NCBI GenBank assembly: GCA_015063225.1 | Contig: SUSU01000001.1 | Span: forward strand, 90,446-154,445 | DNA from: Thermoplasmata archaeon | GTDB taxonomy: Archaea; Thermoplasmatota; Thermoplasmata; Methanomassiliicoccales; Methanomethylophilaceae | Direction of reading: 5' to 3' | DNA length: 64,000 nt | Shown here: positions 1 through 64,000 of the stretch, one piece after another | Numbering within the stretch: the first letter of the stretch is position 1 | Layout: every line of letters starts with the position of its first letter | Position numbers and translations under genes: made by a program | The notes under the pieces: model-generated | The model's database searches: none | The model's input: the letters and a program-made list of their open reading frames with translations, nothing else | Told to the model about the DNA's origin: nothing

Positions 1-855
1 GCTGGCGCCCTCGCCTGCGTTGAAGGTGAATGTAATGTACTTTGTCAGTACCCAGTTGGAGCAGTGGTCGATGGTGAAGGTGACGTATCCGTCGGCATCC
101 ACGGGGAACTGTCCGATGGGCTCGGAGTCCTTTTCGTTCTGGACGCTGATGAGCGTGCCGGCGGGGAACACGTCGGTTCCGATGAAGTATTTGATGGTGG
201 ACTCGTAGGGCAGGGTACCGCCGTATTTGAAATCCAGGACGATCTTCTTCTCGGTTTCGAGATCATCGGTTTTAGGGGTGACGGTGGTATCCATCGCCTC
301 GGCCGGATCATATCCCTTCTGGGTGGTCGCGGCGCCGTTGAAGGTCCATGAGAGGGTCTCCTTGCCGGTGGCGTCCTTGTTGACGACGGTCAGGGTCTTG
401 CCGGCGGTGATGGCGCTGACGACCTCGTTAAGGATGGTCTTGTCGGTCGCATCGTCGTTGAATGTGACCAGCACGTCGGACACATTCGATATCTGGTCCA
501 CCGACGTGGGGGTGGCATTGGGGGCCAGGACGAGCTGCCACTTGGCATAGACCGTGATGTCCTTCTCCGTGCCCTTCGCGACCTGTGACACGGGGCTGCC
601 GGAGAAGTCGGCGTTCTCGTACCATCCGAGGAAGGTATAGCTGCCCGACCTGACGGGTGTAGAGAGATCGAAAGTGTCTGTGTTCTTGGTGAACGTCTTG
701 TCATCGATGGCGTCTCCGCCGTTCGTGACGTACTTCAGCGTATACGAGGTCTCGCCGTCGGACTTGTCCCCCTTGAGCAGGAAGACGGCGCCGACTGCGG
801 CCGCAGCGATGACTGCGATGACCACGATGATCGCTATCAATTTGTTCTGTTCCAC
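1..855 (-). CDS. Surface protein with N-terminal membrane anchor and Listeria-Bacteroides repeat (C-terminus beyond window)
   Basis: Absent from the ORF track because it runs off the window without a stop. It opens with GTG at 853-855, preceded by an AGAGGT ribosome site, and stays open for 285 codons. Residues about 5-28 are a hydrophobic helix (signal or uncleaved anchor). Residues about 38-107 form a Listeria-Bacteroides (InlB B-type) repeat ending in the diagnostic GWYENADF...VYAKW pattern. The rest is acidic, Thr/Asp-rich and extracellular in character. Such repeat proteins are typical adhesin-like surface proteins of host-associated Methanomassiliicoccales; an attachment role is inference. 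A TATA-like CCATATAAC on the minus strand near 894-902 would give a short leader. The partner or substrate cannot be told. Confidence 0.8.
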   Translation of the reverse strand, partial: MEQNKLIAIIVVIAVIAAAAVGAVFLLKGDKSDGETSYTLKYVTNGGDAIDDKTFTKNTDTFDLSTPVRSGSYTFLGWYENADFSGSPVSQVAKGTEKDITVYAKWQLVLAPNATPTSVDQISNVSDVLVTFNDDATDKTILNEVVSAITAGKTLTVVNKDATGKETLSWTFNGAATTQKGYDPAEAMDTTVTPKTDDLETEKKIVLDFKYGGTLPYESTIKYFIGTDVFPAGTLISVQNEKDSEPIGQFPVDADGYVTFTIDHCSNWVLTKYITFTFNAGEGAS

Positions 856-1085
856 CGGAATACCTCTGAAAAACTGCTTGCTTGATCCCAGGCGTTATAT
901 GGACAACTAAGGGATTTGTAAAAAGACACGCAAGTTCCGCGTATAGAGTGTCCTTTAGGACCGCTCCCGTGGCATGCGCGCTGTTCCGAAGAACGCCTGT
1001 TCTCAGCCACGCAAGAATATCGCGTGCTTAACATATAAACGCGACTGACAAGAAAAAGCAAAAGTCTAACAGATGTTGGTTTTTG

Positions 1086-1604
1086 TCAATTCTCGTACTG
1101 TTCACAGTTTTTATCCTCGCAGCGGGCCTTGAGGATGTTAGCCGCGTAAGCGATGGCCATCATGAGCACTACACCTAGCATAATCGGCCTGACGATGTAA
1201 ATCGGTCCGAAGAATCCGCTCACCACGCAGGTCAGTGCGGTGGCGCCTCCCGGGGGGTGGACGGTCCCGGTGAGGACCATGGCGGTGATGGCGAGGCTCA
1301 CGGCGAGGCCTGCGGCGAACCACCAGTAATCGCCGAACAGGTCCAGGGCATCGAATGCCATGGCGATGGATACTCCGATGATGGCCGAGAAGAGATGTCC
1401 GAAGAACACGTTCTTGGGCTGGGAGAAGGGGGCCTTCGGCGCACCGTAGATCAGGACCGCCGTGGCACCGAACGAGGCCACGAGGTACGGATCCTCGAAC
1501 TTATGATCCAAAAGGGCGATGACCGCGATCGCGAGCAGCGAGGATACGGCGGTGATGAGCACGATCCTCATGTCCTTCTCGGCGGGTTTGAACGGGTTCT
1601 CCAT
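1086..1604 (-). CDS. HPP-family integral membrane protein
   Basis: A 172-residue protein with about four hydrophobic helices and the family signature HPPGGATAL near residue 115. The HPP family (bacterial, plant and archaeal) consists of small membrane proteins; some cyanobacterial and plant members are linked to nitrite transport, but the function is unsettled for most. The C-terminal tail is short and Cys-containing (CEDKNCEQ). It lies 89 nt downstream of the MFS-USP gene on the same strand, yet a TATA-like box (minus strand near 1632-1642) just before its ATG suggests its own promoter. The family call is firm; the substrate is unknown. Confidence 0.8.
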   Translation of the reverse strand: MENPFKPAEKDMRIVLITAVSSLLAIAVIALLDHKFEDPYLVASFGATAVLIYGAPKAPFSQPKNVFFGHLFSAIIGVSIAMAFDALDLFGDYWWFAAGLAVSLAITAMVLTGTVHPPGGATALTCVVSGFFGPIYIVRPIMLGVVLMMAIAYAANILKARCEDKNCEQYEN

Positions 1605-1693
1605 GTTAACAGATTTCCCTTACCCCGTGGTCGGATAAATAGGGTGGAGTTTCCGGAGGGATATCGGGCCGGGGTCCGAATCCCTTGGAAAAC

Positions 1694-3370
1694 TCATTCC
1701 TGGCTCTTCCTGCATACCAGTACGGGGCAGTATGCGGAACGGACGACTTTCTCGGCCACGGAGCCGAGCACGGCCCTCTTCGCATTCGTCCTTCCGACAG
1801 ACCCGCAGACAACCAGGTCGTGGTTGGCCGATTCCTGGGTTATCATGTCTGCGGGCTGTCCGATGAGGACCTTGGTGTTGAGCTCCACCCCCGCGGATGC
1901 GCACAGCTCCCCCGATTTCGCGAACGCATCAGCGGAGGCATTCAGCGCAGCGCTCTCGATGTTCTCCGCGGAGTCCAGGGCGCCTGCGATGTTGGACAGC
2001 GAGGAGGGGTCGATCACATACAGCACCGTCAGTGGCGCTCCGTTCTTCTTCGCGATGTTGACGGCGTTCCTGACGGCATAGTCGCTGTTCTCGCTACCGT
2101 CGGTGGCGACGAGGATGCTGGAGTACATGCTGGGGAACTCCCCGGGGTCCCGGGGGACGGTTTTGGTCCTGACTACTGCGGGGGCGGCTGACCTGTCGCG
2201 CGCCTTGATTGCGAGCACAGCGACCATCACCGCGAAACCGATGATCCCCATTACGAGGTAGGAGTTGCAGTAACCTCCGAAAACCGCGAGTATGGGAGTG
2301 AACACGATGGTAGTGATGAAGTTCGAGAGGTTGAGGAACACGGAGTATCCGCCCATGACCTTCCCGGAGGACTTCCTGGTGGACAGCATGGACAGCCTGG
2401 CGATCACAGTGGGCATCAGGAGTCCGAGAGAGCAGCCCATGAGAATCATGCTGATAAGGGTCACGGGCAGGAGCTGGATGTACAGGAGCACGAGGCTGGC
2501 GCCCATCATTGCGAACGCGAGTGCGAATGCGTTGTAGTCGCTGAGCCTGGTGGCCCTGCGGGTGTATAGGATGCTGAAGACCGCCTGGGATACGCCCATG
2601 ATCCCCAAGAGGATGCCCATCATGACGTAGGGCTGGTCCATCTCGGAGATGTAGTATGAGAAGTTCATCGGCACGGTGAACATGAGGAACATCTCCAGGA
2701 ACACCATGGCGTAACAGAAGGCGATCTTCCCCCTCAGGTTGGGGATGTCGAGGGTCTCCGGCATCCCGTTCTCCTGTGAGGAGGTGTCCCTAACCATGCG
2801 GGAGGGATCCTTGACGGATATCAGTCCGAGGAGTATGATCGGTACGCCGATGAGGTAGATCAGGAAGGGGTAGTTCCACCCGATGTCCGCGAGGGAGCCG
2901 CCGAGGGTCTCGAGTACGAGGGTGCCCACGCCGATGGCGGCTGCCTGGTATCCGATGACCTTGGCGCGTGTCATTCCGGTGTAGTACTCACCGATGAGCG
3001 CGGTGGTCGTCAGGGAGATGCCTGTTATGCCCACTCCGAGTATGAAGCGGAAGACGAGGATCAGCGGGAAGTTCTCGAGGAAGAAGCTGATGGTCCCCGA
3101 GACAGTGAAGATCACCATGGCGATGAAGAACACCCTGACCTTCCCGAGGCGGTCAGCAAGGATCCCCATTCCGAAACCGGTGATGGCGACGGACAGGGAT
3201 GGCAGGCTGACGACTAGCGAGACGAGGAACTCACTCTCCCCGAAATGTTCCTTCATGGGCATGAGTGCCGGTGCTACGGCGGCGGCACCCATGAGGATGA
3301 CCATCGAGGAGAGCAGTATGGTTATGAGGGTAATGGCGTTAGGGACGAACGCCTTTTTGGTATCGGACAT
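1694..3370 (-). CDS. MFS transporter fused to a C-terminal universal stress protein domain
   Basis: 558 residues. Residues about 10-395 are a 12-helix major facilitator permease with the loop 2-3 signature GMGILADRLGKVR. Residues about 417-556 are a complete UspA-like domain starting SSILVATDGS. The Usp part keeps the ATP-binding pattern G-2x-G-9x-G-S as GSVGRTNAKRAVLGS, so it should bind ATP. A linker rich in Arg/Ala/Pro joins the two halves. The natural reading is a transporter whose activity or turnover is tuned by nucleotide binding in the cytoplasm, but the substrate cannot be inferred. The ATG at 3370 is preceded by a minus-strand TATA-like ACTATAGATG around 3411-3420. Fusion of MFS with Usp is uncommon but known in scattered prokaryotes. 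Confidence 0.87.
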   Translation of the reverse strand: MSDTKKAFVPNAITLITILLSSMVILMGAAAVAPALMPMKEHFGESEFLVSLVVSLPSLSVAITGFGMGILADRLGKVRVFFIAMVIFTVSGTISFFLENFPLILVFRFILGVGITGISLTTTALIGEYYTGMTRAKVIGYQAAAIGVGTLVLETLGGSLADIGWNYPFLIYLIGVPIILLGLISVKDPSRMVRDTSSQENGMPETLDIPNLRGKIAFCYAMVFLEMFLMFTVPMNFSYYISEMDQPYVMMGILLGIMGVSQAVFSILYTRRATRLSDYNAFALAFAMMGASLVLLYIQLLPVTLISMILMGCSLGLLMPTVIARLSMLSTRKSSGKVMGGYSVFLNLSNFITTIVFTPILAVFGGYCNSYLVMGIIGFAVMVAVLAIKARDRSAAPAVVRTKTVPRDPGEFPSMYSSILVATDGSENSDYAVRNAVNIAKKNGAPLTVLYVIDPSSLSNIAGALDSAENIESAALNASADAFAKSGELCASAGVELNTKVLIGQPADMITQESANHDLVVCGSVGRTNAKRAVLGSVAEKVVRSAYCPVLVCRKSQE

Positions 3371-3738
3371 AAAGATTGGGGATTTGGTTCAGTCCTTAAT
3401 GTTAACGCGACATCTATAGTATGCACTTCAAACAGCAATTCGTTCCGTTTGTAGATGACAAATGCACCGTGTCCGATATTGGACAGCATTTTTCATCGAT
3501 ACGGGATCGACGGTCGAATGGATGTGGAGCGGCGATCATTCTCTTCATTCGCGCGAAAATATCGGGTTCTGCGGATGCTTCCGAAAGGGGTGTCCGATTT
3601 GTCTCTAGGGCGATTAACCGTTGGTACGGGGTCGCGCATGTCTCTTTTTCAACGCATCCGACATTCGGTGTTCGTTTTCGAACATCATACTTATAACCGT
3701 GATTCAAATGCACGCATTTTACCGATTGGTGGTCCATC
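3371..3738. promoter_or_regulatory. Divergent intergenic region between the MFS-USP gene and argC
   Basis: 368 bases without a convincing gene; the short ORFs here lack domains and plausible start contexts. It holds two promoters facing outward: TATA-like ACTATAGATG (minus) near 3411-3420, and CTTATAA (plus) at 3690-3696 for argC. It also holds an imperfect palindrome GTCCGATATTGGAC at 3471-3484 and a perfect palindrome at 3669-3684 (own entry). Confidence 0.6.
3669..3684. promoter_or_regulatory. Operator-like inverted repeat in front of the argCJBD promoter
   Basis: TGTTCG-TTTT-CGAACA is a perfect 6-bp-arm inverted repeat ending six bases before the argC TATA box (CTTATAA, 3690-3696), so a bound protein would cover the BRE/TATA region. 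The position suits a repressor or activator of arginine synthesis. The regulator is not identified in this window. Confidence 0.5.
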
Positions 3739-4761
3739 ATGACATACAAGGTTGGAATCATAGGCGGAACGGGATACACCGGGAGCGAGCTCTCCCGCAT
3801 CCTCTGCCGCCATCCCGACGTGGAGCTCGCCGCCCTCACTTCCCGCGCGAACGCGGGCAAGAAGGTCTCCTCCGTGCATACGTTCCTCAGCGGATACACG
3901 GACATCGAGTTCACCGAGAAGATCTCCGACACCAAGGACCTGGACTTCGTGATGGTCGCCACGCCCTTCGGCGTGGCCATGGACGAGGTCCCCGCTCTCC
4001 GCGAACAGGGCATCAAATGCATCGACCTGTCCGGGGACTACCGCATGAAGGACCCCAAGGTGTACGAGAAGTGGTACGGAAAGGAGCACACCGATCCCGA
4101 GGGCCTGAAGGAGGCCGTGTTCGGACTGCCCGAGCTGTTCCGCGACAAGATCAAGGGGGCCTCCCTGGTCGCCAACCCCGGATGCTACGCCACATCCGCG
4201 ATCATCGCCATCGCCCCCCTCATGAAATCCGGTCTCGTTCACCCCGACGTGTTCGTCGACGGGAAGTCCGGGACGTCCGGTGCGGGCATGAAGCCCTCCG
4301 AGCGCCTCCACCACCCCGTCTGCGGGGAGTCGGTCATACCCTACAAGGTCGGCACCCACCGCCACCAGCCCGAGATCGCCATGGCGGCCGGGATGTTCGC
4401 CGGTGCCGAACCCGACGTGGCGTTCGTGCCCCACCTGATCCCCATAGTCCGCGGGATCATCTCCTCGTGCTACTTCCGCGCAAAAGGCGAGGTCACGCAG
4501 GAGGAGGTCGACGAGGCCTTCCTCAAGGTCTACGGCAAGGAACGCTTCATCCATTACGTACCAGAGCCCTCGATCCGTGCGGTCGTCGGCAGTAACCACG
4601 CCCAGGTCGGAAGCAAGATCCTGGACGGAAACCGCATAGTGGCCTTCGGGGTCCTCGACAATCTCGTCAAGGGTGCCTCCGGACAGGCCGTGCAGAACAT
4701 GAACCTGATGCTGGGTCTGCCCGAGGCCGACGGCCTCGACTTCCCCGGCCTAGGAGTGTGA
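3739..4761 (+). CDS. argC: N-acetyl-gamma-glutamyl-phosphate reductase
   Basis: 340 residues, usual family length. It reduces N-acetylglutamyl phosphate to the semialdehyde with NADPH, the third step of ornithine synthesis. Visible are the N-terminal dinucleotide motif GIIGGTGYTGSEL (residues 6-18) and the catalytic-Cys motif NPGCYATSAI (about 147-156), followed by the substrate-binding stretch HRHQPEI. It is the first gene of argCJBD. The start ATG has GGTGG upstream and a TATA box 45 nt before it, so this mRNA carries a leader, unlike many neighbours. Its stop overlaps the region of the argJ start, indicating co-transcription. Confidence 0.96.
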   Translation: MTYKVGIIGGTGYTGSELSRILCRHPDVELAALTSRANAGKKVSSVHTFLSGYTDIEFTEKISDTKDLDFVMVATPFGVAMDEVPALREQGIKCIDLSGDYRMKDPKVYEKWYGKEHTDPEGLKEAVFGLPELFRDKIKGASLVANPGCYATSAIIAIAPLMKSGLVHPDVFVDGKSGTSGAGMKPSERLHHPVCGESVIPYKVGTHRHQPEIAMAAGMFAGAEPDVAFVPHLIPIVRGIISSCYFRAKGEVTQEEVDEAFLKVYGKERFIHYVPEPSIRAVVGSNHAQVGSKILDGNRIVAFGVLDNLVKGASGQAVQNMNLMLGLPEADGLDFPGLGV

Positions 4762-4766
4762 GAAAG

Positions 4767-5993
4767 ATGGTAGAGATAATCGATGGTGGAATCACTTCAC
4801 CGCAGGGCTTCCGCGCCGCCGGGGTGCACTCCGGTGTGAAATACCGCTCCCTGGACCTCGGACTGCTGGTGTCCGACGTCCCCGCCACGGCGTTCAAGGC
4901 CTTCACGTCCAACAAGGTCAAGGCCGCCCCTGTGCTGCTCATGATCTCCCAGGACACCCCCCGCCTGTCGGCGATCGTGGTGAACTCCGGGAACGCGAAC
5001 GCCCTCACCGGCCGCCGCGGACTCGAGGATGCGCAGGCCATGCAGAAGGCCGTCGCCGCCGAGCTGAACCTCGTCCCCACCGAGGTGGGGGTCATGTCCA
5101 CCGGTCTCATCGGCCGTTTCATGGACATGCACAAGGTGCAGTACGGCATCGGACGTGCGGTCAAGGACCTCGCCGTCGGCCACGACGCCGACGCCCGCAT
5201 CACCGAGGCCATCATGACCACCGACACCGTGAAGAAGGAATGCGCGGTCCGCGTCCGCCTCAAGGATGGGACGCTTGTCTACATCGCCGCCATCTCCAAG
5301 GGGTCCGGTATGATCGCCCCCCACCTGAAGTCCCTCCACGGCACCACCCTCACCATGATCACCACCGATGCGGTGCTCACCCCCGCCTTCGAGAAGAACT
5401 TCCAGAAGATTCTGGACGACTCCATGAACATGGTCTCCGTGGACGGCGACCAGAGCACCAACGACACCTGCCTGATGATGGCGAACGGACTCGCCGGCGG
5501 CACCCCCGCCGACGACGACCCCGCCTTCTTCGAGGCGCTGTCCGTCGTGATGACCAAGATCGCCCGCACAATCGCCATGGACGGAGAGGGAGCCAGCAAG
5601 CTCATCACCGTGCAGATCAACGGCGCCGTCGACGACACCCAGGCCCGCATCGCCGCCAAGACGATCATCAACTCCCCCCTCGTGAAGTCCGCCATCTTCG
5701 GATCCGACCCCAACTACGGCCGCGTCATGATGGCCCTCGGGAACTCCGGCGTCGACTTCAACCTGGAGGAGGTCCACCTCACCATCAAGGGAGGCGACAT
5801 GGAGGTCCCCATCCTGGACTCCGGCGCTCCCGTGTTCCAGGAGGAGAGATCCGTCGAGGTCGTCCGCATGGCGATGGACAACAAGGAGGTCATCCTCGAC
5901 CTCGACCTCGGTGTCGGGGACGGCAAGGCCACCGCATGGGGCTGCGACCTCACGTACGACTACGTCCGCATCAACGCCGAGTACGCCACCTGA
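4767..5993 (+). CDS. argJ: Bifunctional ornithine acetyltransferase / N-acetylglutamate synthase
   Basis: About 408 residues. It moves the acetyl group from N-acetylornithine to glutamate, closing the acetyl cycle. The track opens at GTG 4758, but GGAG at 4753-4756 sits at proper distance from ATG 4767, which I prefer. The precursor normally self-cleaves before a Thr in (K)GSGMIxPxMATML. Here KGSGMIAP is intact but is followed by HLKSLHGTTLTMITTDA. The candidate nucleophile Thr is therefore preceded by Gly, not Ala, and the loop carries about four extra residues. The C-terminal half keeps DPNYGRVM. Whether it also uses acetyl-CoA cannot be judged. No separate argA is nearby. Confidence 0.93.
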   Translation: MVEIIDGGITSPQGFRAAGVHSGVKYRSLDLGLLVSDVPATAFKAFTSNKVKAAPVLLMISQDTPRLSAIVVNSGNANALTGRRGLEDAQAMQKAVAAELNLVPTEVGVMSTGLIGRFMDMHKVQYGIGRAVKDLAVGHDADARITEAIMTTDTVKKECAVRVRLKDGTLVYIAAISKGSGMIAPHLKSLHGTTLTMITTDAVLTPAFEKNFQKILDDSMNMVSVDGDQSTNDTCLMMANGLAGGTPADDDPAFFEALSVVMTKIARTIAMDGEGASKLITVQINGAVDDTQARIAAKTIINSPLVKSAIFGSDPNYGRVMMALGNSGVDFNLEEVHLTIKGGDMEVPILDSGAPVFQEERSVEVVRMAMDNKEVILDLDLGVGDGKATAWGCDLTYDYVRINAEYAT

Positions 5994-6003
5994 AGGAATA
6001 CGG

Positions 6004-6819
6004 ATGGACGGCATATTCGTCATCAAGTTCGGCGGGAACACCCTCGCCGACCCGGCCAACGTCGACAGCCTCGCCGCCGAGTTGAAGGAGCTCCAGGAGA
6101 AGGGCACGAAGATAGTGGTGGTCCACGGCGGAGGCAGCTCCATCTCCGCGGAGATGAAGGCCCGCGGCCTCACCCCTGTGATGGTCGGCGGACAGAGGAT
6201 CACCGACGGTCCCGCCATGGAGGTCGTCGAGGACGTGCTCCACAGGATCAACGTGGAACTGGTGGAGAAGTTCACCGCCGCGGGCGTCAGGGCCGTCGGC
6301 CTCGGCGCCTTCAGGTTCACGCTCTCCGAGCCCCGTCCCCCCTACAAGGTCATCGAGGACGGCGTGGAGAAGACCTACGACCTCGGCCTCGTCGGGACCG
6401 TGACCTCGGTGGACCCCAACCCGCTGCTCGACCTCCTCGAGGCGGGCATCATCCCCGTCGTTTACCCCGTGGGCACCGACGGCGAGAGGAAGCTGAACGT
6501 CAACGCCGACACCATGTCCGGCGGCATCGCCGTCGGCATCGGGGCGGACGAACTCCTCGCCGTCACCGATGTGCCAGGCATCCTGAGGAACTTCCCCGAC
6601 ATGGACTCGAAGATCGACCGCGTGACTCTCTCCGAGATTGACGGGCTGATCACGTCCGGAGTGATATCCGGCGGGATGATCCCCAAGGTGGAGGCCGCGG
6701 CATCCGCGGTCCGCGCCGGTGCGAAAGCGGTCCGCATGGTCAACGGGACCGGCGGCAAGAACGAAATATCAAGATCGATCAAGGGCGAACCCCTTGGAAC
6801 CCTCATAGTCAAAGAGTGA
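6004..6819 (+). CDS. argB: Acetylglutamate kinase
   Basis: 271 residues. It phosphorylates N-acetylglutamate with ATP, step two of the pathway. The amino-acid-kinase fold signatures are VIKFGGNTL near the N-terminus, VVHGGGSSIS, the substrate loop VGGQRITDG and the ATP-site region LLAVTDVPGIL. The track's start at 5911 lies inside argJ. ATG 6004, ten bases after the argJ stop with GAAGGA before it, gives the normal N-terminus. No N-terminal regulatory extension of the arginine-sensitive hexameric type is evident, so feedback inhibition is uncertain. Confidence 0.95.
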   Translation: MDGIFVIKFGGNTLADPANVDSLAAELKELQEKGTKIVVVHGGGSSISAEMKARGLTPVMVGGQRITDGPAMEVVEDVLHRINVELVEKFTAAGVRAVGLGAFRFTLSEPRPPYKVIEDGVEKTYDLGLVGTVTSVDPNPLLDLLEAGIIPVVYPVGTDGERKLNVNADTMSGGIAVGIGADELLAVTDVPGILRNFPDMDSKIDRVTLSEIDGLITSGVISGGMIPKVEAAASAVRAGAKAVRMVNGTGGKNEISRSIKGEPLGTLIVKE

Positions 6820-6824
6820 TTCAA

Positions 6825-7997
6825 ATGGAATTCGAGACTGTCAAAGAACTGAGCGACAAATACCTCTTCCAGAACTACGCGCGCATGGACATCGCCTTCG
6901 AGAACGGCGAGGGGTGCTACCTCTACGATACGGAGGGGCACAAGTACCTCGACTCCGCCTCGGGAATCGCCGTGTGCTCCCTCGGATACTCCCACCCCGC
7001 GTGGGTGAAGATAATGCGCGACCAGATCTCCCACCTGGTCCACGTCTCCAATCTGTACTACGTGAAGGAGCAGGCCCTGCTGGCGCAGCGCCTGAACACC
7101 ATAACCCCCGACGCCATCACCCGCTCCCTGTTCGTCAACTCTGGAGCGGAAGCCAACGAGGGTGCCCTCAAGACCGCCGTCAAGTACACCGGCCGCGGGA
7201 AGGTCCTCTCCGCCCTGAACGGTTTCCACGGACGCACCTCCGCGTCCCTCGGAGCCACCGGGCAGGCGAAGTATCAGGACCCGTTCCGCCCCCTCATCTC
7301 CGATGCCTACGACTACTACACCTACAACGACCTCGAGTCCCTGAAGGCCAAGATCGGCTCCGACACCGCCGCCGTCATGGTGGAGGGCATCCAGGGAGAG
7401 GGAGGGGTCATCCCCGCCACCGCCGAGTTCCTGAAGGGTGTCCGCGACCTCTGCACCGACACCGGCGCGCTGATGATCGTCGACGAGGTGCAGACCGGCA
7501 TCGGACGCACCGGGAAATGGTGGTGCATGGACCACTTCGGCATCGTCCCGGACATCATCACCTCGGCCAAGGGCCTCGCCGCCGGTCTCCCCATCGGCGC
7601 CATCATGACCACCGACGAGATCGCCGCCTGCATGACCCCCGGAACCCACGGTTCCACCTTCGGCGGGACTCCCCTTGTCTGCGCCTCGGCCATCGCCGTG
7701 CTCGACATCATCAACCGCGAGCGCATCCTCGAGAACGTCAACACCGTCAGCGAGGAGTGGTTCAAGGACCTCCGCGCCCTCAAGTCGAAGAAGATCAAGG
7801 ACATCCGCGGACGTGGGTTCCTCATCGGCGTCGAGCTCGAGACCGAACAGGACGCCGCGGCGGTCAAGTCCAAGATGCGCGACGCAGGCATACTCGTCAA
7901 CGTATGCCACGGCAAGACCGTCCGCATCATGCCCCCGCTCATCTTCTCCCTCAACCAGGAGAAGCAGTGGATGAAGGCCTTCGAGGCCTGCCTCTGA
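6825..7997 (+). CDS. argD: Acetylornithine aminotransferase
   Basis: 390 residues, a class III PLP aminotransferase converting N-acetylglutamate semialdehyde to N-acetylornithine. Visible are the PLP-phosphate region NSGAEANEGALK, the DEVQTGIGRTGK stretch with the conserved Asp, and the Schiff-base Lys in TSAKGLAAGLPIG. The track's GTG 6816 overlaps the argB stop; ATG 6825 is the better fit to family N-termini. With ArgC, ArgJ and ArgB the operon covers glutamate to ornithine. The later steps (argF, G, H) are not in the window. Confidence 0.93.
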   Translation: MEFETVKELSDKYLFQNYARMDIAFENGEGCYLYDTEGHKYLDSASGIAVCSLGYSHPAWVKIMRDQISHLVHVSNLYYVKEQALLAQRLNTITPDAITRSLFVNSGAEANEGALKTAVKYTGRGKVLSALNGFHGRTSASLGATGQAKYQDPFRPLISDAYDYYTYNDLESLKAKIGSDTAAVMVEGIQGEGGVIPATAEFLKGVRDLCTDTGALMIVDEVQTGIGRTGKWWCMDHFGIVPDIITSAKGLAAGLPIGAIMTTDEIAACMTPGTHGSTFGGTPLVCASAIAVLDIINRERILENVNTVSEEWFKDLRALKSKKIKDIRGRGFLIGVELETEQDAAAVKSKMRDAGILVNVCHGKTVRIMPPLIFSLNQEKQWMKAFEACL

Positions 7998-8004
7998 AAC
8001 CACA

Positions 8005-8024
8005 GCCCCGGAGAGATCCGGGGC
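8005..8024. terminator. Hairpin between convergent argD and hydantoinase genes
   Basis: GCCCCGGA-GAGA-TCCGGGGC is a perfect 8-bp stem with a four-base loop in the 35-bp gap between two converging genes. It could stop transcription from either side. No strong T-run follows. Confidence 0.55.
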
Positions 8025-8032
8025 AATCCTTC

Positions 8033-10009
8033 TCAATGTCCGAGGTCGGGCTTCCCAGTCGCCCTCGCGGTGACCGTCGCACCGCGGAACGCCTTCTTCC
8101 CGTTCCCCAGTTCGAACGATTTCTCCTCGATGCTCACGACTACGTCGGGATTGCTGGCACCCGATCTCTTGGCACGTTGGAGTGCGAGTTCTTTGGCGGT
8201 CTTCTCGGCAAACTCCATCGCCTCACCTGGCTCCGGGAACGTGCGTACGTCGGAACCGGTGAAGACGTCGCATTCGGGATCCAGGACGGGGTCCTTGGGT
8301 GTGGCGCGGACGGTGACCTCCGCGGTCTCCGACACATATCCGGTGATCGCGCCTATCGCATTGCCTATGGAGGAGTTCTCGGGGAGGATCAGTTCCGTCC
8401 CCAGCAGGTCCGCGACGGCTGGCAGCCATGCGCCGGTGGGGGCTCCGATTCCCACGATGGGGATGTTGAGCCTGAATCCCACGGAGTATTCCCCCCGGGC
8501 GTGGAGGGCACGGTCGATCAGGTACGCCTGTTCGGGGGTGACGGTGTCGGTATCGTTCTCCCTGAGCATCACGGTCTCCATCAGGGACCTTGCGATCTTC
8601 TCGGTTATCATCTTCTTGACGCGGGAGATGTAGTCCGCCGTGTCCATCCCGGTCTTCCTTGCCTGATATTCGACCGCTATCCTTGATGATGCGACATCGA
8701 AGGCGTCGTAGGTGCCCTCTGCACAGAGGATATCCGTAGGTGTGACAGCGATCCTCGTGACGAATCCGCGGCTTTCCATGAGGGCGACATCGAATGCGTG
8801 GGGTGCGAGGTCGGTCTCTGCGGCGATATCGCAAATCCTCCTCGGTTTCTCGCGGACGAGGTCCAGGAACATCTTGTCTGTGTCGGAGAGTGTGCTTTCC
8901 GGCGGTTCGTGTGTGAATGTGAAGAACTCCGTCTCCTGGACAATCTTGGGTACGGGGTATCTCTCCATGGGTGGGAAATCCTCGCAATCGCGCAATCCGG
9001 CGATGGTCTCCTTCACATTCGGCCATACGGATGCGGCGATACAGAGGGGGATGGCACGGACGGGGGTGATGAGGATTTCTTTCCCGTTAACGAGTATGCG
9101 GCTGTCCCCTCCCAGACCGTAGGTGGCGATCTCGGCGGCCATGACCCTGGTCCTCTTACCGGCGATCCTGGCTCCTTCGGGATCTATCTTCGGGATGCCG
9201 TTCCTCAGGAGACCTATATCGGTGGTCGTACCGCCGATGTCCACCACGGCCGCATTGGTGACGCGGGTGAGTGCGCGGGCCCCTGTTATGCTCGAAGCGG
9301 GACCGGAGAGGATGGTCTCCACCGGTTTCATGGCGGCGACGTCCTCCCTCATCACGGACCCGTCACCCTTCACGACCATGAGGGGGGAATCGATGCCGAA
9401 TTCACGCAGGACATTCTTCACCGAATCAATAAGTTCCTTGATGGTGGGGATGAGCCTTGCGTTCATGATCGCCGTGGTGGCCCGTTGTTCGAATCCCAGC
9501 TTAGATGTCAGGGTGTGGGCCATCACGATGGGGATTTTCAGTTTCTTCGCGGCCATTTTGGCGCAGCGGAGCTCGTGATTTGGGTAGCGGACGCTGAGAT
9601 AGCCCGCTATCGCGAGGGCGTCGATCTTCCCATCCATGGCCTCCAGCGCTGCGGAGATCTGATGCACGGCGAGGGATTCCTCCTCCTCGCCGTCCATGGA
9701 GAACCTGCCTCCGACCTGGAAGTACATGTCGGACCCGCCCCCGTTGTACGGTTTACCGATGGATATGAGACCCGCCCTGCACCCCTTCCCCTCCACGACG
9801 CTGTTGGTGGCGAGGGTGGATGAAAGCGAGGTCAGAGAGACTTGTGCCAGTATATCCCTGTCGAGTCCGGCAAGGGAGTTCCTGATCCCTATGGACAGGT
9901 CGTTGCGGGTGGTAAGTGCCTTGTTCCCGGTGACGAAAGAACCGGTCTCCATGTCGATGACGGCGGTATCCGTGTACGTGCCGCCCGCATCGATCCCGAG
10001 ACCGTACAT
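8033..10009 (-). CDS. Hydantoinase/oxoprolinase family ATPase (HyuA-like)
   Basis: 658 residues. The actin-like ATPase fold of N-methylhydantoinase A / 5-oxoprolinase alpha subunits is clear: phosphate-1 motif GIDAGGTYTDTAVID at the N-terminus and phosphate-2 motif VVDIGGTTTDIGLL near residue 255. Family members open cyclic amides with ATP. The bacterial enzymes usually need a HyuB partner, which is absent here; stand-alone HyuA-like proteins are common in methanogens and their substrate is unknown. It follows a HAD phosphatase by 4 nt, so the two form an operon. The stop is TGA and the start is ATG. Confidence 0.85.
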   Translation of the reverse strand: MYGLGIDAGGTYTDTAVIDMETGSFVTGNKALTTRNDLSIGIRNSLAGLDRDILAQVSLTSLSSTLATNSVVEGKGCRAGLISIGKPYNGGGSDMYFQVGGRFSMDGEEEESLAVHQISAALEAMDGKIDALAIAGYLSVRYPNHELRCAKMAAKKLKIPIVMAHTLTSKLGFEQRATTAIMNARLIPTIKELIDSVKNVLREFGIDSPLMVVKGDGSVMREDVAAMKPVETILSGPASSITGARALTRVTNAAVVDIGGTTTDIGLLRNGIPKIDPEGARIAGKRTRVMAAEIATYGLGGDSRILVNGKEILITPVRAIPLCIAASVWPNVKETIAGLRDCEDFPPMERYPVPKIVQETEFFTFTHEPPESTLSDTDKMFLDLVREKPRRICDIAAETDLAPHAFDVALMESRGFVTRIAVTPTDILCAEGTYDAFDVASSRIAVEYQARKTGMDTADYISRVKKMITEKIARSLMETVMLRENDTDTVTPEQAYLIDRALHARGEYSVGFRLNIPIVGIGAPTGAWLPAVADLLGTELILPENSSIGNAIGAITGYVSETAEVTVRATPKDPVLDPECDVFTGSDVRTFPEPGEAMEFAEKTAKELALQRAKRSGASNPDVVVSIEEKSFELGNGKKAFRGATVTARATGKPDLGH

Positions 10010-10013
10010 GATA

Positions 10014-10703
10014 TCAGCTCAGCGGAGGGAACATTCCCTTCATGTCAGCGACGGATTGGAGGATGACGTCGCCGTCGCGTACGAACCCTTTCCATCTGTT
10101 CTCGTCCACATGCCCGGTGCACACGGCGATGAACGGGATGCCCGAGTTGGAGGCGGTGAGCCCGTCCACCTCGCTGTCTCCCACGAAGACTATCTCAGAG
10201 GGCTTCACACCCAGCCTTTCGGCGATGTGGTCGATGGATTTCGGGCTCGGCTTGGCCTCCTCGTGTCCGAAATCGTCGCGGGCGACGGTAGCATCGAAGA
10301 GGTCCCCGGTATCCGTGATACGGAGGACGGTCTCCATGTACTCTCTGCCCCCGCGGGTGAGGATGCCCACTTTGTATCCGTAGGAATGCAGTTCGCGGAT
10401 AACGTCGAGGGCTCCCGGGAACGGTTTCGCCAGGTCCACGTTCTCCATCTCGACCTTCGTGGCGCGGTCCCCGATCCTCTTGTCGATTCCTCTGAGGGCC
10501 TCGGGTTTGTTCTCGACTATCCACTTCATGCAGTTGTCCGTGGTCTGCACGGCCTTGTCCTTGGCGATGATCTCTTCGGGTACGCCTAGGCTGATGATTT
10601 CGTCCTCGGTTACGCGCGCCAAGGCGACGTAGTCCACCTTGGTGTCCATGACCGTGCCGTCCATGTCGAAGACGACCGCTGTGATTCCGGGATATCTGTT
10701 CAC
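10014..10703 (-). CDS. HAD-superfamily hydrolase, phosphoglycolate-phosphatase-like
   Basis: 229 residues. HAD motif I VVFDMDGTVMDT, motif II region GILTRGG, Lys in EEAKPSPKS and motif III VFVGDSEVDGLTA are all present with a helical cap of subclass C1 between motifs I and II. It likely dephosphorylates a small phosphorylated metabolite in the cytoplasm; the substrate is not predictable. Start GTG 10703 is supported by a minus-strand TATA-like GGATAAAAACC centred about 26 nt upstream, giving a leaderless message. The hydantoinase gene begins 4 nt after its stop. Confidence 0.87.
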   Translation of the reverse strand: MNRYPGITAVVFDMDGTVMDTKVDYVALARVTEDEIISLGVPEEIIAKDKAVQTTDNCMKWIVENKPEALRGIDKRIGDRATKVEMENVDLAKPFPGALDVIRELHSYGYKVGILTRGGREYMETVLRITDTGDLFDATVARDDFGHEEAKPSPKSIDHIAERLGVKPSEIVFVGDSEVDGLTASNSGIPFIAVCTGHVDENRWKGFVRDGDVILQSVADMKGMFPPLS

Positions 10704-10895
10704 GCCAGTCGTATCGTACGGCGGTTTTTATCCGTTGGCTTCCGACAACAATGTAGGAATCCGTCGTAAACGACGTTCTCGAATCCGAAAAGCGTCTTTT
10801 TGACCGCAATGGAGACATATGGCGTGCAATTCCGCGGAACTGCGACAGTTTGTTTGGTGTGAGACATAAATACATTGTTCGCGTTCCTGTTATCC

Positions 10896-11585
10896 ATGGT
10901 AGAGAATGTCAGCAGAGAAAGTCTGGCGGAGAAGACCCGCATCTACATCGATGCCCACCCCAGCGTCAAAGACTGCGTCTCGAAGGGACTCATCAACTAC
11001 TCCTCCCTCGCCCGTCTCATCATGAAGGACACTGGCGTGGAGAACGAGGAGGCCGTGATGATTGCCTGCCGCAGATACGCCGGTAAGCTCAACGTCACCA
11101 CCGACCACGAACTCTCGATCCTCAAGATCATGAAGGACTCCCGTCTGGAGATGAGGACGAAGACCTGCATCGTCACCGCTAAGAACGACTGGACCGTCCT
11201 CCACAAGATGGATAACCTCTTCAAGGACCTCTGGAACGAGAACTCCATCATGCAGTGCGTGCAGTCCGCATCCGCGGTCACCATCATCGCCGAGAAGATG
11301 CTGAAGGACCGCATCATGGACACCGTCGGCCGCTTCAACATCATCAAGGTCAGGGAGAACCTGGTGGAGATCGTCGTCAAATCGCCCGAGGGAATCGTGG
11401 ACACCCCCGGAGTGATCGCATACCTGATCACCAACCTAGCCGATGCGGGGATCAACATCGAGGAGACCGTATCCTGCCACACGGATACCATCTTCATCGT
11501 CCAGGAACCGGATATGATCAACGCCTACACCGTACTGACCAAGTGCATCCAGTCGGCTGAGGAGACCGTGTCCGCGGACAACTAA
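10896..11585 (+). CDS. ACT-domain protein, putative amino-acid-responsive regulator
   Basis: 229 residues from ATG 10896. The track opens 21 nt earlier at TTG, but the TATA-like ACATAAATAC at 10864-10872 places transcription start on or beside ATG 10896 (leaderless). The N-terminal half is helical and helix-turn-helix-like in pattern (STLARL-type repeats such as YSSLARLIMKDTG). The C-terminal half contains an ACT-like fold around GVIAYLITNLADAGINIEE, typical of amino-acid sensing. Homologous proteins of this size occur widely in Methanomassiliicoccales and other euryarchaea as uncharacterised regulators. DNA binding is inference. It ends in TAA, one of only two such genes here. Confidence 0.65.
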   Translation: MVENVSRESLAEKTRIYIDAHPSVKDCVSKGLINYSSLARLIMKDTGVENEEAVMIACRRYAGKLNVTTDHELSILKIMKDSRLEMRTKTCIVTAKNDWTVLHKMDNLFKDLWNENSIMQCVQSASAVTIIAEKMLKDRIMDTVGRFNIIKVRENLVEIVVKSPEGIVDTPGVIAYLITNLADAGINIEETVSCHTDTIFIVQEPDMINAYTVLTKCIQSAEETVSADN

Positions 11586-11594
11586 ACACTCATA

Positions 11595-11622
11595 CGTCCG
11601 CCGGACGTCTGGCTGGCGGACG
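11595..11622 (+). terminator. Hairpin after the ACT-domain gene
   Basis: CGTCCGCC and GGCGGACG pair perfectly across a 12-base loop, ten bases after the TAA stop, followed by an A/T-rich stretch that also carries the next gene's TATA box. Confidence 0.55.
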
Positions 11623-11668
11623 ATAATTTATTTATCATGATTAATCGGTGCGGACTCTGAGTGATATT

Positions 11669-12202
11669 ATGGCTCAGAAATCCCTTGCAGATTTGGCTGA
11701 TGGAAACGGCCTCCTGCTCGCCATCATGTATATCCTTGTCGGTATCATCATGGCCGCTTTCGGAAACGGTTCCATCAACTTCATCTTCTGGCTCTCTGGT
11801 GTTATTTTCATCCTCATCGGTATCATCCAGATTCTTCTGAAGTCTGTTGATCTGAAAGGTGGACTTATCACCATCATCATCGGTATCATCCTTATCATCA
11901 TAGGATGGATTGACCCCGTCGCCAAGATCCTCGTCGGTATCATCCTGATCCTCTCCGCCCTGCCCGCCGTCCTCGGTACGTCCAGCAGCCTCAGCGAGAA
12001 GTTCGGAATGAAGCCTGTCGACGTCGGCAACGCCACGATTAACAAGATCATTATGATCGTCCTTCTGATCGTCGGTATCTGCCTTATCGTCGGTCTTGCC
12101 CTCGATGTCGCTTCCGGTGTCGCTGACATCCTCATCAGGGTCGGCGGAATTATCCTTCTCATCGTCGGTATCATCGACCTTGTCAAGGCTGCCAAGAGCT
12201 GA
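11669..12202 (+). CDS. Small Ile-rich membrane protein (HdeD/DUF308-like)
   Basis: 177 residues from ATG 11669, nearly all hydrophobic: about six helices in paired repeats such as IIIGIILIIIGWIDP, the layout of DUF308/HdeD proteins. Family members are poorly understood; E. coli HdeD acts in acid stress. The start follows a TATA-like TTTATTTATC (11627-11636) by about 38 nt. The codon choice uses ATC/GTC heavily, as expected for the composition. It stands alone between two hairpins, so it is a single-gene unit. Confidence 0.7.
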   Translation: MAQKSLADLADGNGLLLAIMYILVGIIMAAFGNGSINFIFWLSGVIFILIGIIQILLKSVDLKGGLITIIIGIILIIIGWIDPVAKILVGIILILSALPAVLGTSSSLSEKFGMKPVDVGNATINKIIMIVLLIVGICLIVGLALDVASGVADILIRVGGIILLIVGIIDLVKAAKS

Positions 12203-12211
12203 AACTCATTT

Positions 12212-12237
12212 ACCCGTCCCAACGGGCGGGTCCCTTT
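12212..12237 (+). terminator. Hairpin and T-run after the DUF308-like gene
   Basis: ACCCGTCC-CAAC-GGGCGGGT (one G-T pair) followed by CCCTTTTAT, nine bases after the stop. Confidence 0.65.
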
Positions 12238-12269
12238 TATTTGGATTTAGAACACCATGGTACTCGCTA

Positions 12270-12291
12270 TGGTTTATAAGTATATAAACCA
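12270..12291. promoter_or_regulatory. Perfect 22-bp palindrome containing two TATA-like boxes
   Basis: TGGTTTATA-AGTA-TATAAACCA is a perfect inverted repeat with 9-bp arms, 140 nt before the DEAD-box helicase start. Each arm contains a TATA-like core (TTTATA / TATAAA), so it could be an operator, a divergent promoter, or the promoter of an unannotated RNA. The helicase has its own closer TATA box at 12403-12410, so this element is not needed for that. Confidence 0.5.
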
Positions 12292-12431
12292 AAATATGTT
12301 ATAGAAGTTATTCGCATCTTCGGATTATCTGGCTCATATGTGTTAGATGATTGTTTTCCGCACCGGATCGATAAACCGTCGATCGCCGGTCGTCCCCACC
12401 ATCTTTTATACCGCGACTGTTACCCCGATTT

Positions 12432-13940
12432 ATGGTTACATTCGAGGAGCTGGGGTTGCCCGCAGGTTTGTGTGATGCGGCCCGTGCCGCAGGTTGGGAA
12501 TCCCCTACTCCCGTGCAGGTCTCCGCCGTGCCCGCCGGGATGTCCGGCAGCGACATCAAGGTCCGTGCGCAGACCGGTACCGGAAAGACGGGCGCTTATG
12601 CGTTCGTCCTCCTCTCCATCACATCCCCGGGTTCGCAGAACCCCACATCCATCGTGATCGCCCCCACCAGGGAACTCGCCATGCAGGTCGACACCGAGAT
12701 CCGCAGGCTCGCCAAGGGTTCGGGGCACACATGCGTCCCTGTCTACGGCGGCGCGGACATCTCCAACCAGATCCGCCAGCTGAGGAGGGGCGCCGACATC
12801 GTCATCGGTACCCCCGGCAGGCTCCGCGACCTCATCACCCGTGGGGAACTCGCTCTCGATAACGTATCCGTCGGTGTCATCGACGAGGCCGACCGCATGC
12901 TGGACATGGGCTTCCAGGAGGACCTCGACTTCATCCTCGACGCCCTTCCCGAGGAGAGGCAGACCATGATGTTCTCCGCCACCCTCGACGGCCCCGTCGC
13001 CGATTTGGCCTCGGAGAAGCTGAAGGATCCCGTGGACGTCGACGTCTCCGGACACGATGCCGTCACCGGACTCACCAGGCAGTACTTCGTCAAGTGCATG
13101 AGGCAGGAGAAGAAGGACCTTCTCCGCGTCCTGGTGAGCAGGGGCACCCCGAAGGTCATAGTGTTCGTCGCCACGAAGGTTTACGTCGACGAGATCTACC
13201 ATGAGATGAAGGACGACGGTCTGAAGGTCGGCACCCTCCACGGCGATATGCCGCAGGACCTCAGGGAGAAGGTCATCGGCCTCTTCAGGGACAACCGCAT
13301 CACGATTCTCCTCGCCACGGACGTCGCCGCCCGCGGTCTCGACATCTCTGACGTGGACATGGTGGTCAACTACGACATCCCGTTCGATGCCGAGACGTAT
13401 GTTCACCGCATCGGGAGGACCGGCAGGGCAGGCAAGGAGGGTATCGCCGTATCCTTCGTCACGACCAGGGACATGAGGTTCCTTCCCGATTACGAGGAGG
13501 CTACCGGCGTCTCCGCCGAGTTCATCGAACCCACGGAGATGGAGCCTATCATCGCCGACCACCCCGTTGTGGAGAGGAAGAAGAGGGAGCCCCGCAGGAA
13601 GGAGGGCAGCCGCAAGTCCCCCGCCGGCAAGAGGGGTCCCAAGGCCAAGGCGGACAGGAACGCCCCCCTCTATGACACCACGACCATCGAGATTAGCCTC
13701 GGTAAGGCCGACGGATTCAAACGTGTGGAGATTGCTAACATAGTCCGTAAGCGCGCTAGGCTCGACGACGGCGCCGTCGGGAAGGTGGGGCTGAGCGAGA
13801 ACTCCTCGTTCGTGGAGGTCCCCTCCGACATGGCGGAATACATCATCGGCGAGCTCGACGGATGCACCGTCGAGGGAAGGAAGATTACCGCGCGCGCAGC
13901 ACCCCGCAAGACGAAGATGGGCGACCGCAAGGAGGAATGA
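12432..13940 (+). CDS. DEAD-box RNA helicase with DbpA-type RNA-binding domain
   Basis: 502 residues. All DEAD-box motifs are present: Q motif region TPVQVSAVP, I AQTGTGKTG, Ia PTRELAMQ, II DEAD near residue 152, III SAT, V/VI including HRIGRTGRAG. After a basic linker (residues about 380-410), residues about 412-487 match the DbpA/CsdA RNA-binding domain (TTIEISLGKADG...VEVPSDMAEYIIGEL). DbpA-family helicases act in ribosome assembly, and CsdA-like ones in cold-shock RNA unfolding; either role is plausible. A TATA box at 12403-12410, 25 nt before ATG, predicts a leaderless mRNA. The next gene overlaps it by ATGA. Confidence 0.92.
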   Translation: MVTFEELGLPAGLCDAARAAGWESPTPVQVSAVPAGMSGSDIKVRAQTGTGKTGAYAFVLLSITSPGSQNPTSIVIAPTRELAMQVDTEIRRLAKGSGHTCVPVYGGADISNQIRQLRRGADIVIGTPGRLRDLITRGELALDNVSVGVIDEADRMLDMGFQEDLDFILDALPEERQTMMFSATLDGPVADLASEKLKDPVDVDVSGHDAVTGLTRQYFVKCMRQEKKDLLRVLVSRGTPKVIVFVATKVYVDEIYHEMKDDGLKVGTLHGDMPQDLREKVIGLFRDNRITILLATDVAARGLDISDVDMVVNYDIPFDAETYVHRIGRTGRAGKEGIAVSFVTTRDMRFLPDYEEATGVSAEFIEPTEMEPIIADHPVVERKKREPRRKEGSRKSPAGKRGPKAKADRNAPLYDTTTIEISLGKADGFKRVEIANIVRKRARLDDGAVGKVGLSENSSFVEVPSDMAEYIIGELDGCTVEGRKITARAAPRKTKMGDRKEE

Positions 13941-14779
13941 GATTGGCATTCTGGAACCGCAAGAAGACCGAGGAGGAGCCGCCGAAGGCCCCCGTGATAC
14001 TTGATTCAGCCAACTGGCACGAGTGGGAGGCCGGTGCGAAGAAGGCCCTCAACAATGGCGATTTCGTACATGCCATCGAGTTCTACAAACAGGCGGTGGA
14101 CCGTTTCGAGGGTACTGACAGGGAGCTCGACAGGCTCGTCGGACGCATCGCCGCCGACATCGTCACGTACACCAAGTTTATCGCCGCCAACGGGCACGCC
14201 GTCCCCGTCCACCTCATGGCCGAGATCGACAGCGAGGTCATGGTGAAGTTCCCCGACATGGCCCCTTCGAAGACCATGTGCGACTATGTGATCGACGGCA
14301 TCGACAAGGCGATCGACGAGGCTAAGGGGCCGGGGGAGGCCGTCATGCTCGGTCTCACCGCCGCCTGCGCCATGCTCGGATACCTCAGGTTCTCCTGCGA
14401 CATGAGGGAGGACCTGCTCCGCTGCGCCCGCATCTCCGAGATGTGCTATCTCGCCTCTGACAGGGCCTCCACCCTGAACAGGGTCAACGGTCAGCTCCGT
14501 CCGATGGAGGCCTCCGTGTGCCTCCGCGTGTACGGTGATTTCTCCGAGTCCCTGAAGAATTGCATTGCGGTCATCATAAACGACATGTCGGACGACGAGC
14601 TCGACCGTCTCGCCGACTACCGCGCATCCCACCCCATCGACATGGTGGACACCCTCGTGGAGGGTCTCGACTCCGCCAATCATACCATCCTCTCGAAGAA
14701 GAAGGACAAGGCCCGCAACCGCGAGAAGTGGCTTGACGACGTCAGGCTGTTCGCCGAGGAGAAGTCCTCGATGGATTGA
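13937..14779 (+). CDS. Unknown protein coupled to the DEAD-box helicase
   Basis: About 280 residues. I chose ATG 13937, which overlaps the helicase stop (ATGA). A TTG at 13943 has a better-spaced GGAGGA and is the alternative. The N-terminus is basic (FWNRKKTEE). Residues about 25-60 (WEAGAKKALNNGDFVHAIEFYKQAV) resemble a single TPR hairpin, and the remainder is helical with no recognised motif. There are no membrane segments. Translational coupling suggests a shared role with the helicase, perhaps RNA metabolism, but that is guilt by association only. Confidence 0.7.
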   Translation: MRLAFWNRKKTEEEPPKAPVILDSANWHEWEAGAKKALNNGDFVHAIEFYKQAVDRFEGTDRELDRLVGRIAADIVTYTKFIAANGHAVPVHLMAEIDSEVMVKFPDMAPSKTMCDYVIDGIDKAIDEAKGPGEAVMLGLTAACAMLGYLRFSCDMREDLLRCARISEMCYLASDRASTLNRVNGQLRPMEASVCLRVYGDFSESLKNCIAVIINDMSDDELDRLADYRASHPIDMVDTLVEGLDSANHTILSKKKDKARNREKWLDDVRLFAEEKSSMD

Positions 14780-14852
14780 GTTGATGAACGTTTTGTTAAC
14801 TCCCCGACCACCATTCAAATAATCCTTGGGACACTCCGTCTCGGGGATTCTT

Positions 14853-17030
14853 TTGAGGTCCGACGAGATTAAGGGGATATGCATCAAATCGGCGGATGAC
14901 ATGCTCGCCTACAGCGAGCTGTTCGGCGCGAGCGAGTCCGTCGTGAGGGTGAGGAGTTTCAAGCTGTCGGGGAGGGGGCACGTCCTGCTCCAGCTCGACA
15001 CCCCGGTTGCCGACCCGTCAGGCATCTATCTGAGGGTCAACGGGGATGTCTTCGAGGCATCCTGTTTCGAGATATCGTTCTGCGATCCGCGTTCGCGTAC
15101 GCTCGCGTTACGTTTCGTTCAGGGCCGCACCGACGTCATCTTCGCGGGCGAGCCCGAGGTGGAGGTCGTGGTGGACCTGAGTTTCCTGGTGAGGAAGGCC
15201 CGGGACTACTACGAGGAATTCGGAGACCTGGTGAGGTATCCCGATGAGACGCCGTCGTTCCTCCCGTCCGATTACCCCTTCCCGCAGGGCAGTGTGCCCA
15301 CCGAACAGCAGAGGGAGGCCGTGAGGACCATCCTGAACAGCAGGCTGTCTTACGTGTGGGGGGCGCCGGGCACGGGGAAGACGCAGCTCGTCCTCGCGAC
15401 ATGTATCATGGCCTATGTGAGGCGCGGGAGGAGGGTGGCGGTTATCGCCCCCACCAACAACTCCGTGGAGCAGGTCCTCCGCGGACTCGTCAGTGCGATA
15501 GCCGGGGATCCGGAGTATTCCCGGACAATCGACCTAAACAGGGACATAGCCCGTATCGGCACCCCCACCCCGGGATTCATCAGGGACTTCCCGGGGATGT
15601 GCGAACCCCGTGCGGCGGAGTCCGTATCGAAGAGGGAGGAGAAGGACAGGGAGGTCCTGGAGAACATAATCATGGAACGCCGGATGGACCGTGCCAGACC
15701 CCACATAATGGATTGTCTGGCTCATATGTCCGCGGATGACAAGAAGGCAGCTGAGGCAGCGGCCGCGAAGGCGACCGAGGCATTGGGGCATTCCTCTGTA
15801 TTCTACAACGTCAACGCATGTTTGTCCAAACTAGACGAGATGGGCCTGGAGTACTGCGCCCGCAGGATGTACGCCCGCGACCGTCCGCTGAAGGACATCG
15901 GATAGTACGAGGGATGCGACGACGATTCGATTCTCGACGCCATCTCTTCCATGGGGGAGACCCCCGAGGGGCATGCTGACCCGGAGGGATGCCTCATCGT
16001 GGCCTGCACCCCCCAGACCTACATGGCCCGTTTCGGTCCCAACGGTTCCGACGGACAGAAACCCGCCCTTGGCGTGGACCACATATTCGTCGACGAGGCG
16101 GGATACTGCAACTGCATGATGAGCCTCGCATTGCTGGCCAACGGGGTGCCGGTGACCATGCTCGGGGACCATAAGCAGCTCCCTCCCGTGTGTACGGTGG
16201 ACGAGGAGGACCTGCGCAGGTACATCTCCCGCGGAGGATTCATGAGGTACGGTTTCCTGTGGTCCCAGTCGGCACTGTTCACGGAGAGCGTACTAATCGG
16301 GGACCCGGATTCGGTGTCGAAGGCCTTCGTTGAGCTGTCCGACCCCGTCTTCGACCAGACGCTGAGGGTGGACCTGACGGATTCCCACCGTTTCGGATAC
16401 AATCTCGGGGAGGTCCTCGACCGCTATGTCTACAGGAACGGGGTGAAGGGTCTCGGCAGGGATCCGTTGGAGATCGTCTGCATAGATGCGGCATGCGGGC
16501 CGCGCGACAAACGTATCAACATACCCGAGGCTGAGGCGATAAGGGCGTATCTGGAATCGCATGTGGAGGGAGAGTACTGCATCCTCTCCCCTTACCGCAC
16601 GCAGATCGATGTCCTGAAGCAGGTCATGCCTAAGGAGGAGCAGAGGATCCTCACCGTCCACAAGTCTCAGGGGAGGGAGTGGGATACGGTCATCCTCAGC
16701 GTGCAGGACGGCGAAGGATGCAAGAGGGACGTGCCTCTCAGGTTCACATCCTCCAAATCCGACGTGGGGCTGAAGGTCATAAACACGGCCGTCTCCAGGG
16801 CCAAGAAAAGATTGGTCATTGTCTGTGATTTGAAGTTCTGGCTCAATCGCGGGGAGGAACTGATATGCGGTCTGATCCGTGAGGGGGGCGGCCGCAATTC
16901 CTTCGTCTGGAACGGCAGTTCACTGGAAAACGCCCCGATATTTCTAAATAAAACCGAGGGGGGTTACGGTACAGGCGAATCAAATGGCTACAAGCAAGAA
17001 GCAGAACACTGCCAAGAAGCACGCCCGTGA
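14853..17030 (+). CDS. UPF1/Dna2-like SF1 helicase with an in-frame UAG (candidate pyrrolysine) codon
   Basis: The track lists two halves, 14826-15905 and 15951-17030. They are one reading frame interrupted only by TAG at 15903-15905 (codon 351). Upstream lie Walker A WGAPGTGKTQ (about residue 170) and motif Ia IAPTNNSVEQ. Downstream lie motif II HIFVDEAG (about 410), III GDHKQLPPV, V TVHKSQGREWD and VI NTAVSRAKKR. Neither half alone can hydrolyse ATP, so either UAG is read through or the gene is dead. Start TTG 14853 has GGGGAT before it and a TATA-like box at 14814-14824; TTG 14826 is the alternative. Helicases of this family unwind DNA or RNA 5' to 3'. The 3' end overlaps the small gene at 16984. 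Confidence 0.83.
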
Positions 17031-17130
17031 CGCTGAGAAGGAGGAGCTGGCTGCCAAGGCCGCCGCCGGCGACACCTACGCCGCCGAGAAACTCAAGCGC
17101 ATGGAAGCCCGTGACAAAAAGAAAAAGTGA
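16984..17130 (+). CDS. 48-residue Lys/Ala-rich charged protein
   Basis: Too short for the track. ATG 16984 to TGA 17130 gives MATSKKQNTAKKHARDAE..., ending in RDKKKK: highly charged, Lys/Ala/Glu-rich, predicted helical, no hydrophobic core. Its own TATA-like TCTAAATAA (16943-16951) lies about 37 nt upstream, and a hairpin with T-run follows at 17141, so it looks like a complete small transcription unit. It overlaps the last 47 nt of the helicase in another frame. Function unknown; nucleic-acid binding would fit the charge. Confidence 0.7.
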   Translation: MATSKKQNTAKKHARDAEKEELAAKAAAGDTYAAEKLKRMEARDKKKK

Positions 17131-17140
17131 AAACGATTTT

Positions 17141-17164
17141 CGGGCCCTCGGGCCCCGTTTTATA
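17141..17164 (+). terminator. Hairpin and T-run after the 48-residue gene
   Basis: CGGGCCCTCGGGCCCCG followed by TTTTAT, ten bases after the stop. Confidence 0.6.
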
Positions 17165-17248
17165 TACACGAATATAAGCCAACAGCCGAAAATAAAGGTA
17201 AGTGCTTTATATTTAGTAAGAAGATTACTTGAGCGAGGGATTCACTCT

Positions 17249-17818
17249 ATGTCTTTCCTTGATAACCCTAGAAATGCTGGAACCGTCCTCTGGATTATCG
17301 GTATCCTCAACATCATCCTTGGGCTCGTGTCTATTATCATGGGCGTCATCGATGACGATACCGACCTGGTGTACGGTGTGATTAACGGTATCGGCGGAAT
17401 CATCGTCGGTATCATCTACTTCGGATTTGGAAAATCGATTCGCGCTGGAGAGATCTCCGAGAAGTGGGACATCCTTACCCGCTTCGTCCTCGTTTCTGCT
17501 ATGGCTGTTGCTATCGGCGGTATCTTCGGATACGATGAGGACCTCGGACAGTACGCCGTCAACATCGTCGTCTCCCTGATTATCGCCCTCATCATCTTCT
17601 GGATTTACAAGAAGATGACCGACGGAAAGGCCGACACCGTTGACAAGATCCTCTGGGTTCTCCTCGTTCTGTTCTTCATCATCTCCGCCATCTTCGACAT
17701 CATTTCCCTGATCGCCTTCCCCATCGGAACCATCATGGGTATTGCCGGACTCATCGTTGACCTGTTCATGCTCCTTGCCCTCCTGGACAACGACGTGAAG
17801 GCCAAGATGGGAATGTGA
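17249..17818 (+). CDS. Polytopic membrane protein of unknown function
   Basis: 189 residues from ATG 17249. The track's longer ORF starts inside the upstream small gene. About six hydrophobic helices in three pairs (for example LWIIGILNIILGLVSIIMGVI), with a short acidic loop DDDTD after the first pair. It has the same Ile/Gly-rich style as the DUF308-like gene at 11669 but is not an obvious copy. Promoter TATA-like CTTTATATTT at 17202-17211 and GCGAGGG before the start; a UUCG-capped terminator follows, so it is monocistronic. No recognised family. Confidence 0.75.
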   Translation: MSFLDNPRNAGTVLWIIGILNIILGLVSIIMGVIDDDTDLVYGVINGIGGIIVGIIYFGFGKSIRAGEISEKWDILTRFVLVSAMAVAIGGIFGYDEDLGQYAVNIVVSLIIALIIFWIYKKMTDGKADTVDKILWVLLVLFFIISAIFDIISLIAFPIGTIMGIAGLIVDLFMLLALLDNDVKAKMGM

Positions 17819-17839
17819 ACCTAATCGAATAAACCATTC

Positions 17840-17867
17840 AAGGGGCTTCGGCCCCTTCCCTCTTTTT
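17840..17867 (+). terminator. UUCG-tetraloop hairpin and T-run
   Basis: AAGGGGC-TTCG-GCCCCTT, a perfect 7-bp stem with a stable tetraloop, followed by TCCCTCTTTTT. Confidence 0.75.
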
Positions 17868-17896
17868 ATCACAACCGATTTACGCACGGCCGTTCA

Positions 17897-18292
17897 TTGC
17901 CGTTCGTGTACGCCCTCCTGATGATGAAGTACTACCTCGACGAGATCGTCCGCGGTGACAAGACCACGGATGCGAGGCTGTATCCAACCGACATCCGCGG
18001 CACAATCGCCCTGGGAGATTCATCGACCGACAAGGTCTATGCCACAGCGGAACTGACGGCATGCGAGGAGATTTCCTACGACGAGTTCGTCAGATGGCAC
18101 CGCACGGGGCCGTTCGCGGATGTGGAGTTCGCACCTTACCACGAGGGGAAGACCTGCTATAGTTACGTTTTCGGGAACATCCGCACCCTCCCCGTTCCCG
18201 TGAGGATCGACAATCCCTCGGGCAACCGCATGTGGGTTCGGGTTCCGGAGAAGGTCTCCAAGAACTTCTTCTCGCAGAAGACACTGTTTTGA
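17897..18292 (+). CDS. ASCH/PUA-like domain protein
   Basis: 131 residues with the layout of ASCH domains: an N-terminal strand and helix MKYYLDEIVRGDKTTDARLYP (the GxKTxExR-like motif), then strand-rich DIRGTIALGD and YATAELTACEEIS. ASCH/PUA-like domains bind modified or structured RNA and nucleobases. Start TTG 17897 keeps the first strand, and a TATA-like TTTTTATCA at 17863-17871 predicts a leaderless message starting there; ATG 17921 would cut the fold. No operon partner. Exact ligand unknown. Confidence 0.65.
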   Translation: MPFVYALLMMKYYLDEIVRGDKTTDARLYPTDIRGTIALGDSSTDKVYATAELTACEEISYDEFVRWHRTGPFADVEFAPYHEGKTCYSYVFGNIRTLPVPVRIDNPSGNRMWVRVPEKVSKNFFSQKTLF

Positions 18293-18328
18293 GTTGTCTG
18301 TTTATATGCGTTCGTATATGAATCCCCC

Positions 18329-19699
18329 ATGAGCGGTTTCGCCGACGCGGTAGACCATTATTTTCGCATAACGGAAAGGGGGTCGTCCATCGGGACCGAG
18401 CTCAGGGGAGGAGTGATCACATTCCTCTCGATGAGCTACATCCTCGTCGTGAATCCGCTGATTCTCTACTCGGACACCGGCGATATCACCATGGCGCAGC
18501 TGTTCACCGCCACGGCGGTCGCTAGTGCCATATCATGTCTTCTGATGGGTCTCTATGCCCGTCTCCCCGTCGCATTGGCTCCCGGGATGGGTCTGAATAT
18601 CTTCCTTTCAACGACCATCTGCTACACCATGGGATTCACGTTCGAGCAGGGCCTCATGGTGGTCCTGATATCGGGTTTAGCGTTCTTCATCATCTCGGTA
18701 ACCGGCCTTAGGGCCGCCCTTCTGAACTCCATCCCGAAATCCGTTAAGGTATCCATAGCCGCAGGCATAGGTTTCTTCATAGCCTTCTTGGGGCTGTACA
18801 ATTCGGGGATCATCGTTCAGAATTCCGGTTCCGCACTCGTCCTCGGCGACCTTACCGATCCTGGTGTCCTGCTCGCCCTGATGTGCATCTTCATCACGTT
18901 CATCCTTTGGCAGAGGGACAAGTGGTATGCCGTTTCCTTCGGTATTGCCTTCACATGGGTGGCGGGCATTCTGTTGAGCCAGCTGGGGGTCAGCTCGTAC
19001 ATATCCCCCATCCCGTCCCTGGATGATGCGGAAATCGTATCCTCTCCGGATTTCGCACTCTTCGGAGTGGCGTTAACCGGATTAGACGGGATTGCCAACA
19101 CGATGTGGGTATCGTTCTTGAGCGCCATACTGTCGCTGTGCATCGTTAATCTGTTCGATACCACCGGTACGCTGATCGGCGTGGGCACCGCTGCCGACAT
19201 GATAGACGAGGAGGGAAACGTCCAGGATTTCGACAAGGCCCTCGCCGTAGACTCCATCGCCTCCGTCGCCGGGGCCGTCTGCGGAACGTCCTCCACAACA
19301 TCCTACATCGAATCCCTGACCGGAATTCAGGCGGGTGCCAGGACCGGCTTGATGGCAGTCGTTGTGGGTATTCTGTTCGTTATATCCCTGGCGTTCCTCG
19401 GAGTCATCACATCGGTCACCAGCTGCTGTACCGCGGGTGCGCTCGTGCTGGTCGGTACCATAATGCTCATGAATCTCGGCAAGGTGGAGTGGAAGGACGG
19501 CATCAGCAGCTTCACCACCATCGTCACCGTGTTCATGATGGGACTCACGGGCTCCATAACGGACGGTATCGCATTCGGTATCATCGCCTATGTGTCCAGT
19601 TCCGTGGCGTCCGGGAAGGCGCGCGACGTATCGGTCACGATGTGGGTTCTGGTGGCGGTCTTCATCCTGTATTTCTTCACGGTCAACGTCATCCACTGA
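18329..19699 (+). CDS. NCS2-family purine permease (AzgA-like)
   Basis: 456 residues and about 13-14 membrane helices. The family signatures are LSMSYILVVNPLIL near the N-terminus, LAPGMGLN, the half-helix NLFDTTGTLIGV and GTSSTTSYIES. AzgA-type NCS2 carriers import adenine, guanine or hypoxanthine with protons. The usual AzgA length is 430-460. A TATA box GTTTATATG at 18299-18307, about 26 nt before ATG, predicts a leaderless mRNA. It stands alone, so the purine specificity comes only from subfamily resemblance. Confidence 0.88.
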   Translation: MSGFADAVDHYFRITERGSSIGTELRGGVITFLSMSYILVVNPLILYSDTGDITMAQLFTATAVASAISCLLMGLYARLPVALAPGMGLNIFLSTTICYTMGFTFEQGLMVVLISGLAFFIISVTGLRAALLNSIPKSVKVSIAAGIGFFIAFLGLYNSGIIVQNSGSALVLGDLTDPGVLLALMCIFITFILWQRDKWYAVSFGIAFTWVAGILLSQLGVSSYISPIPSLDDAEIVSSPDFALFGVALTGLDGIANTMWVSFLSAILSLCIVNLFDTTGTLIGVGTAADMIDEEGNVQDFDKALAVDSIASVAGAVCGTSSTTSYIESLTGIQAGARTGLMAVVVGILFVISLAFLGVITSVTSCCTAGALVLVGTIMLMNLGKVEWKDGISSFTTIVTVFMMGLTGSITDGIAFGIIAYVSSSVASGKARDVSVTMWVLVAVFILYFFTVNVIH

Positions 19700-19825
19700 C
19701 CGTACTCCCGTGCATTAGCCACACCTCCGGAATCCGTACTCCTACAAAACGGGCTTTTTGTCGAGCCAGATGTTTGAAAAGAGGTCTTGTCGATAGTATT
19801 TTAGTTTGGAAACAGCTTGCGCCCG

Positions 19826-22800
19826 ATGGGATACGGCATTTCGCCGTGGGATAGGATGGGATACATGACGAAGTTAGAATTGGATTTCGTGGAGAAGGTA
19901 AGCGTCATCGCTTGCGGCTCGAACAACAGCCTGGTGGTGTCCGCTTCCGTCGAATGCGGGTCCGAGGGATTGAGGGACATTTGCATCACCCTCACATCGG
20001 AACCGGCCTTCTTCTCTTGCCTGCCCGTGAGGTTCGAATCTTTCGAGGCGGGCACTGTCAATCAGATTACGGACAAGATAACCGTCCGTCCGGATCCGGA
20101 TTTCATCGCGTCTTTGGAGGAGAGCGTCCCTGCGACCGTCACGATGTCGCTCTAGGACCTCGAGGGGACCGTCATCGAACAGGTCTCCCGCGCCACCGAG
20201 ATCCTGCCGTTCAACTATTGGCCCGGGATGGACATGGTGGAGTCTGTGGCGGCGTTCGTCACCCCCAACGCGGACATCCTCGCGAGCGTCCGCACGGACG
20301 CCTCGGACGTCCTGTCGCGTCTCGGTCTCAGTCCCTCCCTCGGAGGGTATCAGGGGGATGTGAACAGCGTAACGGCCATCGGTGCTGCGGTGTTCACCGC
20401 CCTGCACCGCCGCAACATCACATACGTCAACCCTCCCGCAGGCTTCGAGGTCAGGGGACAGAGGGTCCGCCTCCCCGCCGAGGTTCTCGAGAAGTGCGAG
20501 GGAACATGCATAGACCTCGCGGTGCTCTACTGCGCCGTTCTCGAATCCATCGGCCTCAACACCGTCATATTCATCTCCAAGGGACATGCGTTCGCAGGCT
20601 TCTGGCTCATGGACGACCATGCCCCCGACATCGTCACTCCCGACCCGTCCAAGTTCTCCCGTTCCGTCCGCAACGGCGAGATGCGCGCCGTGGAATGCAC
20701 CCTCCTCACCAACGCCCACAGCGCTAATTTCGACGAGGCCTCCGATGCCGGTCTCGCCCATCTCGACGATCTCGATTCGTTCATCTGCGCCGTGGATATC
20801 GCGGCCGCCCGTTCGAGCATCCGCCCCATGCCCACCCGCACCCTCGTCGACGGGAGATGGGTGGTCGACAAGGAGCAGCTCGACGATGAGTCCATCCCCA
20901 AGTTCACCCCCGGGCAGATCTACGAGGACCCCGCCCTCCGCAACCTCACCAAGGTGGACCGCTGGAAGAGGGAACTCCTCGACATCGGGGTCAGGAACTC
21001 CCTCATCAACATGAAGGCCGGCACCAAGATCCTCCCCCTGATGATATCGGAAATCGCCGCCTTCGAGGACCTCTTCTCCACCGGGAAGGAGTTCTTCATA
21101 CATTCCAAGCCCCAGGACTGGACCGGTTCCCAGGCCTACGAGGCACGCCCCTTCGAATCAGAGTTCTACATCGCTAACTACGCGTCCGCCGCCCCCGCTG
21201 ACATCAAGCGCGGGTGGATCCGCACTCCGCTGACCGACGGTGAGACCGAGCAGTCCCTCCGTTCGATCTACCGCGGTGCGGTCAGGGAGCTGGAGGAATC
21301 GGGATGCAACTCGTCCTTCCTCGCGCTCGGCGTCCTCCGTTGGTACGAGGGGAAGGGCACCGTGCCCCACTTCGCCCCGCTCATCCTCCTGCCCGTGGAG
21401 GTGAAGAAGAGGAACACGGGATACAGCGTCCGCCCGCTCGACGAGGAGCCGGTGTTCAACGTCACTCTGACGGAGCATCTCCGCCAGAGTGACGTTGAAC
21501 ACCGGCTCCTCGTCACTCTGGCGGAGATGCTCCGTCAGGAGCACGAGATACAGATCCCCGGCACCGACCCCCTCCCCGCAGATGATAACGGCGTGAACGT
21601 GGACCAGATTCTGCAGACCGTCCGCCGTGCCGTCTCCGGGATGGAGGGATGGGAGGTGCTCAGCGGCGCCGCCCTCGGGATATTCACGTTCTCCCAATAC
21701 GCCATGTGGAAGGACCTCGACCGCAACATCGCCCGCCTCCGCGAGAGCGAGGTGGTCAGGTGCCTCGTCGACGGCACCGTCATGTCCGGCACTCAGGAGA
21801 TCGATGCATCCGCCGATCCCTACGGGTTATGTCTCACCGTGCCTGCGGACGGTTCGCAGATCAGGGCCGTCTCCGCCGCCAGGGACGGGCAGACCTTCGT
21901 CATGCACGGACCTCCGGGAACCGGTAAGAGCCAGACCATCACAAACATCATCACGGATTCGCTCTTCCGCGGGAAGACGGTGCTCTTCGTTGCGGAGAAG
22001 AGGGCTGCCCTCGAGGTCGTCCAGAAGAGGTTGGAGAAGGTGGGTGTCGGGAACCACTGCCTCGAACTCCACTCCAACAAGACCGAGAAGTCCAAGGTCG
22101 TCGAACAGCTGAAGGCCTCCCTCGAATCCTGCAAGGCCGTCGACTCCTCCAAGCTCGAGGAGCTCATGGCCGACATCGAGAAGGAGAAGGCGGTCCTCGA
22201 CTCCTATGTAGAGGAACTGCACGCCGTCCGTCCGTGGGGACTCAGCGCGTACGATGCGATTTCCCGCTACGAATCATATTCTTCAGAAGGGCTGCCCGAT
22301 GTGAGGATACCCGACAGGTACGTTTCGTCCCTCTCCCCCTCGTCCATCGGCGAGCTCGAGGATAGGACATCCCGTGCGGAACGCGTCTTCGCCTCGGTTT
22401 CGGATATCAGGTCTCCCGAGATGAATCATGTGAAGATGGATAACTCCGTCCTCGGCATCGATGACGACGTCCGTCTCGCCCTCGAGGAGACCCGCGCAGC
22501 CGCCGACAGGACCGAGAGGGCGATGGCGGTCATGAACTCCGTAGGACTCCCCGTGGACTTCACTGACCTCCACAAGGCCTGCGGTTTCGTCTCCAGCGTG
22601 CTGTCCGTTCCCCCGGATTCCGCCAACGACTGCAACATCAACGTCACGATCAGCCTCCTGGAATCTCTGCGCGCCCTGTCGGACAACGTCCGCTCCATGG
22701 CGTCCACTTTCCGCGAATCGGAGTTCGCCCTCCTGAGGGCCGACCTCTCCGACGTCGCCTCACGCGCCGAGACCCTCCTGAGGGACCTCTCCGCACACGG

Positions 22801-25747
22801 AGTGCGCATACCTGCCGCGGAATCCCTCGCCAGGGAGCTCCGCTCAGCCTCCAACGAGCAAGCCTCCGTCGCCGACGAGGCCATGAGGATCCTCGACAAG
22901 TGGAAGGGTTCCGTCTTCAGGGCGGATGCCTCCATAGGGATATCCAACATCTATTCCGACGCCGAGTCCGCCGGTTTCTTCTCCAAGAAGAAGGCCCGTT
23001 CGGCGTTCATGGATGCTGTGTCCGCGCACCTCCGCAACCCGAACGCACAGTTCGAGTCCCTTGCCGACACGGCGAAGCAGATGTCCCGCGTGGCGCCCGT
23101 CGTGGTCAACGCCTACGACTGTTTCTACCGTGCCGATGCCGCCGCCGCGGAACTCGAGACCGCAGGGCCCGAACTGGCGAAGATCCTCGCGGAGACCGCC
23201 AACAAGTTCGCCGAGTTCGGGGTGCCGGTTACCGACCTGCCCGCGGTCCGCGTCAAGATAGAGTCCTCGCGCGGACAGATCGAGGAGCTGCGCGGAGCGT
23301 CCGAATCATTCACCGAATCCCTCGGGAAGACGGTCTCCCTGCTCGCCTACGACGTGCCGGTCACGACGATAGCCGAGTTCCGCACCATGTATGACGGCCT
23401 CGTCCCCTACGAGGGACGCTTCTTCGACTGGGCCGGATGGAACGTCGTCCTCAGTTGGTTCGCCGCCCACGACCTCACCTCGGTCACCGACCTCATCGTC
23501 TCCGGTCCCCGTCCCGGCGTGGCGCCCGCGGCCGCCTCCAGGGGCATGTACCGCACGATGTTCAACCTCTGCCGCCAGCAGTCCGAGACCCTCAGGCTCT
23601 TCAGTTCCGACAGCTTCGAGAACAGCATCGCCCGCTTCCGCAAGCTCGATGAGAAGTACTCCGCATACAACCGCAACCTGCTGAAGTACAGATTGTACCA
23701 GAACACCCCGCGTGACCTCGATTCCTCGGTGAACGGTACGGAGGCGGCAATACTCTTCAAGGCGATCAACAGCTCCCGCATGCGCAAGTCCATCAGGCAG
23801 CTGCTGTCCGAGATACCGAACATCCTGCCTAGGGTGTGCCCCTGCCTCCTCATGTCCCCCCAGTCAGTGGCGCAGTACATCACCCACGACTTCCCCAAGT
23901 TCGACATCGTCATCTTCGACGAGTCCTCACAGATCGTCACCGCGAAGGCGGTCGGCGCTCTCGGGAGAGGGAAGTGCGCCGTCATCGCGGGCGACAACAA
24001 GCAGCTCCCGCCCACATCGTTCTTCCAGAAGAGGATAGAGGCGGACGAGGACGATTCCATCGACGTGGAATCCTTCCTGGATGACTGCCTGAGCATCAGG
24101 ATGCCGGAGACCTATCTCGAATGGCACTACCGCAGCCGCCACGAGTCCCTTATCGGGTTCTCTAACACCATGTTCTACGGGAGCCGCATGCTCACGTTCC
24201 CGTCCCCCAACGACAGCGCGACCCGGGTCTCCCTGGTCCGCGTGAAGGGTACGTACGAGAGGGGAAGGAGGACCAACCCCGTGGAGGCCCGTGCGGTAGC
24301 CGAGGATGTCCGCCGCCGCGTGCTCGATCCCGAACTGAGGAAGATGAGCATAGGCATCGTCGCGTTCTCGATCAGTCAGCAGAGCGCCATCGAGGACGAG
24401 CTCGACGAGATGGAGAAGAACGACAAGGAGTTCTCCGTCGCACTCGCGTCGATGCCCGAGCCCCTGTTCGTGAAGAACCTCGAGACCGTACAGGGGGATG
24501 AGAGGGATGTCATCCTCTTCTCCATCGGTTACGGCCCCGGCAAGGACGGCACCGTGTTCCAGAACTTCGGACCCGTCAACCGTGCGGGAGGAGGGAGGAG
24601 GCTGAACGTCGCCGTCTCCCGTTCGCGCATGGAGATGGTGGTGTTCTCCTCGATGACGCACAACGACGTCAAGGTGACCCCCGCATCCTCCTCGGGGGTG
24701 AGGGCGATGAAGGAGTTTCTCCGTTATGCCGCCAACGGCGGACGCTTCGGAGGCGAATCCGGGGACGACGAACCCCGTCCGGGCGAGACCGCCATCATGT
24801 CCGAACTGGCGGAGGCCCTCACCGGAAGAGGATACACCTGCCGCTTCGATGTGGGTACGTCCGAGTTCCGCGTGGACCTCGCGATAGCGGATCCCGACGA
24901 TCCCGACAGGTACATCCTCGGTATCCTCAGCGACGGCGAATCCTATAGAGCCAGCGTCAACACCCGCGACCGCGAGTACGCCCGTGCGGACGTGCTCAGG
25001 AACCTCGGATGGGCCATCATGCACGTGTGGTCCGTCGATTGGTACTTCAGGCGCGAGAGGGTCATCGACTCGGTCATCGCCGAGATAGAGCGTGCCCGTT
25101 CCGCCCGCGGCGTGCCCGAGGAGGAAGAGGAGGAACCGGAGATCGACGACGAGTCGTTCGGCACCTCGGACCTCCCTCCCGTGGAGAACCCCGAGTACAT
25201 GTCCTGCCGCGAGGACTACGTTCCCTGCAAGGACGCCGTCATCAACAACCTCACCGACCCCTACGGTCGCGCCGCGGTGAAGGCGGTCTGCGAGTTCATC
25301 ATCGCATCCGAATCCCCCATCGCGGAGGAGCACCTCGTCCGCACCTACTGCCGCCTCACGGGGATAAAGAGGCTGCTGGCGGACAAGCGCCGCCGCATCG
25401 TCGACCTCATGAGGATCGAGTTCGCCCCCAGGCTCCGCGGGAGCTTCGTCACCTATTGGTACGGGGGTATAGTCCCCGAGGGATTCCGCATGTACCGCGT
25501 CCCCGTGGTCCCCGAGGAATCGAGGGACATCGACTGCATCCCCATCGAGGAGATCCTGTCATGTATCGACGAGGCCGTGAAGAGGTACGGTTCCATAGAA
25601 CAGGATGCCGCACCGAAGGTCATCGCGGCGATGTTCGGGTTCTCTCGTACCGGCGACCGCATCCGCGAGATTGTCGGCGAGGCGTTCGAACAGGCGCTGA
25701 TGGACGGCATCGTGGTGCTCGAGAACGGAAGATACTCCGCACCCTGA
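19826..25747 (+). CDS. Giant DUF4011/SF1 helicase with Vsr-like nuclease domain and in-frame UAG
   Basis: The track splits it into 19817-20155 and 20228-25747. The frame is continuous apart from TAG at 20153-20155 (codon 110), giving about 1973 residues. Order: N-terminal beta-rich domain (1-130) containing the UAG; a transglutaminase-like/DUF4011 region with GTCIDLAVLYCAVLESIGL; Walker A HGPPGTGKSQ (about 693); a long helical insertion; motif II VIFDESSQ (about 1362) and GDNKQLPPTSF; VI LNVAVSRSRME (about 1593). Next comes a Vsr/MTES_1575-type nuclease (FRVDLAIADPDDP...ILGILSDGESY, about 1680-1760), then a DUF3320-like tail. Start ATG 19826 suits a TATA-like box 26 nt upstream. Related proteins often sit in phage-defence loci. 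If UAG terminates, only the N-terminal domain is lost. Confidence 0.85.
21440..21535. repeat. Overlapping perfect inverted repeats inside the giant helicase gene
   Basis: A 30-bp arm (21440-21469) is the exact reverse complement of 21485-21514, and a 24-bp arm (21470-21493) is the exact reverse complement of 21512-21535. Both are explained by a single 45-nt inverted copy (21470-21514) of flanking sequence plus a 6-nt direct repeat. Together they add exactly 17 in-frame codons (549-565) to the protein. Confidence 0.9.
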
Positions 25748-25748
25748 A

Positions 25749-27413
25749 TCAGGCCTTGGACTTGGCGACTTCCTTCACCGTCTTGCCGACGTTGTAGAAG
25801 TGGTCGGCGACCCTCTCGAGATCCGACGTAAGTGCGAGGAACTCCGCTCCTACGCTCACGGTGCAGGTCCCGTCGGAGAGCCTCCTGATGTGGGCCTCAG
25901 CCATCTCCTCGGTGAGGGCGTCGATGCTCTGCTCGATGTCGTGGGCCTGTTTCAGGAGCTCCCTGTCGTTGCTCTTGTAGGTCTCCATGACCTTGAGGTA
26001 GAGGCTCTCGATGGTCGCGCGGGCGTGCTCGATCTCCTGCTGCGCCGCCGGGGAGAAACCCTCACCGATGGCCTGCAGCTTCTCCGCGTAGCCCACGATG
26101 TTCTCCGCGTAATCCCCCACCCTCTCGATGTCCGTGATGGTGCGGAAGGCCGTGGAGATGTACGCGTTGTCTTTCGCCCCGAGCTCGGCGTTCGAGAGCT
26201 TCGTGAGGAAGCGGGTGAGCTGTTTGTTGGTGTAGTTGAGCTGCTTCTCGCACTTCTTGAACGCCTCGGCCTCGGAGAAGTCGAGGGTGGTGACGATGGA
26301 ACAGGCGCGGGTGACGTTGGACATCGCTATGTCCGCCATGTTGACGATCTCGTTCTTGACCTCCATGACCGCGATGGCGGGGGTCTTGAGCATGTGGTCG
26401 TCCACATAATAGAGACGGGGCGCGTCCGCTTCCTCCGGAGGCATCTCCCTGTCGGGAATGATGCGCATGACGAGCCTGATGAGGGCGGCCGTGAAGGGTA
26501 TCATGATGATGACGGTGATGATGTTGAACACCGTGTGGAACATGGCGAGGTCGATCTCGTCGCTGGCGAACAGCCTGCCGAAGATGTCTCCGAAGGAGGT
26601 GTCGAACAGCACGCCCATGGCGAATCCGGCGATCACGAAGATCACCACGCCTATCACGTTGAAGAGCAGGTGGATGAGGGCGGTCCTCTTGGCGTTGATC
26701 CCGGAGGTGAATCCGGCCATGATGGCGACGACGCACGAACCGATGTTGGAACCCAAGGTCATGTAGATTCCCTGGTCCAGGGTGATCATGCTCCCGGCCA
26801 GCATGACGATGATGACCGACGTCATGACCGAGGAACTCTGAACGATGGCGGTGAGTGCGGCTCCGAGGAGGACGAGGATGACTATGTTGTCGACGCTGGA
26901 GAGGAAGTCCATGACGGACTGTTCCTGAGCGAAATCCTCCATGGCGGTCTGCATCAGCTCGAGTCCGACGAAGAGCATGCCGAACGCGGCGACGACGATC
27001 CCGATGTTCCTGGTCTTCGCCTTCTTGGCGTAGGCGGCGACGAACGCACCTATGCCCGCGGCGGCGGCGAACCACATGGTGAGCGAGAGGCTCCCTCCCC
27101 ATGCGACAATCTGTGCGGTGATGGTGGTACCGATGTTTGCACCGTAGATGACCGCGGCGGCGAGGGTCAGGGACATGATCCCGGCGTTCACGAAACCTAT
27201 GACGAGGACGGTGGTAGCTCCGGAACTCTGGATGGCGGCGGTGGCGACGGTACCGATCCCCACTCCAACGAGCTTCTTGTCGGAGGCGCGGGCGAAGAGG
27301 TTCCTCAGCTTGTTGCTGCAGATCGCTTCTAGGTTGGAACTGAGCATGGAGCAGGCGATCAGGAATACGCCGATGCCGGCGAGAAGTGTGAGAATCGCTA
27401 CGGTTGCGTCCAT
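25749..27413 (-). CDS. Na+/phosphate cotransporter with C-terminal PhoU-like domain
   Basis: 554 residues. The N-terminal about 310 residues form the Na/Pi-cotransporter (NptA/SLC34-like) repeat pair with the two QSS motifs AIQSSGATT and AIVQSSSVMT. Residues about 345-550 are helical PhoU-like repeats with the ExxxD-type helices ITDIERVGDYAENI and LTSDLERVADHFYNVG. It imports phosphate with sodium, with the PhoU part probably regulating it. It is convergent with the giant helicase (stops one base apart) and divergent from the DtxR regulator. Confidence 0.92.
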   Translation of the reverse strand: MDATVAILTLLAGIGVFLIACSMLSSNLEAICSNKLRNLFARASDKKLVGVGIGTVATAAIQSSGATTVLVIGFVNAGIMSLTLAAAVIYGANIGTTITAQIVAWGGSLSLTMWFAAAAGIGAFVAAYAKKAKTRNIGIVVAAFGMLFVGLELMQTAMEDFAQEQSVMDFLSSVDNIVILVLLGAALTAIVQSSSVMTSVIIVMLAGSMITLDQGIYMTLGSNIGSCVVAIMAGFTSGINAKRTALIHLLFNVIGVVIFVIAGFAMGVLFDTSFGDIFGRLFASDEIDLAMFHTVFNIITVIIMIPFTAALIRLVMRIIPDREMPPEEADAPRLYYVDDHMLKTPAIAVMEVKNEIVNMADIAMSNVTRACSIVTTLDFSEAEAFKKCEKQLNYTNKQLTRFLTKLSNAELGAKDNAYISTAFRTITDIERVGDYAENIVGYAEKLQAIGEGFSPAAQQEIEHARATIESLYLKVMETYKSNDRELLKQAHDIEQSIDALTEEMAEAHIRRLSDGTCTVSVGAEFLALTSDLERVADHFYNVGKTVKEVAKSKA

Positions 27414-27495
27414 GCTCTCCGATTCCCGTATCTGCCTTTTACAATAAAAGTAACGGTGGCGTTATGGTGCCGACCGGACGGTGCTTTTCAGCATA

Positions 27496-27509
27496 TTAGG
27501 CAATCCTAA
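27496..27509. promoter_or_regulatory. DtxR/IdeR-type box overlapping the dtxR-like promoter
   Basis: TTAGG-CAAT-CCTAA, continuing as CCTAACCT, matches the DtxR/IdeR box (TTAGGTTAG-type palindrome) at about 13 of 19 positions. The TATA-like CTTTTTAATC follows at once (27511-27520) and the gene starts at 27544, so binding would block TBP/TFB. This suggests autoregulation by iron or manganese. Confidence 0.6.
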
Positions 27510-27543
27510 CCTTTTTAATCAGAGTATTGGATACCCCAATTAC

Positions 27544-28206
27544 ATGACGACAAGCAACCGCGAGGACTACATCATCGCAATTCTGAAACTCACGGAGAAC
27601 GGAGGCGTTGCCAAGACCACCGAGCTGGCACAGTTCATGAAGGTCTCCCCCGCATCCGTCAGCGAGATGCTCAAGATCCTCTCCAAGGACGGGCTTGTCG
27701 AATACGCCAAATACCGCGGCGTGAAGCTCACCGAGAAGGGTCTCACCGAGGCCCGCCTCACCAGGAAGCGCCACCACGTCGTCGAGAGGTTCCTCATCGA
27801 CGTCCTCGACATGGACCCCTCCGCGGCACACGAGGAGGCCTCCCGCATCGAGCACTCCATCTCCGACGAGGCCACCATCAACATGTGCAACATGCTCGGC
27901 AATCCCCCGGACTGCGACTGCCAGTGCTGCATCAGCCCCTGCAAGGCGGTCTCCACCACCGGGGTATCCATCACCATGCAGCTCTCCGACATGCGCCCAG
28001 GGGAGAAGGGGAAGATGTCCCACCTCAAGTCCGAGGACACCCTCGCCGTCAAGAAGCTCCTCAACATGGGATTCGTCCCCGGAAGGGAGATCACCCTCGA
28101 TAGCCGCGATTCCGAAGACTCCCCGTCCGTCGTCATCGTCGGCACTCAGACCGTGGTGCTCGAACCCGAGCTCTGCGCGATGGTATACATCGTCGTCGGT
28201 CAGTGA
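27544..28206 (+). CDS. DtxR-family metal-dependent transcription regulator with FeoA-like SH3 domain
   Basis: 220 residues from ATG 27544; the track's earlier start would place the operator inside the coding region. Residues 1-60 are the winged helix (TTSNREDYIIAILKL...SEMLKILSKDG), 65-125 the dimerisation/metal domain (RKRHHVVERFLIDVL...EHSISDE), and about 150-220 a FeoA-like SH3 domain (MRPGEKGKM...NMGFVPGREITL). It likely represses metal uptake genes when Fe2+ or Mn2+ is plentiful. Unusual is a Cys cluster CDCQCCISPC between the metal and SH3 domains. It lies 130 bp from, and divergent to, the Na/Pi carrier. Confidence 0.9.
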   Translation: MTTSNREDYIIAILKLTENGGVAKTTELAQFMKVSPASVSEMLKILSKDGLVEYAKYRGVKLTEKGLTEARLTRKRHHVVERFLIDVLDMDPSAAHEEASRIEHSISDEATINMCNMLGNPPDCDCQCCISPCKAVSTTGVSITMQLSDMRPGEKGKMSHLKSEDTLAVKKLLNMGFVPGREITLDSRDSEDSPSVVIVGTQTVVLEPELCAMVYIVVGQ

Positions 28207-28253
28207 GCCTTCCGCAAATCAATTTAAGGTGTTGCGGGATACTCGTTTTGAGC

Positions 28254-28937
28254 ATGCCCAAAGTTTCCAAGTCTAGGGACGAGAAGCGGGAGGAATCCCG
28301 CCGCAAGATCCTCGATTCCGCCATGGTCCTGTTCTACGAGAAAGGCTACGATGCCACCACCACGCGCGACATCATCAAGAAGGCGGGGATCCTGAACGGC
28401 AGTCTCTACAACCGCTTCCCCAGCAAGGAGGACATCCTCCTGGCCATAGTCGAGGAGTATCTCAGCGAGACCGCCGTCCCCCTGAGGAACGCCACCTCGG
28501 ACAAGCACCCCGCGATGGCCTTCATAATCCCCGGTGCCCTTCTGCTGTATGTGTCAAGCCATTCCCCCAAAGCGGCGGAGATGATCTACCGCGCAAGCTG
28601 CTCGATGGCCGCCGTGGATATGTACATGGAGTTCTACAGGACCGTGTCGGGCGAGGTCTTCGGCGAGAGGCTGGGGGATTTCTTCGACAGCGAGATCAAC
28701 AGGATGAAGGTCTCCTCCATCATCGGGATGGTCGGCAACATGTGCGGCCGTTATTCCTCTGGATACACCGTCCCGTTCAAGGACGCCCTCGGATACGTCA
28801 TCCACATAGTGTCCGTGATGCTGTCCCTCCCGGTGTTCGATGCCCCCTCCCTGGTCGACGACGTCTCCGTTGCTCTCGATTCCCTGAACATCTCGGTATG
28901 CGGTCACCGCCTCTCCGAGTTCCCGGATTATCACTGA
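28254..28937 (+). CDS. TetR/AcrR-family transcription regulator
   Basis: 227 residues from ATG 28254; the track starts earlier with no support. The N-terminal HTH is typical: RRKILDSAMVLFYEKGYDATTTRDIIKKAGILNGSLYNRFPSKEDIL. The C-terminal ligand domain is helical and unclassified. A TATA-like AATTTAAGG is centred about 28 nt before the start. It lies 47 nt after the DtxR-like gene and just before the UbiD-family gene, with the MMPL exporter further on. TetR proteins often govern such exporters, and palindromes precede that gene, but the link is inference. Confidence 0.88.
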   Translation: MPKVSKSRDEKREESRRKILDSAMVLFYEKGYDATTTRDIIKKAGILNGSLYNRFPSKEDILLAIVEEYLSETAVPLRNATSDKHPAMAFIIPGALLLYVSSHSPKAAEMIYRASCSMAAVDMYMEFYRTVSGEVFGERLGDFFDSEINRMKVSSIIGMVGNMCGRYSSGYTVPFKDALGYVIHIVSVMLSLPVFDAPSLVDDVSVALDSLNISVCGHRLSEFPDYH

Positions 28938-28987
28938 GGGCGTTTCCCTCCCCTTTTGATATATATTCATAAGCGCATTGCCCGTGC

Positions 28988-30250
28988 ATGGCAATAGATT
29001 ACTCGGATGCCCGCAGGGTATCCCAGAAGGTGGATCCCGACGGATACGACGCCACCCGTTACATGCAGCAGGACCAGGACGCCACCTGGCTCTTCGAGGA
29101 CCTCAACGGAGGCAGGGCCGCGGGCAACGTGTACTCCACCAGGGAGAAGATCGCGAAGGCCATGGGCATCAAGAGGGAGGACATCGTCCGCCACGTCATG
29201 GAGTCCATGGAATCCCCCGAGGCCCCCGAGGTCACCGATTCCCCCGCCTTCAAGGAGTGCGAGCTCCCGCTGGACCTCACCAAGCTCCCCATCGTCAAGT
29301 ACTTCCCCGAGGATGCCGGACGTTACATCTCCGCAGGCATCGTCGTCTCGGAGTACAACGGCAGGAGGAACGTGTCCTTCCACCGCATGCTCATCCGCGG
29401 CAAGGACGAGATCGGTATCCGTCTGGTTCCCCGCCACACCTTCACCCTCTTCAACGAGGCTAAGAAGAATGGCGAGGATCTGAAGATCGCCATCTGCATC
29501 GGCGCCCCCGTGGAGGCCATGGTCTCCGCCGCGCTGTCCGTGGATTTCGGACTCGACGAGCTCACCATCGCCTCGTCCATGTACAGGAAAGGGCACGGTG
29601 CCCCCCTCAAGGTCGCCAAATGCGCCAACGGACTCACCGTCCCCGCGGACTGCGAGTACGTCATCGAGGCCCGCATCACCTCCGCCACGGCCCCCGAGGG
29701 TCCCTTCGTGGATATCGCCGGGACCTACGACGAGATCAGGGACCAGCCCGTCGTCAAGGTCGACAGGATATGGTCGAAGAAGGACCCCGTATTCCAGATC
29801 CTCCTCCCCGGAGGATTCGAGCACTTCCTCCTCATGGGAGTCCCCAGGGAACCCGTCATCTTCCGTACCGTACGTCAGGCCGTCCCCAAGGTCAGGAACG
29901 TCCGTCTCACCGAAGGTGGGTGCTGCTGGCTCAATGGTGTCGTGTCCATCTCCAAGAACCGCGAGGGAGACGGTGTGAACGCCATCATGGCCGCATTCAC
30001 CGGACACCCCTCCATGAAGAGCGTCATCATCGTCGACGAGGACATCGACATATTCGACGACCGCGAGGTCGAATGGGCGGTAGCCACCCGCATGCAGGCG
30101 GACAAGATCATCAAGATTCCCGGAGCCGGAGGTTCATCTTTGGATCCCTCCGCGCACGGCACCACCTGGAAGGTCGGTTACGACGCCACCCTGCCCCTCG
30201 GAGCGGACCGCGCACCCTTCACCAAGGCCGTCGTTCCTCCGAAGGACTGA
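28988..30250 (+). CDS. UbiD-family prenylated-FMN decarboxylase
   Basis: 420 residues. UbiD features include VIEARI with the catalytic Glu region, ISAGIVV, MYRKGHGAPLKVAKC and HPSMKSVIIVDEDIDIFDDREVEWAVATR. UbiD enzymes use prenylated FMN made by UbiX. In most archaea the housekeeping UbiD homologue is proposed to be trans-anhydromevalonate 5-phosphate decarboxylase of the modified mevalonate (isoprenoid) route; that assignment fits a lone UbiD in a methanogen and is inference. TATA ATATATATTC at 28957-28967 is 26 nt before ATG (leaderless). A GC hairpin follows. Confidence 0.87.
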   Translation: MAIDYSDARRVSQKVDPDGYDATRYMQQDQDATWLFEDLNGGRAAGNVYSTREKIAKAMGIKREDIVRHVMESMESPEAPEVTDSPAFKECELPLDLTKLPIVKYFPEDAGRYISAGIVVSEYNGRRNVSFHRMLIRGKDEIGIRLVPRHTFTLFNEAKKNGEDLKIAICIGAPVEAMVSAALSVDFGLDELTIASSMYRKGHGAPLKVAKCANGLTVPADCEYVIEARITSATAPEGPFVDIAGTYDEIRDQPVVKVDRIWSKKDPVFQILLPGGFEHFLLMGVPREPVIFRTVRQAVPKVRNVRLTEGGCCWLNGVVSISKNREGDGVNAIMAAFTGHPSMKSVIIVDEDIDIFDDREVEWAVATRMQADKIIKIPGAGGSSLDPSAHGTTWKVGYDATLPLGADRAPFTKAVVPPKD

Positions 30251-30258
30251 AACTCAAC

Positions 30259-30290
30259 GGGCCCAAGGGCCCATTCAACCTTCTTTTCTT
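30259..30290 (+). terminator. Hairpin after the UbiD-family gene
   Basis: GGGCCC-AA-GGGCCC followed by a pyrimidine-rich stretch (CCTTCTTTTCTT), eight bases after the stop. Confidence 0.55.
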
Positions 30291-30382
30291 CTCATTTTTT
30301 GTTGATATCGCACCTCGCGACACCAGTTATTTACATTTTTACCATTATTGTGGTCATTCCAATATATAATGTCGATAATTGA

Positions 30383-30458
30383 GCATATTCAGTAATATGC
30401 AGGTTTATCTGCAGTTTTGTAGGATGGATTGATATTGAATATTTGAGCATAATCAAAT
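30383..30458. promoter_or_regulatory. Cluster of palindromes in the MMPL exporter promoter
   Basis: The 250-bp gap before the exporter is clearly AT-rich. It holds GCATATT-CAGT-AATATGC (30383-30400), the overlapping TGCAG-GTTTAT-CTGCA (30398-30413) and ATTTGA-GCATAA-TCAAAT (30441-30458). The last overlaps the A/T-rich TATA region (about 30455-30468). A shared core TTGAGCATA occurs twice (in ATTGAGCATATTCAG and TTTGAGCATAATCAA). No gene was found in the gap. Confidence 0.55.
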
Positions 30459-30500
30459 AAATTAAATATCGCACATCCATGGACAGCCCGAGGAAATGAT

Positions 30501-33116
30501 ATGTTTGCAGGATTGGCAAACGCAGTAACGAAACATTCCAAAGCAGTGATCGTGCTTTGGATAGTGATCGTCCTCTGTTCCCTCCCCCTCGGTCTGAAGG
30601 TCGGTGGCGTACTCGAGTACAACCTGACCGATATGGCCGGTTCCGACAGCGAATCGTCCGAGGGCAGTGACATCATGGACGAGTACTTCAGCAACTCGAT
30701 CTCGATGAACGAAGTCGTCGTGATAGAATACACGGATATCTCCCAGGCCGTCGCCCTCGGGACGAAGATTACCGAGCTTCTTCACGACTATGACAATACC
30801 CTCACCACTACCGCTGTCGGGACATACCACAGCGAGGGTTCCGATTTTTCGATAATACTCTATTCCGTATCCTCCTCCGATGAGGATTTCGACTTCTCGA
30901 ACGAGACCGGAAACATCAGGGACGTGGTCTCCCAGGCGAAGAAGGATACGGGCATCAGTCTCACTACTTACGTGACTGGCGACTCCGCTCTCACTTATGA
31001 TACGATGCAGTCCTCCTCCGAGGACATCAAAAGGATCGACCCCCTCAGTATCGTCCTGATCTTCGTCCTTCTCATGGCCTTCTTCGGTGCGCTGGTGACC
31101 GCTGTCGTGCCCCCCATGGGATTCGGTGTCGCATACGGGGTCTCTCTTCTGGCTCTTTATCTCATCGGTTCCGCGGTCGGTGTGTTCTACCTTACCGAGA
31201 CGCTGATTCTAGTCACCATGCTCGGTGCTGGGTGCGATTACGGTATCTTCATCATCTCCCGTTACCGCGAGGAACTCAAGAAGGGTTCGGACCATCACTC
31301 CGCCATCCTCACCGCGGTGGAATGGGCAGGTGAATCCGTGTTCACCTCGGGCATGTCCGTCATCATCGGTTTCGCATGCCTCGGCCTCTGCACCTTCATA
31401 CTCGTCCGCAGCATGGGAATCGCCCTTGCGGTCGGAATCGTGTTCGCCCTCATCTCCGCACTCACCTTCGTCCCCGCCCTTGTGAACCTCATCGGGGAGA
31501 AGGTCTTCTGGCCTAACTCCATCGCCAAATACAAGGCGGTGGCGGACGGATCCGCCACTGGTGCATACGCAAAGGCCTCCAGGTTCTTCGGACGTTATTT
31601 CCACTGGGTCGCCCGCGTCACCCGCAGGCACGCCGTGCCCATCGTGGCCGTCGCGGTGCTCATCTCCATCCCCACGTTCTACATCTACGCCACCTCCGAC
31701 GATTCCTACGATATGATCTCGGTGGAGCCCGACGGCGAGGCCAAGGAAGGTCTCTATTCCATCATGGACCAGACCTACGGCGGCACACTGATGCCCACTT
31801 ATGCCGTGATAGAGTTCCATCAGACCGTCGTCAGCGACATGGGTGTCGATACGCTCGGCACTAATTCGGTGCCGTACGTGAAGTGGAACGGGTACGGTCT
31901 CAACACCGAAAACCTCACGGGCGTGGTCCCTGCCATCATGGTCATCTCCAACGATATCTCGGCCAAGTACGACCTCGTCGCAAGTGCATCCGGTCTCAAC
32001 TCCTGGCATGTGCTGTTCATGCAGGTCGCATCCGAACAGGTCACGCAGTCCCTCAAGGCCCTCTACCCGAGTTATACGGATGAGCAGATTGCTGCCATGG
32101 TGCCTACCGCCATCAACTCTCTGACAGAGGCTCAGGTGTATGCCATCAACAGCGCCATCGCCGATAAGATGCCTACCGCCGTGAAAGACCATGTGAAGAC
32201 ACTTATCGGAGTCGCTCACCTTCATGCGGATGATGCAAATCCCTCGATACCTTCCTTTGTGCTCTCCGCCTCGGGGACCACCCTCGCGAACTTCATCGAC
32301 GGTATCCTGAATGTGGGCACCGGCCTCATCTCCGATGACGGGAGATATGTTTCCATAATGATCGTCACCACCGAGGAGCCCATGTCCGACAACACCATGG
32401 ACTTCGTCTCGGAGTTACAGTCAGCGTTCCACGGAGACGACGGATACGATGACACCTATTCCGCTGTGATTGATGAATCGTATATCACCGGCAGGAATGC
32501 CGTGCTCTACGACATCTCCGAGAACGTCAGCGCCCAGTTCTTCTCCATCCAGGTGCTGGTGGTCATCCTTCTGGTGATCCTGCTGTTCTTCATCCTCGGC
32601 TGCTATTTCACCCCGATTCGCGCCATAGGATGCATCCTGCTCAGCGTCATATGGACGCTCGCCCTGACGTTCGTGGTGTTCAAGGATATCATGGACATCC
32701 CCGTTTGTTGGATTGTACCGATCGTCCTGTTCGTGGTGCTCCTCGGATTGGGAATGGATTATGATATCTTCATCACCACCAGGGTGAGGGAGAACAAGGT
32801 CCGCGGTATGTCCAACGACGATGCCATCGATGCCGCCATCTGCAGTGCCAGCGGTGTCATCAGCCTCTGTGCGCTCATCATGGGAGGTACCTTCCTCACC
32901 ATGCTGGCCGGAAGCTCCTCGATGCTCCAGGAGTTCGGTTTCGCATTGGGCGTCGGAATCATCATTGACGGTCTCTTCATGGTGACCTTCGTCGGTCCCG
33001 CCCTCATGCACCTGATGGGCGAATGGAGCTGGAAGGGACCCGCATTCCTCGCCCGCAAGCACGTCGATTCGGACGCACAGGAAGTCCCCGGAGAGAGCGA
33101 CGGGGAACAGGCCTGA
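30501..33116 (+). CDS. MMPL/RND-family membrane exporter
   Basis: 871 residues with two repeats, each one helix, a large extracellular domain and five helices (12 in total). The proton-relay helices are recognisable by GAGCDYGIFIISRYREEL (about 245-262) and GLGMDYDIFITTRVREN (about 752-768), the MMPL GxxxDYxxF pattern. MMPL proteins move lipids, siderophores or drugs outward using the proton gradient; archaeal substrates are unknown. GAGG eight bases before ATG and a TATA region about 35 nt upstream mark the start. The palindromic promoter suggests inducible control. Confidence 0.88.
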   Translation: MFAGLANAVTKHSKAVIVLWIVIVLCSLPLGLKVGGVLEYNLTDMAGSDSESSEGSDIMDEYFSNSISMNEVVVIEYTDISQAVALGTKITELLHDYDNTLTTTAVGTYHSEGSDFSIILYSVSSSDEDFDFSNETGNIRDVVSQAKKDTGISLTTYVTGDSALTYDTMQSSSEDIKRIDPLSIVLIFVLLMAFFGALVTAVVPPMGFGVAYGVSLLALYLIGSAVGVFYLTETLILVTMLGAGCDYGIFIISRYREELKKGSDHHSAILTAVEWAGESVFTSGMSVIIGFACLGLCTFILVRSMGIALAVGIVFALISALTFVPALVNLIGEKVFWPNSIAKYKAVADGSATGAYAKASRFFGRYFHWVARVTRRHAVPIVAVAVLISIPTFYIYATSDDSYDMISVEPDGEAKEGLYSIMDQTYGGTLMPTYAVIEFHQTVVSDMGVDTLGTNSVPYVKWNGYGLNTENLTGVVPAIMVISNDISAKYDLVASASGLNSWHVLFMQVASEQVTQSLKALYPSYTDEQIAAMVPTAINSLTEAQVYAINSAIADKMPTAVKDHVKTLIGVAHLHADDANPSIPSFVLSASGTTLANFIDGILNVGTGLISDDGRYVSIMIVTTEEPMSDNTMDFVSELQSAFHGDDGYDDTYSAVIDESYITGRNAVLYDISENVSAQFFSIQVLVVILLVILLFFILGCYFTPIRAIGCILLSVIWTLALTFVVFKDIMDIPVCWIVPIVLFVVLLGLGMDYDIFITTRVRENKVRGMSNDDAIDAAICSASGVISLCALIMGGTFLTMLAGSSSMLQEFGFALGVGIIIDGLFMVTFVGPALMHLMGEWSWKGPAFLARKHVDSDAQEVPGESDGEQA

Positions 33117-33126
33117 AACCTCTTAG

Positions 33127-33144
33127 ACGGGGCTCCGGCCCCGT
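33127..33144 (+). terminator. GC hairpin after the exporter gene
   Basis: ACGGGGC-TCCG-GCCCCGT, ten bases after the stop; the following TATAAACC probably serves the next gene. Confidence 0.55.
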
Positions 33145-33191
33145 TATAAACCATCACAAGACATTTTGATTCGTTCCTCGATGGGGTATCG

Positions 33192-33827
33192 ATGTCAAGA
33201 GCGTTCACGTCCGAGGAGTACGAGGCCCCGGAGGTGGTGATCGAGGTGCCTGAAAAGAGGGAACCCTCCGCCGATATGGAGCTCGTTTTCGCATATTCCA
33301 AGGACAGGAGCCTCAGCGACCCCTCCCTCCCTTACGAGATCGGGATGCATTTCCTGGAGGGTTCCGGAGGGTTCTTCCAGAGCGACGAGTTCGCGGTGAA
33401 GTGGCTGGACAACGCCGTGAAGGAGGGGTCCGTGGATGCCATGATGGCCCTTGCGGACTTCTATCTGAAGGATACCAAGACGCATGGCTACAGGAAGCCC
33501 GCGTCACTCCTGAAGATGGCAGCGGACAGGGGTAATGAGGATGCCAGGGCCCGCCTCGACATGGACCACATCGATGATCCCACATCTAGGAAGACGTTCA
33601 ATGCATACCGTTTCAACGCCGAGCTCGGTGACGTCATGGCGATGAACCTCCTCGCCGAGGGATTTGAGAAGGGCCACTTCGGGAAGAACAAGGAGAAGGC
33701 CGCCGCGTTCTGGTATACCAAGGCCTTCAAGAAGGGTGACAAGGACGCTGCGAAACGCGTGCTGGCTCTTTATTACAAGAAGCGTATCGAACTCACCGAG
33801 GAAGAGCTCAGGTTCCTCCGTTCGTGA
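33192..33827 (+). CDS. Sel1-like repeat protein
   Basis: 211 residues of alpha-alpha repeats of Sel1/TPR type, for example SDEFAVKWLDNAVKEGSVDAMMALADFY and NKEKAAAFWYTKAFKKGDKDAAKRV. No signal peptide or catalytic motif. Sel1 proteins act as scaffolds for protein complexes; no partner is evident. It stands between a terminator and a convergent gene, with a TATA-like CGTTATAAACC at 33142-33152. A second Sel1 protein lies at 46640. Confidence 0.82.
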   Translation: MSRAFTSEEYEAPEVVIEVPEKREPSADMELVFAYSKDRSLSDPSLPYEIGMHFLEGSGGFFQSDEFAVKWLDNAVKEGSVDAMMALADFYLKDTKTHGYRKPASLLKMAADRGNEDARARLDMDHIDDPTSRKTFNAYRFNAELGDVMAMNLLAEGFEKGHFGKNKEKAAAFWYTKAFKKGDKDAAKRVLALYYKKRIELTEEELRFLRS

Positions 33828-33834
33828 GCGGTGG

Positions 33835-33858
33835 CCCGCCCCCAAATGCGGGGGCGGG
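33835..33858. terminator. Bidirectional GC hairpin
   Basis: CCCGCCCCC and GGGGGCGGG pair across a six-base loop in the 53-bp gap between convergent genes. Confidence 0.6.
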
Positions 33859-33880
33859 GTGATGTTCGGAAACGTTTTGA

Positions 33881-34678
33881 TCAGTTTTTGAGGTGTGCCT
33901 CGAAGGCCTCTTTCGCGGTGAATCCCTTCAGGCAGATGTCGCTGATGGCGCCCATGATGCCCTGGACGTCCCTGTGCTGGAAGACGTTCCTGCCGATGGA
34001 TACCCCGTGTCCTCCCGCGTGGAGGGAATCGGAGACCATGTTGAGGATGTCCATGTCGGAGTCCATCTTGGGTCCGCCGGCGATGACGACGGGCACCTGC
34101 GCACCGTCGACCACCCTGGAGAACGAATCGATGTCGCCGGTGTAGGAGCACTTGACGATGTCCGCGCCGATCTCGGCACCGACCCTTGCGGCGTGGGCGA
34201 CCGCGGTGGGGTCGAAGGAGTCCTTGATGGAGGGCCCGCGGGCGTAGGTCATGGCGATGAGGGGCATTCCCCATTCCATGCACGAGCTGGAGACCCTTCC
34301 GGCATCGGCGAGCATCTGGGGTTCCTCCTGCGCGCCGACGTTGATGTGGATGGAGATCGCATCGGCACCGAGCTTCAGACCGTCCTCGACGGTGGCGACG
34401 AGGACCTTGCTCTGGGAGTTGACGCCGATGTCGGTGGAAGCGGAGAGGTGGAGAATCAGACCGACGTCGTGTCCGGACGTCCTGTGTCCGTGGGGGACCA
34501 TTCCTTTGTGCATCAGGACCGCGGTGGCGCCGCCGAGAGTGACGTCGCTGACCGTTTTCTTGAAATCCACGATTCCGGGGATGGGACCGACGCTGATCCC
34601 GTGGTCGAGGGGGACGATCACGCAGTTCCCGGTGTTGCGGTCCATTATCCTTTCCATTCTGACATTCTTTCCGAACAT
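33881..34678 (-). CDS. ADH synthase / class I FBP-aldolase-type enzyme (DhnA family)
   Basis: 265 residues from ATG 34678, preceded by GGTGA; the track's TTG 34705 lies inside a palindrome. The DhnA/DeoC-like TIM barrel shows PLDHGISVGPIPG near the N-terminus, the Schiff-base Lys in VKCSYTGD and IAGGPK. In archaea this family includes class IA FBP aldolase and 2-amino-3,7-dideoxy-D-threo-hept-6-ulosonate synthase (first step of the DHQ route to aromatics). The motif set and the presence of a bifunctional FBP aldolase/phosphatase elsewhere in this window favour the aromatic role, not proven. TATA TTTATATAAT on the minus strand at 34720-34729. Confidence 0.82.
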   Translation of the reverse strand: MFGKNVRMERIMDRNTGNCVIVPLDHGISVGPIPGIVDFKKTVSDVTLGGATAVLMHKGMVPHGHRTSGHDVGLILHLSASTDIGVNSQSKVLVATVEDGLKLGADAISIHINVGAQEEPQMLADAGRVSSSCMEWGMPLIAMTYARGPSIKDSFDPTAVAHAARVGAEIGADIVKCSYTGDIDSFSRVVDGAQVPVVIAGGPKMDSDMDILNMVSDSLHAGGHGVSIGRNVFQHRDVQGIMGAISDICLKGFTAKEAFEAHLKN

Positions 34679-34687
34679 GTTGTTCAC

Positions 34688-34706
34688 CGTGTTATGTGCT
34701 AACACG
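34688..34706. promoter_or_regulatory. Operator-like palindrome between TATA box and start of the ADH-synthase gene
   Basis: CGTGTTA-TGTGC-TAACACG is a perfect 7-bp-arm inverted repeat located just downstream of the minus-strand TATA box and over the expected transcription start, the classic place for an archaeal repressor. Confidence 0.5.
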
Positions 34707-34750
34707 TGACACGCATATCCATTATATAAAGAATTTGAAAACGGAATGAT

Positions 34751-34766
34751 GCGGGCTGATGCCCGC
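34751..34766 (-). terminator. Hairpin after purA
   Basis: GCGGGC-ATCA-GCCCGC on the minus strand, nine bases after the purA stop, followed by ATCATTCCGTTTTC. Confidence 0.55.
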
Positions 34767-34775
34767 TGAAAAGTT

Positions 34776-36080
34776 TCAGGCCCAGTAGGACTTGCGGCGG
34801 GAGATGGTCTCGTCGCGGTCAGGTCCGACGGATATAATGTCCGCGGGGACGCCGGTGGACTTCTCGATGAACGTGATGTAGTCCTTCATCTCCTTGGGGA
34901 GGTTGTCGTAACCTCCCTTCACGACGGCCTCGGTGTCCTCCCATCCCTTCCAGCCCTTCAGGGTGGTGTAGACGGGCTTCGCCCTCTCGAGCTTCCTGAT
35001 GCTGCCGGGGAAGTACTTGGTCTTCACGCCGTCGATCTCGTACTCCGTACAGACCTTGACCTCCTCGTAATCGTTGAGGACGTCGAGCTTGGTGATGGCG
35101 AGGGAGTTGAATCCGCACATCCTGTTGGCGTGGTTGACGACGACGAGGTCGAGCCATCCGCAGCGGCGTCCGCGGCCGGTGGTGACGCCGACCTCGTGCC
35201 CCCTCTTCTGGAGGTAGTCGTGGGCCTCGCCCTCGAGCTCGGTGACGAAGGGTCCCTCGCCGACGCGGGTGGTGTACGCCTTCACGACCCCCATGACGGT
35301 ATCGAGCCTGCTGGGCGCGATGCCGGCCCCGGTGCAGACGCCCCCGGCCATGGTGGCGGAGGAGGTGACGTAGGGGTAGGTCCCGTGGTCGATATCGAGC
35401 ATGGCCCCCTGGGCGCCCTCGAACATGACCTTCTTGCCGGCGTCGAGGCCCTCGTTGATGAGGACGGAGGTGTCGACGATGTGGTCCCCGAGTTTCTTTC
35501 CCCAGCCGAGCATCTTGTCGAGGAGGCTCTCAACGGTGCAGGAGCAGCCCTCGGCCTCGAGCATGTTCATGAGGTCCTTCTTGTAGGGGAGGACGACCTT
35601 GATCTTCTCCTCGAGGGTCTCCTTCTCCAGGAGGTCGCCGGCCCTGAATCCGATGCGGGCGATCTTGTCCTCGTAGGAGGGGCCGATGCCCTTCCCGGTA
35701 GTCCCGACCTTCTTTCCGCCCTTGTATTTCTCCTGGGCGCCGTCGAGCTTCTTGTGGTAGTTCATGATCAGGGAGACCCTGTCGGAGATGCGCAGCCCGT
35801 CGACGGAACCGCCGGCCTGCTCCACCTGTTCGATCTCCTCGAGGAGTTCCTCGATGTTCATGACGCATCCGTTGCCGATGACGGCGAGCTTCCCGGGGCG
35901 GACCACACCGGAGGGGAGGCCGTGGAGTTTGAACACGGTGTCTCCGACGACGATGGTGTGTCCGGCGTTGTTGCCGCCCTGGAAACGGACGATCATGTCC
36001 GCGTCCTCGTCAAGGTAGTCGATGATCTTGCCTTTACCCTCATCTCCCCACTGGGAGCCGATGACTGCTAAGCTCGGCAT
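34776..36080 (-). CDS. purA: Adenylosuccinate synthetase
   Basis: 434 residues from ATG 36080, where the protein begins MPSLAVIGSQWGDEGKGK; the track's extension upstream is spurious. The enzyme joins IMP and aspartate with GTP, first committed step to AMP. Signature sequences are GDEGKGK (P-loop), QGGNNAGHT, the catalytic Lys/His regions and GIGPSYEDK, then TTGRGRRCGWLDLV and TKLDVL for GTP. Length is normal. A minus-strand TATA (GAATATAAAC, near 36106-36115) predicts a very short leader. It is monocistronic with its own terminator. Confidence 0.96.
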   Translation of the reverse strand: MPSLAVIGSQWGDEGKGKIIDYLDEDADMIVRFQGGNNAGHTIVVGDTVFKLHGLPSGVVRPGKLAVIGNGCVMNIEELLEEIEQVEQAGGSVDGLRISDRVSLIMNYHKKLDGAQEKYKGGKKVGTTGKGIGPSYEDKIARIGFRAGDLLEKETLEEKIKVVLPYKKDLMNMLEAEGCSCTVESLLDKMLGWGKKLGDHIVDTSVLINEGLDAGKKVMFEGAQGAMLDIDHGTYPYVTSSATMAGGVCTGAGIAPSRLDTVMGVVKAYTTRVGEGPFVTELEGEAHDYLQKRGHEVGVTTGRGRRCGWLDLVVVNHANRMCGFNSLAITKLDVLNDYEEVKVCTEYEIDGVKTKYFPGSIRKLERAKPVYTTLKGWKGWEDTEAVVKGGYDNLPKEMKDYITFIEKSTGVPADIISVGPDRDETISRRKSYWA

Positions 36081-36136
36081 TGTATCTGATGTGCGGATGT
36101 GGGCGATGTTTATATTCATTCGTACGCGCGCGAGAA

Positions 36137-36937
36137 TCAGTCGTCGATGCCGACGATGCCCTCCGCTGCATACTCCAGAACGTCCTGCGGGATGTCCTTG
36201 GCGGGCATCATGTAGGCGCAGTGGAGGCGCGGGTTCATGATGCCGATGTTCCTGACATCGGCCAGGGCGGGGTCCTTGGAACCCCTGGAAAGAACATATC
36301 TGATAAGAAGAGCCAGACGTGCCTTTTCGGGCAGAGGGTCGGGGGAGGTGGTGACGTCCCAAAGGCATTCGTCGGTGAGGAACATCCCGAATCCGGAGCT
36401 CACCGCACGGCCGTACCCTCCGGGGAATCTGAAGCAGATCCTCCTCACAGGCCCCATCACGTCGAGGAAGGCATTCATCCTCGCCACCATCGTGAGGATG
36501 TTGGTGCAGGTGCGGTCGTCCGCCCTCACCCTCGAGGGGTTGGAGTACCCCGCGTCCTTCCTCTGCATACAGTACGAGAGTTTGCACGCGCAGTCCGCCG
36601 CGGCGTTGTCGAAACCGCCTATCCTCGGGGAGATGCCGCCGGCGAAGGCTTCCGCATAGCGGGAATCGGGGACCTCGGAATGAGTCCTCTCGAACACGGT
36701 CTCCTCGACCCTTTTCAGGAGGAGCCTGTCATCGACGTCGAAACCCGTATCGCGTACCAGCGCGTCGAGGCAGCTGAGAATCTTCACCGCACCGTCGATG
36801 ACGTCCCCGGGCAGGTTCTCGCGACTGAGCACGCGGCCGTCGTTGAGAGAGATGGGGACGGGATCGAAGAACTCCAGTTTCAGGAGGCCGCCGTTGGGCT
36901 GTTGGACGCCGGCGGTGCCGGCGATGATCCCGGTCAC
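36137..36937 (-). CDS. Unknown protein in operon with trm1
   Basis: 266 residues, soluble, with several Cys and paired charged residues; no motif recognised. Notable stretches are ISPRIGGFDNAAADCACKLSYC in the middle and ICFRFPGGYGRAVSSGFGMFL. The start ATG overlaps the trm1 stop by four bases (ATGA), so it is translationally coupled to the tRNA methyltransferase. A role in tRNA or nucleotide metabolism is possible only by association. Confidence 0.75.
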   Translation of the reverse strand: MTGIIAGTAGVQQPNGGLLKLEFFDPVPISLNDGRVLSRENLPGDVIDGAVKILSCLDALVRDTGFDVDDRLLLKRVEETVFERTHSEVPDSRYAEAFAGGISPRIGGFDNAAADCACKLSYCMQRKDAGYSNPSRVRADDRTCTNILTMVARMNAFLDVMGPVRRICFRFPGGYGRAVSSGFGMFLTDECLWDVTTSPDPLPEKARLALLIRYVLSRGSKDPALADVRNIGIMNPRLHCAYMMPAKDIPQDVLEYAAEGIVGIDD

Positions 36938-38064
36938 TCCGATTTCCCCTGGGGCGGGGGTGTGGGATGGCCGATCTCGCGGTATGCCGCGAGGATGTCC
37001 TCCAGGGACTGGGTGGTGGCGAAGGATGTGGGGGAGAAGTGCGTGCGCGAGGCGTCGCCGGTCTCCCTGAGCTTGGCGACCATGTCCTCCAGGGAGGGGG
37101 GCGAGAGCTTCGTGAAGCGGGACAGCTCGCTGAGGTCGTAGATGTAGGGAACGGAATCAATCTCCTCCTTCCAGATCTCGAGGGTCTTGGCGCACTTCTT
37201 CTCGCGTGCCATCCCCGAGGGGTCCATGCGGGAGATGAGCTCCTTGTCGAACAGGGGGCCGGTCCAGAACGGGCCGAGCCTGTGGGTCTGGTCGTACTCG
37301 GGGGAGACGCTCCTCTCCAGGGTCTTCATGTCGTAATGGAGGTATCCGAGCTGGTCGAGCATCTTGTCGCAGGCGGACGTGCCCGGGACGAGTTCCACGT
37401 AGCAGCGGTAGTAGTGGTCCGCGAAGAACGAGAGGATCGGACGCATGCCGATGTCGAATTTCCCGACCTCCCTGGCTATGTTGCAGAGGAGTATCCTCAG
37501 ACCTCCCTCGTGGCAGAGGTATCCCTTGACGGGTTCGCACTGGTAGCGGCGGCGGCACTTGGGCGCCTGTGCGCCGGCGAGGGGGGCGGTATCGGTGGCG
37601 GTGATGGCCATGACCCCTCTCTTCTTCGTGCCCCTGACGGCGCTCTGAATGAAGAGGGACGGGGAACCGAAGGGGTCGAGGTCCACATAGTCGAACGACT
37701 CCTCGGCGAAAAGGGATACCATGTTCCCGCGGTGGGCGCGGATGTTGGTGAGTCCGTTGAGTTCGATGTTGCGTTCTATGAACGGTATGGCGACGGGGTC
37801 GATGTCGTTGGCGGTCACATCGGTGCCGGGGACCTCGTTGGCGATCCTCACGGCGCGGGCGCCCGTGGCGGTCATCGCATCGGCGACGGTCATAGACGGC
37901 CTTTCCAATGCGCGGAGCAGCATGATGCTAACGTCGCGGTTGAACGCCATCTGCTCGTTGAAGAAAACCGAACCGGATTCTATGCGGCCTGGACCGTTGA
38001 CGGAATGTGTCTCGGGGACCAGTAGCTTGGTCGCTCCCTCGGTGATGACGGTTCCTTCAGGCAT
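36934..38064 (-). CDS. trm1: tRNA (guanine26-N2)-dimethyltransferase
   Basis: 376 residues. Trm1 methylates G26 of tRNA twice with S-adenosylmethionine. The AdoMet-binding Rossmann fold (ADAMTATGARAVRIANE), the neighbouring acidic loop VTANDIDPVAI and the catalytic DPFGSP motif are visible, followed by the ribbon-like CRRRYQCEPVKGYLCHEGG region. Length and order match archaeal Trm1. It sits between an NTPase and an unknown gene with four-base overlaps on each side (THEP1-trm1-unknown operon). Confidence 0.95.
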   Translation of the reverse strand: MPEGTVITEGATKLLVPETHSVNGPGRIESGSVFFNEQMAFNRDVSIMLLRALERPSMTVADAMTATGARAVRIANEVPGTDVTANDIDPVAIPFIERNIELNGLTNIRAHRGNMVSLFAEESFDYVDLDPFGSPSLFIQSAVRGTKKRGVMAITATDTAPLAGAQAPKCRRRYQCEPVKGYLCHEGGLRILLCNIAREVGKFDIGMRPILSFFADHYYRCYVELVPGTSACDKMLDQLGYLHYDMKTLERSVSPEYDQTHRLGPFWTGPLFDKELISRMDPSGMAREKKCAKTLEIWKEEIDSVPYIYDLSELSRFTKLSPPSLEDMVAKLRETGDASRTHFSPTSFATTQSLEDILAAYREIGHPTPPPQGKSE

Positions 38065-38618
38065 CAGGTGTACTCTCCCTTCATGAGACTGACGATCTTG
38101 AAGGGGAGGATGTTCCTGTTGGTGGGGGTGACCTCGAGAATCCTGACGTCATCCCTCCTCCTGATGTCCTGCAGGAGCGGGTTGCGGGACTTCTTGTGCA
38201 GGGTGATGATCATGGGCTTGTCGATGTCGAGGGCCTCGTTGACCGCGTCGACGAAAGCCTGACTCTCGACCTCCACTTTACCGACCTCGTCGATGATGAC
38301 GATGTCGCACTGTTCGCAGGCGTTCTTGATCGCGGCGATGGACACGGATTCGAAAAGGGCGAGGTCCACGCCGAGGCTGCCTACCATGATTTTGCTCTCG
38401 ATGTCGGGTCCGGCGAAGATCTCGGATTCGTTGGTCTGGAGGTTCGTTACCTTCAGTCCGACTTTTTTGCGTCCGGTCTCGTCGGTGACCTTCTCGTCGA
38501 TGATGCCTCCGATGGTGAGCTTCCCGTCGTTGGTAAGCATCTCGATGACTCTGCGGAGCGTGAAAGTCTTCCCCGCTCCTGGAAGTCCTGTTATGCCTAT
38601 CTTGACGTTGTTGACCAT
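38064..38618 (-). CDS. THEP1-family nucleoside-triphosphatase
   Basis: 184 residues from ATG 38618 (MVNNVKIGITGLPGAGKTFTLRRV); the track starts nine codons earlier without support. Walker A GLPGAGKT and Walker B IVIIDEVGKVE match archaeal and human THEP1/NTPCR NTPases, which hydrolyse diverse NTPs slowly. The family is often linked to RNA modification genes in archaea. A minus-strand TATA-like AGTATAAATAG lies around 38651-38660. First gene of the trm1 operon. Confidence 0.9.
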   Translation of the reverse strand: MVNNVKIGITGLPGAGKTFTLRRVIEMLTNDGKLTIGGIIDEKVTDETGRKKVGLKVTNLQTNESEIFAGPDIESKIMVGSLGVDLALFESVSIAAIKNACEQCDIVIIDEVGKVEVESQAFVDAVNEALDIDKPMIITLHKKSRNPLLQDIRRRDDVRILEVTPTNRNILPFKIVSLMKGEYT

Positions 38619-38692
38619 CGAAAGTCCCCACTCAGTTATTGTCATTTAACTATTTATACTATGACAGATGCTACCCCGCTGTTTGGTGTTTG

Positions 38693-39070
38693 TCAGATAC
38701 CTACTTTTGACACAAACATGAGAGGATAGTCGAGTTCGGGGTCGTAACGCATCTCGGCCGTGACCTCCGCATCCCCGACCTTTATGACGACGACTGCATC
38801 GATCATGTCGCCCGTTAGGGAGTTGTACGAGTATTGGTCGGACTTGTCCCCGCACACGGCATTGATCGATACCCTGGCATCGACGACGTATGGCTGGGTC
38901 CTGATGCATTCGGATATCGTCCTCTCGAGCCCCTCGCGGTTGGCCGCGCAGAAAGGGGTGCCCGTGAACTGGTGGTAGATGGTGGCGAGTTTTATCCCCG
39001 CCTCGAAGCACGCCCTCTGCATATCGTCGCATGCGAAGCGGGATGAGGCGTCTTTCTCCCTTTCACTCAT
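38693..39070 (-). CDS. mptD: Archaeal dihydroneopterin aldolase (MptD)
   Basis: 125 residues, the length of archaeal MptD. The motif GIKLATIYHQFTGTPF (residues about 25-40) is diagnostic of the family. It cleaves 7,8-dihydroneopterin to 6-hydroxymethyl-dihydropterin on the way to tetrahydromethanopterin, which supports a methanogenic or related host. A TATA-like CTATAATAG centred at 39095 is 26 nt from ATG (leaderless). It diverges from nadA, whose TATA box lies 25 bp away, so both promoters share one short region. Confidence 0.9.
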   Translation of the reverse strand: MSEREKDASSRFACDDMQRACFEAGIKLATIYHQFTGTPFCAANREGLERTISECIRTQPYVVDARVSINAVCGDKSDQYSYNSLTGDMIDAVVVIKVGDAEVTAEMRYDPELDYPLMFVSKVGI

Positions 39071-39147
39071 GATTGGGTGATGGTTTCCGCCTATAATAGT
39101 GGTTGGTGAAACATATGTTTATATCGTCTTCCCGATACGCGCATTCC

Positions 39148-40050
39148 ATGGATGATATCGGCGACCGTATCCGGGCACTGAAGCAGGCCAAGAACGCGGT
39201 TATCCTCGCTCACAACTACACCTCCACGGAGGTTCAGGACCTCGCGGATTACGTCGGGGACTCGCTCGGCCTTTCCAAGACCGCGGCCTCTACCGATGCC
39301 GACATCATCGTTTTCGCCGGCGTGTCGTTCATGGGCGAGACCGCCAAGATCCTCTCCCCCGGGAAGAAGGTCCTCCTGCCCGAGCCCGAGGCGAAGTGCG
39401 CCATGGCCGCCATGTGCTCCGCGGAACAGATCCGCCAGGTGAAGGAGAAGTACCCCGGTGTACCCGTGGTCGGGTATGTGAACACCGAGGCCGAGTCCAA
39501 GACGGAGATGGACTGCTGCTGCACGTCCTCCAACGCCGTCAACGTGGTATCCTCCATCGATTCCGACAAGGTGATCTTCCTTCCCGACAGCAACCTCGGC
39601 CGTTACGTCGCCAGAGAGACCGGCAAGGAGATCGTCCTCTGGAGCGGGTTCTGTCCCGTCCACCAGTGCGTCACCCTCCGCAGCGTGAACGCGCTCAGGG
39701 AGAAGTATCCCGAGGCATTGGTTGTAGCGCACCCCGAATGCCGCCTCGAGGTCCTCGACGGTGCGGATTACGTCGGTTCCACCGAGGGCATCCTGCAGTA
39801 CTGCAAGAAGTCCCCCGCGACCGAGTTCATCGTCCTCACCGAGATGGGTATGGGCCACAGGCTCGAACAGGCGTGCCCCGGCAAGAAGTTCTATTTCACG
39901 TCGCAGTCCCTCTGCACCACGATGAAGATGATCTCCCCCGAGTCCATCCTCGATTGTCTGGAGAACGAGACCGGCGAGATCACTCTCCCCGCGGACGTCA
40001 TCGAGCGTGCGTACAAGCCCGTCAAGCGCATGACCGACATCCTCGGTTGA
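39148..40050 (+). CDS. nadA: Quinolinate synthase A
   Basis: 300 residues from ATG 39148. The enzyme condenses iminoaspartate and dihydroxyacetone phosphate to quinolinate using one oxygen-sensitive [4Fe-4S] cluster, in NAD synthesis. NadA features: AHNYTSTEVQDLADYVGDSL, the Cys in KCAMAAMC, SSNAVNVV and HPEC, with a third conserved Cys in SGFCPVHQ. TATA TTTATATCG at about 39118-39126 sets a leaderless start at 39148 and excludes the track's upstream GTG. nadB and nadC are not in the window. Confidence 0.95.
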   Translation: MDDIGDRIRALKQAKNAVILAHNYTSTEVQDLADYVGDSLGLSKTAASTDADIIVFAGVSFMGETAKILSPGKKVLLPEPEAKCAMAAMCSAEQIRQVKEKYPGVPVVGYVNTEAESKTEMDCCCTSSNAVNVVSSIDSDKVIFLPDSNLGRYVARETGKEIVLWSGFCPVHQCVTLRSVNALREKYPEALVVAHPECRLEVLDGADYVGSTEGILQYCKKSPATEFIVLTEMGMGHRLEQACPGKKFYFTSQSLCTTMKMISPESILDCLENETGEITLPADVIERAYKPVKRMTDILG

Positions 40051-40146
40051 TTTATCCGCGGACGCGCATGCGGTATGCGAGAACGGTCCGGATGACGATT
40101 AACCTAGGCTGATTCGTGATGAGCCCTATGAGTGCCGACGGCCTTC

Positions 40147-40734
40147 TCAACTGTCCTCTTCGAAGGCGGCGTCCTCCTCGTACGGGAGCATCTCGCTCTC
40201 GTCCGAGACGAACTGCGTCGTATCCACGAACTCCAGGAGCTCGGAGAGTTTTATCCCGTTGTTCCACCGGAGGATGAAGTTCCCCCCGCGGCTGACCTCC
40301 ACGTAGGGGATCCTGCCCCTGAGCATAGCGGCCGTCCCGCAGAGAGAGGCGTCGGAGGGCATGGTGAAAAGTCTCCACGGGTCGCCGCGGACGTTCTTGC
40401 GGCGATAGGCGTAGATGGGGATGATGTGGCTCCTGTTGCAGGTCTCGATCATGGTCTCCGCCTGTTCCGCCAGCCTCTCGGAGCGGCTGAGGTAGAGTAC
40501 GTCCTTCTCGCTGCTCTTGACCTCGATGGGGAAGGAGAAGTCCCATCTGAGCGCGACGAGGTCGACCCCCAGGGAGCCGGCGGCGCGGATCACGAGGAAC
40601 GGGCGGTCCATCATCGAACGGTAGGCGGTGGCCTCGGCTACGTCGCAGGTCTTGATCATCCTGTTGACCGCCTTCTCCTCACCGCTGAGGAGGGCCTTGA
40701 GTTCGCGTTCGTATGTGTCGCCCGGAGCTGCCAT
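40147..40734 (-). CDS. hjc: Archaeal Holliday-junction resolvase (Hjc-like)
   Basis: 195 residues, longer than typical Hjc (about 130-150). The PD-(D/E)XK core is seen: Glu in YERELKAL at the N-terminus, VIRAAGSLGVDLVALRWD with the Asp, then PIEVKSS with the E-x-K pair. It cuts four-way DNA junctions symmetrically. Extra material is a helical insertion before the core strand and an acidic C-terminal tail (about 40 residues). TATA CTTATATAC on the minus strand near 40755-40764, 26 nt before ATG. Convergent with nadA. Confidence 0.8.
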   Translation of the reverse strand: MAAPGDTYERELKALLSGEEKAVNRMIKTCDVAEATAYRSMMDRPFLVIRAAGSLGVDLVALRWDFSFPIEVKSSEKDVLYLSRSERLAEQAETMIETCNRSHIIPIYAYRRKNVRGDPWRLFTMPSDASLCGTAAMLRGRIPYVEVSRGGNFILRWNNGIKLSELLEFVDTTQFVSDESEMLPYEEDAAFEEDS

Positions 40735-40844
40735 TACAACTCAATCGAGCGCGGGGTATATAAGCGGGTGCGGGGGAGGTAACCGAATACCGCCGAAAAT
40801 CGGTGTTGCCCGTCCGGAGACCGGACGGGAATGTGTTTGTGAAA

Positions 40845-42155
40845 TCAGGGATAGAGCCTGTTGAGGTCCCTGGGGAAGAGGACGGCCTCGCGGACGTTAG
40901 GGAGGTCGAGCATCTTCTCGATGAACCTGTCGATCCCGATGCCGAAGCCGCCGTGCGGGGGCATGCCGAACTTGAAGGCGGCGAGGTAGTCCTCGAAGTC
41001 ATCGGGGTTGAGGCCCTTCTTCTCCATACGAGCCAGGAGCCTGTCGTAGCGGTGCTCCCTCTGTCCTCCGGAGGAGATCTCCTGACCCTTGTAGTCGAGG
41101 TCGAAGGAGAACGAGTAGGGGGTACCGTCCTTCTCCATGATGTAGAAGGGCTTCTCCTCCTCGGGGTACTCGCAGATGAAGTAGAGGGGGAATCCCTTCT
41201 CGGCCATGTAGTCGCCGACGAGCTTCTCGCCGTCGGTACCGAGGTCGGCTCCGTCGGCGAGGTTCAGTCCCTTGGCCTGGACGATCTTCAGGCACTCGGA
41301 GTAGGTGAGCTTGGGGAAGGGCTCGGCGCTGACCTCGATGGCCTCCTTGCCGAGGATCTGCAGCTGCCTGGCACACCTCTCGTTGATGCCCTTGATGATG
41401 TAGCGGACGGCCTTCTCGATCTCGTCCATGACGTCTTCCTCCTTCTCGATCCAGCAGAACTCCCCGTCCCAGGAGGTGAACTCGGTGACGTGGCGGGTGG
41501 TGTTGGAGTGCTCCGCGCGGAAGGCGGGGCCGATCTCGTAGACCCTGTCGAGCCCGGTGGACATCAGCATCTGCTTGAAGAGCTGGGGGGACTGTGCGAG
41601 GAACGCGGGTTTTCCGAAGTAGTCCACCTTGAACAGGGTGGCGCCTCCCTCGGCCCCGGCGGCATTGATCTTGGGGGTGGCGACGTTGACGAAGCCGTTG
41701 GCGATCATGTACTCGTGGATGAGTGCGGTGGCCATGGAACGGATCTCGAAGACGGCCCTAACCTCGGGCTTGCGGAGGTCCATGAACCTGCTGTTGAGAC
41801 GGGTGTCCATCTCCACGTTGACCTTGTCGACGACTCCCAGGGGGAGGGGGGTGGCGGCTTCGGAGATGACCTCGCAGGCGGAGGGGATGAGCTCGACGCC
41901 GAGGGCGGTCTGGTTGCTCTCCTTGACCTCCCCGGTGACGGAGACGACGGATTCGCGGGAGACCTTGGTGAGTGTCTCGAAGAGGGTCGGCTCGATCTTC
42001 TTCTTGGGGAGAGTGATCTGGATGGTGCTGTTCCTGTCCCTGAGGGTGACGAACGAGATGCCGCCGAGGTTGCGGGTGTCCTGCACCCAGCCGCGGACGG
42101 TGACCGTCTCGCCGGCCATCGACGAGATGTTGCCTGAATCGGCGTATTTTGCCAT
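40845..42155 (-). CDS. aspS: Aspartyl-tRNA synthetase, archaeal type
   Basis: 436 residues from ATG 42155 (MAKYADSGN...); the track's extension is unlikely. An N-terminal OB-fold anticodon-binding domain (VTVRGWVQDTRNLGG) is followed by the class II catalytic core: motif 2 FRAEHSNTTRHVTEFTSWDGEF and motif 3 GFGIGIDRFIEKML. Archaeal/eukaryal-type AspRS often also charges tRNA(Asn). Whether this one is non-discriminating depends on the presence of AsnRS, not visible here. Confidence 0.94.
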   Translation of the reverse strand: MAKYADSGNISSMAGETVTVRGWVQDTRNLGGISFVTLRDRNSTIQITLPKKKIEPTLFETLTKVSRESVVSVTGEVKESNQTALGVELIPSACEVISEAATPLPLGVVDKVNVEMDTRLNSRFMDLRKPEVRAVFEIRSMATALIHEYMIANGFVNVATPKINAAGAEGGATLFKVDYFGKPAFLAQSPQLFKQMLMSTGLDRVYEIGPAFRAEHSNTTRHVTEFTSWDGEFCWIEKEEDVMDEIEKAVRYIIKGINERCARQLQILGKEAIEVSAEPFPKLTYSECLKIVQAKGLNLADGADLGTDGEKLVGDYMAEKGFPLYFICEYPEEEKPFYIMEKDGTPYSFSFDLDYKGQEISSGGQREHRYDRLLARMEKKGLNPDDFEDYLAAFKFGMPPHGGFGIGIDRFIEKMLDLPNVREAVLFPRDLNRLYP

Positions 42156-42271
42156 GTGCTTCCCGAAAGGACACCGCATAATAACAGTTGCGCACGCGGG
42201 TGCGTTCTTACCCATCCCTATACTTTATAATATGATGGCACCGATGAGGGGGGCACTTAATCGGTGTAACT

Positions 42272-43459
42272 ATGGCAGAGAAAGTCACTGTTTCGATTAT
42301 CAAGGCCGACATCGGATCGATCGCGGGTCACATGACCCCCCACCCCTCCATGATGGCCAAGTGCAAGGAAATCCTGACCGACAAGCAGGCTCAGGGAATC
42401 ATCGAGGACTTCTACGTCACCCGCTGCGGAGACGACATCAACCTCTACCTCACCCACTACAAGGGCGAGAACAATTCCGAGATCCACGGAGCCGCCTGGG
42501 AGTGCTTCCAGGAGGCCACCAAGCTCTCCAAGGCCATGCACCTCTACGCCGCCGGACAGGACCTCCTGACCGACGCCTTCTCCGGCAACGTCAAGGGTGC
42601 CGGACCCGGATCCGCCGAGATGACCTTCGAGGAGAGGCCCGCCGAGCCCCTGCTGTTCTTCATGGCAGACAAGACCGAGCCCTCCGCATACTCCCCCATC
42701 CTCTCCAGGATCTTCCTCGACCCCTTCACCACCACCGGCCTCGTCATCGACAAGAGGGCCAAACAGGGATTCGACGTCGAGATCCAGGACGTCCTCGATA
42801 ACAAGTTCGTGACCATGTCCGCTCCCGAGGAGACCTACAGCATCCTCTCCCTGCTCGGCGACACCTACAGGTACGCCATCAAGAGGGTCTACAGCCGCGC
42901 CGGCCTCGGCCCCGCCGCCGTCGTCTCCACCGACAAGCTCAACATGACCGCCGGCTCCTACGTCGGAAAGGACGACCCCGTCTGCATCTGCAGGTGCCAG
43001 TCCGGATTCCCCTCCGTCGGAGAGTACACCCAGGTCTTCCAGAACGTGTTCTTCGCCGCCGGCTGGATGAGGGGTTCCCATATCGGTGCCATGTACCCCT
43101 GCAGTCCCGAGGACTCCAACCCCGTCTACTACGACGGACCGCCGCGCATCTGCTGCCTCGGATTCCAGCTCTGCAACGGCAAGCTCCAGGGCCTCGAGGC
43201 CCCCGGTGTCAAGGGCGGCGACCACAAGCCCGTCGACATCTTCGGCAGCAACACCTGGGACCTCGCCAGGCAGAATGCCATCAAGGCCTCCGTTCTCATG
43301 AGGCGCCAGGGCCCGTTCATGCCTTCCATCCTGGGAGCCGACGAGATGGAGTACACCTCCAGGCCCGCCGTCCTCGAGGACCTCAAGAAGAGGTTCGTGT
43401 CCCCCAAGGACGAGGGCAAGTGCTGCTGCTCCAAGAAGGACAAGACCGATGTCGAGTGA
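42272..43459 (+). CDS. fbp: Bifunctional fructose-1,6-bisphosphate aldolase/phosphatase
   Basis: 395 residues. This archaeal enzyme makes FBP from triose phosphates and dephosphorylates it to F6P, forcing gluconeogenesis. It starts with the family N-terminus KVTVSIIKADIGSIAGH, carries the Asp/Mg ligands (GDDINL) and the Schiff-base Lys/Tyr region DNKFVTMSAPEETYS, and continues with the conserved YPCSPEDSNPVYYDGPPR. A short extra tail with CCCSKKDK is unusual. TATA TTTATAA at 42224-42230 and GGTG before ATG. tpiA overlaps its last 11 nt. Confidence 0.96.
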   Translation: MAEKVTVSIIKADIGSIAGHMTPHPSMMAKCKEILTDKQAQGIIEDFYVTRCGDDINLYLTHYKGENNSEIHGAAWECFQEATKLSKAMHLYAAGQDLLTDAFSGNVKGAGPGSAEMTFEERPAEPLLFFMADKTEPSAYSPILSRIFLDPFTTTGLVIDKRAKQGFDVEIQDVLDNKFVTMSAPEETYSILSLLGDTYRYAIKRVYSRAGLGPAAVVSTDKLNMTAGSYVGKDDPVCICRCQSGFPSVGEYTQVFQNVFFAAGWMRGSHIGAMYPCSPEDSNPVYYDGPPRICCLGFQLCNGKLQGLEAPGVKGGDHKPVDIFGSNTWDLARQNAIKASVLMRRQGPFMPSILGADEMEYTSRPAVLEDLKKRFVSPKDEGKCCCSKKDKTDVE

Positions 43460-44129
43460 TCACGCCAAGCGCGTGATCCTGGTCAACTTCAAGGCCTATC
43501 CGCAGGTCCAGGGAGAGGGAGCCATAGCCCTCGCCCAGACCTGCGAGCTCGTGGCCCTTGAGACCGGAGCGCCCATAGCCATCGCACCCCCCGTGGTGTC
43601 GCTTTCCGCCGTCGCCGCGGCCGTGGACATCCCCGTCTACGCCCAGAGCATGGACCCCAAGGTCCCCGGTTCCGCGACAGGGTGGGTCACCGCGGACATG
43701 ATCGAGGCCACCGCCGCCGTCGGCACCCTCATCAACCACGCCGAGCACCGCTACGATGCCGAGACCGTGAAGAAGTGCGTTGCCCTCGCGAAGGAGTGCG
43801 ACCTCATCACCTGCGTCTGCGCCAACGACATCGACGCCGCGAGGGAACTCGCCGCGTTCAAGCCCGACTACATCGCGGTGGAGCCCCCCGAGCTCATCGG
43901 CGGCGACATCTCCGTCACCACCGCCGACCCCGGGATAGTCTCCGATACCGTCGGAGCGGTCCACGAGGTCGCTCCCGAGGTCTCCGTCCTCTGCGGAGCG
44001 GGCGTGAAGAACGGCAAGGACGTCAAGGCCGCCTTCGACCTCGGTGCCGACGGTGTCCTGCTCGCTTCCGGCGTCGTCAAAGCGAAGGATCCCGAGGCCG
44101 TCCTCAGGGACCTCGTGTCCTATTTCTGA
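43449..44129 (+). CDS. tpiA: Triosephosphate isomerase, archaeal short type
   Basis: 226 residues, the short archaeal form. The N-terminal Lys (NFKAYPQVQGE), His (LINHAEHR) and Glu (YIAVEPPELIGG) catalytic residues and phosphate loop GVLLASGVV are present. It interconverts DHAP and GAP, the substrates of the FBP aldolase encoded just upstream, and the 11-nt overlap implies co-expression of the gluconeogenic pair. A terminator follows. Confidence 0.95.
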   Translation: MSSDHAKRVILVNFKAYPQVQGEGAIALAQTCELVALETGAPIAIAPPVVSLSAVAAAVDIPVYAQSMDPKVPGSATGWVTADMIEATAAVGTLINHAEHRYDAETVKKCVALAKECDLITCVCANDIDAARELAAFKPDYIAVEPPELIGGDISVTTADPGIVSDTVGAVHEVAPEVSVLCGAGVKNGKDVKAAFDLGADGVLLASGVVKAKDPEAVLRDLVSYF

Positions 44130-44138
44130 AACACTAAC

Positions 44139-44164
44139 GGGCCTTCGGGCCCCCCCCCCTTTTG
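44139..44164 (+). terminator. UUCG hairpin after tpiA
   Basis: GGGCC-TTCG-GGCCC followed by a run of ten C in all and TTTT. The homopolymer length should be treated with caution. Confidence 0.65.
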
Positions 44165-44211
44165 TTAACTCCCGTAGGACCTGTTATTATCCCCGTCGAC
44201 GTTGACCGTTC

Positions 44212-46179
44212 ATGGGATGCAGATCGGTCCTCGTTTCGGTTCTCGCGGTGCTCGCGCTCCTGCTGTGCGCGATGCCGGTGTCCGAGGCCGGAACGAATGC
44301 GCCGGGACTCTACGGCGTCTATCCTGTCGGGGACGGTGTGGTGATAGGGCCGCTCTCCCCCGGTCAGGACCTGAAGGACTATTCCGTCCGTGACGGTTCC
44401 GGGAGACTCACTTTCAACCAATCATTCGTTCCCTCGGAATCCTACGTTCTCGTCGCTCCGAAGGCCGACACGAGGCTCCCCGACTCCTATCAGACGGTCA
44501 TCGCCGGGGAGAACGGACTTACGAAGAGCGGCAGCTTCTCGCTCAACGACAAGGGGGATTCCGTGTCCCTCTACAAGTCGGAAACACTCATCGAAACGGT
44601 GTGTTACGGCACATCTTCGGGTGCGGACGGATGGACCGGGCCTGCCGTGGGGATAGGTTCGGGCAAGCATCTGATACGCACGGGCGAGCCCGGATCCGCG
44701 GCTGGTTGGGTGCTGACGAAGGACGGATGGACAAACATCCCTGAGTGGTCTGGCTCATATGTTGCCACGGTCACCCCGTTCACTTTCCCCGAGTCCTGCG
44801 GTGCACCTGTCCTGCAGGCCCTCGAGGATGCGGATACGAGCATCGCGATCTCAATCTACCTCCTCAGTAGCAGGAACACCGCCGCCCTCTTGGAATCCAA
44901 GGCAGCGGCGGGGGTAGACGTGAGGATCCTCCTCGAGGGTAGTCCCCTGGGGACCAACATAGTCTCCGGCGAACTCCCTCTGATGAAGGCCGTCGCCGAT
45001 GCGGGAGGGGACATCAGGCTCATCAACAATCCCGAGATCACCCGCTACACCTACCTCCACAACAAGTACGCCGTAATAGACGGGGACACCGTCGTTCTTA
45101 CCAGCGAGAACTGGACCGGTGGGAACATCGGAAACAACGGTAACCGCGGATGGGGTGCGGTCATAGAATCCCCGGAATATGCTTCGTTCATGCTGGATGT
45201 GTTCGAGAACGATTTCAGCAAGGATTACGGGGACGTGACGTCACTCTGCGATGCGTACACAAACCTTGTTGCGGACCACGCATTCTACGAATCCCCTACG
45301 GCATTCTCGGGAGAGAGTTACACGGCCACGGTATCGCCTGTCCTCTCCCCGGACAACTCATGGGATTCGATGCGTGACTTCATCGGTTCCGCGACCACGA
45401 GGGTCTACTCCGAACAGCTGGACCTCGGTTCGAATCTGTGCGATGCATCCGGGGACAATCCTGTATCATGGATGGCGGCACGGGCCTCCGAGGGCCTCGA
45501 CGTCAGGTTCATCCTCGATGCATACAACAACACCGATGCGCATATGGGCTATGTGGATACGGTCAACGCCACCACTGCGGTGAAGGCACAGGCGGTGAAC
45601 GGCCGCAGCGGGTTCGATCTAATCCACAACAAGAGCGTGATCTGCGATGATGCCGTGTGGGTGGGTTCGGTCAACTGGACCTCCAATTCATTCCTCAACA
45701 ACCGCGAGACCGCCGTGGTGATACGTTCGCCCGAGATCGCCGATTACTTCGCGGGGTACTACATCGCGGATTGGGGCGTGACCATCGACACGGTGAGGGA
45801 GAACGGGATGGGATTCCGTGTCAACTACAACGAATCCGAAGGCGTGGTCGAGCTCATAGCCCTGGTGCCGGACGGCTACGAGGTCCTCTTCGAATTGGGG
45901 GACGGGACCGAACGCACATCAGCCAGGGGATATTCGGTATTCGATGCTCCGAGCGCCGGCAAGTATAGAGCCAGAGCCACGATTGTCGGCACGGACATCT
46001 CGGAGGAGTTCAGCTACGAGGTGGCCCGCGAAGGCATCCCGGTCTCGTGGATTATATATGCCGCTGCGGCTTGCATACTGCTGCTGGGGACTATCCTGGC
46101 GGTAAGGAGGGAGAGGTCGAATGCTCGCAGGAGAGGTCGCAGGGGTGGAAATACGCGCCATGCGTCCCGCAGACGCTGA
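44212..46179 (+). CDS. Secreted, membrane-anchored double phospholipase-D-like protein
   Basis: 655 residues. Signal peptide (residues 1-26, ending AMPVSEAG); a lamin-tail-like beta domain (about 28-165); two PLD domains with complete HKD motifs HNKYAVIDGDTVVLTSENW and HNKSVICDDAVWVGSVNW; a C-terminal beta-sandwich-like part; a final transmembrane helix and basic tail RRRGRRGG. PLD enzymes cleave phosphodiesters in lipids or nucleic acids. The lamin-tail plus double PLD layout is known for secreted archaeal proteins and suggests an extracellular nuclease, which is inference. The gene is downstream of the tpiA terminator. Confidence 0.86.
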   Translation: MGCRSVLVSVLAVLALLLCAMPVSEAGTNAPGLYGVYPVGDGVVIGPLSPGQDLKDYSVRDGSGRLTFNQSFVPSESYVLVAPKADTRLPDSYQTVIAGENGLTKSGSFSLNDKGDSVSLYKSETLIETVCYGTSSGADGWTGPAVGIGSGKHLIRTGEPGSAAGWVLTKDGWTNIPEWSGSYVATVTPFTFPESCGAPVLQALEDADTSIAISIYLLSSRNTAALLESKAAAGVDVRILLEGSPLGTNIVSGELPLMKAVADAGGDIRLINNPEITRYTYLHNKYAVIDGDTVVLTSENWTGGNIGNNGNRGWGAVIESPEYASFMLDVFENDFSKDYGDVTSLCDAYTNLVADHAFYESPTAFSGESYTATVSPVLSPDNSWDSMRDFIGSATTRVYSEQLDLGSNLCDASGDNPVSWMAARASEGLDVRFILDAYNNTDAHMGYVDTVNATTAVKAQAVNGRSGFDLIHNKSVICDDAVWVGSVNWTSNSFLNNRETAVVIRSPEIADYFAGYYIADWGVTIDTVRENGMGFRVNYNESEGVVELIALVPDGYEVLFELGDGTERTSARGYSVFDAPSAGKYRARATIVGTDISEEFSYEVAREGIPVSWIIYAAAACILLLGTILAVRRERSNARRRGRRGGNTRHASRRR

Positions 46180-46597
46180 GGCGGTCCATTCCCTCATGAT
46201 GTCGTCCCTCGACGAGTTCTTCTCCCCGGAGATCCCGCTGTACTTCCTCAACCAATGGCCCCGCGGTTCCTTCGTCGCTGCGGATTTCATGGGTAATATG
46301 CTCGGATACGTCGCGGGCGCGAGTCTCGCCGGGGGCAGGGCATCCGTGGCCCTCCTTTGCGTTAAGGCGTCCGCAAGGGGGCGCGGAATCGGTTCCGCAC
46401 TTCTCCGTCATCTCGAGACGGCTGCGAGGATGGAGGGCATGCGCGCCGTCCAGCTGGAGGTCAAGTCCTCCAATCTGGGCGCGATACGCTTCTACGAGCG
46501 CAGGGGTTTCATCCGTGCCGAGGAACTCCCGGGCTTCTACAACGACGGTTCCGACGGCATCCGCATGGTATCATCATCGTTCGGATCGGCTAACTGA
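46121..46597 (+). CDS. GNAT-family N-acetyltransferase (RimI-like)
   Basis: 158 residues from ATG 46121, which has GGAGG ten bases upstream; GTG 46145 is an alternative. GNAT motif A is clear: VALLCVKASARGRGIGSALLRHLE, the acetyl-CoA pyrophosphate loop being ARGRGIGS. The C-terminal strand GAIRFYERRGF is typical of RimI. It acetylates a protein N-terminus or small amine; the target is unknown. It overlaps the PLD gene by 59 nt in another frame, so the two are probably co-transcribed. Confidence 0.88.
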   Translation: MLAGEVAGVEIRAMRPADAEAVHSLMMSSLDEFFSPEIPLYFLNQWPRGSFVAADFMGNMLGYVAGASLAGGRASVALLCVKASARGRGIGSALLRHLETAARMEGMRAVQLEVKSSNLGAIRFYERRGFIRAEELPGFYNDGSDGIRMVSSSFGSAN

Positions 46598-46639
46598 CCC
46601 TCCGAATCCATTTTAATCAAAAAGTCGGATGCGTCCGGT

Positions 46640-47347
46640 ATGACAGAACCCGGTATCGCGGAAGGTCTGCGCCTCCGCGACGATGCAGAGGAGAAACTAT
46701 CCGAGGCCTTCCAGATCTTTGTGAGGGAGGCGGAGTCCGGCGATCCCGAGGCGGTCTACCAGCTCGCCAGGATGTTCGATGCAGGTTACGGGTGCACCCA
46801 GAACTGGAAGGCCGCCATGGAGAGGTATTCCAGGGCAGCCGAGGCTGGACACAGGGATGCGATATTCTCCGTCGGGATCATGTATTATTACGGCCGCTCG
46901 GTCGAGAAGGACTACGCCAGGGCCATGGAGTACTTCGCGAAGGCGGCGGACCTCGGCCTCGCCAAGGCCGCATACAACGTCGGCGTGATGTACGATTACG
47001 GTACGGGCTGCGACATCGATTACGCCAAGGCCATGGAATGGTATCTCAAGGGCGCCGAACTCGGTTCCGCCCGCGCCATGTACAACATCGGCGTGATGTA
47101 CTCCAAGGGACACGGTGTGGAGGTCAGCCACGAGGAACAGTTCAAATGGTACCGGAAATCCGCCGATCTCGGTCTCGTGAACGCAATCCACGGAGTCGGC
47201 ATTTGTTATCACAACGGATTCGGCGTACCCAAGGACGATTTCGAGGCCATGAGGTGGTTCGTCCGTTCGGCCGCCATGGGCAACATGCGTTCCCAGAAGA
47301 TGGTAGATTCCCTGAAGAAGAGCGTGAACGTCTTCACGATTTCGTGA
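46640..47347 (+). CDS. Sel1-repeat protein
   Basis: 235 residues made of about five consecutive 36-residue Sel1 repeats with the consensus AxxxYxxGxGVxxDYxKAMEWYxKAAELGxAxAxYNIGxMY, for example GCDIDYAKAMEWYLKGAELGSARAMYNIGVMYSKG. It is a cleaner Sel1 array than the protein at 33192. No signal peptide, so a cytoplasmic scaffold. Its 3' end overlaps convergent pdxK by 14 nt, which could allow antisense interference between the two messages. Confidence 0.92.
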   Translation: MTEPGIAEGLRLRDDAEEKLSEAFQIFVREAESGDPEAVYQLARMFDAGYGCTQNWKAAMERYSRAAEAGHRDAIFSVGIMYYYGRSVEKDYARAMEYFAKAADLGLAKAAYNVGVMYDYGTGCDIDYAKAMEWYLKGAELGSARAMYNIGVMYSKGHGVEVSHEEQFKWYRKSADLGLVNAIHGVGICYHNGFGVPKDDFEAMRWFVRSAAMGNMRSQKMVDSLKKSVNVFTIS

Positions 47348-48197
47348 TTCTCTGACTGCGGACCTTCGCGGCGAACTCCGCGAGGCCGTCCTCGAAGTTC
47401 ACGCCGAACCTGACGTCGGTTCCCGCTTCATAGGTCCTGCGTATGGAGTCCGTGGTGAGGTCCACGGCCATCTCCGTGGCCTTCCCGAGGCTGTGTCCGC
47501 TGCCGACGGCGGCGACTACCGCGGAACAGAAGACATCACCCGTCCCGTGGTAGTATCCGGGGACGGTGTCCCTGAGGTGGTACTCGACCTTCCCGGTGGA
47601 GCAGTCGTAGGATGCGGCGCCGATCTTCGATTCATCGAAGCTCACACCGGTCAGGATGATGTTCCTGGCACCTATCTGCGATAGTTCCTTCAGGAGGTCC
47701 TCGATCCATTCCTTCGTGTAGGGTCCGGGCCTGTATTCCCTGCCGAGCATCATGCAGGCCTCGGTGATGTTGGGCTTGATGATGTCCGCTACGGAGCAGA
47801 GCTCCCTCATGTAAGGGGGGAACTTGGAATCGAAGATGGGATACAGTTTGCCGTTGTCCGCCATGGCGGGGTCAACGACCACGAACGTCCCTTCGCCGCG
47901 GAGGCCTTCGATAGCCGTCCTAGCGATGTCGATCTGCTCCTTGGTGCACATGAATCCCGTGTAGATGCCGTCGAACCTCAGTCCGAGCTTCTTCCAGTGT
48001 TCTATGATGGGGACCATCTCCCCGGTGAGGTCCCTCAGAGTGAATCCTTCGATGGCGGTGTGCGTGGAAAGGACGCAGTTGGGGAGGATAGTACATTCCA
48101 GGCCCGTGGACGAGATGATCGGAAGTGCGACAGTGAGGGAGCATTTCCCGAAGCAGGAGATGTCGTTGAGGGCGAGTATGCGTTTCTGGACAGGCAT
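47334..48197 (-). CDS. pdxK: Pyridoxal/pyridoxamine kinase
   Basis: 287 residues, ribokinase-like fold. It phosphorylates vitamin B6 forms to give PLP. Signatures: ILALNDISCFGKCSLTVALPI at the N-terminus, ILTGVSFDE and the anion-hole/catalytic-Asp motif GYYHGTGDVFCSAVV. A TATA-like TTATAA on the minus strand centred near 48224 gives a leaderless start at 48197. About 35 bp further upstream is a weaker copy of the operator-like motif found before iscS, a PLP enzyme. Confidence 0.92.
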   Translation of the reverse strand: MPVQKRILALNDISCFGKCSLTVALPIISSTGLECTILPNCVLSTHTAIEGFTLRDLTGEMVPIIEHWKKLGLRFDGIYTGFMCTKEQIDIARTAIEGLRGEGTFVVVDPAMADNGKLYPIFDSKFPPYMRELCSVADIIKPNITEACMMLGREYRPGPYTKEWIEDLLKELSQIGARNIILTGVSFDESKIGAASYDCSTGKVEYHLRDTVPGYYHGTGDVFCSAVVAAVGSGHSLGKATEMAVDLTTDSIRRTYEAGTDVRFGVNFEDGLAEFAAKVRSQRITKS

Positions 48198-48259
48198 CGC
48201 TAATCCATTTCCTAAGGCCGTTATAAGGGTATTGACGGCATCAAACGGGTTATTGTAAT

Positions 48260-48278
48260 TCCTACTGAAAAGGAAGGT
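48260..48278. promoter_or_regulatory. Degenerate third copy of the CCTACT...GGTAGG motif, upstream of pdxK
   Basis: TCCTACT-GAAAA-GGAAGGT matches the two sites at 51273 and 51804, with one arm mismatched (GAAGG for GTAGG). It sits upstream of the pdxK TATA box. Confidence 0.35.
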
Positions 48279-48281
48279 TAA

Positions 48282-48404
48282 TCAAGGTTTATTTTCGCCG
48301 TTAGAGCCGGTGGAGGGCTCCTCGTGCGGGAGGACGCAGCCGCAAGACTGACAGATCGAAAAAGGGTTCAGGCCGCAATCCACTCCGCACATCGGACACT
48401 TCAT
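48282..48404 (-). CDS. 40-residue double-CxxC zinc-ribbon protein
   Basis: Missing from the track because of its size. ATG 48404 to TGA 48282 encodes MKCPMCGVDCG...ICQSCGCVLPHEE with two knuckles CPMCG and CQSCG, a typical small archaeal zinc ribbon. A TATA-like box (plus-strand GGTATTTAC, centred near 48430) is 26 nt from the ATG, exactly the leaderless spacing seen for neighbours, which supports a real gene. Function unknown; such ribbons bind zinc and often nucleic acid or protein partners. Confidence 0.72.
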   Translation of the reverse strand: MKCPMCGVDCGLNPFSICQSCGCVLPHEEPSTGSNGENKP

Positions 48405-48800
48405 AATCAAGGGAATGCGAGCGGGGTATTTACCTCGTTCCGTGGATGTGTAAACCATCCATCGAAGGGGCCCGAAAACGGGTTTTGCAAAGTGTGGCTC
48501 ATCTTCATCATGGTTGTTGCAATGTTAATGAGCCAGTAATCGAAAAGCGCGTTAAATTGGATGTAGATTGTATTGGTTTTCCATACACGGATGCTAGTAC
48601 TTTCAGGTCCTTGTCCGAGTGGTCGGAAATCGTCGCGGGAGATGGCCGTACGGACCTATTTTTTTCCGCATCATCAGATGATCGAATCATTTGAATCGTC
48701 GTCAACATTGACATGTTGTCCAAATAAGTCCAGTTGGGATGAATCCTTACACATTCCGTTTTCTGAAAGGATGTACGTTATAAAGGGGAATAATCATCCA
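48405..48800. other. Intergenic region before cbiK
   Basis: 396 bases. The two short ORFs here (48446-48694 plus, 48508-48723 minus) show no domain. I see a weak CCCG-AAAA-CGGG-TTTT hairpin near 48468-48484 and a perfect ATCATC-A-GATGAT palindrome just after a T-run near 48665-48680. The cbiK TATA box CGTTATAAAG lies at 48776-48785. No cobalamin-riboswitch-like motif was recognised. It may hide a small RNA, but nothing proves it. Confidence 0.4.
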
Positions 48801-48806
48801 ATGGCA

Positions 48807-49610
48807 ATGACAGCAAAGAAAGCGATTCTCGTAGTCAGCTTTGGCACGAGCTTTAACGACAACCGTGCCAAGACCATCGGAGCGGTCGAGAAGGACATCG
48901 CTGCCGCATTCCCCGATTACGAGGTGAGGCGCGCTTTCACCTCCAAAATGATTATCGCCAAACTCAAGAAACGTGACAACGAGCACATCGATTACATCAC
49001 GGAGGCCATCGACAGGCTCGCGGATGACGGGTTCACCGATATCGTGGTTCAGCCCACCCACATCATGAACGGCATCGAGTACGACTTCGTGGCAGCGGCG
49101 GTGAAGGAACGCGCTGGAAAGTTCCAGTCGGTGAAGATCGGGAAGCCCCTGCTCACATCCGAGGAGGATTACAACAAGATCCTCGATGCGGTCGGGAAGG
49201 AGTTCGTCCCCGAGGCGGAGAAGGCAGCCGGTGGAAAGGCCGCCATCGTCTTCATGGGCCACGGTACCGAGCACTTCGCCAACGCCACCTACGGCGAACT
49301 CCAGATCAAGTTCATGGTATCGAACCTCCCCAACGTGTTCGTCACCACCGTCGAGGGATTCCCCGGCTATTACGACACCCTCAAGCTCATGGACGGCAAG
49401 GGAATCCGCAGGGTCGTCCTCATGCCCTTCATGCTCGTTGCAGGCGATCATGCCAACAATGACATGGCCGGGGATGACGATGATTCCATGAAGAACGTCT
49501 TCTCCAAGGAGGGTTACACCGTCACCTGCATCGTGAAGGGACTCGGCGAGTACGCCTCTTTCAGGAAGCTCTTCGTGGAGCACGTGGCCGACGCCATCAA
49601 GTCCGAGTGA
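48807..49610 (+). CDS. cbiK: Sirohydrochlorin cobaltochelatase, anaerobic CbiK type
   Basis: 267 residues from ATG 48807 (MTAKKAILVVSFGTSFND). TATA CGTTATAAAG is centred 26 nt upstream, favouring this ATG over the one six bases earlier. CbiK inserts Co2+ into sirohydrochlorin at the start of the anaerobic cobamide route. Metal-site residues are recognisable in FMGHGTEHFANATYG and VVQPTHIMNG. The two-domain chelatase length (about 260-270) fits CbiK rather than the short archaeal CbiX. Downstream corrinoid genes cbiP and a paralogue lie at 60855-63514. Confidence 0.9.
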   Translation: MTAKKAILVVSFGTSFNDNRAKTIGAVEKDIAAAFPDYEVRRAFTSKMIIAKLKKRDNEHIDYITEAIDRLADDGFTDIVVQPTHIMNGIEYDFVAAAVKERAGKFQSVKIGKPLLTSEEDYNKILDAVGKEFVPEAEKAAGGKAAIVFMGHGTEHFANATYGELQIKFMVSNLPNVFVTTVEGFPGYYDTLKLMDGKGIRRVVLMPFMLVAGDHANNDMAGDDDDSMKNVFSKEGYTVTCIVKGLGEYASFRKLFVEHVADAIKSE

Positions 49611-49612
49611 AC

Positions 49613-50047
49613 TCAGTCGTTGATGTCGGCCTTGGGTTCCTTGAGTCCTTCGATGACGGTACCCGTCTTCTTGCAGTAATCCCACAGCGCCGCGTGGATC
49701 GCCTCCTCGGCGAGGAGCGAGCAGTGGATCTTCACTACCGGCAGGCCGTCGAGTGCTTCCATGACGGCCTTGTTGGTGATTTCCATTGCCTCTTTCACGG
49801 ATTTGCCTTTGACCATCTCGGTAGCCATGCTGCTGCTCGCGACCGCGGCTCCGCATCCGAAGGTTTTGAACTTGCAGTCCCGGATAATGCCGTTCTCGTC
49901 GATGTCGAGGAAGATCCTCATGATGTCTCCGCACTTGGCGTTGCCGACCGTCCCGACACCGGAAGGGTTCTCGATCTCCCCCACGTTGCGGGGGTTGGTG
50001 AAGTGGTCGATGACCTTGTCGCTGTATTCTCCGTCGTACATTCTCAC
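49613..50047 (-). CDS. iscU: Iron-sulfur cluster scaffold IscU/NifU-like
   Basis: 144 residues. The three cluster-binding Cys are visible: VGNAKCGDIM, FKTFGCGAAVASSS and VKIHCSLLAEEA, with the assembly Asp in KCGD. It receives sulfur from IscS to build [Fe-S] clusters. The start overlaps the iscS stop by four bases. The C-terminal extension of about 20 residues (TVIEGLKEPKADIND) is longer than E. coli IscU. The chaperone-binding LPPVK motif appears as LPVVK. Confidence 0.93.
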   Translation of the reverse strand: MRMYDGEYSDKVIDHFTNPRNVGEIENPSGVGTVGNAKCGDIMRIFLDIDENGIIRDCKFKTFGCGAAVASSSMATEMVKGKSVKEAMEITNKAVMEALDGLPVVKIHCSLLAEEAIHAALWDYCKKTGTVIEGLKEPKADIND

Positions 50048-51240
50048 ACCTTCTGGCTCTTAACGAAATCATCATAAAGCGGGGAGAGCGACCTCATGGC
50101 GGCGACCGTCTCCTTCAGACAGTCGACGGCATAATCGATCTGCTCCATGGTGGTATCCTCGGGGATGCTCATCCTCACGGATCCGTGGGCTATCTCGTGG
50201 GGGAGGCCTATCCCCAGCAGGACGTGGGACGGGTCGAGCGACCCGGAGGCGCATGCCGATCCCGTGGAGATGTAGATGCCCTTCATCCCGAGGCTCATGA
50301 GCATGGATTCCCCCTCGATGAACTGGAAGCTGAAGTCCGCGTTGCTCGGGAGCCTCATGGTCCTGTGGCCGTTGAGGCGGGAGTAGGGGACCTCGGCGAG
50401 GACGCGGTCGATGAGGTGGTCCCTCATTCCGATCAGCCTCTCGTTGTTCTCCTTCATCTCCCTGCAGGCCATCTCTGCGGCCACTCCCATTCCGACGATG
50501 CCGGGCACGTTCGTGGTTCCTGCGCGGCGTCCCTCTTCCTGTTCGCCTCCGTGCATGAAGGAAGGGATCCTCAGTTTGTTCCTGATGAACAGGAATCCGA
50601 TACCCTTGGGGCCGCCGAACTTGTGTCCGCTGACGCTTAGCATGTCCACGTTCATCCTGCGGACGTCGATAGGGATGTGTCCGAACGCCTGAACGGCATC
50701 GGTGTGGAAGAGAATGCCCTTCTCGTGTGCTATCCTCCCGATCTCCTCGATGGGTTGGATGGTGCCGATCTCGTTGTTCGCCGTCATCACGGAGATGAGG
50801 ATGGTGTCCTCGCGGATGGCCTTCTTCAGGGCCTCGAGGTCGAGCACTCCGAATTCATCGACGGGCACCTTCGTGACCTCGAATCCCCTGGATTCCAGGT
50901 ATTTCGCGGTCTCGAGGATGGCGTGGTGTTCGATGGTGGAGACGATGATGTGCTTCCCTTTCGATTGTAATATCTCCGCCGTGCCTATGAGGGCCCAGTT
51001 GTCGGATTCGGTACCTCCGGAGGTGAAGAAGATCTCCGAGGGTTCGGCGTTTATGCATTTGGCGATGGTCTCCCTGGCAGCCTTCACCGCAGCCCTGGGC
51101 TGCCTGGACATGGCGTGGATGCTCGAGGGATTCGCGTATTCGTCGGTCAGGTAGGGCATCATGGCGTCGAGGGCTTCTTTCCTCAGGCGCGACGTGGCCG
51201 CATTGTCGAGGTACACATTGTAACGACAGTTCCCGCTCAT
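50044..51240 (-). CDS. iscS: Cysteine desulfurase
   Basis: 398 residues. PLP enzyme taking sulfur from cysteine for Fe-S clusters. Visible: YLDNAATSRLRKEAL at the N-terminus, TSGGTESDNWA, the Schiff-base Lys in SGHKFGGPKG and the mobile-loop Cys in STGSACASG. A minus-strand TATA (TCTAAATAC at 51261-51270), 25 nt before ATG, gives a leaderless iscSU message. A CCTACT...GGTAGG palindrome abuts this TATA box, implying Fe-S- or iron-responsive control. Confidence 0.95.
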   Translation of the reverse strand: MSGNCRYNVYLDNAATSRLRKEALDAMMPYLTDEYANPSSIHAMSRQPRAAVKAARETIAKCINAEPSEIFFTSGGTESDNWALIGTAEILQSKGKHIIVSTIEHHAILETAKYLESRGFEVTKVPVDEFGVLDLEALKKAIREDTILISVMTANNEIGTIQPIEEIGRIAHEKGILFHTDAVQAFGHIPIDVRRMNVDMLSVSGHKFGGPKGIGFLFIRNKLRIPSFMHGGEQEEGRRAGTTNVPGIVGMGVAAEMACREMKENNERLIGMRDHLIDRVLAEVPYSRLNGHRTMRLPSNADFSFQFIEGESMLMSLGMKGIYISTGSACASGSLDPSHVLLGIGLPHEIAHGSVRMSIPEDTTMEQIDYAVDCLKETVAAMRSLSPLYDDFVKSQKV

Positions 51241-51272
51241 GGAGGATTATCATAAGGCCCGTATTTAGAAAT

Positions 51273-51291
51273 TCCTACTAAATTGGTAGGT
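51273..51291. promoter_or_regulatory. Operator-like palindrome adjoining the iscS TATA box
   Basis: CCTAC-TAAATTG-GTAGG, within TCCTACTAAATTGGTAGGT, begins three bases from the iscS TATA-like box, in the BRE position. It shares TCCTACT-N5-GGTAGG with the site at 51804. Confidence 0.6.
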
Positions 51292-51306
51292 GATTAAAGA
51301 AGGGTT

Positions 51307-51801
51307 TCAGACACACCCTCGAAGTGTGTATCCGAAGGCCAGGTATTCGTCCCTGTAGAACCTGTGGTACGTGAGTCTCCCGAACTCCTCAGAGAGGCAG
51401 TAGACGTTATCGTCATCCGGGAATGTAAGCACCCAATCGTGGTCAAGCCTGCGGACCTCGGTCAGCACCGCGCCTTCGTATTTCGAGAGGATCGCGTCCC
51501 GGAAGGAACCGATGTCCGTGCCCGAATTCATCAGGCCGATGACATCAACCATCCTCTCGTCATGGGGCATCGCGGATATCCTGGCACTTTCCGATTCGGA
51601 TATGTTGACCCTGATGCGCCCGGGCAGCGCCTCGGCGGTGATCCCCCCGAACTCCGATGCCGCCGAGAGGAGTTCCTCCGCAAGGGCGGGTGGGTCCTCG
51701 GCCGGATAGTACAGGGATATGCTCCCGCTGGAATCGCCGATCTTGAGGACTATCTCCTGCACGGTCTCGATGACCCTTCTGAGGAGGATGTCGCCGTTCA
51801 T
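51307..51801 (-). CDS. Small protein of unknown function, DUF3877-like
   Basis: 164 residues, soluble. The N-terminal ETVQEIVLKIGDSSGSISLYYP and C-terminal YRDEYLAFGYTLRG remind me of DUF3877 proteins of Firmicutes, from memory only. No catalytic motif. The gene has a minus-strand TATA (ATAATATATT, 51821-51831) 26 nt from ATG, and a perfect palindrome fills the space between TATA and start codon, so it should be tightly repressed by the factor that also sees the iscSU promoter. The two genes are on the same strand, in tandem. Confidence 0.72.
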   Translation of the reverse strand: MNGDILLRRVIETVQEIVLKIGDSSGSISLYYPAEDPPALAEELLSAASEFGGITAEALPGRIRVNISESESARISAMPHDERMVDVIGLMNSGTDIGSFRDAILSKYEGAVLTEVRRLDHDWVLTFPDDDNVYCLSEEFGRLTYHRFYRDEYLAFGYTLRGCV

Positions 51802-51803
51802 AA

Positions 51804-51822
51804 TCCTACTATAATGGTAGGA
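51804..51822. promoter_or_regulatory. Operator-like palindrome between TATA box and start codon of the 164-residue gene
   Basis: TCCTAC-TATAATG-GTAGGA is a perfect 6-bp-arm inverted repeat lying over the expected transcription start, a repressor position. Same motif as at 51273. Confidence 0.62.
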
Positions 51823-51831
51823 ATATATTAT

Positions 51832-51866
51832 CCCTCCCGAAGGAGGGTAGAAGGGGGCCGGGGCCC
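51832..51866 (-). terminator. Terminator after the Lon-like ATPase gene
   Basis: Two GC hairpins in the gap: CCCTCC-CGAA-GGAGGG (near 51833-51848) and a GGGGGCC/GGCCCCC stem (near 51853-51869), downstream of the stop at 51882 in minus-strand sense. Confidence 0.55.
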
Positions 51867-51881
51867 CCCGTTAAGGTTTGT

Positions 51882-53417
51882 TCACCCGAACATGGTGTCG
51901 TCGTTGCCCACGGGACTCTCCATGATGTAGTTCTGGGAGTTCTGCTTCTGGGCATCGGAGATGTCGGTGCTGATTCCCTTCTGGTAGGAACCGTAGCGGG
52001 CCTTGATCTGCTCCTCGACGGGGCGGGCGATGGTGACTGCCCTCTTCACGTGGTCCGCGGTGATCAGCTTAGCACCCTCCATGACGGCGATGTCGCCGGC
52101 GGCCCTGATGAGTCCGCCGAGTTCCCTGAGCCTGAGGGTGAGGGAGCTCATCTGGTTGTCCATCTTGGCCCTCTTGCGGCCCTCGGTGATGATCTCTTCG
52201 ACGGCCTCGATGGTGGCGTGGGGGATGTGTCCGTCCATGGTGACCTCCTGGGCCACGAACTGGGCGTACTTTGCGCGGTTGTGGCTGTTGTCGGGCATGG
52301 CGACGTCCACCAGGACCTCGTAACCGTTACCGATGATCCTCGACCTCAGGGGCGAGAGGATGTTCTGCAGGTCCTGCATGTTGCAGGCCGCCACCAGGAT
52401 GAAGTCGCAGGGGACGGCGTCGACCTTGACGCTGGCGCCGGACGACTGGGGGTTCCTGCCGGTGATGGGGAACTGCTTGTCCTGCATGGCGGTGAGGATG
52501 TACCTCTGCAGGGGCCCGAGGTGGGAGATCTCGTCGACGAACAGCACGCCCTCGTGGGCCTCGTGGATGGCCCCGGGGATGACCCTCTGGTAGGCGGGGA
52601 CGCCGATCTTCTCGTGTCCGCCGTAAGGGTCGTGCCTGACATCGCCGAGCAGCTCGGTCTCGGACGCGCCGGTCGCCATGACGAAGGGCTGCCTGCCGAG
52701 GGGGACGATGGTCTTGACGTTGCTGTTCTTGCTGAGGGTGTTCCTCTTCTGGAGGGCCTTGGTGTTCAGTTCCCTGATCTTGTTCCCGGCCCTCTCGAAC
52801 ACAACGGTCTCCTCGGTCCCGTCGGGGAGGAGGTGGGTGGTGTTGACCCTCTCCTTGCCGGCGGTCGGGTTGCCGTTGAGGTTGTTCATCAGCTGCGACA
52901 TGATGTCGTTGAACGGATTGCTGCCGGTGTTCTCCCTCTCCACCTTGTTCTTGCCGCACTGGGGGCAGGAGACGTCGGTGGGAAGGGAATAGGCGCCGCA
53001 GGACGCGCAGCGGTAACCGAGCTTCTCGGCGACGCGGATGGGGACGTCCTCGGGGTTGCGGAGCTTCCCGTCGCCTTCGGCCTGTTCGGACGCCTCGGCG
53101 AGGACGGATGCCTCGTCGAGCACCTCCAGGAACGGACGCTCGGGGTTCTCGGGGTTGTGGGCGACGCGGATCTCGCTCTTCGCCTTGGGGAGGTTCATCG
53201 AGATCGCGCGGGCGATCATCGACTTACCGGTTCCCGGGGGACCGACGAGGAGGAGGTTCCTCCTCTGCACGGCGGCGATCTTCGCGAGGGAGATGGCCTC
53301 CTCCTGTCCGAGGACGCGGTCGATGGGGTCGGAGGGGATGAGCACCTCGGCGGTGCTCTTCATCCCCTCGACGTCCTCCCATGTCTCCACGGGCCTCTGT
53401 TTCTTTGTAGCTGCCAT
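51882..53417 (-). CDS. LonB-like AAA+ ATPase lacking the protease domain, with inserted zinc ribbon
   Basis: 511 residues. Walker A LLLVGPPGTGKSMIAR (about 55-70) and Walker B EGVLFVDEISHLG, with the downstream AAA+ lid resembling archaeal LonB (RELGGLIRAAGDIAVMEGA). Archaeal LonB has two membrane helices between the Walker motifs and a C-terminal Ser-Lys protease domain. Here the insertion instead holds a zinc ribbon with C137, C140, C151 and C154, no hydrophobic pair is seen, and the protein ends shortly after the lid, so the protease is missing. It begins 9 nt after dnaG, forming an operon. It may act as an unfoldase or MoxR-like chaperone; unknown. Confidence 0.85.
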   Translation of the reverse strand: MAATKKQRPVETWEDVEGMKSTAEVLIPSDPIDRVLGQEEAISLAKIAAVQRRNLLLVGPPGTGKSMIARAISMNLPKAKSEIRVAHNPENPERPFLEVLDEASVLAEASEQAEGDGKLRNPEDVPIRVAEKLGYRCASCGAYSLPTDVSCPQCGKNKVERENTGSNPFNDIMSQLMNNLNGNPTAGKERVNTTHLLPDGTEETVVFERAGNKIRELNTKALQKRNTLSKNSNVKTIVPLGRQPFVMATGASETELLGDVRHDPYGGHEKIGVPAYQRVIPGAIHEAHEGVLFVDEISHLGPLQRYILTAMQDKQFPITGRNPQSSGASVKVDAVPCDFILVAACNMQDLQNILSPLRSRIIGNGYEVLVDVAMPDNSHNRAKYAQFVAQEVTMDGHIPHATIEAVEEIITEGRKRAKMDNQMSSLTLRLRELGGLIRAAGDIAVMEGAKLITADHVKRAVTIARPVEEQIKARYGSYQKGISTDISDAQKQNSQNYIMESPVGNDDTMFG

Positions 53418-53426
53418 TTCCCAGCC

Positions 53427-55139
53427 TCAGTCGAGGTCGTCTTTGACCCAGACGGTGATCTCGGAGGGGAGCTTGGTGATCTTTCCCTTCTTCTTCCCGA
53501 CCAGGACGGGGATGTTCTTCTGGGCGGCGACGTCCACCAGCCTCTGTCCGATGACTCCGTCGGAGGCGATGGCGGCGATCTCGGCGGGGGAGTCGGGGCC
53601 GTTCAGGTACTCGGCGAGCTCCTTGACCTGGATCTTGCCGATCTCCTGGTTGTCGCCGTCGAGCAGGACGGCGTTGTGGGTGCCGATGACGTCGAGCAGG
53701 ATGGTCCTGAGGGCCTCCTGCTGGGGGGTGAGCATCTTGGAGCTCTTCTTATTCTTGGCGTCCCTCTTGTTGGGGCGGAGCTCTATGGCGGGGGCCTCCT
53801 CCTCGGGCTCGGTGGCGGGCTCCTCTGCGGGGGTCTCGGCGACAGCCTCCTCCTCGGGTTCGGCTGCGGGTTCGTCGATGACGACCTCCTCTTCGGCGGG
53901 CTCCTCTGCGGGGGTCTCGGCAGCGGTCACGGGCTCTTCGTAGACGGTCTCCTCGGCGGGCTCCTCATCGGCGACCTCGACCTCCACCTCTACCTCGTAG
54001 TCGTCGGGGATCTCCTCGGTGCGCCTCTTCTTGAAGCGGTCGGCGGCATCGTTGTCGAAGCGGTTCTCGGAGTGGCGTCCGCGCCTCTCGGAACGGTCGC
54101 GGCGCCTCGGGCGGGCATCCTCCTCCTCATCCTCGTAATCGCGGGAACGGCGCTCGCGGCGGTTCCTGCGGGAGTCGTCCTCATCGAAGTCGCGTCCGCG
54201 CCTCTCGGAACGGTCGCGGCGCTCGCGGCGGGGTTCGCGCTCCTCTTCCTCCTCGGGCTCCGCGGCGTGGGGCTCCTCGGTCTCGAGCTCGGTGTTCTCG
54301 AAGTGGAGGTTGTTCATCTGCATGTACTGGTCGCCGGGGACCTTGTTGCGCAGGCACTTGACCAGGGCCTTGGCGGTGAGCTCCTCGACCTCCTGGGAGC
54401 GGGGGGCGCGGGCGACGAAGTCGATCTCGGAGGTCTGGAAGAGCTCCCTGAGGATGAGCTCTCCTCCCCTGTCGCCGTCGACGAAGGCGGTGGTGACCCT
54501 CTCGCGGGACAGGTCCTGGATGGACTTGGGGATGTTGGTCCCCTCGACCGCGACGGCGTTCTTGATTCCGGCGCGGAGGAGGTTGAGGACATCGGAACGT
54601 CCCTCGACGATGATGATGGCCTCGGAATTCTTCACGTTGGGTCCGGCGGGGCACCTCTCCTTACCGAAGGTGGTGATCTCCTCTACCTGGACGCTCTGGC
54701 GGATGTTGTTCGCCAGGTTGGATCCGGTGTCGCGGGCCTGCTCCACGAGCTCGGCGAGGAGCTCCTTGGCGCGGTCGACAATCTTCTCGCGTTTGGTGAT
54801 GCGGACGTCCTCGATTCCGATGACCTTAATGGAAGCCTTGCAGGGTCCGACGCGGTCGATGGTCTCGAGCGCGGCGGAGATGATGGAGGTCTCCACCTGG
54901 TCGAGGGAGGAAGCCATGGTGATGATACCGTCGGATTTCCCGCCCTTGCATGCGACATCGACCTCGATCCTTCCGATGCGTCCGGATTTCTGGAGGTCGC
55001 GGAGGTCGAGGTCGTCCCCGAGGAGTCCCTCGGTCTGACCGAAAATGGCACCGACGACGTCGGGCTTGTCAACGACCCCGTCGGCATTGATTTTGGCCTT
55101 GACGAGGTACTTGGTTGCATTGGGATCAATGCTGTTCAT
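53427..55139 (-). CDS. dnaG: Archaeal DnaG-type primase / exosome-associated protein
   Basis: 570 residues. The central TOPRIM domain is recognised by IIIVEGRSDVLNLL (about 175-188) and the DGD motif FVDGDRGGELIL. Archaeal DnaG also binds the RNA exosome. Residues about 285-430 are a low-complexity, charged linker with two RDRSERRGR copies and repeated AETPAEEPA units, encoded by 31-bp and 26-bp direct DNA repeats. A conserved C-terminal domain (KDAKNKKSSKML...) follows. Its 5' leader is about 220 nt and highly structured, unlike the neighbouring leaderless genes. Confidence 0.95.
   Translation of the reverse strand: MNSIDPNATKYLVKAKINADGVVDKPDVVGAIFGQTEGLLGDDLDLRDLQKSGRIGRIEVDVACKGGKSDGIITMASSLDQVETSIISAALETIDRVGPCKASIKVIGIEDVRITKREKIVDRAKELLAELVEQARDTGSNLANNIRQSVQVEEITTFGKERCPAGPNVKNSEAIIIVEGRSDVLNLLRAGIKNAVAVEGTNIPKSIQDLSRERVTTAFVDGDRGGELILRELFQTSEIDFVARAPRSQEVEELTAKALVKCLRNKVPGDQYMQMNNLHFENTELETEEPHAAEPEEEEEREPRRERRDRSERRGRDFDEDDSRRNRRERRSRDYEDEEEDARPRRRDRSERRGRHSENRFDNDAADRFKKRRTEEIPDDYEVEVEVEVADEEPAEETVYEEPVTAAETPAEEPAEEEVVIDEPAAEPEEEAVAETPAEEPATEPEEEAPAIELRPNKRDAKNKKSSKMLTPQQEALRTILLDVIGTHNAVLLDGDNQEIGKIQVKELAEYLNGPDSPAEIAAIASDGVIGQRLVDVAAQKNIPVLVGKKKGKITKLPSEITVWVKDDLD
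53815..53921 (-). repeat. 26-bp direct repeats in the dnaG acidic linker
   Basis: Identical 26-bp copies at 53815-53840 and 53896-53921 encode AETPAEEPA units; a sign of repeat expansion within the disordered linker. Confidence 0.75.
54075..54222 (-). repeat. 31-bp direct repeats in the dnaG Arg-rich linker
   Basis: Identical 31-bp copies at 54075-54105 and 54192-54222 encode RRDRSERRGR. Confidence 0.8.
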
Positions 55140-55360
55140 CTGTTGTATCTCCTATATCGGGGATACCACGTGGCCTGTCCGCTGTAACGCGCCCCGTATC
55201 CGTCGGTACGCAGGCATCCTGCCTGTGCTGCCCGGCCTTCCGGGTTCCATTTCCCATTTTCTGACTAGTCCGAGGTGTCCCGTCGGGAGCGTCGGACGAT
55301 TTGCACCGGGTTCGGCCGGTGCGGTGATTGTGATATGTGAACAGGAGACGCAGTCCCCTT
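55140..55360 (-). ncRNA. Long structured 5' leader of dnaG, possible separate RNA
   Basis: A minus-strand TATA (CCTTATAATAG, 55382-55392) predicts transcription from about 55360, leaving about 220 untranslated nt before dnaG. In it, three strong hairpins are visible: GCACCGG/CCGGTGC (55303-55322), CCCGG-AAGG-CCGGG (55231-55244) and CAGGCA-GGA-TGCCTG (55211-55225). I could not match it to SRP RNA, RNase P RNA or a known riboswitch. It may be a regulatory leader (DnaG/ribosome supply) or an independent RNA. Confidence 0.45.
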
Positions 55361-55436
55361 GAGTTCGGACAATACTTGATTCTATTATAAGGTTGGTGAA
55401 CGGCAAATGACTCCAATAGGGGTTTCCGGGACCGGG

Positions 55437-57491
55437 TCACAGTTCGGTGACCGCGGCCCCGGCGGATGCGAGCATGTCGCGGGTGGCGGAGTTGCATGTG
55501 AAGTACAGCACCTGGGCGGAGACGGAGAGTTCCTTAAGGGCCCTGATGCACCCCTCCTTCCTGACATCGTCCGAGGTCATCAGCACGTCGTCGAGGATCA
55601 CGGGGGGTATGTCGCCCGAGAGGCTCAGCGTCAGCCCCATCTTCATGGCCAGCTTCACCTGGTCCTCGGTCCCGGACGACCATTTCTTGACGCTCGTGCG
55701 TTCGCCGGTGACCTTGTTCTCGATCGTGAGTTCGGACGTGCGGATGTCCGACACTATGCCGTACTTGCCTCCGGTCATCGCGGTGAGGAAGCGGTCCGCA
55801 TCCGTGTACACGGACGGGCGGTTCTTCTCGGAGAGGGTGTCGCACGCGGTCTCGAGCATGTGCTTCTCGGCTGCCAGCATCAGCCATCTGCGGACCGCCG
55901 CCTGATATCTCCCGCTGGCAGCCGCGGCCTCCGTGAGGGCCTCCTCGGTGGCGGTGTCGGAGAGGATAGCCTTCTTCTTCTCACGGATGGCGGTGAGCCT
56001 GTCCGACAGGTCCCCGGTCTGGTTGCGGACGTCCATGTAGGTCTGTTCAGCATCGCCGGATACGGGTTCGATCTTCTCTTCGGGAACGGTCTCCCTCAGT
56101 GCGCCTATCGCGGCATCGATCCGTTCGATATCCTTAGACGCCTCGAGTGCCCTGGCGTATCCCTCGTCACCCCCGTAACGGTCCGTGATGGATGCGATGT
56201 CCGCATCCACGGAGGCGAGCCTCGACCGTGCGGAATCGAGTTTGTTCTTCAGATCCGAGACGGTCGCGGCGGCACTAAGCATCGAGGTCATGCGCACGTG
56301 GTCCCCGCGGATGTCCCCCTGACTGATCCCGAAACCCGAGCAGAGCTCCTTCCAGAGTTTCTCGGTACGGTCCGCGGAGGGGTCCGCGACGGCCGTCGGT
56401 CTCTTCCTGAGACCGATGATGGCGATGACCGCACCGGCGGCGATCATCCCTATCCCGGCGAACACGTTGAACACTGCTGCCACGGCCGCACCGCCTACGG
56501 CGACGGCCGCACCGATGATGACAATGGGATTGACCCCGTTCCCTCTCCGGGCCCCGTCGCGGGAGTACAGATACTCGGGAATGGATTCGCCGAGGGTCTT
56601 CACCTTCGGGGCGAGGGGGGTTATGACGGAGGGTTCGGGTCCGCTGTAAGTCTCCAGTGCGGTGCCGTAATCCGATTCGGCCTTGGTCAGGTCCTCCTCG
56701 CTCCTGCGCCTGTCGGCGCATAGGCTGTTGTACTTACCGACCGTGAAGGGGTCGGGGATGGCGATGTCCGCGTATGCCGCGCGTTCCTTCTCGAGTTCCG
56801 CTATCTTCGCGAGGTTCTGCTTCGTGCCCTCCCTGATCTGCGATTCCTTGAATTCCTCGAACGCCGCCGCCTCGTCGCCCTTCGACGTCTCGAGGAGGTT
56901 CATCAGGTGGGCCTCCTCCATGACGAGCTGCCCGTAGGCGGAATCACCGTCGGCGGATGCATTCATCTCCAGCACCCTGTCGTCGGCCTCCTCGGATGCG
57001 CTCCTGAGCCTCGACACGGTGCAGTTCGCGGACCTCCTGCTGTCCGGCAGGAGGGATGTCCTCTCCTTGTCGATGGACTCCTCCGCTGAAGGGACCGCGG
57101 ATGCCCCCGGGACGGTGAGGAGACGGGAGCGGACGGAGTCGATTCCGCCCATGTCCCTGAGCCCGAGGGGGTCGAGGGAATAGATCGAACGGTATTCGTT
57201 TCCGGTGATGCAGCACATGTCGGGCGCGGGACTGTTGGATTTCTTGCCGTTGCGGGTGATCGTCTTGGAGGTGCCGTCCGGCAGCTCGATGTCTACCTCC
57301 CCCGAATCCGATGCTTTCGAAGCGGGATAGGCGGGCATGCGGTCGGGGAACAGGGTGCCGGTGATGAAAGATTTGAGTGTGGTCTTCCCCGATTCGTTCT
57401 TCCCGTAGATGACGTTGAGTCCCGGGGACATCCTCACCGTGCGGTCCCTCGTGCCCCCGAACGAGGTGATGTGGATGCGGGAGATCCTCAT
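55437..57491 (-). CDS. YhaN/Rad50-like AAA ATPase with central membrane helices
   Basis: 684 residues from ATG 57491. N-terminal ABC-ATPase half with RISRIHITSFGG and Walker A GLNVIYGKNESGKTTL. Coiled coil from about 175 to 300, then two hydrophobic helices (IVIIGAAVAVGGAAVAAVF and GMIAAGAVIAIIGL, about 345-395), a second coiled coil, and the C-terminal half with signature WSSGTEDQVKLAMKMGL and Walker B PPVILDDVLMTSD. The membrane pair in place of a zinc hook is the layout of bacterial YhaN rather than archaeal Rad50. The start overlaps the exonuclease stop (ATGA), so the two are made together. Confidence 0.88.
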   Translation of the reverse strand: MRISRIHITSFGGTRDRTVRMSPGLNVIYGKNESGKTTLKSFITGTLFPDRMPAYPASKASDSGEVDIELPDGTSKTITRNGKKSNSPAPDMCCITGNEYRSIYSLDPLGLRDMGGIDSVRSRLLTVPGASAVPSAEESIDKERTSLLPDSRRSANCTVSRLRSASEEADDRVLEMNASADGDSAYGQLVMEEAHLMNLLETSKGDEAAAFEEFKESQIREGTKQNLAKIAELEKERAAYADIAIPDPFTVGKYNSLCADRRRSEEDLTKAESDYGTALETYSGPEPSVITPLAPKVKTLGESIPEYLYSRDGARRGNGVNPIVIIGAAVAVGGAAVAAVFNVFAGIGMIAAGAVIAIIGLRKRPTAVADPSADRTEKLWKELCSGFGISQGDIRGDHVRMTSMLSAAATVSDLKNKLDSARSRLASVDADIASITDRYGGDEGYARALEASKDIERIDAAIGALRETVPEEKIEPVSGDAEQTYMDVRNQTGDLSDRLTAIREKKKAILSDTATEEALTEAAAASGRYQAAVRRWLMLAAEKHMLETACDTLSEKNRPSVYTDADRFLTAMTGGKYGIVSDIRTSELTIENKVTGERTSVKKWSSGTEDQVKLAMKMGLTLSLSGDIPPVILDDVLMTSDDVRKEGCIRALKELSVSAQVLYFTCNSATRDMLASAGAAVTEL

Positions 57492-58675
57492 CTGGAACCC
57501 CCCTCTATGCGGCTGAGGAGCTCCATCTCGGCCTCCTGGAGGACCTCGCGGAAGGTCCCCGCGTCGATCATGGCGCGGACCGTGTCCTTGATGTCGGACG
57601 CCGGGCCCTTGCAGAGCATATCCATGATCTCGCTGTCGTCCATGGCGAACATCCCGTCCGCCGTCCTGACGATCTCCGACATCAGGGTCTCGCCCTCGCG
57701 GATGCGTGCGAGGTCGATGTCCGGGACGGTCCTGACCGCCTCCACGGACGCCCGGCATTTCCTGGCCGAGGCGATGGCGTCCGCAATGCCGTCGGGGTCC
57801 GCCCGAATGGCCCTGTCGAGCTGTCCCTTCCCGGCGAAAGTGACGGAAACGACGGATCCCCTGGGGACCTCCACGGAGGATATGAGTTCGTTGACCGTCC
57901 GTTTCCCGGTGATGTCCGCCGTGACCTCGTCGAAGACAACTCCCTGGGTGGGGATGAAGCGGAGCTCCTCCCTGTCCCCGGTGACCGATACGAGATAGCA
58001 GCCCTTCTCCCCCGTCTCGCGGACGTTGCGCCCCTGTATGTTGCCGGGATACACGACGGCGGGGCCGTGCTCCCTGACGACAGTGCGTTTGTGGATGTGC
58101 CCGAGGGCCCAGTAATCTATGTTCCTCCCCGAGAGGTCGTTCAGGGAACACGGGGCGTAGTCCCCGGAATCGGCAATCTCCTTCAGGCTGCAGTGGAGCA
58201 CGGCGATCGTGTATGCGTCGGGTGAACCCTTGAGTTTCACGGCGAGGTTCTCGGAGGTGTGCCATTCCGCGTAACTCACGCCGGCGACCTCCACCTTACG
58301 TCCGCGGATGTTCATCCTCATCACCCTCGGTTCGCCGGGGAAGAGGTGGACGTTGGGCGGGTACGGGATGGTCTCCTCCCACTGGTCGCCGAAGTCGTGG
58401 TTTCCCTTCACGATGAAGACGGGCTTTCCGTATCTCGCCGCCTCCTCGCAGAACCTGTTCTTGGTGCGGGGAGTCATGAAAGCCTCGTCGAAGAGGTCTC
58501 CTGAGATGACCATGAAATCGGATTCCTTGATCCCCGCATCGATGATCCTTGCGAAGGAACCGAAGATGGATTCGTACACCTCCGACCCCAGTTCCGGGTC
58601 GGAGGAGGAGAGTGAACGCAGGCGGCTCCCCAGATGCAGGTCCGCTGCGTGGATAAAACTGAAATCGCATCCCAT
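57488..58675 (-). CDS. Mre11/YhaO-like DNA repair exonuclease
   Basis: 395 residues from ATG 58675 (MGCDFSFIHAADLHLGS); the track starts 31 codons too early. Calcineurin-like phosphoesterase motifs: HAADLHLGS, ISGDLFDEAF, KGNHDF, and the two later His in VLHCSLKE and ALGHIHKR. A capping domain follows. With the downstream Rad50-like ATPase it forms a nuclease-ATPase pair that probably processes DNA ends. A GGGGG-ATTA-CCCCC palindrome lies directly before its start codon. Confidence 0.9.
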   Translation of the reverse strand: MGCDFSFIHAADLHLGSRLRSLSSSDPELGSEVYESIFGSFARIIDAGIKESDFMVISGDLFDEAFMTPRTKNRFCEEAARYGKPVFIVKGNHDFGDQWEETIPYPPNVHLFPGEPRVMRMNIRGRKVEVAGVSYAEWHTSENLAVKLKGSPDAYTIAVLHCSLKEIADSGDYAPCSLNDLSGRNIDYWALGHIHKRTVVREHGPAVVYPGNIQGRNVRETGEKGCYLVSVTGDREELRFIPTQGVVFDEVTADITGKRTVNELISSVEVPRGSVVSVTFAGKGQLDRAIRADPDGIADAIASARKCRASVEAVRTVPDIDLARIREGETLMSEIVRTADGMFAMDDSEIMDMLCKGPASDIKDTVRAMIDAGTFREVLQEAEMELLSRIEGGSR

Positions 58676-58676
58676 A

Positions 58677-58690
58677 GGGGGTAATCCCCC
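58677..58690. promoter_or_regulatory. GGGGG-ATTA-CCCCC palindrome at the Mre11-like start
   Basis: A perfect 5-bp-arm inverted repeat one base upstream of the ATG (minus strand) and downstream of a TATA-like GTGATATAC near 58697-58705. It would lie at the transcription start, suiting a repressor, or form a hairpin at the mRNA 5' end. Confidence 0.4.
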
Positions 58691-58892
58691 GTCTGAGTAT
58701 ATCACCCTTGGTTTGTTATATCCCGGCAATACTTCGTGTCCGGTGTTTTCCGGGAGGGTTCTGGGCATTTTCTAGTAGTGTTCAAAAAGCAGGATGGGTG
58801 GTTGCGGCCGCGGTAAAAAAACAGAGTCGTTGTGCAAAAAATTGTAATTTAAACCACATAATACTAATAAACCCCTCTTTAAATTCGACTAC

Positions 58893-60077
58893 GTGGACAA
58901 TAGGACCGTTTTGCGTGGCAGGTACCTCGGAAAACTCATGGACCTGACCGCGGATTCTCGCATTAAGGTGATTTACGGTCCTACCTGCATCGGAAAGACC
59001 GTTTTGCTCAGACAATTCAGGTACGAACTCGTCAAAAGCGGTGTTCCGGACACCACAATCGTAACCGTTTCCTTCGACAGGGGTTACAACATCGCGGAGA
59101 CCCCCGAGGCGTACCTCAACCTTCTGACATCCGCTTGCAGGCCCGGTACGAGGTACCTTCTCGTGGACAGCGCACACCTGTCCCCCGGATACTCGGATGT
59201 CATCGCCGCCGTCCACAGGAAGTTCGAGTCCGTCGGAATATACATCACCGTCTGCACCAACAGCATCAGCCATTCCTCGGACCCGCTCTGGGAGAAGGAG
59301 GATATCGCCGTCGGGATCCCCCTCTATCCGTTCACTTTCCGTGAATACCTGGCGCTCCGCCCCGGGGACAGGAACGCCGCTTTCTCCGAGTTCATGAGGA
59401 TCGGAGGCGTGCCGCTGATGTACAAGGACCTCGGTGCCGAGGACCTCTCCATACTGTCGCAGAGCTACGCCCATCTCGTCCTCAACATGCTCATCATGCG
59501 CGAGTCCAAGATCAACCCCACCGCCATGGGCGAGCTCCTGTTCTACATCATCGCACACACCGGGCTCCCGCTCACCATGAAGGAGCTCATCGCGCACTCC
59601 AGCATCGTCGACAACCGCACCCTGGAGAAGTATCTCGAGCGTTTCACCAGCTCCGGCGTCCTCTACTGCTGCGACGGTTACCAGATGGACAGGGGAATGA
59701 AGCCCAGCGCGAAATCCGTGTTCTTCTCCAACGACATCATGTCGGGGACCGTCTTCACCCCCAGGGGCATACAGCCCGCTCCCGCGATATCGCTCCTGTA
59801 CAATCTGGTGTACATCGAGCTCAGGGTCCGCGGGTACAAACCCAGCATACTCATCGCCAAGGGCGGTGTCGTGGGGTTCTGCGTGGGCGAGGGCGGGGAC
59901 AGGGTCATCATCCGTGTAGCCGAATCGGTGGATTACGACAGGACCACCCCGACGTTCTCCACCTACCGCTCCTCCCTCCAGAGGAAGGTCCTGCTCACCC
60001 TGGACCAGCCCAGGCCCGATTACAGCAGGTACTGCCAGAGGAACATCGTCGAGTTCCTGCTCGACGACAGGCTCTGA
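58893..60077 (+). CDS. AAA ATPase with DUF4143-type C-terminus
   Basis: 394 residues from GTG 58893. TATA-like ACTAATAAACC is centred 26 nt upstream, so the message is leaderless. The layout is that of the AAA_14/DUF4143 family so common in archaea and gut bacteria: Walker A YGPTCIGKTVLLRQF (about 29-43), sensor-like GIYITVCTNSISH, then TFREYL and the C-terminal winged-helix/nuclease-like domain after residue 200. The Walker B strand reads YLLVDSAHL, with Ser where Glu is usual, so hydrolysis may be impaired. The role of these ATPases is unknown; some are mobile-element linked. Confidence 0.82.
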   Translation: MDNRTVLRGRYLGKLMDLTADSRIKVIYGPTCIGKTVLLRQFRYELVKSGVPDTTIVTVSFDRGYNIAETPEAYLNLLTSACRPGTRYLLVDSAHLSPGYSDVIAAVHRKFESVGIYITVCTNSISHSSDPLWEKEDIAVGIPLYPFTFREYLALRPGDRNAAFSEFMRIGGVPLMYKDLGAEDLSILSQSYAHLVLNMLIMRESKINPTAMGELLFYIIAHTGLPLTMKELIAHSSIVDNRTLEKYLERFTSSGVLYCCDGYQMDRGMKPSAKSVFFSNDIMSGTVFTPRGIQPAPAISLLYNLVYIELRVRGYKPSILIAKGGVVGFCVGEGGDRVIIRVAESVDYDRTTPTFSTYRSSLQRKVLLTLDQPRPDYSRYCQRNIVEFLLDDRL

Positions 60078-60121
60078 ACGAACGGGTTTTCAATCCCTTC
60101 GGCGATAGGGTGCCGATACCG

Positions 60122-60823
60122 ATGATCATCGAATACTGGTCGGACTTCACGTGCCCGTTCTGTTACATCGCGGAGACCCGTCTCAGGAAGGCGCTCGCCG
60201 ATCTGGACCTCACCGGGGAGACGAAGATAGTCTTCAAGGCGTTCAGGCTCAACCCGGGCGCGTCCGTCACCCCGAAGCGCAACATCGTCGAGGGGTTCGC
60301 CCATCACTACGGTATGTCCATGGAGGCCGCGGCCGCCCGCGTGGAGAGCATTTGCGCCATGGGGAGGGGCGAGGGCCTCGATTTCAACTACGGTACGGCC
60401 CATGCGACTAGCACGTTCGACGCCCTCAGGATGGCCAAGTTCGCCCAGTCCAAGGGGAACGACATCTGCAACAGGTTCGTGGACCTCGCATACGAGGCGT
60501 TCTTCTCGAAGAATCTCATAATGTCGGACAGGGAGACGATCCTGGGGATCGCCGAGGGTTGCGGTCTCGACCGTGCCGAGGCAGAGGAGGTCCTCGATTC
60601 CGGTGCCTTCTCGGCGGAGGTCGAGAGGGACGAGGCCGAGGCCTCGATGCTCGGACTCAGCGCCGTGCCCTTCTTCGCTATCAACCACGCCTACGGGATC
60701 CCGGGCGCGGTGGACGTCCGCGACTTCAAGCGCGTGCTCATGAGGGCGTACTCCGAGGAGGAGGCCGAATCGGTCTCGGGGGCGGTCTGCGGCCCCGACG
60801 GATGCGGTCCAAAGTCTACATAA
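60122..60823 (+). CDS. DsbA-family (FrnE-like) thiol oxidoreductase
   Basis: 233 residues from ATG 60122, with GGGTG ten bases upstream. Thioredoxin fold with active-site CPFC in WSDFTCPFCYIAE, an inserted helical domain, and the cis-Pro loop GLSAVPFFAI. FrnE-like DsbA proteins are cytoplasmic and often act on small molecules or stress. No signal peptide. The C-terminal CGPDGC adds a possible second redox or metal site. It ends in TAA (rare here). The cbiP TATA-like box overlaps its last codons. Confidence 0.87.
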   Translation: MIIEYWSDFTCPFCYIAETRLRKALADLDLTGETKIVFKAFRLNPGASVTPKRNIVEGFAHHYGMSMEAAAARVESICAMGRGEGLDFNYGTAHATSTFDALRMAKFAQSKGNDICNRFVDLAYEAFFSKNLIMSDRETILGIAEGCGLDRAEAEEVLDSGAFSAEVERDEAEASMLGLSAVPFFAINHAYGIPGAVDVRDFKRVLMRAYSEEEAESVSGAVCGPDGCGPKST

Positions 60824-60854
60824 ACAATCAATAGGATACCGAATCCATCCAGGG

Positions 60855-62681
60855 ATGACCATGAGGAGCATTGTGAAGAAAGTGGCCGAGGAGATCGAGA
60901 GGGGCAACATCGGTTCCAACCATGAGTGCCCGTACCACCCTGCGCACTTCACCGGACAGAACTGTTCGTTCTGCTACTGTCCGTTCTATCCCTGTCAGGA
61001 CCCCGATCTCGGGGAGAACATCAAATCCAAGCACGGAGGGGACATATGGTCCTGCTCCGATTGTCTTTTCATCCACCGCAACGAGGTCGTGGAGTTCATC
61101 TACAGGAAGATCGCGGAACTCGGCCTGCAGGCCGGCGACCCCCGTTTCCAATCCGAGGTACTCCCCGAGGCGAAGAGGAGGTTCTGGAAGAGGGGCAGGG
61201 CGGTCATGGTCGTCGGAGCCACCTCCGATGCCGGGAAATCCGTCACCGTCGCGGCCCTCGGGAGGATACTCCACAGGAAGGGATATCTCGTAGCCCCCTT
61301 CAAGAGCCAGAACATGAGTCTGAACTCCAAGGTCACCGTACGCGGCGGCGAGATCGCCATGATACAGGTCCTCCAGGCGCAGGCCATGGGGCTCACCGTG
61401 GCGGACCTCCACATGAATCCCATCCTCATCAAGCCCAAGGGGAACACCGAATCCCAGGTTATGGTGGAGGGGAAGCCCTTCGGGGACTACGACGCCGTCA
61501 CCTACTACTCCGACTTCGTCGAGAACCACGGGGAGGCGATTGTCCGCAGGAACATAGTCTGGCTCAAGAACCGTTACGATTACGTCGTGATGGAGGGGGC
61601 CGGTTCCCCCGCGGAGATAAACATCTACGATAAGGATATCGCCAACATGCGTGCGGCCCGCATAGCCGACGCATCCTGCATCCTCGTGGTGAACGCCGAG
61701 TGGGGCGGGGCGTACGCCTATGCCTGCGGTACCGTCGACCTGCTCCCGCCTGAGGACAGGAAGAGGGTTAAGGGCATCATAATCAACAACGTCCGCGGCG
61801 ACCCCTCCAAGATGAGGTCCGGGGCGGACGAGCTCGAGAGGCTGACCGGGATCCCGGTGATAGGCATCATCCCCCACATCGAGGCCAATCTCCCCTCGGA
61901 GGATTCCGAGGCGCTGCGTTCCAAGACCCGTGTCGGGGAGGGGATCATCAAGATCGTAGTCCCCAGATTCCCGCGTCTGGCTAATTTCACCGACCTCGAC
62001 CCGATGTACGGCGAGGACACCACCGTGGTCTTCGCCGAGACCCCCGAGGAGATCAGGGCCGCTGACGTCATAGTGCTCGCTGGTACGAAGAACTCCGTCA
62101 AGGACCTCCAATGGCTGAAATCGAACGGCATGTTCGAGGCCATCCGCGAGATGAGGGGCAAGGTCCCCATAGTCGGCATATGCGGCGGATACCAGATGAT
62201 GGGCAAGGTCCTCCACGACCCCAAGGGCATAGAGGGAGGGGTGCCTGGAGACCACGAGTGCCTCGGTTTCTTCGACAACGAGACCTCGTGGGAGGAATAC
62301 GACAAGAGGGTCATCCGCGACCACGCCGTCATGATCGAGGGCGGGGGACAGGTGGAAGGATACGAGATTCACATGGGCATGAGCGACGTCCGCGAGAAGC
62401 CCCTGTTCAGGATAGTCAACGTGGGGAGGGAGAAGGAGACCGAGGGTTCCGTCCGCGAGGATGAGATGCTCTTCGGCACATACCTCCACGGATGTTTCGA
62501 CAAGCCCGCCTTCAGGCGCTACGTACTCTCCTTCGCGAAGTGCGGAGGAAAGGAGGTGGAGTTCAAACCCGTCGAGGACTACGACGAGATAGTCGACAGG
62601 AACCTCGACATCCTCGCCGACGGGTTCCAGGAGAATCTGGACATGGATGCCTTCATGAGGATCATGGAGGGGAAGGAATGA
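60855..62681 (+). CDS. cbiP: Adenosylcobyric acid synthase with N-terminal Cys-rich domain
   Basis: 608 residues against about 490-510 for normal CbiP/CobQ. Residues about 20-75 form a Cys-rich small domain with CPYHPAHF, NCSFCYCPFYPCQD and WSCSDCLFIH, known as a stand-alone domain in methanogen cobamide loci. Residues 117 onward are the CobQ core: P-loop VVGATSDAGKSV, SLNSKVTVRGGEI, then the class I amidotransferase half with nucleophile GICGGYQMMG and catalytic His in GTYLHGCFD. It amidates cobyrinate side chains b, d, e and g using glutamine and ATP. Coupled by ATGA to the paralogue downstream. Confidence 0.93.
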   Translation: MTMRSIVKKVAEEIERGNIGSNHECPYHPAHFTGQNCSFCYCPFYPCQDPDLGENIKSKHGGDIWSCSDCLFIHRNEVVEFIYRKIAELGLQAGDPRFQSEVLPEAKRRFWKRGRAVMVVGATSDAGKSVTVAALGRILHRKGYLVAPFKSQNMSLNSKVTVRGGEIAMIQVLQAQAMGLTVADLHMNPILIKPKGNTESQVMVEGKPFGDYDAVTYYSDFVENHGEAIVRRNIVWLKNRYDYVVMEGAGSPAEINIYDKDIANMRAARIADASCILVVNAEWGGAYAYACGTVDLLPPEDRKRVKGIIINNVRGDPSKMRSGADELERLTGIPVIGIIPHIEANLPSEDSEALRSKTRVGEGIIKIVVPRFPRLANFTDLDPMYGEDTTVVFAETPEEIRAADVIVLAGTKNSVKDLQWLKSNGMFEAIREMRGKVPIVGICGGYQMMGKVLHDPKGIEGGVPGDHECLGFFDNETSWEEYDKRVIRDHAVMIEGGGQVEGYEIHMGMSDVREKPLFRIVNVGREKETEGSVREDEMLFGTYLHGCFDKPAFRRYVLSFAKCGGKEVEFKPVEDYDEIVDRNLDILADGFQENLDMDAFMRIMEGKE

Positions 62682-63514
62682 GATCCATCCTCTTCCTCGG
62701 GACCGCCTCCGGTGCCGGAAAGACCACCCTCGATGCGGTGTTCTGCCGCTACCTCGTCCGCAAGGGCATCAGAGCCGTTCCTTTCAAGGCCTCCAACCTC
62801 TCGCTGAACTCCTTCGTCACAATCGACGGCAAGGAGATCGGCATGGGTCAGGCCCTCCAGTCGTGGGCCTGCGGCGTAGAACCGAGTGCCCACATGAACC
62901 CCGTTCTGCTCAAGCCGGCCGACGGTCACCGCCTCCAGGTAATCCTCAGGGGGGAGCCCCTGCTGGATGTCGGACCCGACAGGGATTACGACAGGAAGAT
63001 GGTGATGGAGAGGGCCTGCGAGAGCTACGACATCCTCGCTGAGGAGAACGATTTCGTGGTCTGCGAGGGCTCCGGTTCCCCCGCGGAGCTCAACCTCCTC
63101 TCTACCGACATGGCGAACGTGGGGATGATGCGTGCCCGCAGGGTTCCGAGCGTGCTCGTCGCCGACATCGAGAGGGGAGGCGTGTTCGCCGCCATCTACG
63201 GGACGTGGAAGCTCATCCCCGACGATGTCCGTCCCCTACTGAAGGGTTTCCTCATCAACAGGTTCCGCGGGGATGCCTCGCTCCTCGATTCCGGCATCGA
63301 GAAGATTGAGGAGCTCACCGGGATGAAGTGCATCGGTGTCGTTCCCTACGAGAACCTCAGGTTGCCCGAGGAGGACTCCCTTTCCAGCAGCGGCGGGAAG
63401 ATCGGCAAGGGCGACATCCGCAGCGGGTTCATCGACAACCTCGACAGGATGCTCGAGGAGGCCGAGGCCGCCAGTGTTGATTTCTCGATGATCGAGGATA
63501 TGGCGGAACACTGA
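62678..63514 (+). CDS. CbiP-like ATPase paralogue lacking the amidotransferase half
   Basis: 278 residues from ATG 62678, overlapping the cbiP stop by four bases. It keeps the dethiobiotin-synthetase-like P-loop domain LGTASGAGKTTLDAVF, FKASNLSLNSFVTIDGKEIGMGQALQ, and EGSGSPAELNL, aligning to the first half of CbiP, but it has no GGY/His amidotransferase domain. It may form a regulatory or heteromeric subunit with CbiP, or serve a different amidation or ligation of a corrinoid or F430-like compound. The tight coupling says they work together. Confidence 0.85.
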   Translation: MRSILFLGTASGAGKTTLDAVFCRYLVRKGIRAVPFKASNLSLNSFVTIDGKEIGMGQALQSWACGVEPSAHMNPVLLKPADGHRLQVILRGEPLLDVGPDRDYDRKMVMERACESYDILAEENDFVVCEGSGSPAELNLLSTDMANVGMMRARRVPSVLVADIERGGVFAAIYGTWKLIPDDVRPLLKGFLINRFRGDASLLDSGIEKIEELTGMKCIGVVPYENLRLPEEDSLSSSGGKIGKGDIRSGFIDNLDRMLEEAEAASVDFSMIEDMAEH

Positions 63515-63709
63515 TCATCCGCCGGATGCTACCCTTATCGCCCTTATCGTGGCGTTGTCGGGGATGTCGCTGTCCATGGGGACGGGCGTGTTCCCGATGG
63601 CGAAAACATAAGCGGAAGGATTGAAACCGAGGTCGCGGACAGCATCCGAGATCGACATGCCTGGCTCAATCTCGAATTCCTGGTTCTGTATGGTGATCTT
63701 GGATGTCAT
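63515..63709 (-). CDS. Ubiquitin-like small archaeal modifier / ThiS-MoaD-type protein
   Basis: 64 residues from ATG 63709; the longer ORF upstream is spurious. Beta-grasp protein: MTSKITIQNQEFEIEPGMSISDAVRDLGF..., ending in VASGG with the diagnostic C-terminal Gly-Gly for E1-type activation. It could carry sulfur (thiamine, molybdopterin, tRNA thiolation) or be conjugated to proteins (SAMP). No partner E1 enzyme is in the window. Convergent with the CbiP paralogue; stops abut. Confidence 0.85.
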   Translation of the reverse strand: MTSKITIQNQEFEIEPGMSISDAVRDLGFNPSAYVFAIGNTPVPMDSDIPDNATIRAIRVASGG

Positions 63710-63821
63710 GTTCCATTCTCCGCATCCTCCGAATCCCGCATTCCGAATAACTACCTTTGCCCGGTCGGCAGTGTTGCATAACATCCGATGTTTCATATCC
63801 TTGCGTGTATTCGCGGGGAAC

Positions 63822-64000
63822 ATGTCCGATTTCAAGACCGGTTTGGATCTGTATGTCAGTGCGAAACCTGACAGGATCCTCCTTCTCGATACCGAGACCA
63901 CCGGTCTGAAAGGAGGCCTTTTCGACAAGGACCCGGGCTTCCGTCCGGCGACCGATCCCGAGGAATCGTCCCGGCTGGATTCCCTTAACTGGAACAATTA
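63822..64000 (+). CDS. DnaQ-type 3'-5' exonuclease, N-terminal part (truncated by window)
   Basis: From ATG 63822 the frame is open to the window end (59 codons). It reads SDFKTGLDLYVSAKPDRILLLDTETTGLKGG, containing the Exo I motif DTETTGL of DEDD exonucleases. The rest lies beyond the window, so family detail (ExoIII, epsilon-like) cannot be given. GCGGGGAA precedes the start. Confidence 0.75.
   Translation, partial: MSDFKTGLDLYVSAKPDRILLLDTETTGLKGGLFDKDPGFRPATDPEESSRLDSLNWNN

Follow-up and report, generated by a model that had tools for sequence, protein, structure and literature searches.

A 51-nt in-frame insertion in an archaeal anti-phage ProA-type gene, probably made by one inter-strand template switch

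Results

A 17-codon insertion within an anti-phage ProA-type gene

The window analysed here is a 64,000-nt stretch of a draft genome (1.46 Mb, 39 contigs) from a gut methanogen of the Methanomethylophilaceae, a family that includes rumen MAGs titled Methanomassiliicoccaceae or Methanomethylophilaceae. It contains a large ORF whose product carries the Pfam domains DUF4011, a two-part SF1 helicase (AAA_11/AAA_12), REase_MTES_1575 and DUF3320. The earlier note described this protein as a giant helicase. The SF1 domains agree with that label, and a score of 1563.5 bits against NCBIfam NF058533 (anti-phage ProA; curated cut-off 1500) refines it: by family score, the product is predicted to be an anti-phage ProA. 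It also matches the PADLOC candidate PDC-S37 strongly. Outside the insertion the gene is intact by alignment with orthologues; with that of a related complete genome, G002, it aligns nearly full length (1807 residues, 50.5% identity).

Table 1 Features of the ProA-type gene and its insertion (window coordinates)
Feature	Position	Strand	Basis or remark
Anti-phage ProA-type protein ORF, 1839 codons	20228..25747	+	Pfam, NCBIfam, PADLOC
Net insertion, 51 nt, 17 codons	21470..21520	+	direct reading, homologue alignment, parse
Direct repeat CGTCACTCTG, left copy, 10 nt (left DUP)	21460..21469	+	direct reading
Direct repeat CGTCACTCTG, right copy, 10 nt (right DUP)	21511..21520	+	direct reading
Inverted copy, 48 nt (four-point fragment 2->3)	21467..21514	-	exact reverse complement of 21440-21463 + 21515-21538
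Left arm, 30 nt, pairs without mismatch with 21485-21514 (spacer 15 nt)	21440..21469	+	repeat scan
Right arm, 28 nt, pairs without mismatch with 21467-21494 (spacer 16 nt)	21511..21538	+	repeat scan
Quasi-palindrome CTGgCGGAG-ATG-CTCCGtCAG, 8/9 pairs, codons LAEMLRQ, pre-existing	21518..21538	+	outer CTG/CAG ends mark the first switch
GACG, 4-nt inverted repeat pairing with CGTC 21460-21463, marks the return switch	21440..21443	+	direct reading, parse
CGTC, partner of 21440-21443, first bases of the direct repeat	21460..21463	+	direct reading, parse

As had been proposed, the insertion keeps the reading frame (51 = 17 x 3); it is also free of stops. Because of the 10-nt direct repeat, its boundaries slide from 21460-21510 to 21470-21520 through equivalent placements, one of which is that chosen in the earlier note; the short direct repeat described there is found on both sides. 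Excision of the 51 nt leaves an unbroken 48-nt stretch, GACGAGGAGCCGGTGTTCAACGTC-ACTCTGGCGGAGATGCTCCGTCAG, of which the insert carries an exact reverse complement. The inverted copy had been given as 45 nt long; its exact complementarity to the joined flanks holds, while its length is 48 nt in the widest placement and 41 nt in the narrowest, since microhomology blurs its ends. Whether taken as DNA or as RNA, the region forms a hairpin of 30 pairs (z around -9 to -10 vs shuffles), in agreement with the long coding hairpin suggested before.

Elsewhere in the window, at 14826-17030 (+), lies an SF1 helicase gene of 735 codons that is broken only by one in-frame TAG (15903-15905). In the related genomes G002, G003 and G006, the orthologues also have TAG at this codon of the alignment (DRPxxxIPO-Y), where other orthologues encode R, E, Y or I, and the source genome encodes PylS above cut-off (275.7 bits). 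The TAG is likely a conserved pyrrolysine codon.

The insertion is absent from homologous loci

We aligned 33 homologous loci, 32 of which cover the insert site (L049 begins downstream of it). The 32 comprise three same-genus orthologues (G002, G003 and G008), homologues from further genera in the family and four loci from named MAGs; as four named loci repeat other genomes (L031/L036, L032/L043, L033/L040, L034/L042), about 28 are distinct. The genome collections compared, with one genome per species, gave no record of the same species. All 32 read straight through the site as FN-VTLAEKLRQE or a diverged form, with the 17-residue gap empty, and the search of viral contigs yielded no relative. 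Thus, distant homologues bearing the extra residues, which the earlier note had named as evidence that would speak against its reading, were looked for in these 32 loci and none was found. Excision also restores the DUF4011 pattern, as claimed, in the form seen in relatives (DEExVFN-VTLAExLRQE). These alignments show the insert-free state to be the ancestral one, and the insertion appears to be private to the source genome, adding to the ancestral codons and replacing none.

The insertion had been called very recent, or maintained by conversion, on account of its perfect identity. The arms are indeed identical at all 58 paired positions, but its age is only bounded, by these 0 differences and by the nearest orthologous gene compared, which is 58% identical in DNA; the ancestral DNA itself was inferred by excision. 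Among the orthologues, the ProA gene of G003 (G003:C22:22328-23169; L006/L017) is split over two frames near Walker A, owing to a genuine frameshift or to a fault of the assembly.

The inverted repeats are unique in 1.40 Mb of the genome

A scan of 1.40 Mb of the assembly for perfect inverted repeats with a spacer of at most 60 nt placed the 30-nt and 28-nt arms first and second, ahead of repeats of 21 nt (at a contig end), 18 nt and 15 nt. Simulated sequences with the dinucleotide composition of the window (3 x 1.4 Mb) contained no perfect arm longer than 16 nt at the same spacer limit, and a chance origin of the arms is excluded. In a 400-kb sample of G002, the longest repeat is an 18-nt AT-rich arm. 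No second copy of the insert exists in the source genome, where only the site itself matches, and a genome-wide wave of similar events was rejected, as there is just one in the 1.40 Mb.

After the ProA-type gene, the strongest candidate for an internal palindromic event in the source genome (G000) is an 18-nt perfect inverted repeat with a 15-nt spacer at L106:17430-17480 (G000:C6:191430-191480), outside long ORFs. A perfect 42-bp palindrome with zero spacer stands at the very start of contig C7 (C7:1-42; L067:1-42) and is probably an assembly end artefact.

A single switch and return explains every base

In the four-point description of template switching, a descendant sequence reads L->1, the reverse complement of 2->3, and 4->R of its ancestor. 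The ProA-type gene fits this description exactly: a single event explains every base, with 20 equivalent placements and 0 mismatches. In all exact parses, synthesis reaches ancestral position 27-30, switches to 45-48 on the opposite strand, runs back to 1-5 and rejoins its template at 21-25, so that the points lie in the order 3-4-1-2 along the ancestor, whichever the replication direction. Intra-strand switching needs point 2 before point 1 (Walker et al., PMC7954356), and a single event must therefore be inter-strand. Where point 4 precedes point 1, the event shows up as a large insertion accompanied by a direct repeat and is similar to strand invasion (Walker et al., PMC7954356). A simple intra-strand fold-back leaves 5 mismatches, all at asymmetric bases of the quasi-palindrome, a mirror fold-back leaves 10, and both were rejected. 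The inter-strand assignment, which we infer, rests on these five asymmetric bases.

Both junctions overlap the ancestor by only 3-4 nt, and both switch points fall at the ends of inverted repeats that predate the event, namely the quasi-palindrome and GACG..CGTC. The quasi-palindrome exists because LAEKLRQ written in GC-rich codons is nearly self-complementary, and most of the related orthologues tested retain 6-8 of its 9 pairs. The strand switch and return proposed in the earlier note is thus upheld, the insert being the inverse of its own flanks, and is made more specific: inter-strand if a single event, with switch points at short inverted repeats.

We consider it likely that one inter-strand template switch and return in the ProA-type gene yielded a small inverted triplication, and we infer an in vivo origin by polymerase template switching. 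During replication or repair synthesis through the gene, the nascent strand would detach at ancestral 27-30 (in ..GTCACTCTG), re-prime on the opposite strand via the CTG common to both quasi-palindrome ends, about 18 nt ahead, and copy that strand backwards for 41-48 nt. It would then return to its own template through the CGTC match and copy 6-10 nt again. The outcome would be a small DUP/IN/DUP of 51 nt that adds 17 in-frame, stop-free codons and keeps all ancestral codons. Most likely, the mutation is recent, private and near-neutral or mildly harmful, and apt to revert precisely through slippage from one 10-nt direct repeat to the other.

The source genome encodes a Fen1 homologue (445.8 bits over all 338 positions) and, on contig C30, an SbcD/Mre11-type nuclease homologue, both above cut-off; loss of either as the cause is unsupported. 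Beside dnaG, at 55437-58768 (-) of the window, overlapping ORFs show weak Mre11-like (57488-58768) and SMC/Rad50-like (55437-58265, the similarity starting at residue 259) similarity, and may encode a further, divergent Mre11-Rad50-like pair in addition to the SbcD homologue on C30.

Alternative origins of the insertion

An artefact, whether a chimeric library molecule formed by fold-back or strand switching during amplification or an assembly error in the contig, is improbable. Amplification chimeras are frequently inverted, with short microhomology (cf. PMC9484634), the assembly is a draft in 39 contigs, and the palindrome at the start of C7 demonstrates that palindromic assembly ends do exist. 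However, overlaps of 3-4 nt are far below assembly k-mers and too short for an assembler to invent, so the reads must hold the junctions, and other reads would outvote a random chimera. Moreover, the insert is in frame and stop-free, and no other internal perfect repeat of such kind occurs in the 1.40 Mb, contrary to what a chimera-rich library would give. A library chimera or a minority allele is therefore unlikely.

We give similarly little credence to two successive steps, an intra-strand fold-back at the quasi-palindrome followed by inversion or conversion of its core. Fold-back alone produces the correct length, mismatched only at the five asymmetric bases, and a following spacer inversion would yield the identical sequence; inversion of the sequence between two repeat arms has been described for yeast genes (PMC8604942). 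Yet this route requires two events where one is enough.

It is very unlikely that the insert is a long-established functional loop of this lineage, in which repeated template switching or conversion has preserved the perfect palindrome: conversion of a quasi-palindrome to a perfect palindrome is a known process (PMC5677150), but no relative has the 17 residues, and a recent event is simpler. A mobile palindromic element like the Rickettsia palindromic elements in ORFs, to which a short, in-frame, palindrome-forming insert within a coding gene might point, is scarcely credible and was rejected, since dispersed copies are lacking in the genome and an insert that is the inverse of its own flanks is unexpected for such an element.

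Coding consequence

The insert that the single switch would have left is read in a codon-aligned antisense register, in which stops arise only from TTA, CTA and TCA codons (0.5% of the gene). Across the gene, 92% of such events would be stop-free in this register and 70% over all registers; an open in-frame insert is therefore unremarkable, given a length divisible by three. Owing to the quasi-palindrome, the extra peptide TEHLRQSDVEHRLLVTL partly echoes the adjacent VTLAEMLRQ. The protein presumably tolerates extra residues just ahead of the TLAEMLRQE segment. An AlphaFold2 model from five sequences (mean pLDDT 47) runs a helix through the insert (model residues 191-210), at a confidence too low to use.

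The LAEKLRQ quasi-palindrome reads nearly alike in antisense (LTEHLRQ), so switching at this spot can add a conserved-like segment in frame. That the 17 residues are useful rather than merely tolerated, with replication reversibly changing the length of a defence protein, is a decidedly doubtful reading; were it true, switching would add the segment and direct-repeat slippage would remove it precisely.

Discussion

The insertion resembles several known classes of mutation. Small inverted triplications (SITs), with the order DUP/IN/DUP, were described in yeast rad27/FEN1 mutants and cancers; they increase in rad27/FEN1-deficient yeast, are precisely lost in E. coli via slippage and SbcCD, and have breakpoints at Okazaki termini as a criterion (PMC13334657). 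The insert shares their DUP/IN/DUP order, two short spacers, reverse-complementary microhomology junctions and hairpin-forming capacity, with 10-nt DUPs, a 41-48-nt IN, 15/16-nt spacers and 3-4-nt junctions. Published SITs have DUPs of 7 bp and INs of 20 bp upwards, with medians of 148 and 160 (PMC13334657); the sizes found here fall inside these ranges, near the small end. Unlike the described SITs, the insert occurs in an archaeon with a fen1 gene, in the assembled consensus and in frame within a gene; FEN1/Rad27 loss, an association rather than a strictly defining feature, does not apply to this Fen1-encoding genome.

The short-range switches of the four-point model (Loytynoja & Goldman; PMC7954356) are likewise comparable, since points 1-4 describe the insert fully and place it in the '4 before 1' class, whose members are seen as a single large insertion accompanied by a direct repeat. 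The events in PMC7954356 are, however, from great-ape genomes and the insert is in archaeal coding DNA, where neither point 2 nor point 3 lies within the 4-1 overlap, which gives rise to two pairs of inverted repeats. As in quasipalindrome-associated mutation (Ripley/Lovett; PMC7202029, PMC5677150), the event would have begun at a pre-existing imperfect inverted repeat (8/9 pairs). In contrast to quasipalindrome correction, no arm was fixed to make the two identical; copying passed beyond the repeat to give a 51-nt insertion. Template switching has also been seen to expand palindromes in rad27 lines of yeast (PMC5677150). Nematomorph mitochondrial genes too have long perfect inverted repeats in translated sequence (PMC6649704), but theirs are numerous and both arms encode conserved protein, whereas the ProA-type gene has one insertion of extra residues.

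Together, our results place the insert in an already known type of event, here seen in an archaeon. Strand-switch errors of this type are known from yeast, humans and E. coli, and our search of the open-access literature found no archaeal example. The present case is unusually clean, as the copy, both switch points, the guiding inverted repeats and the direction can be read from one sequence. FEN1-type Okazaki processing is common to archaea and eukaryotes, and such scars can therefore test the yeast/human SIT pathway in archaea. The insertion also illustrates how a large defence gene can gain 17 codons from one replication error with no sequence lost.
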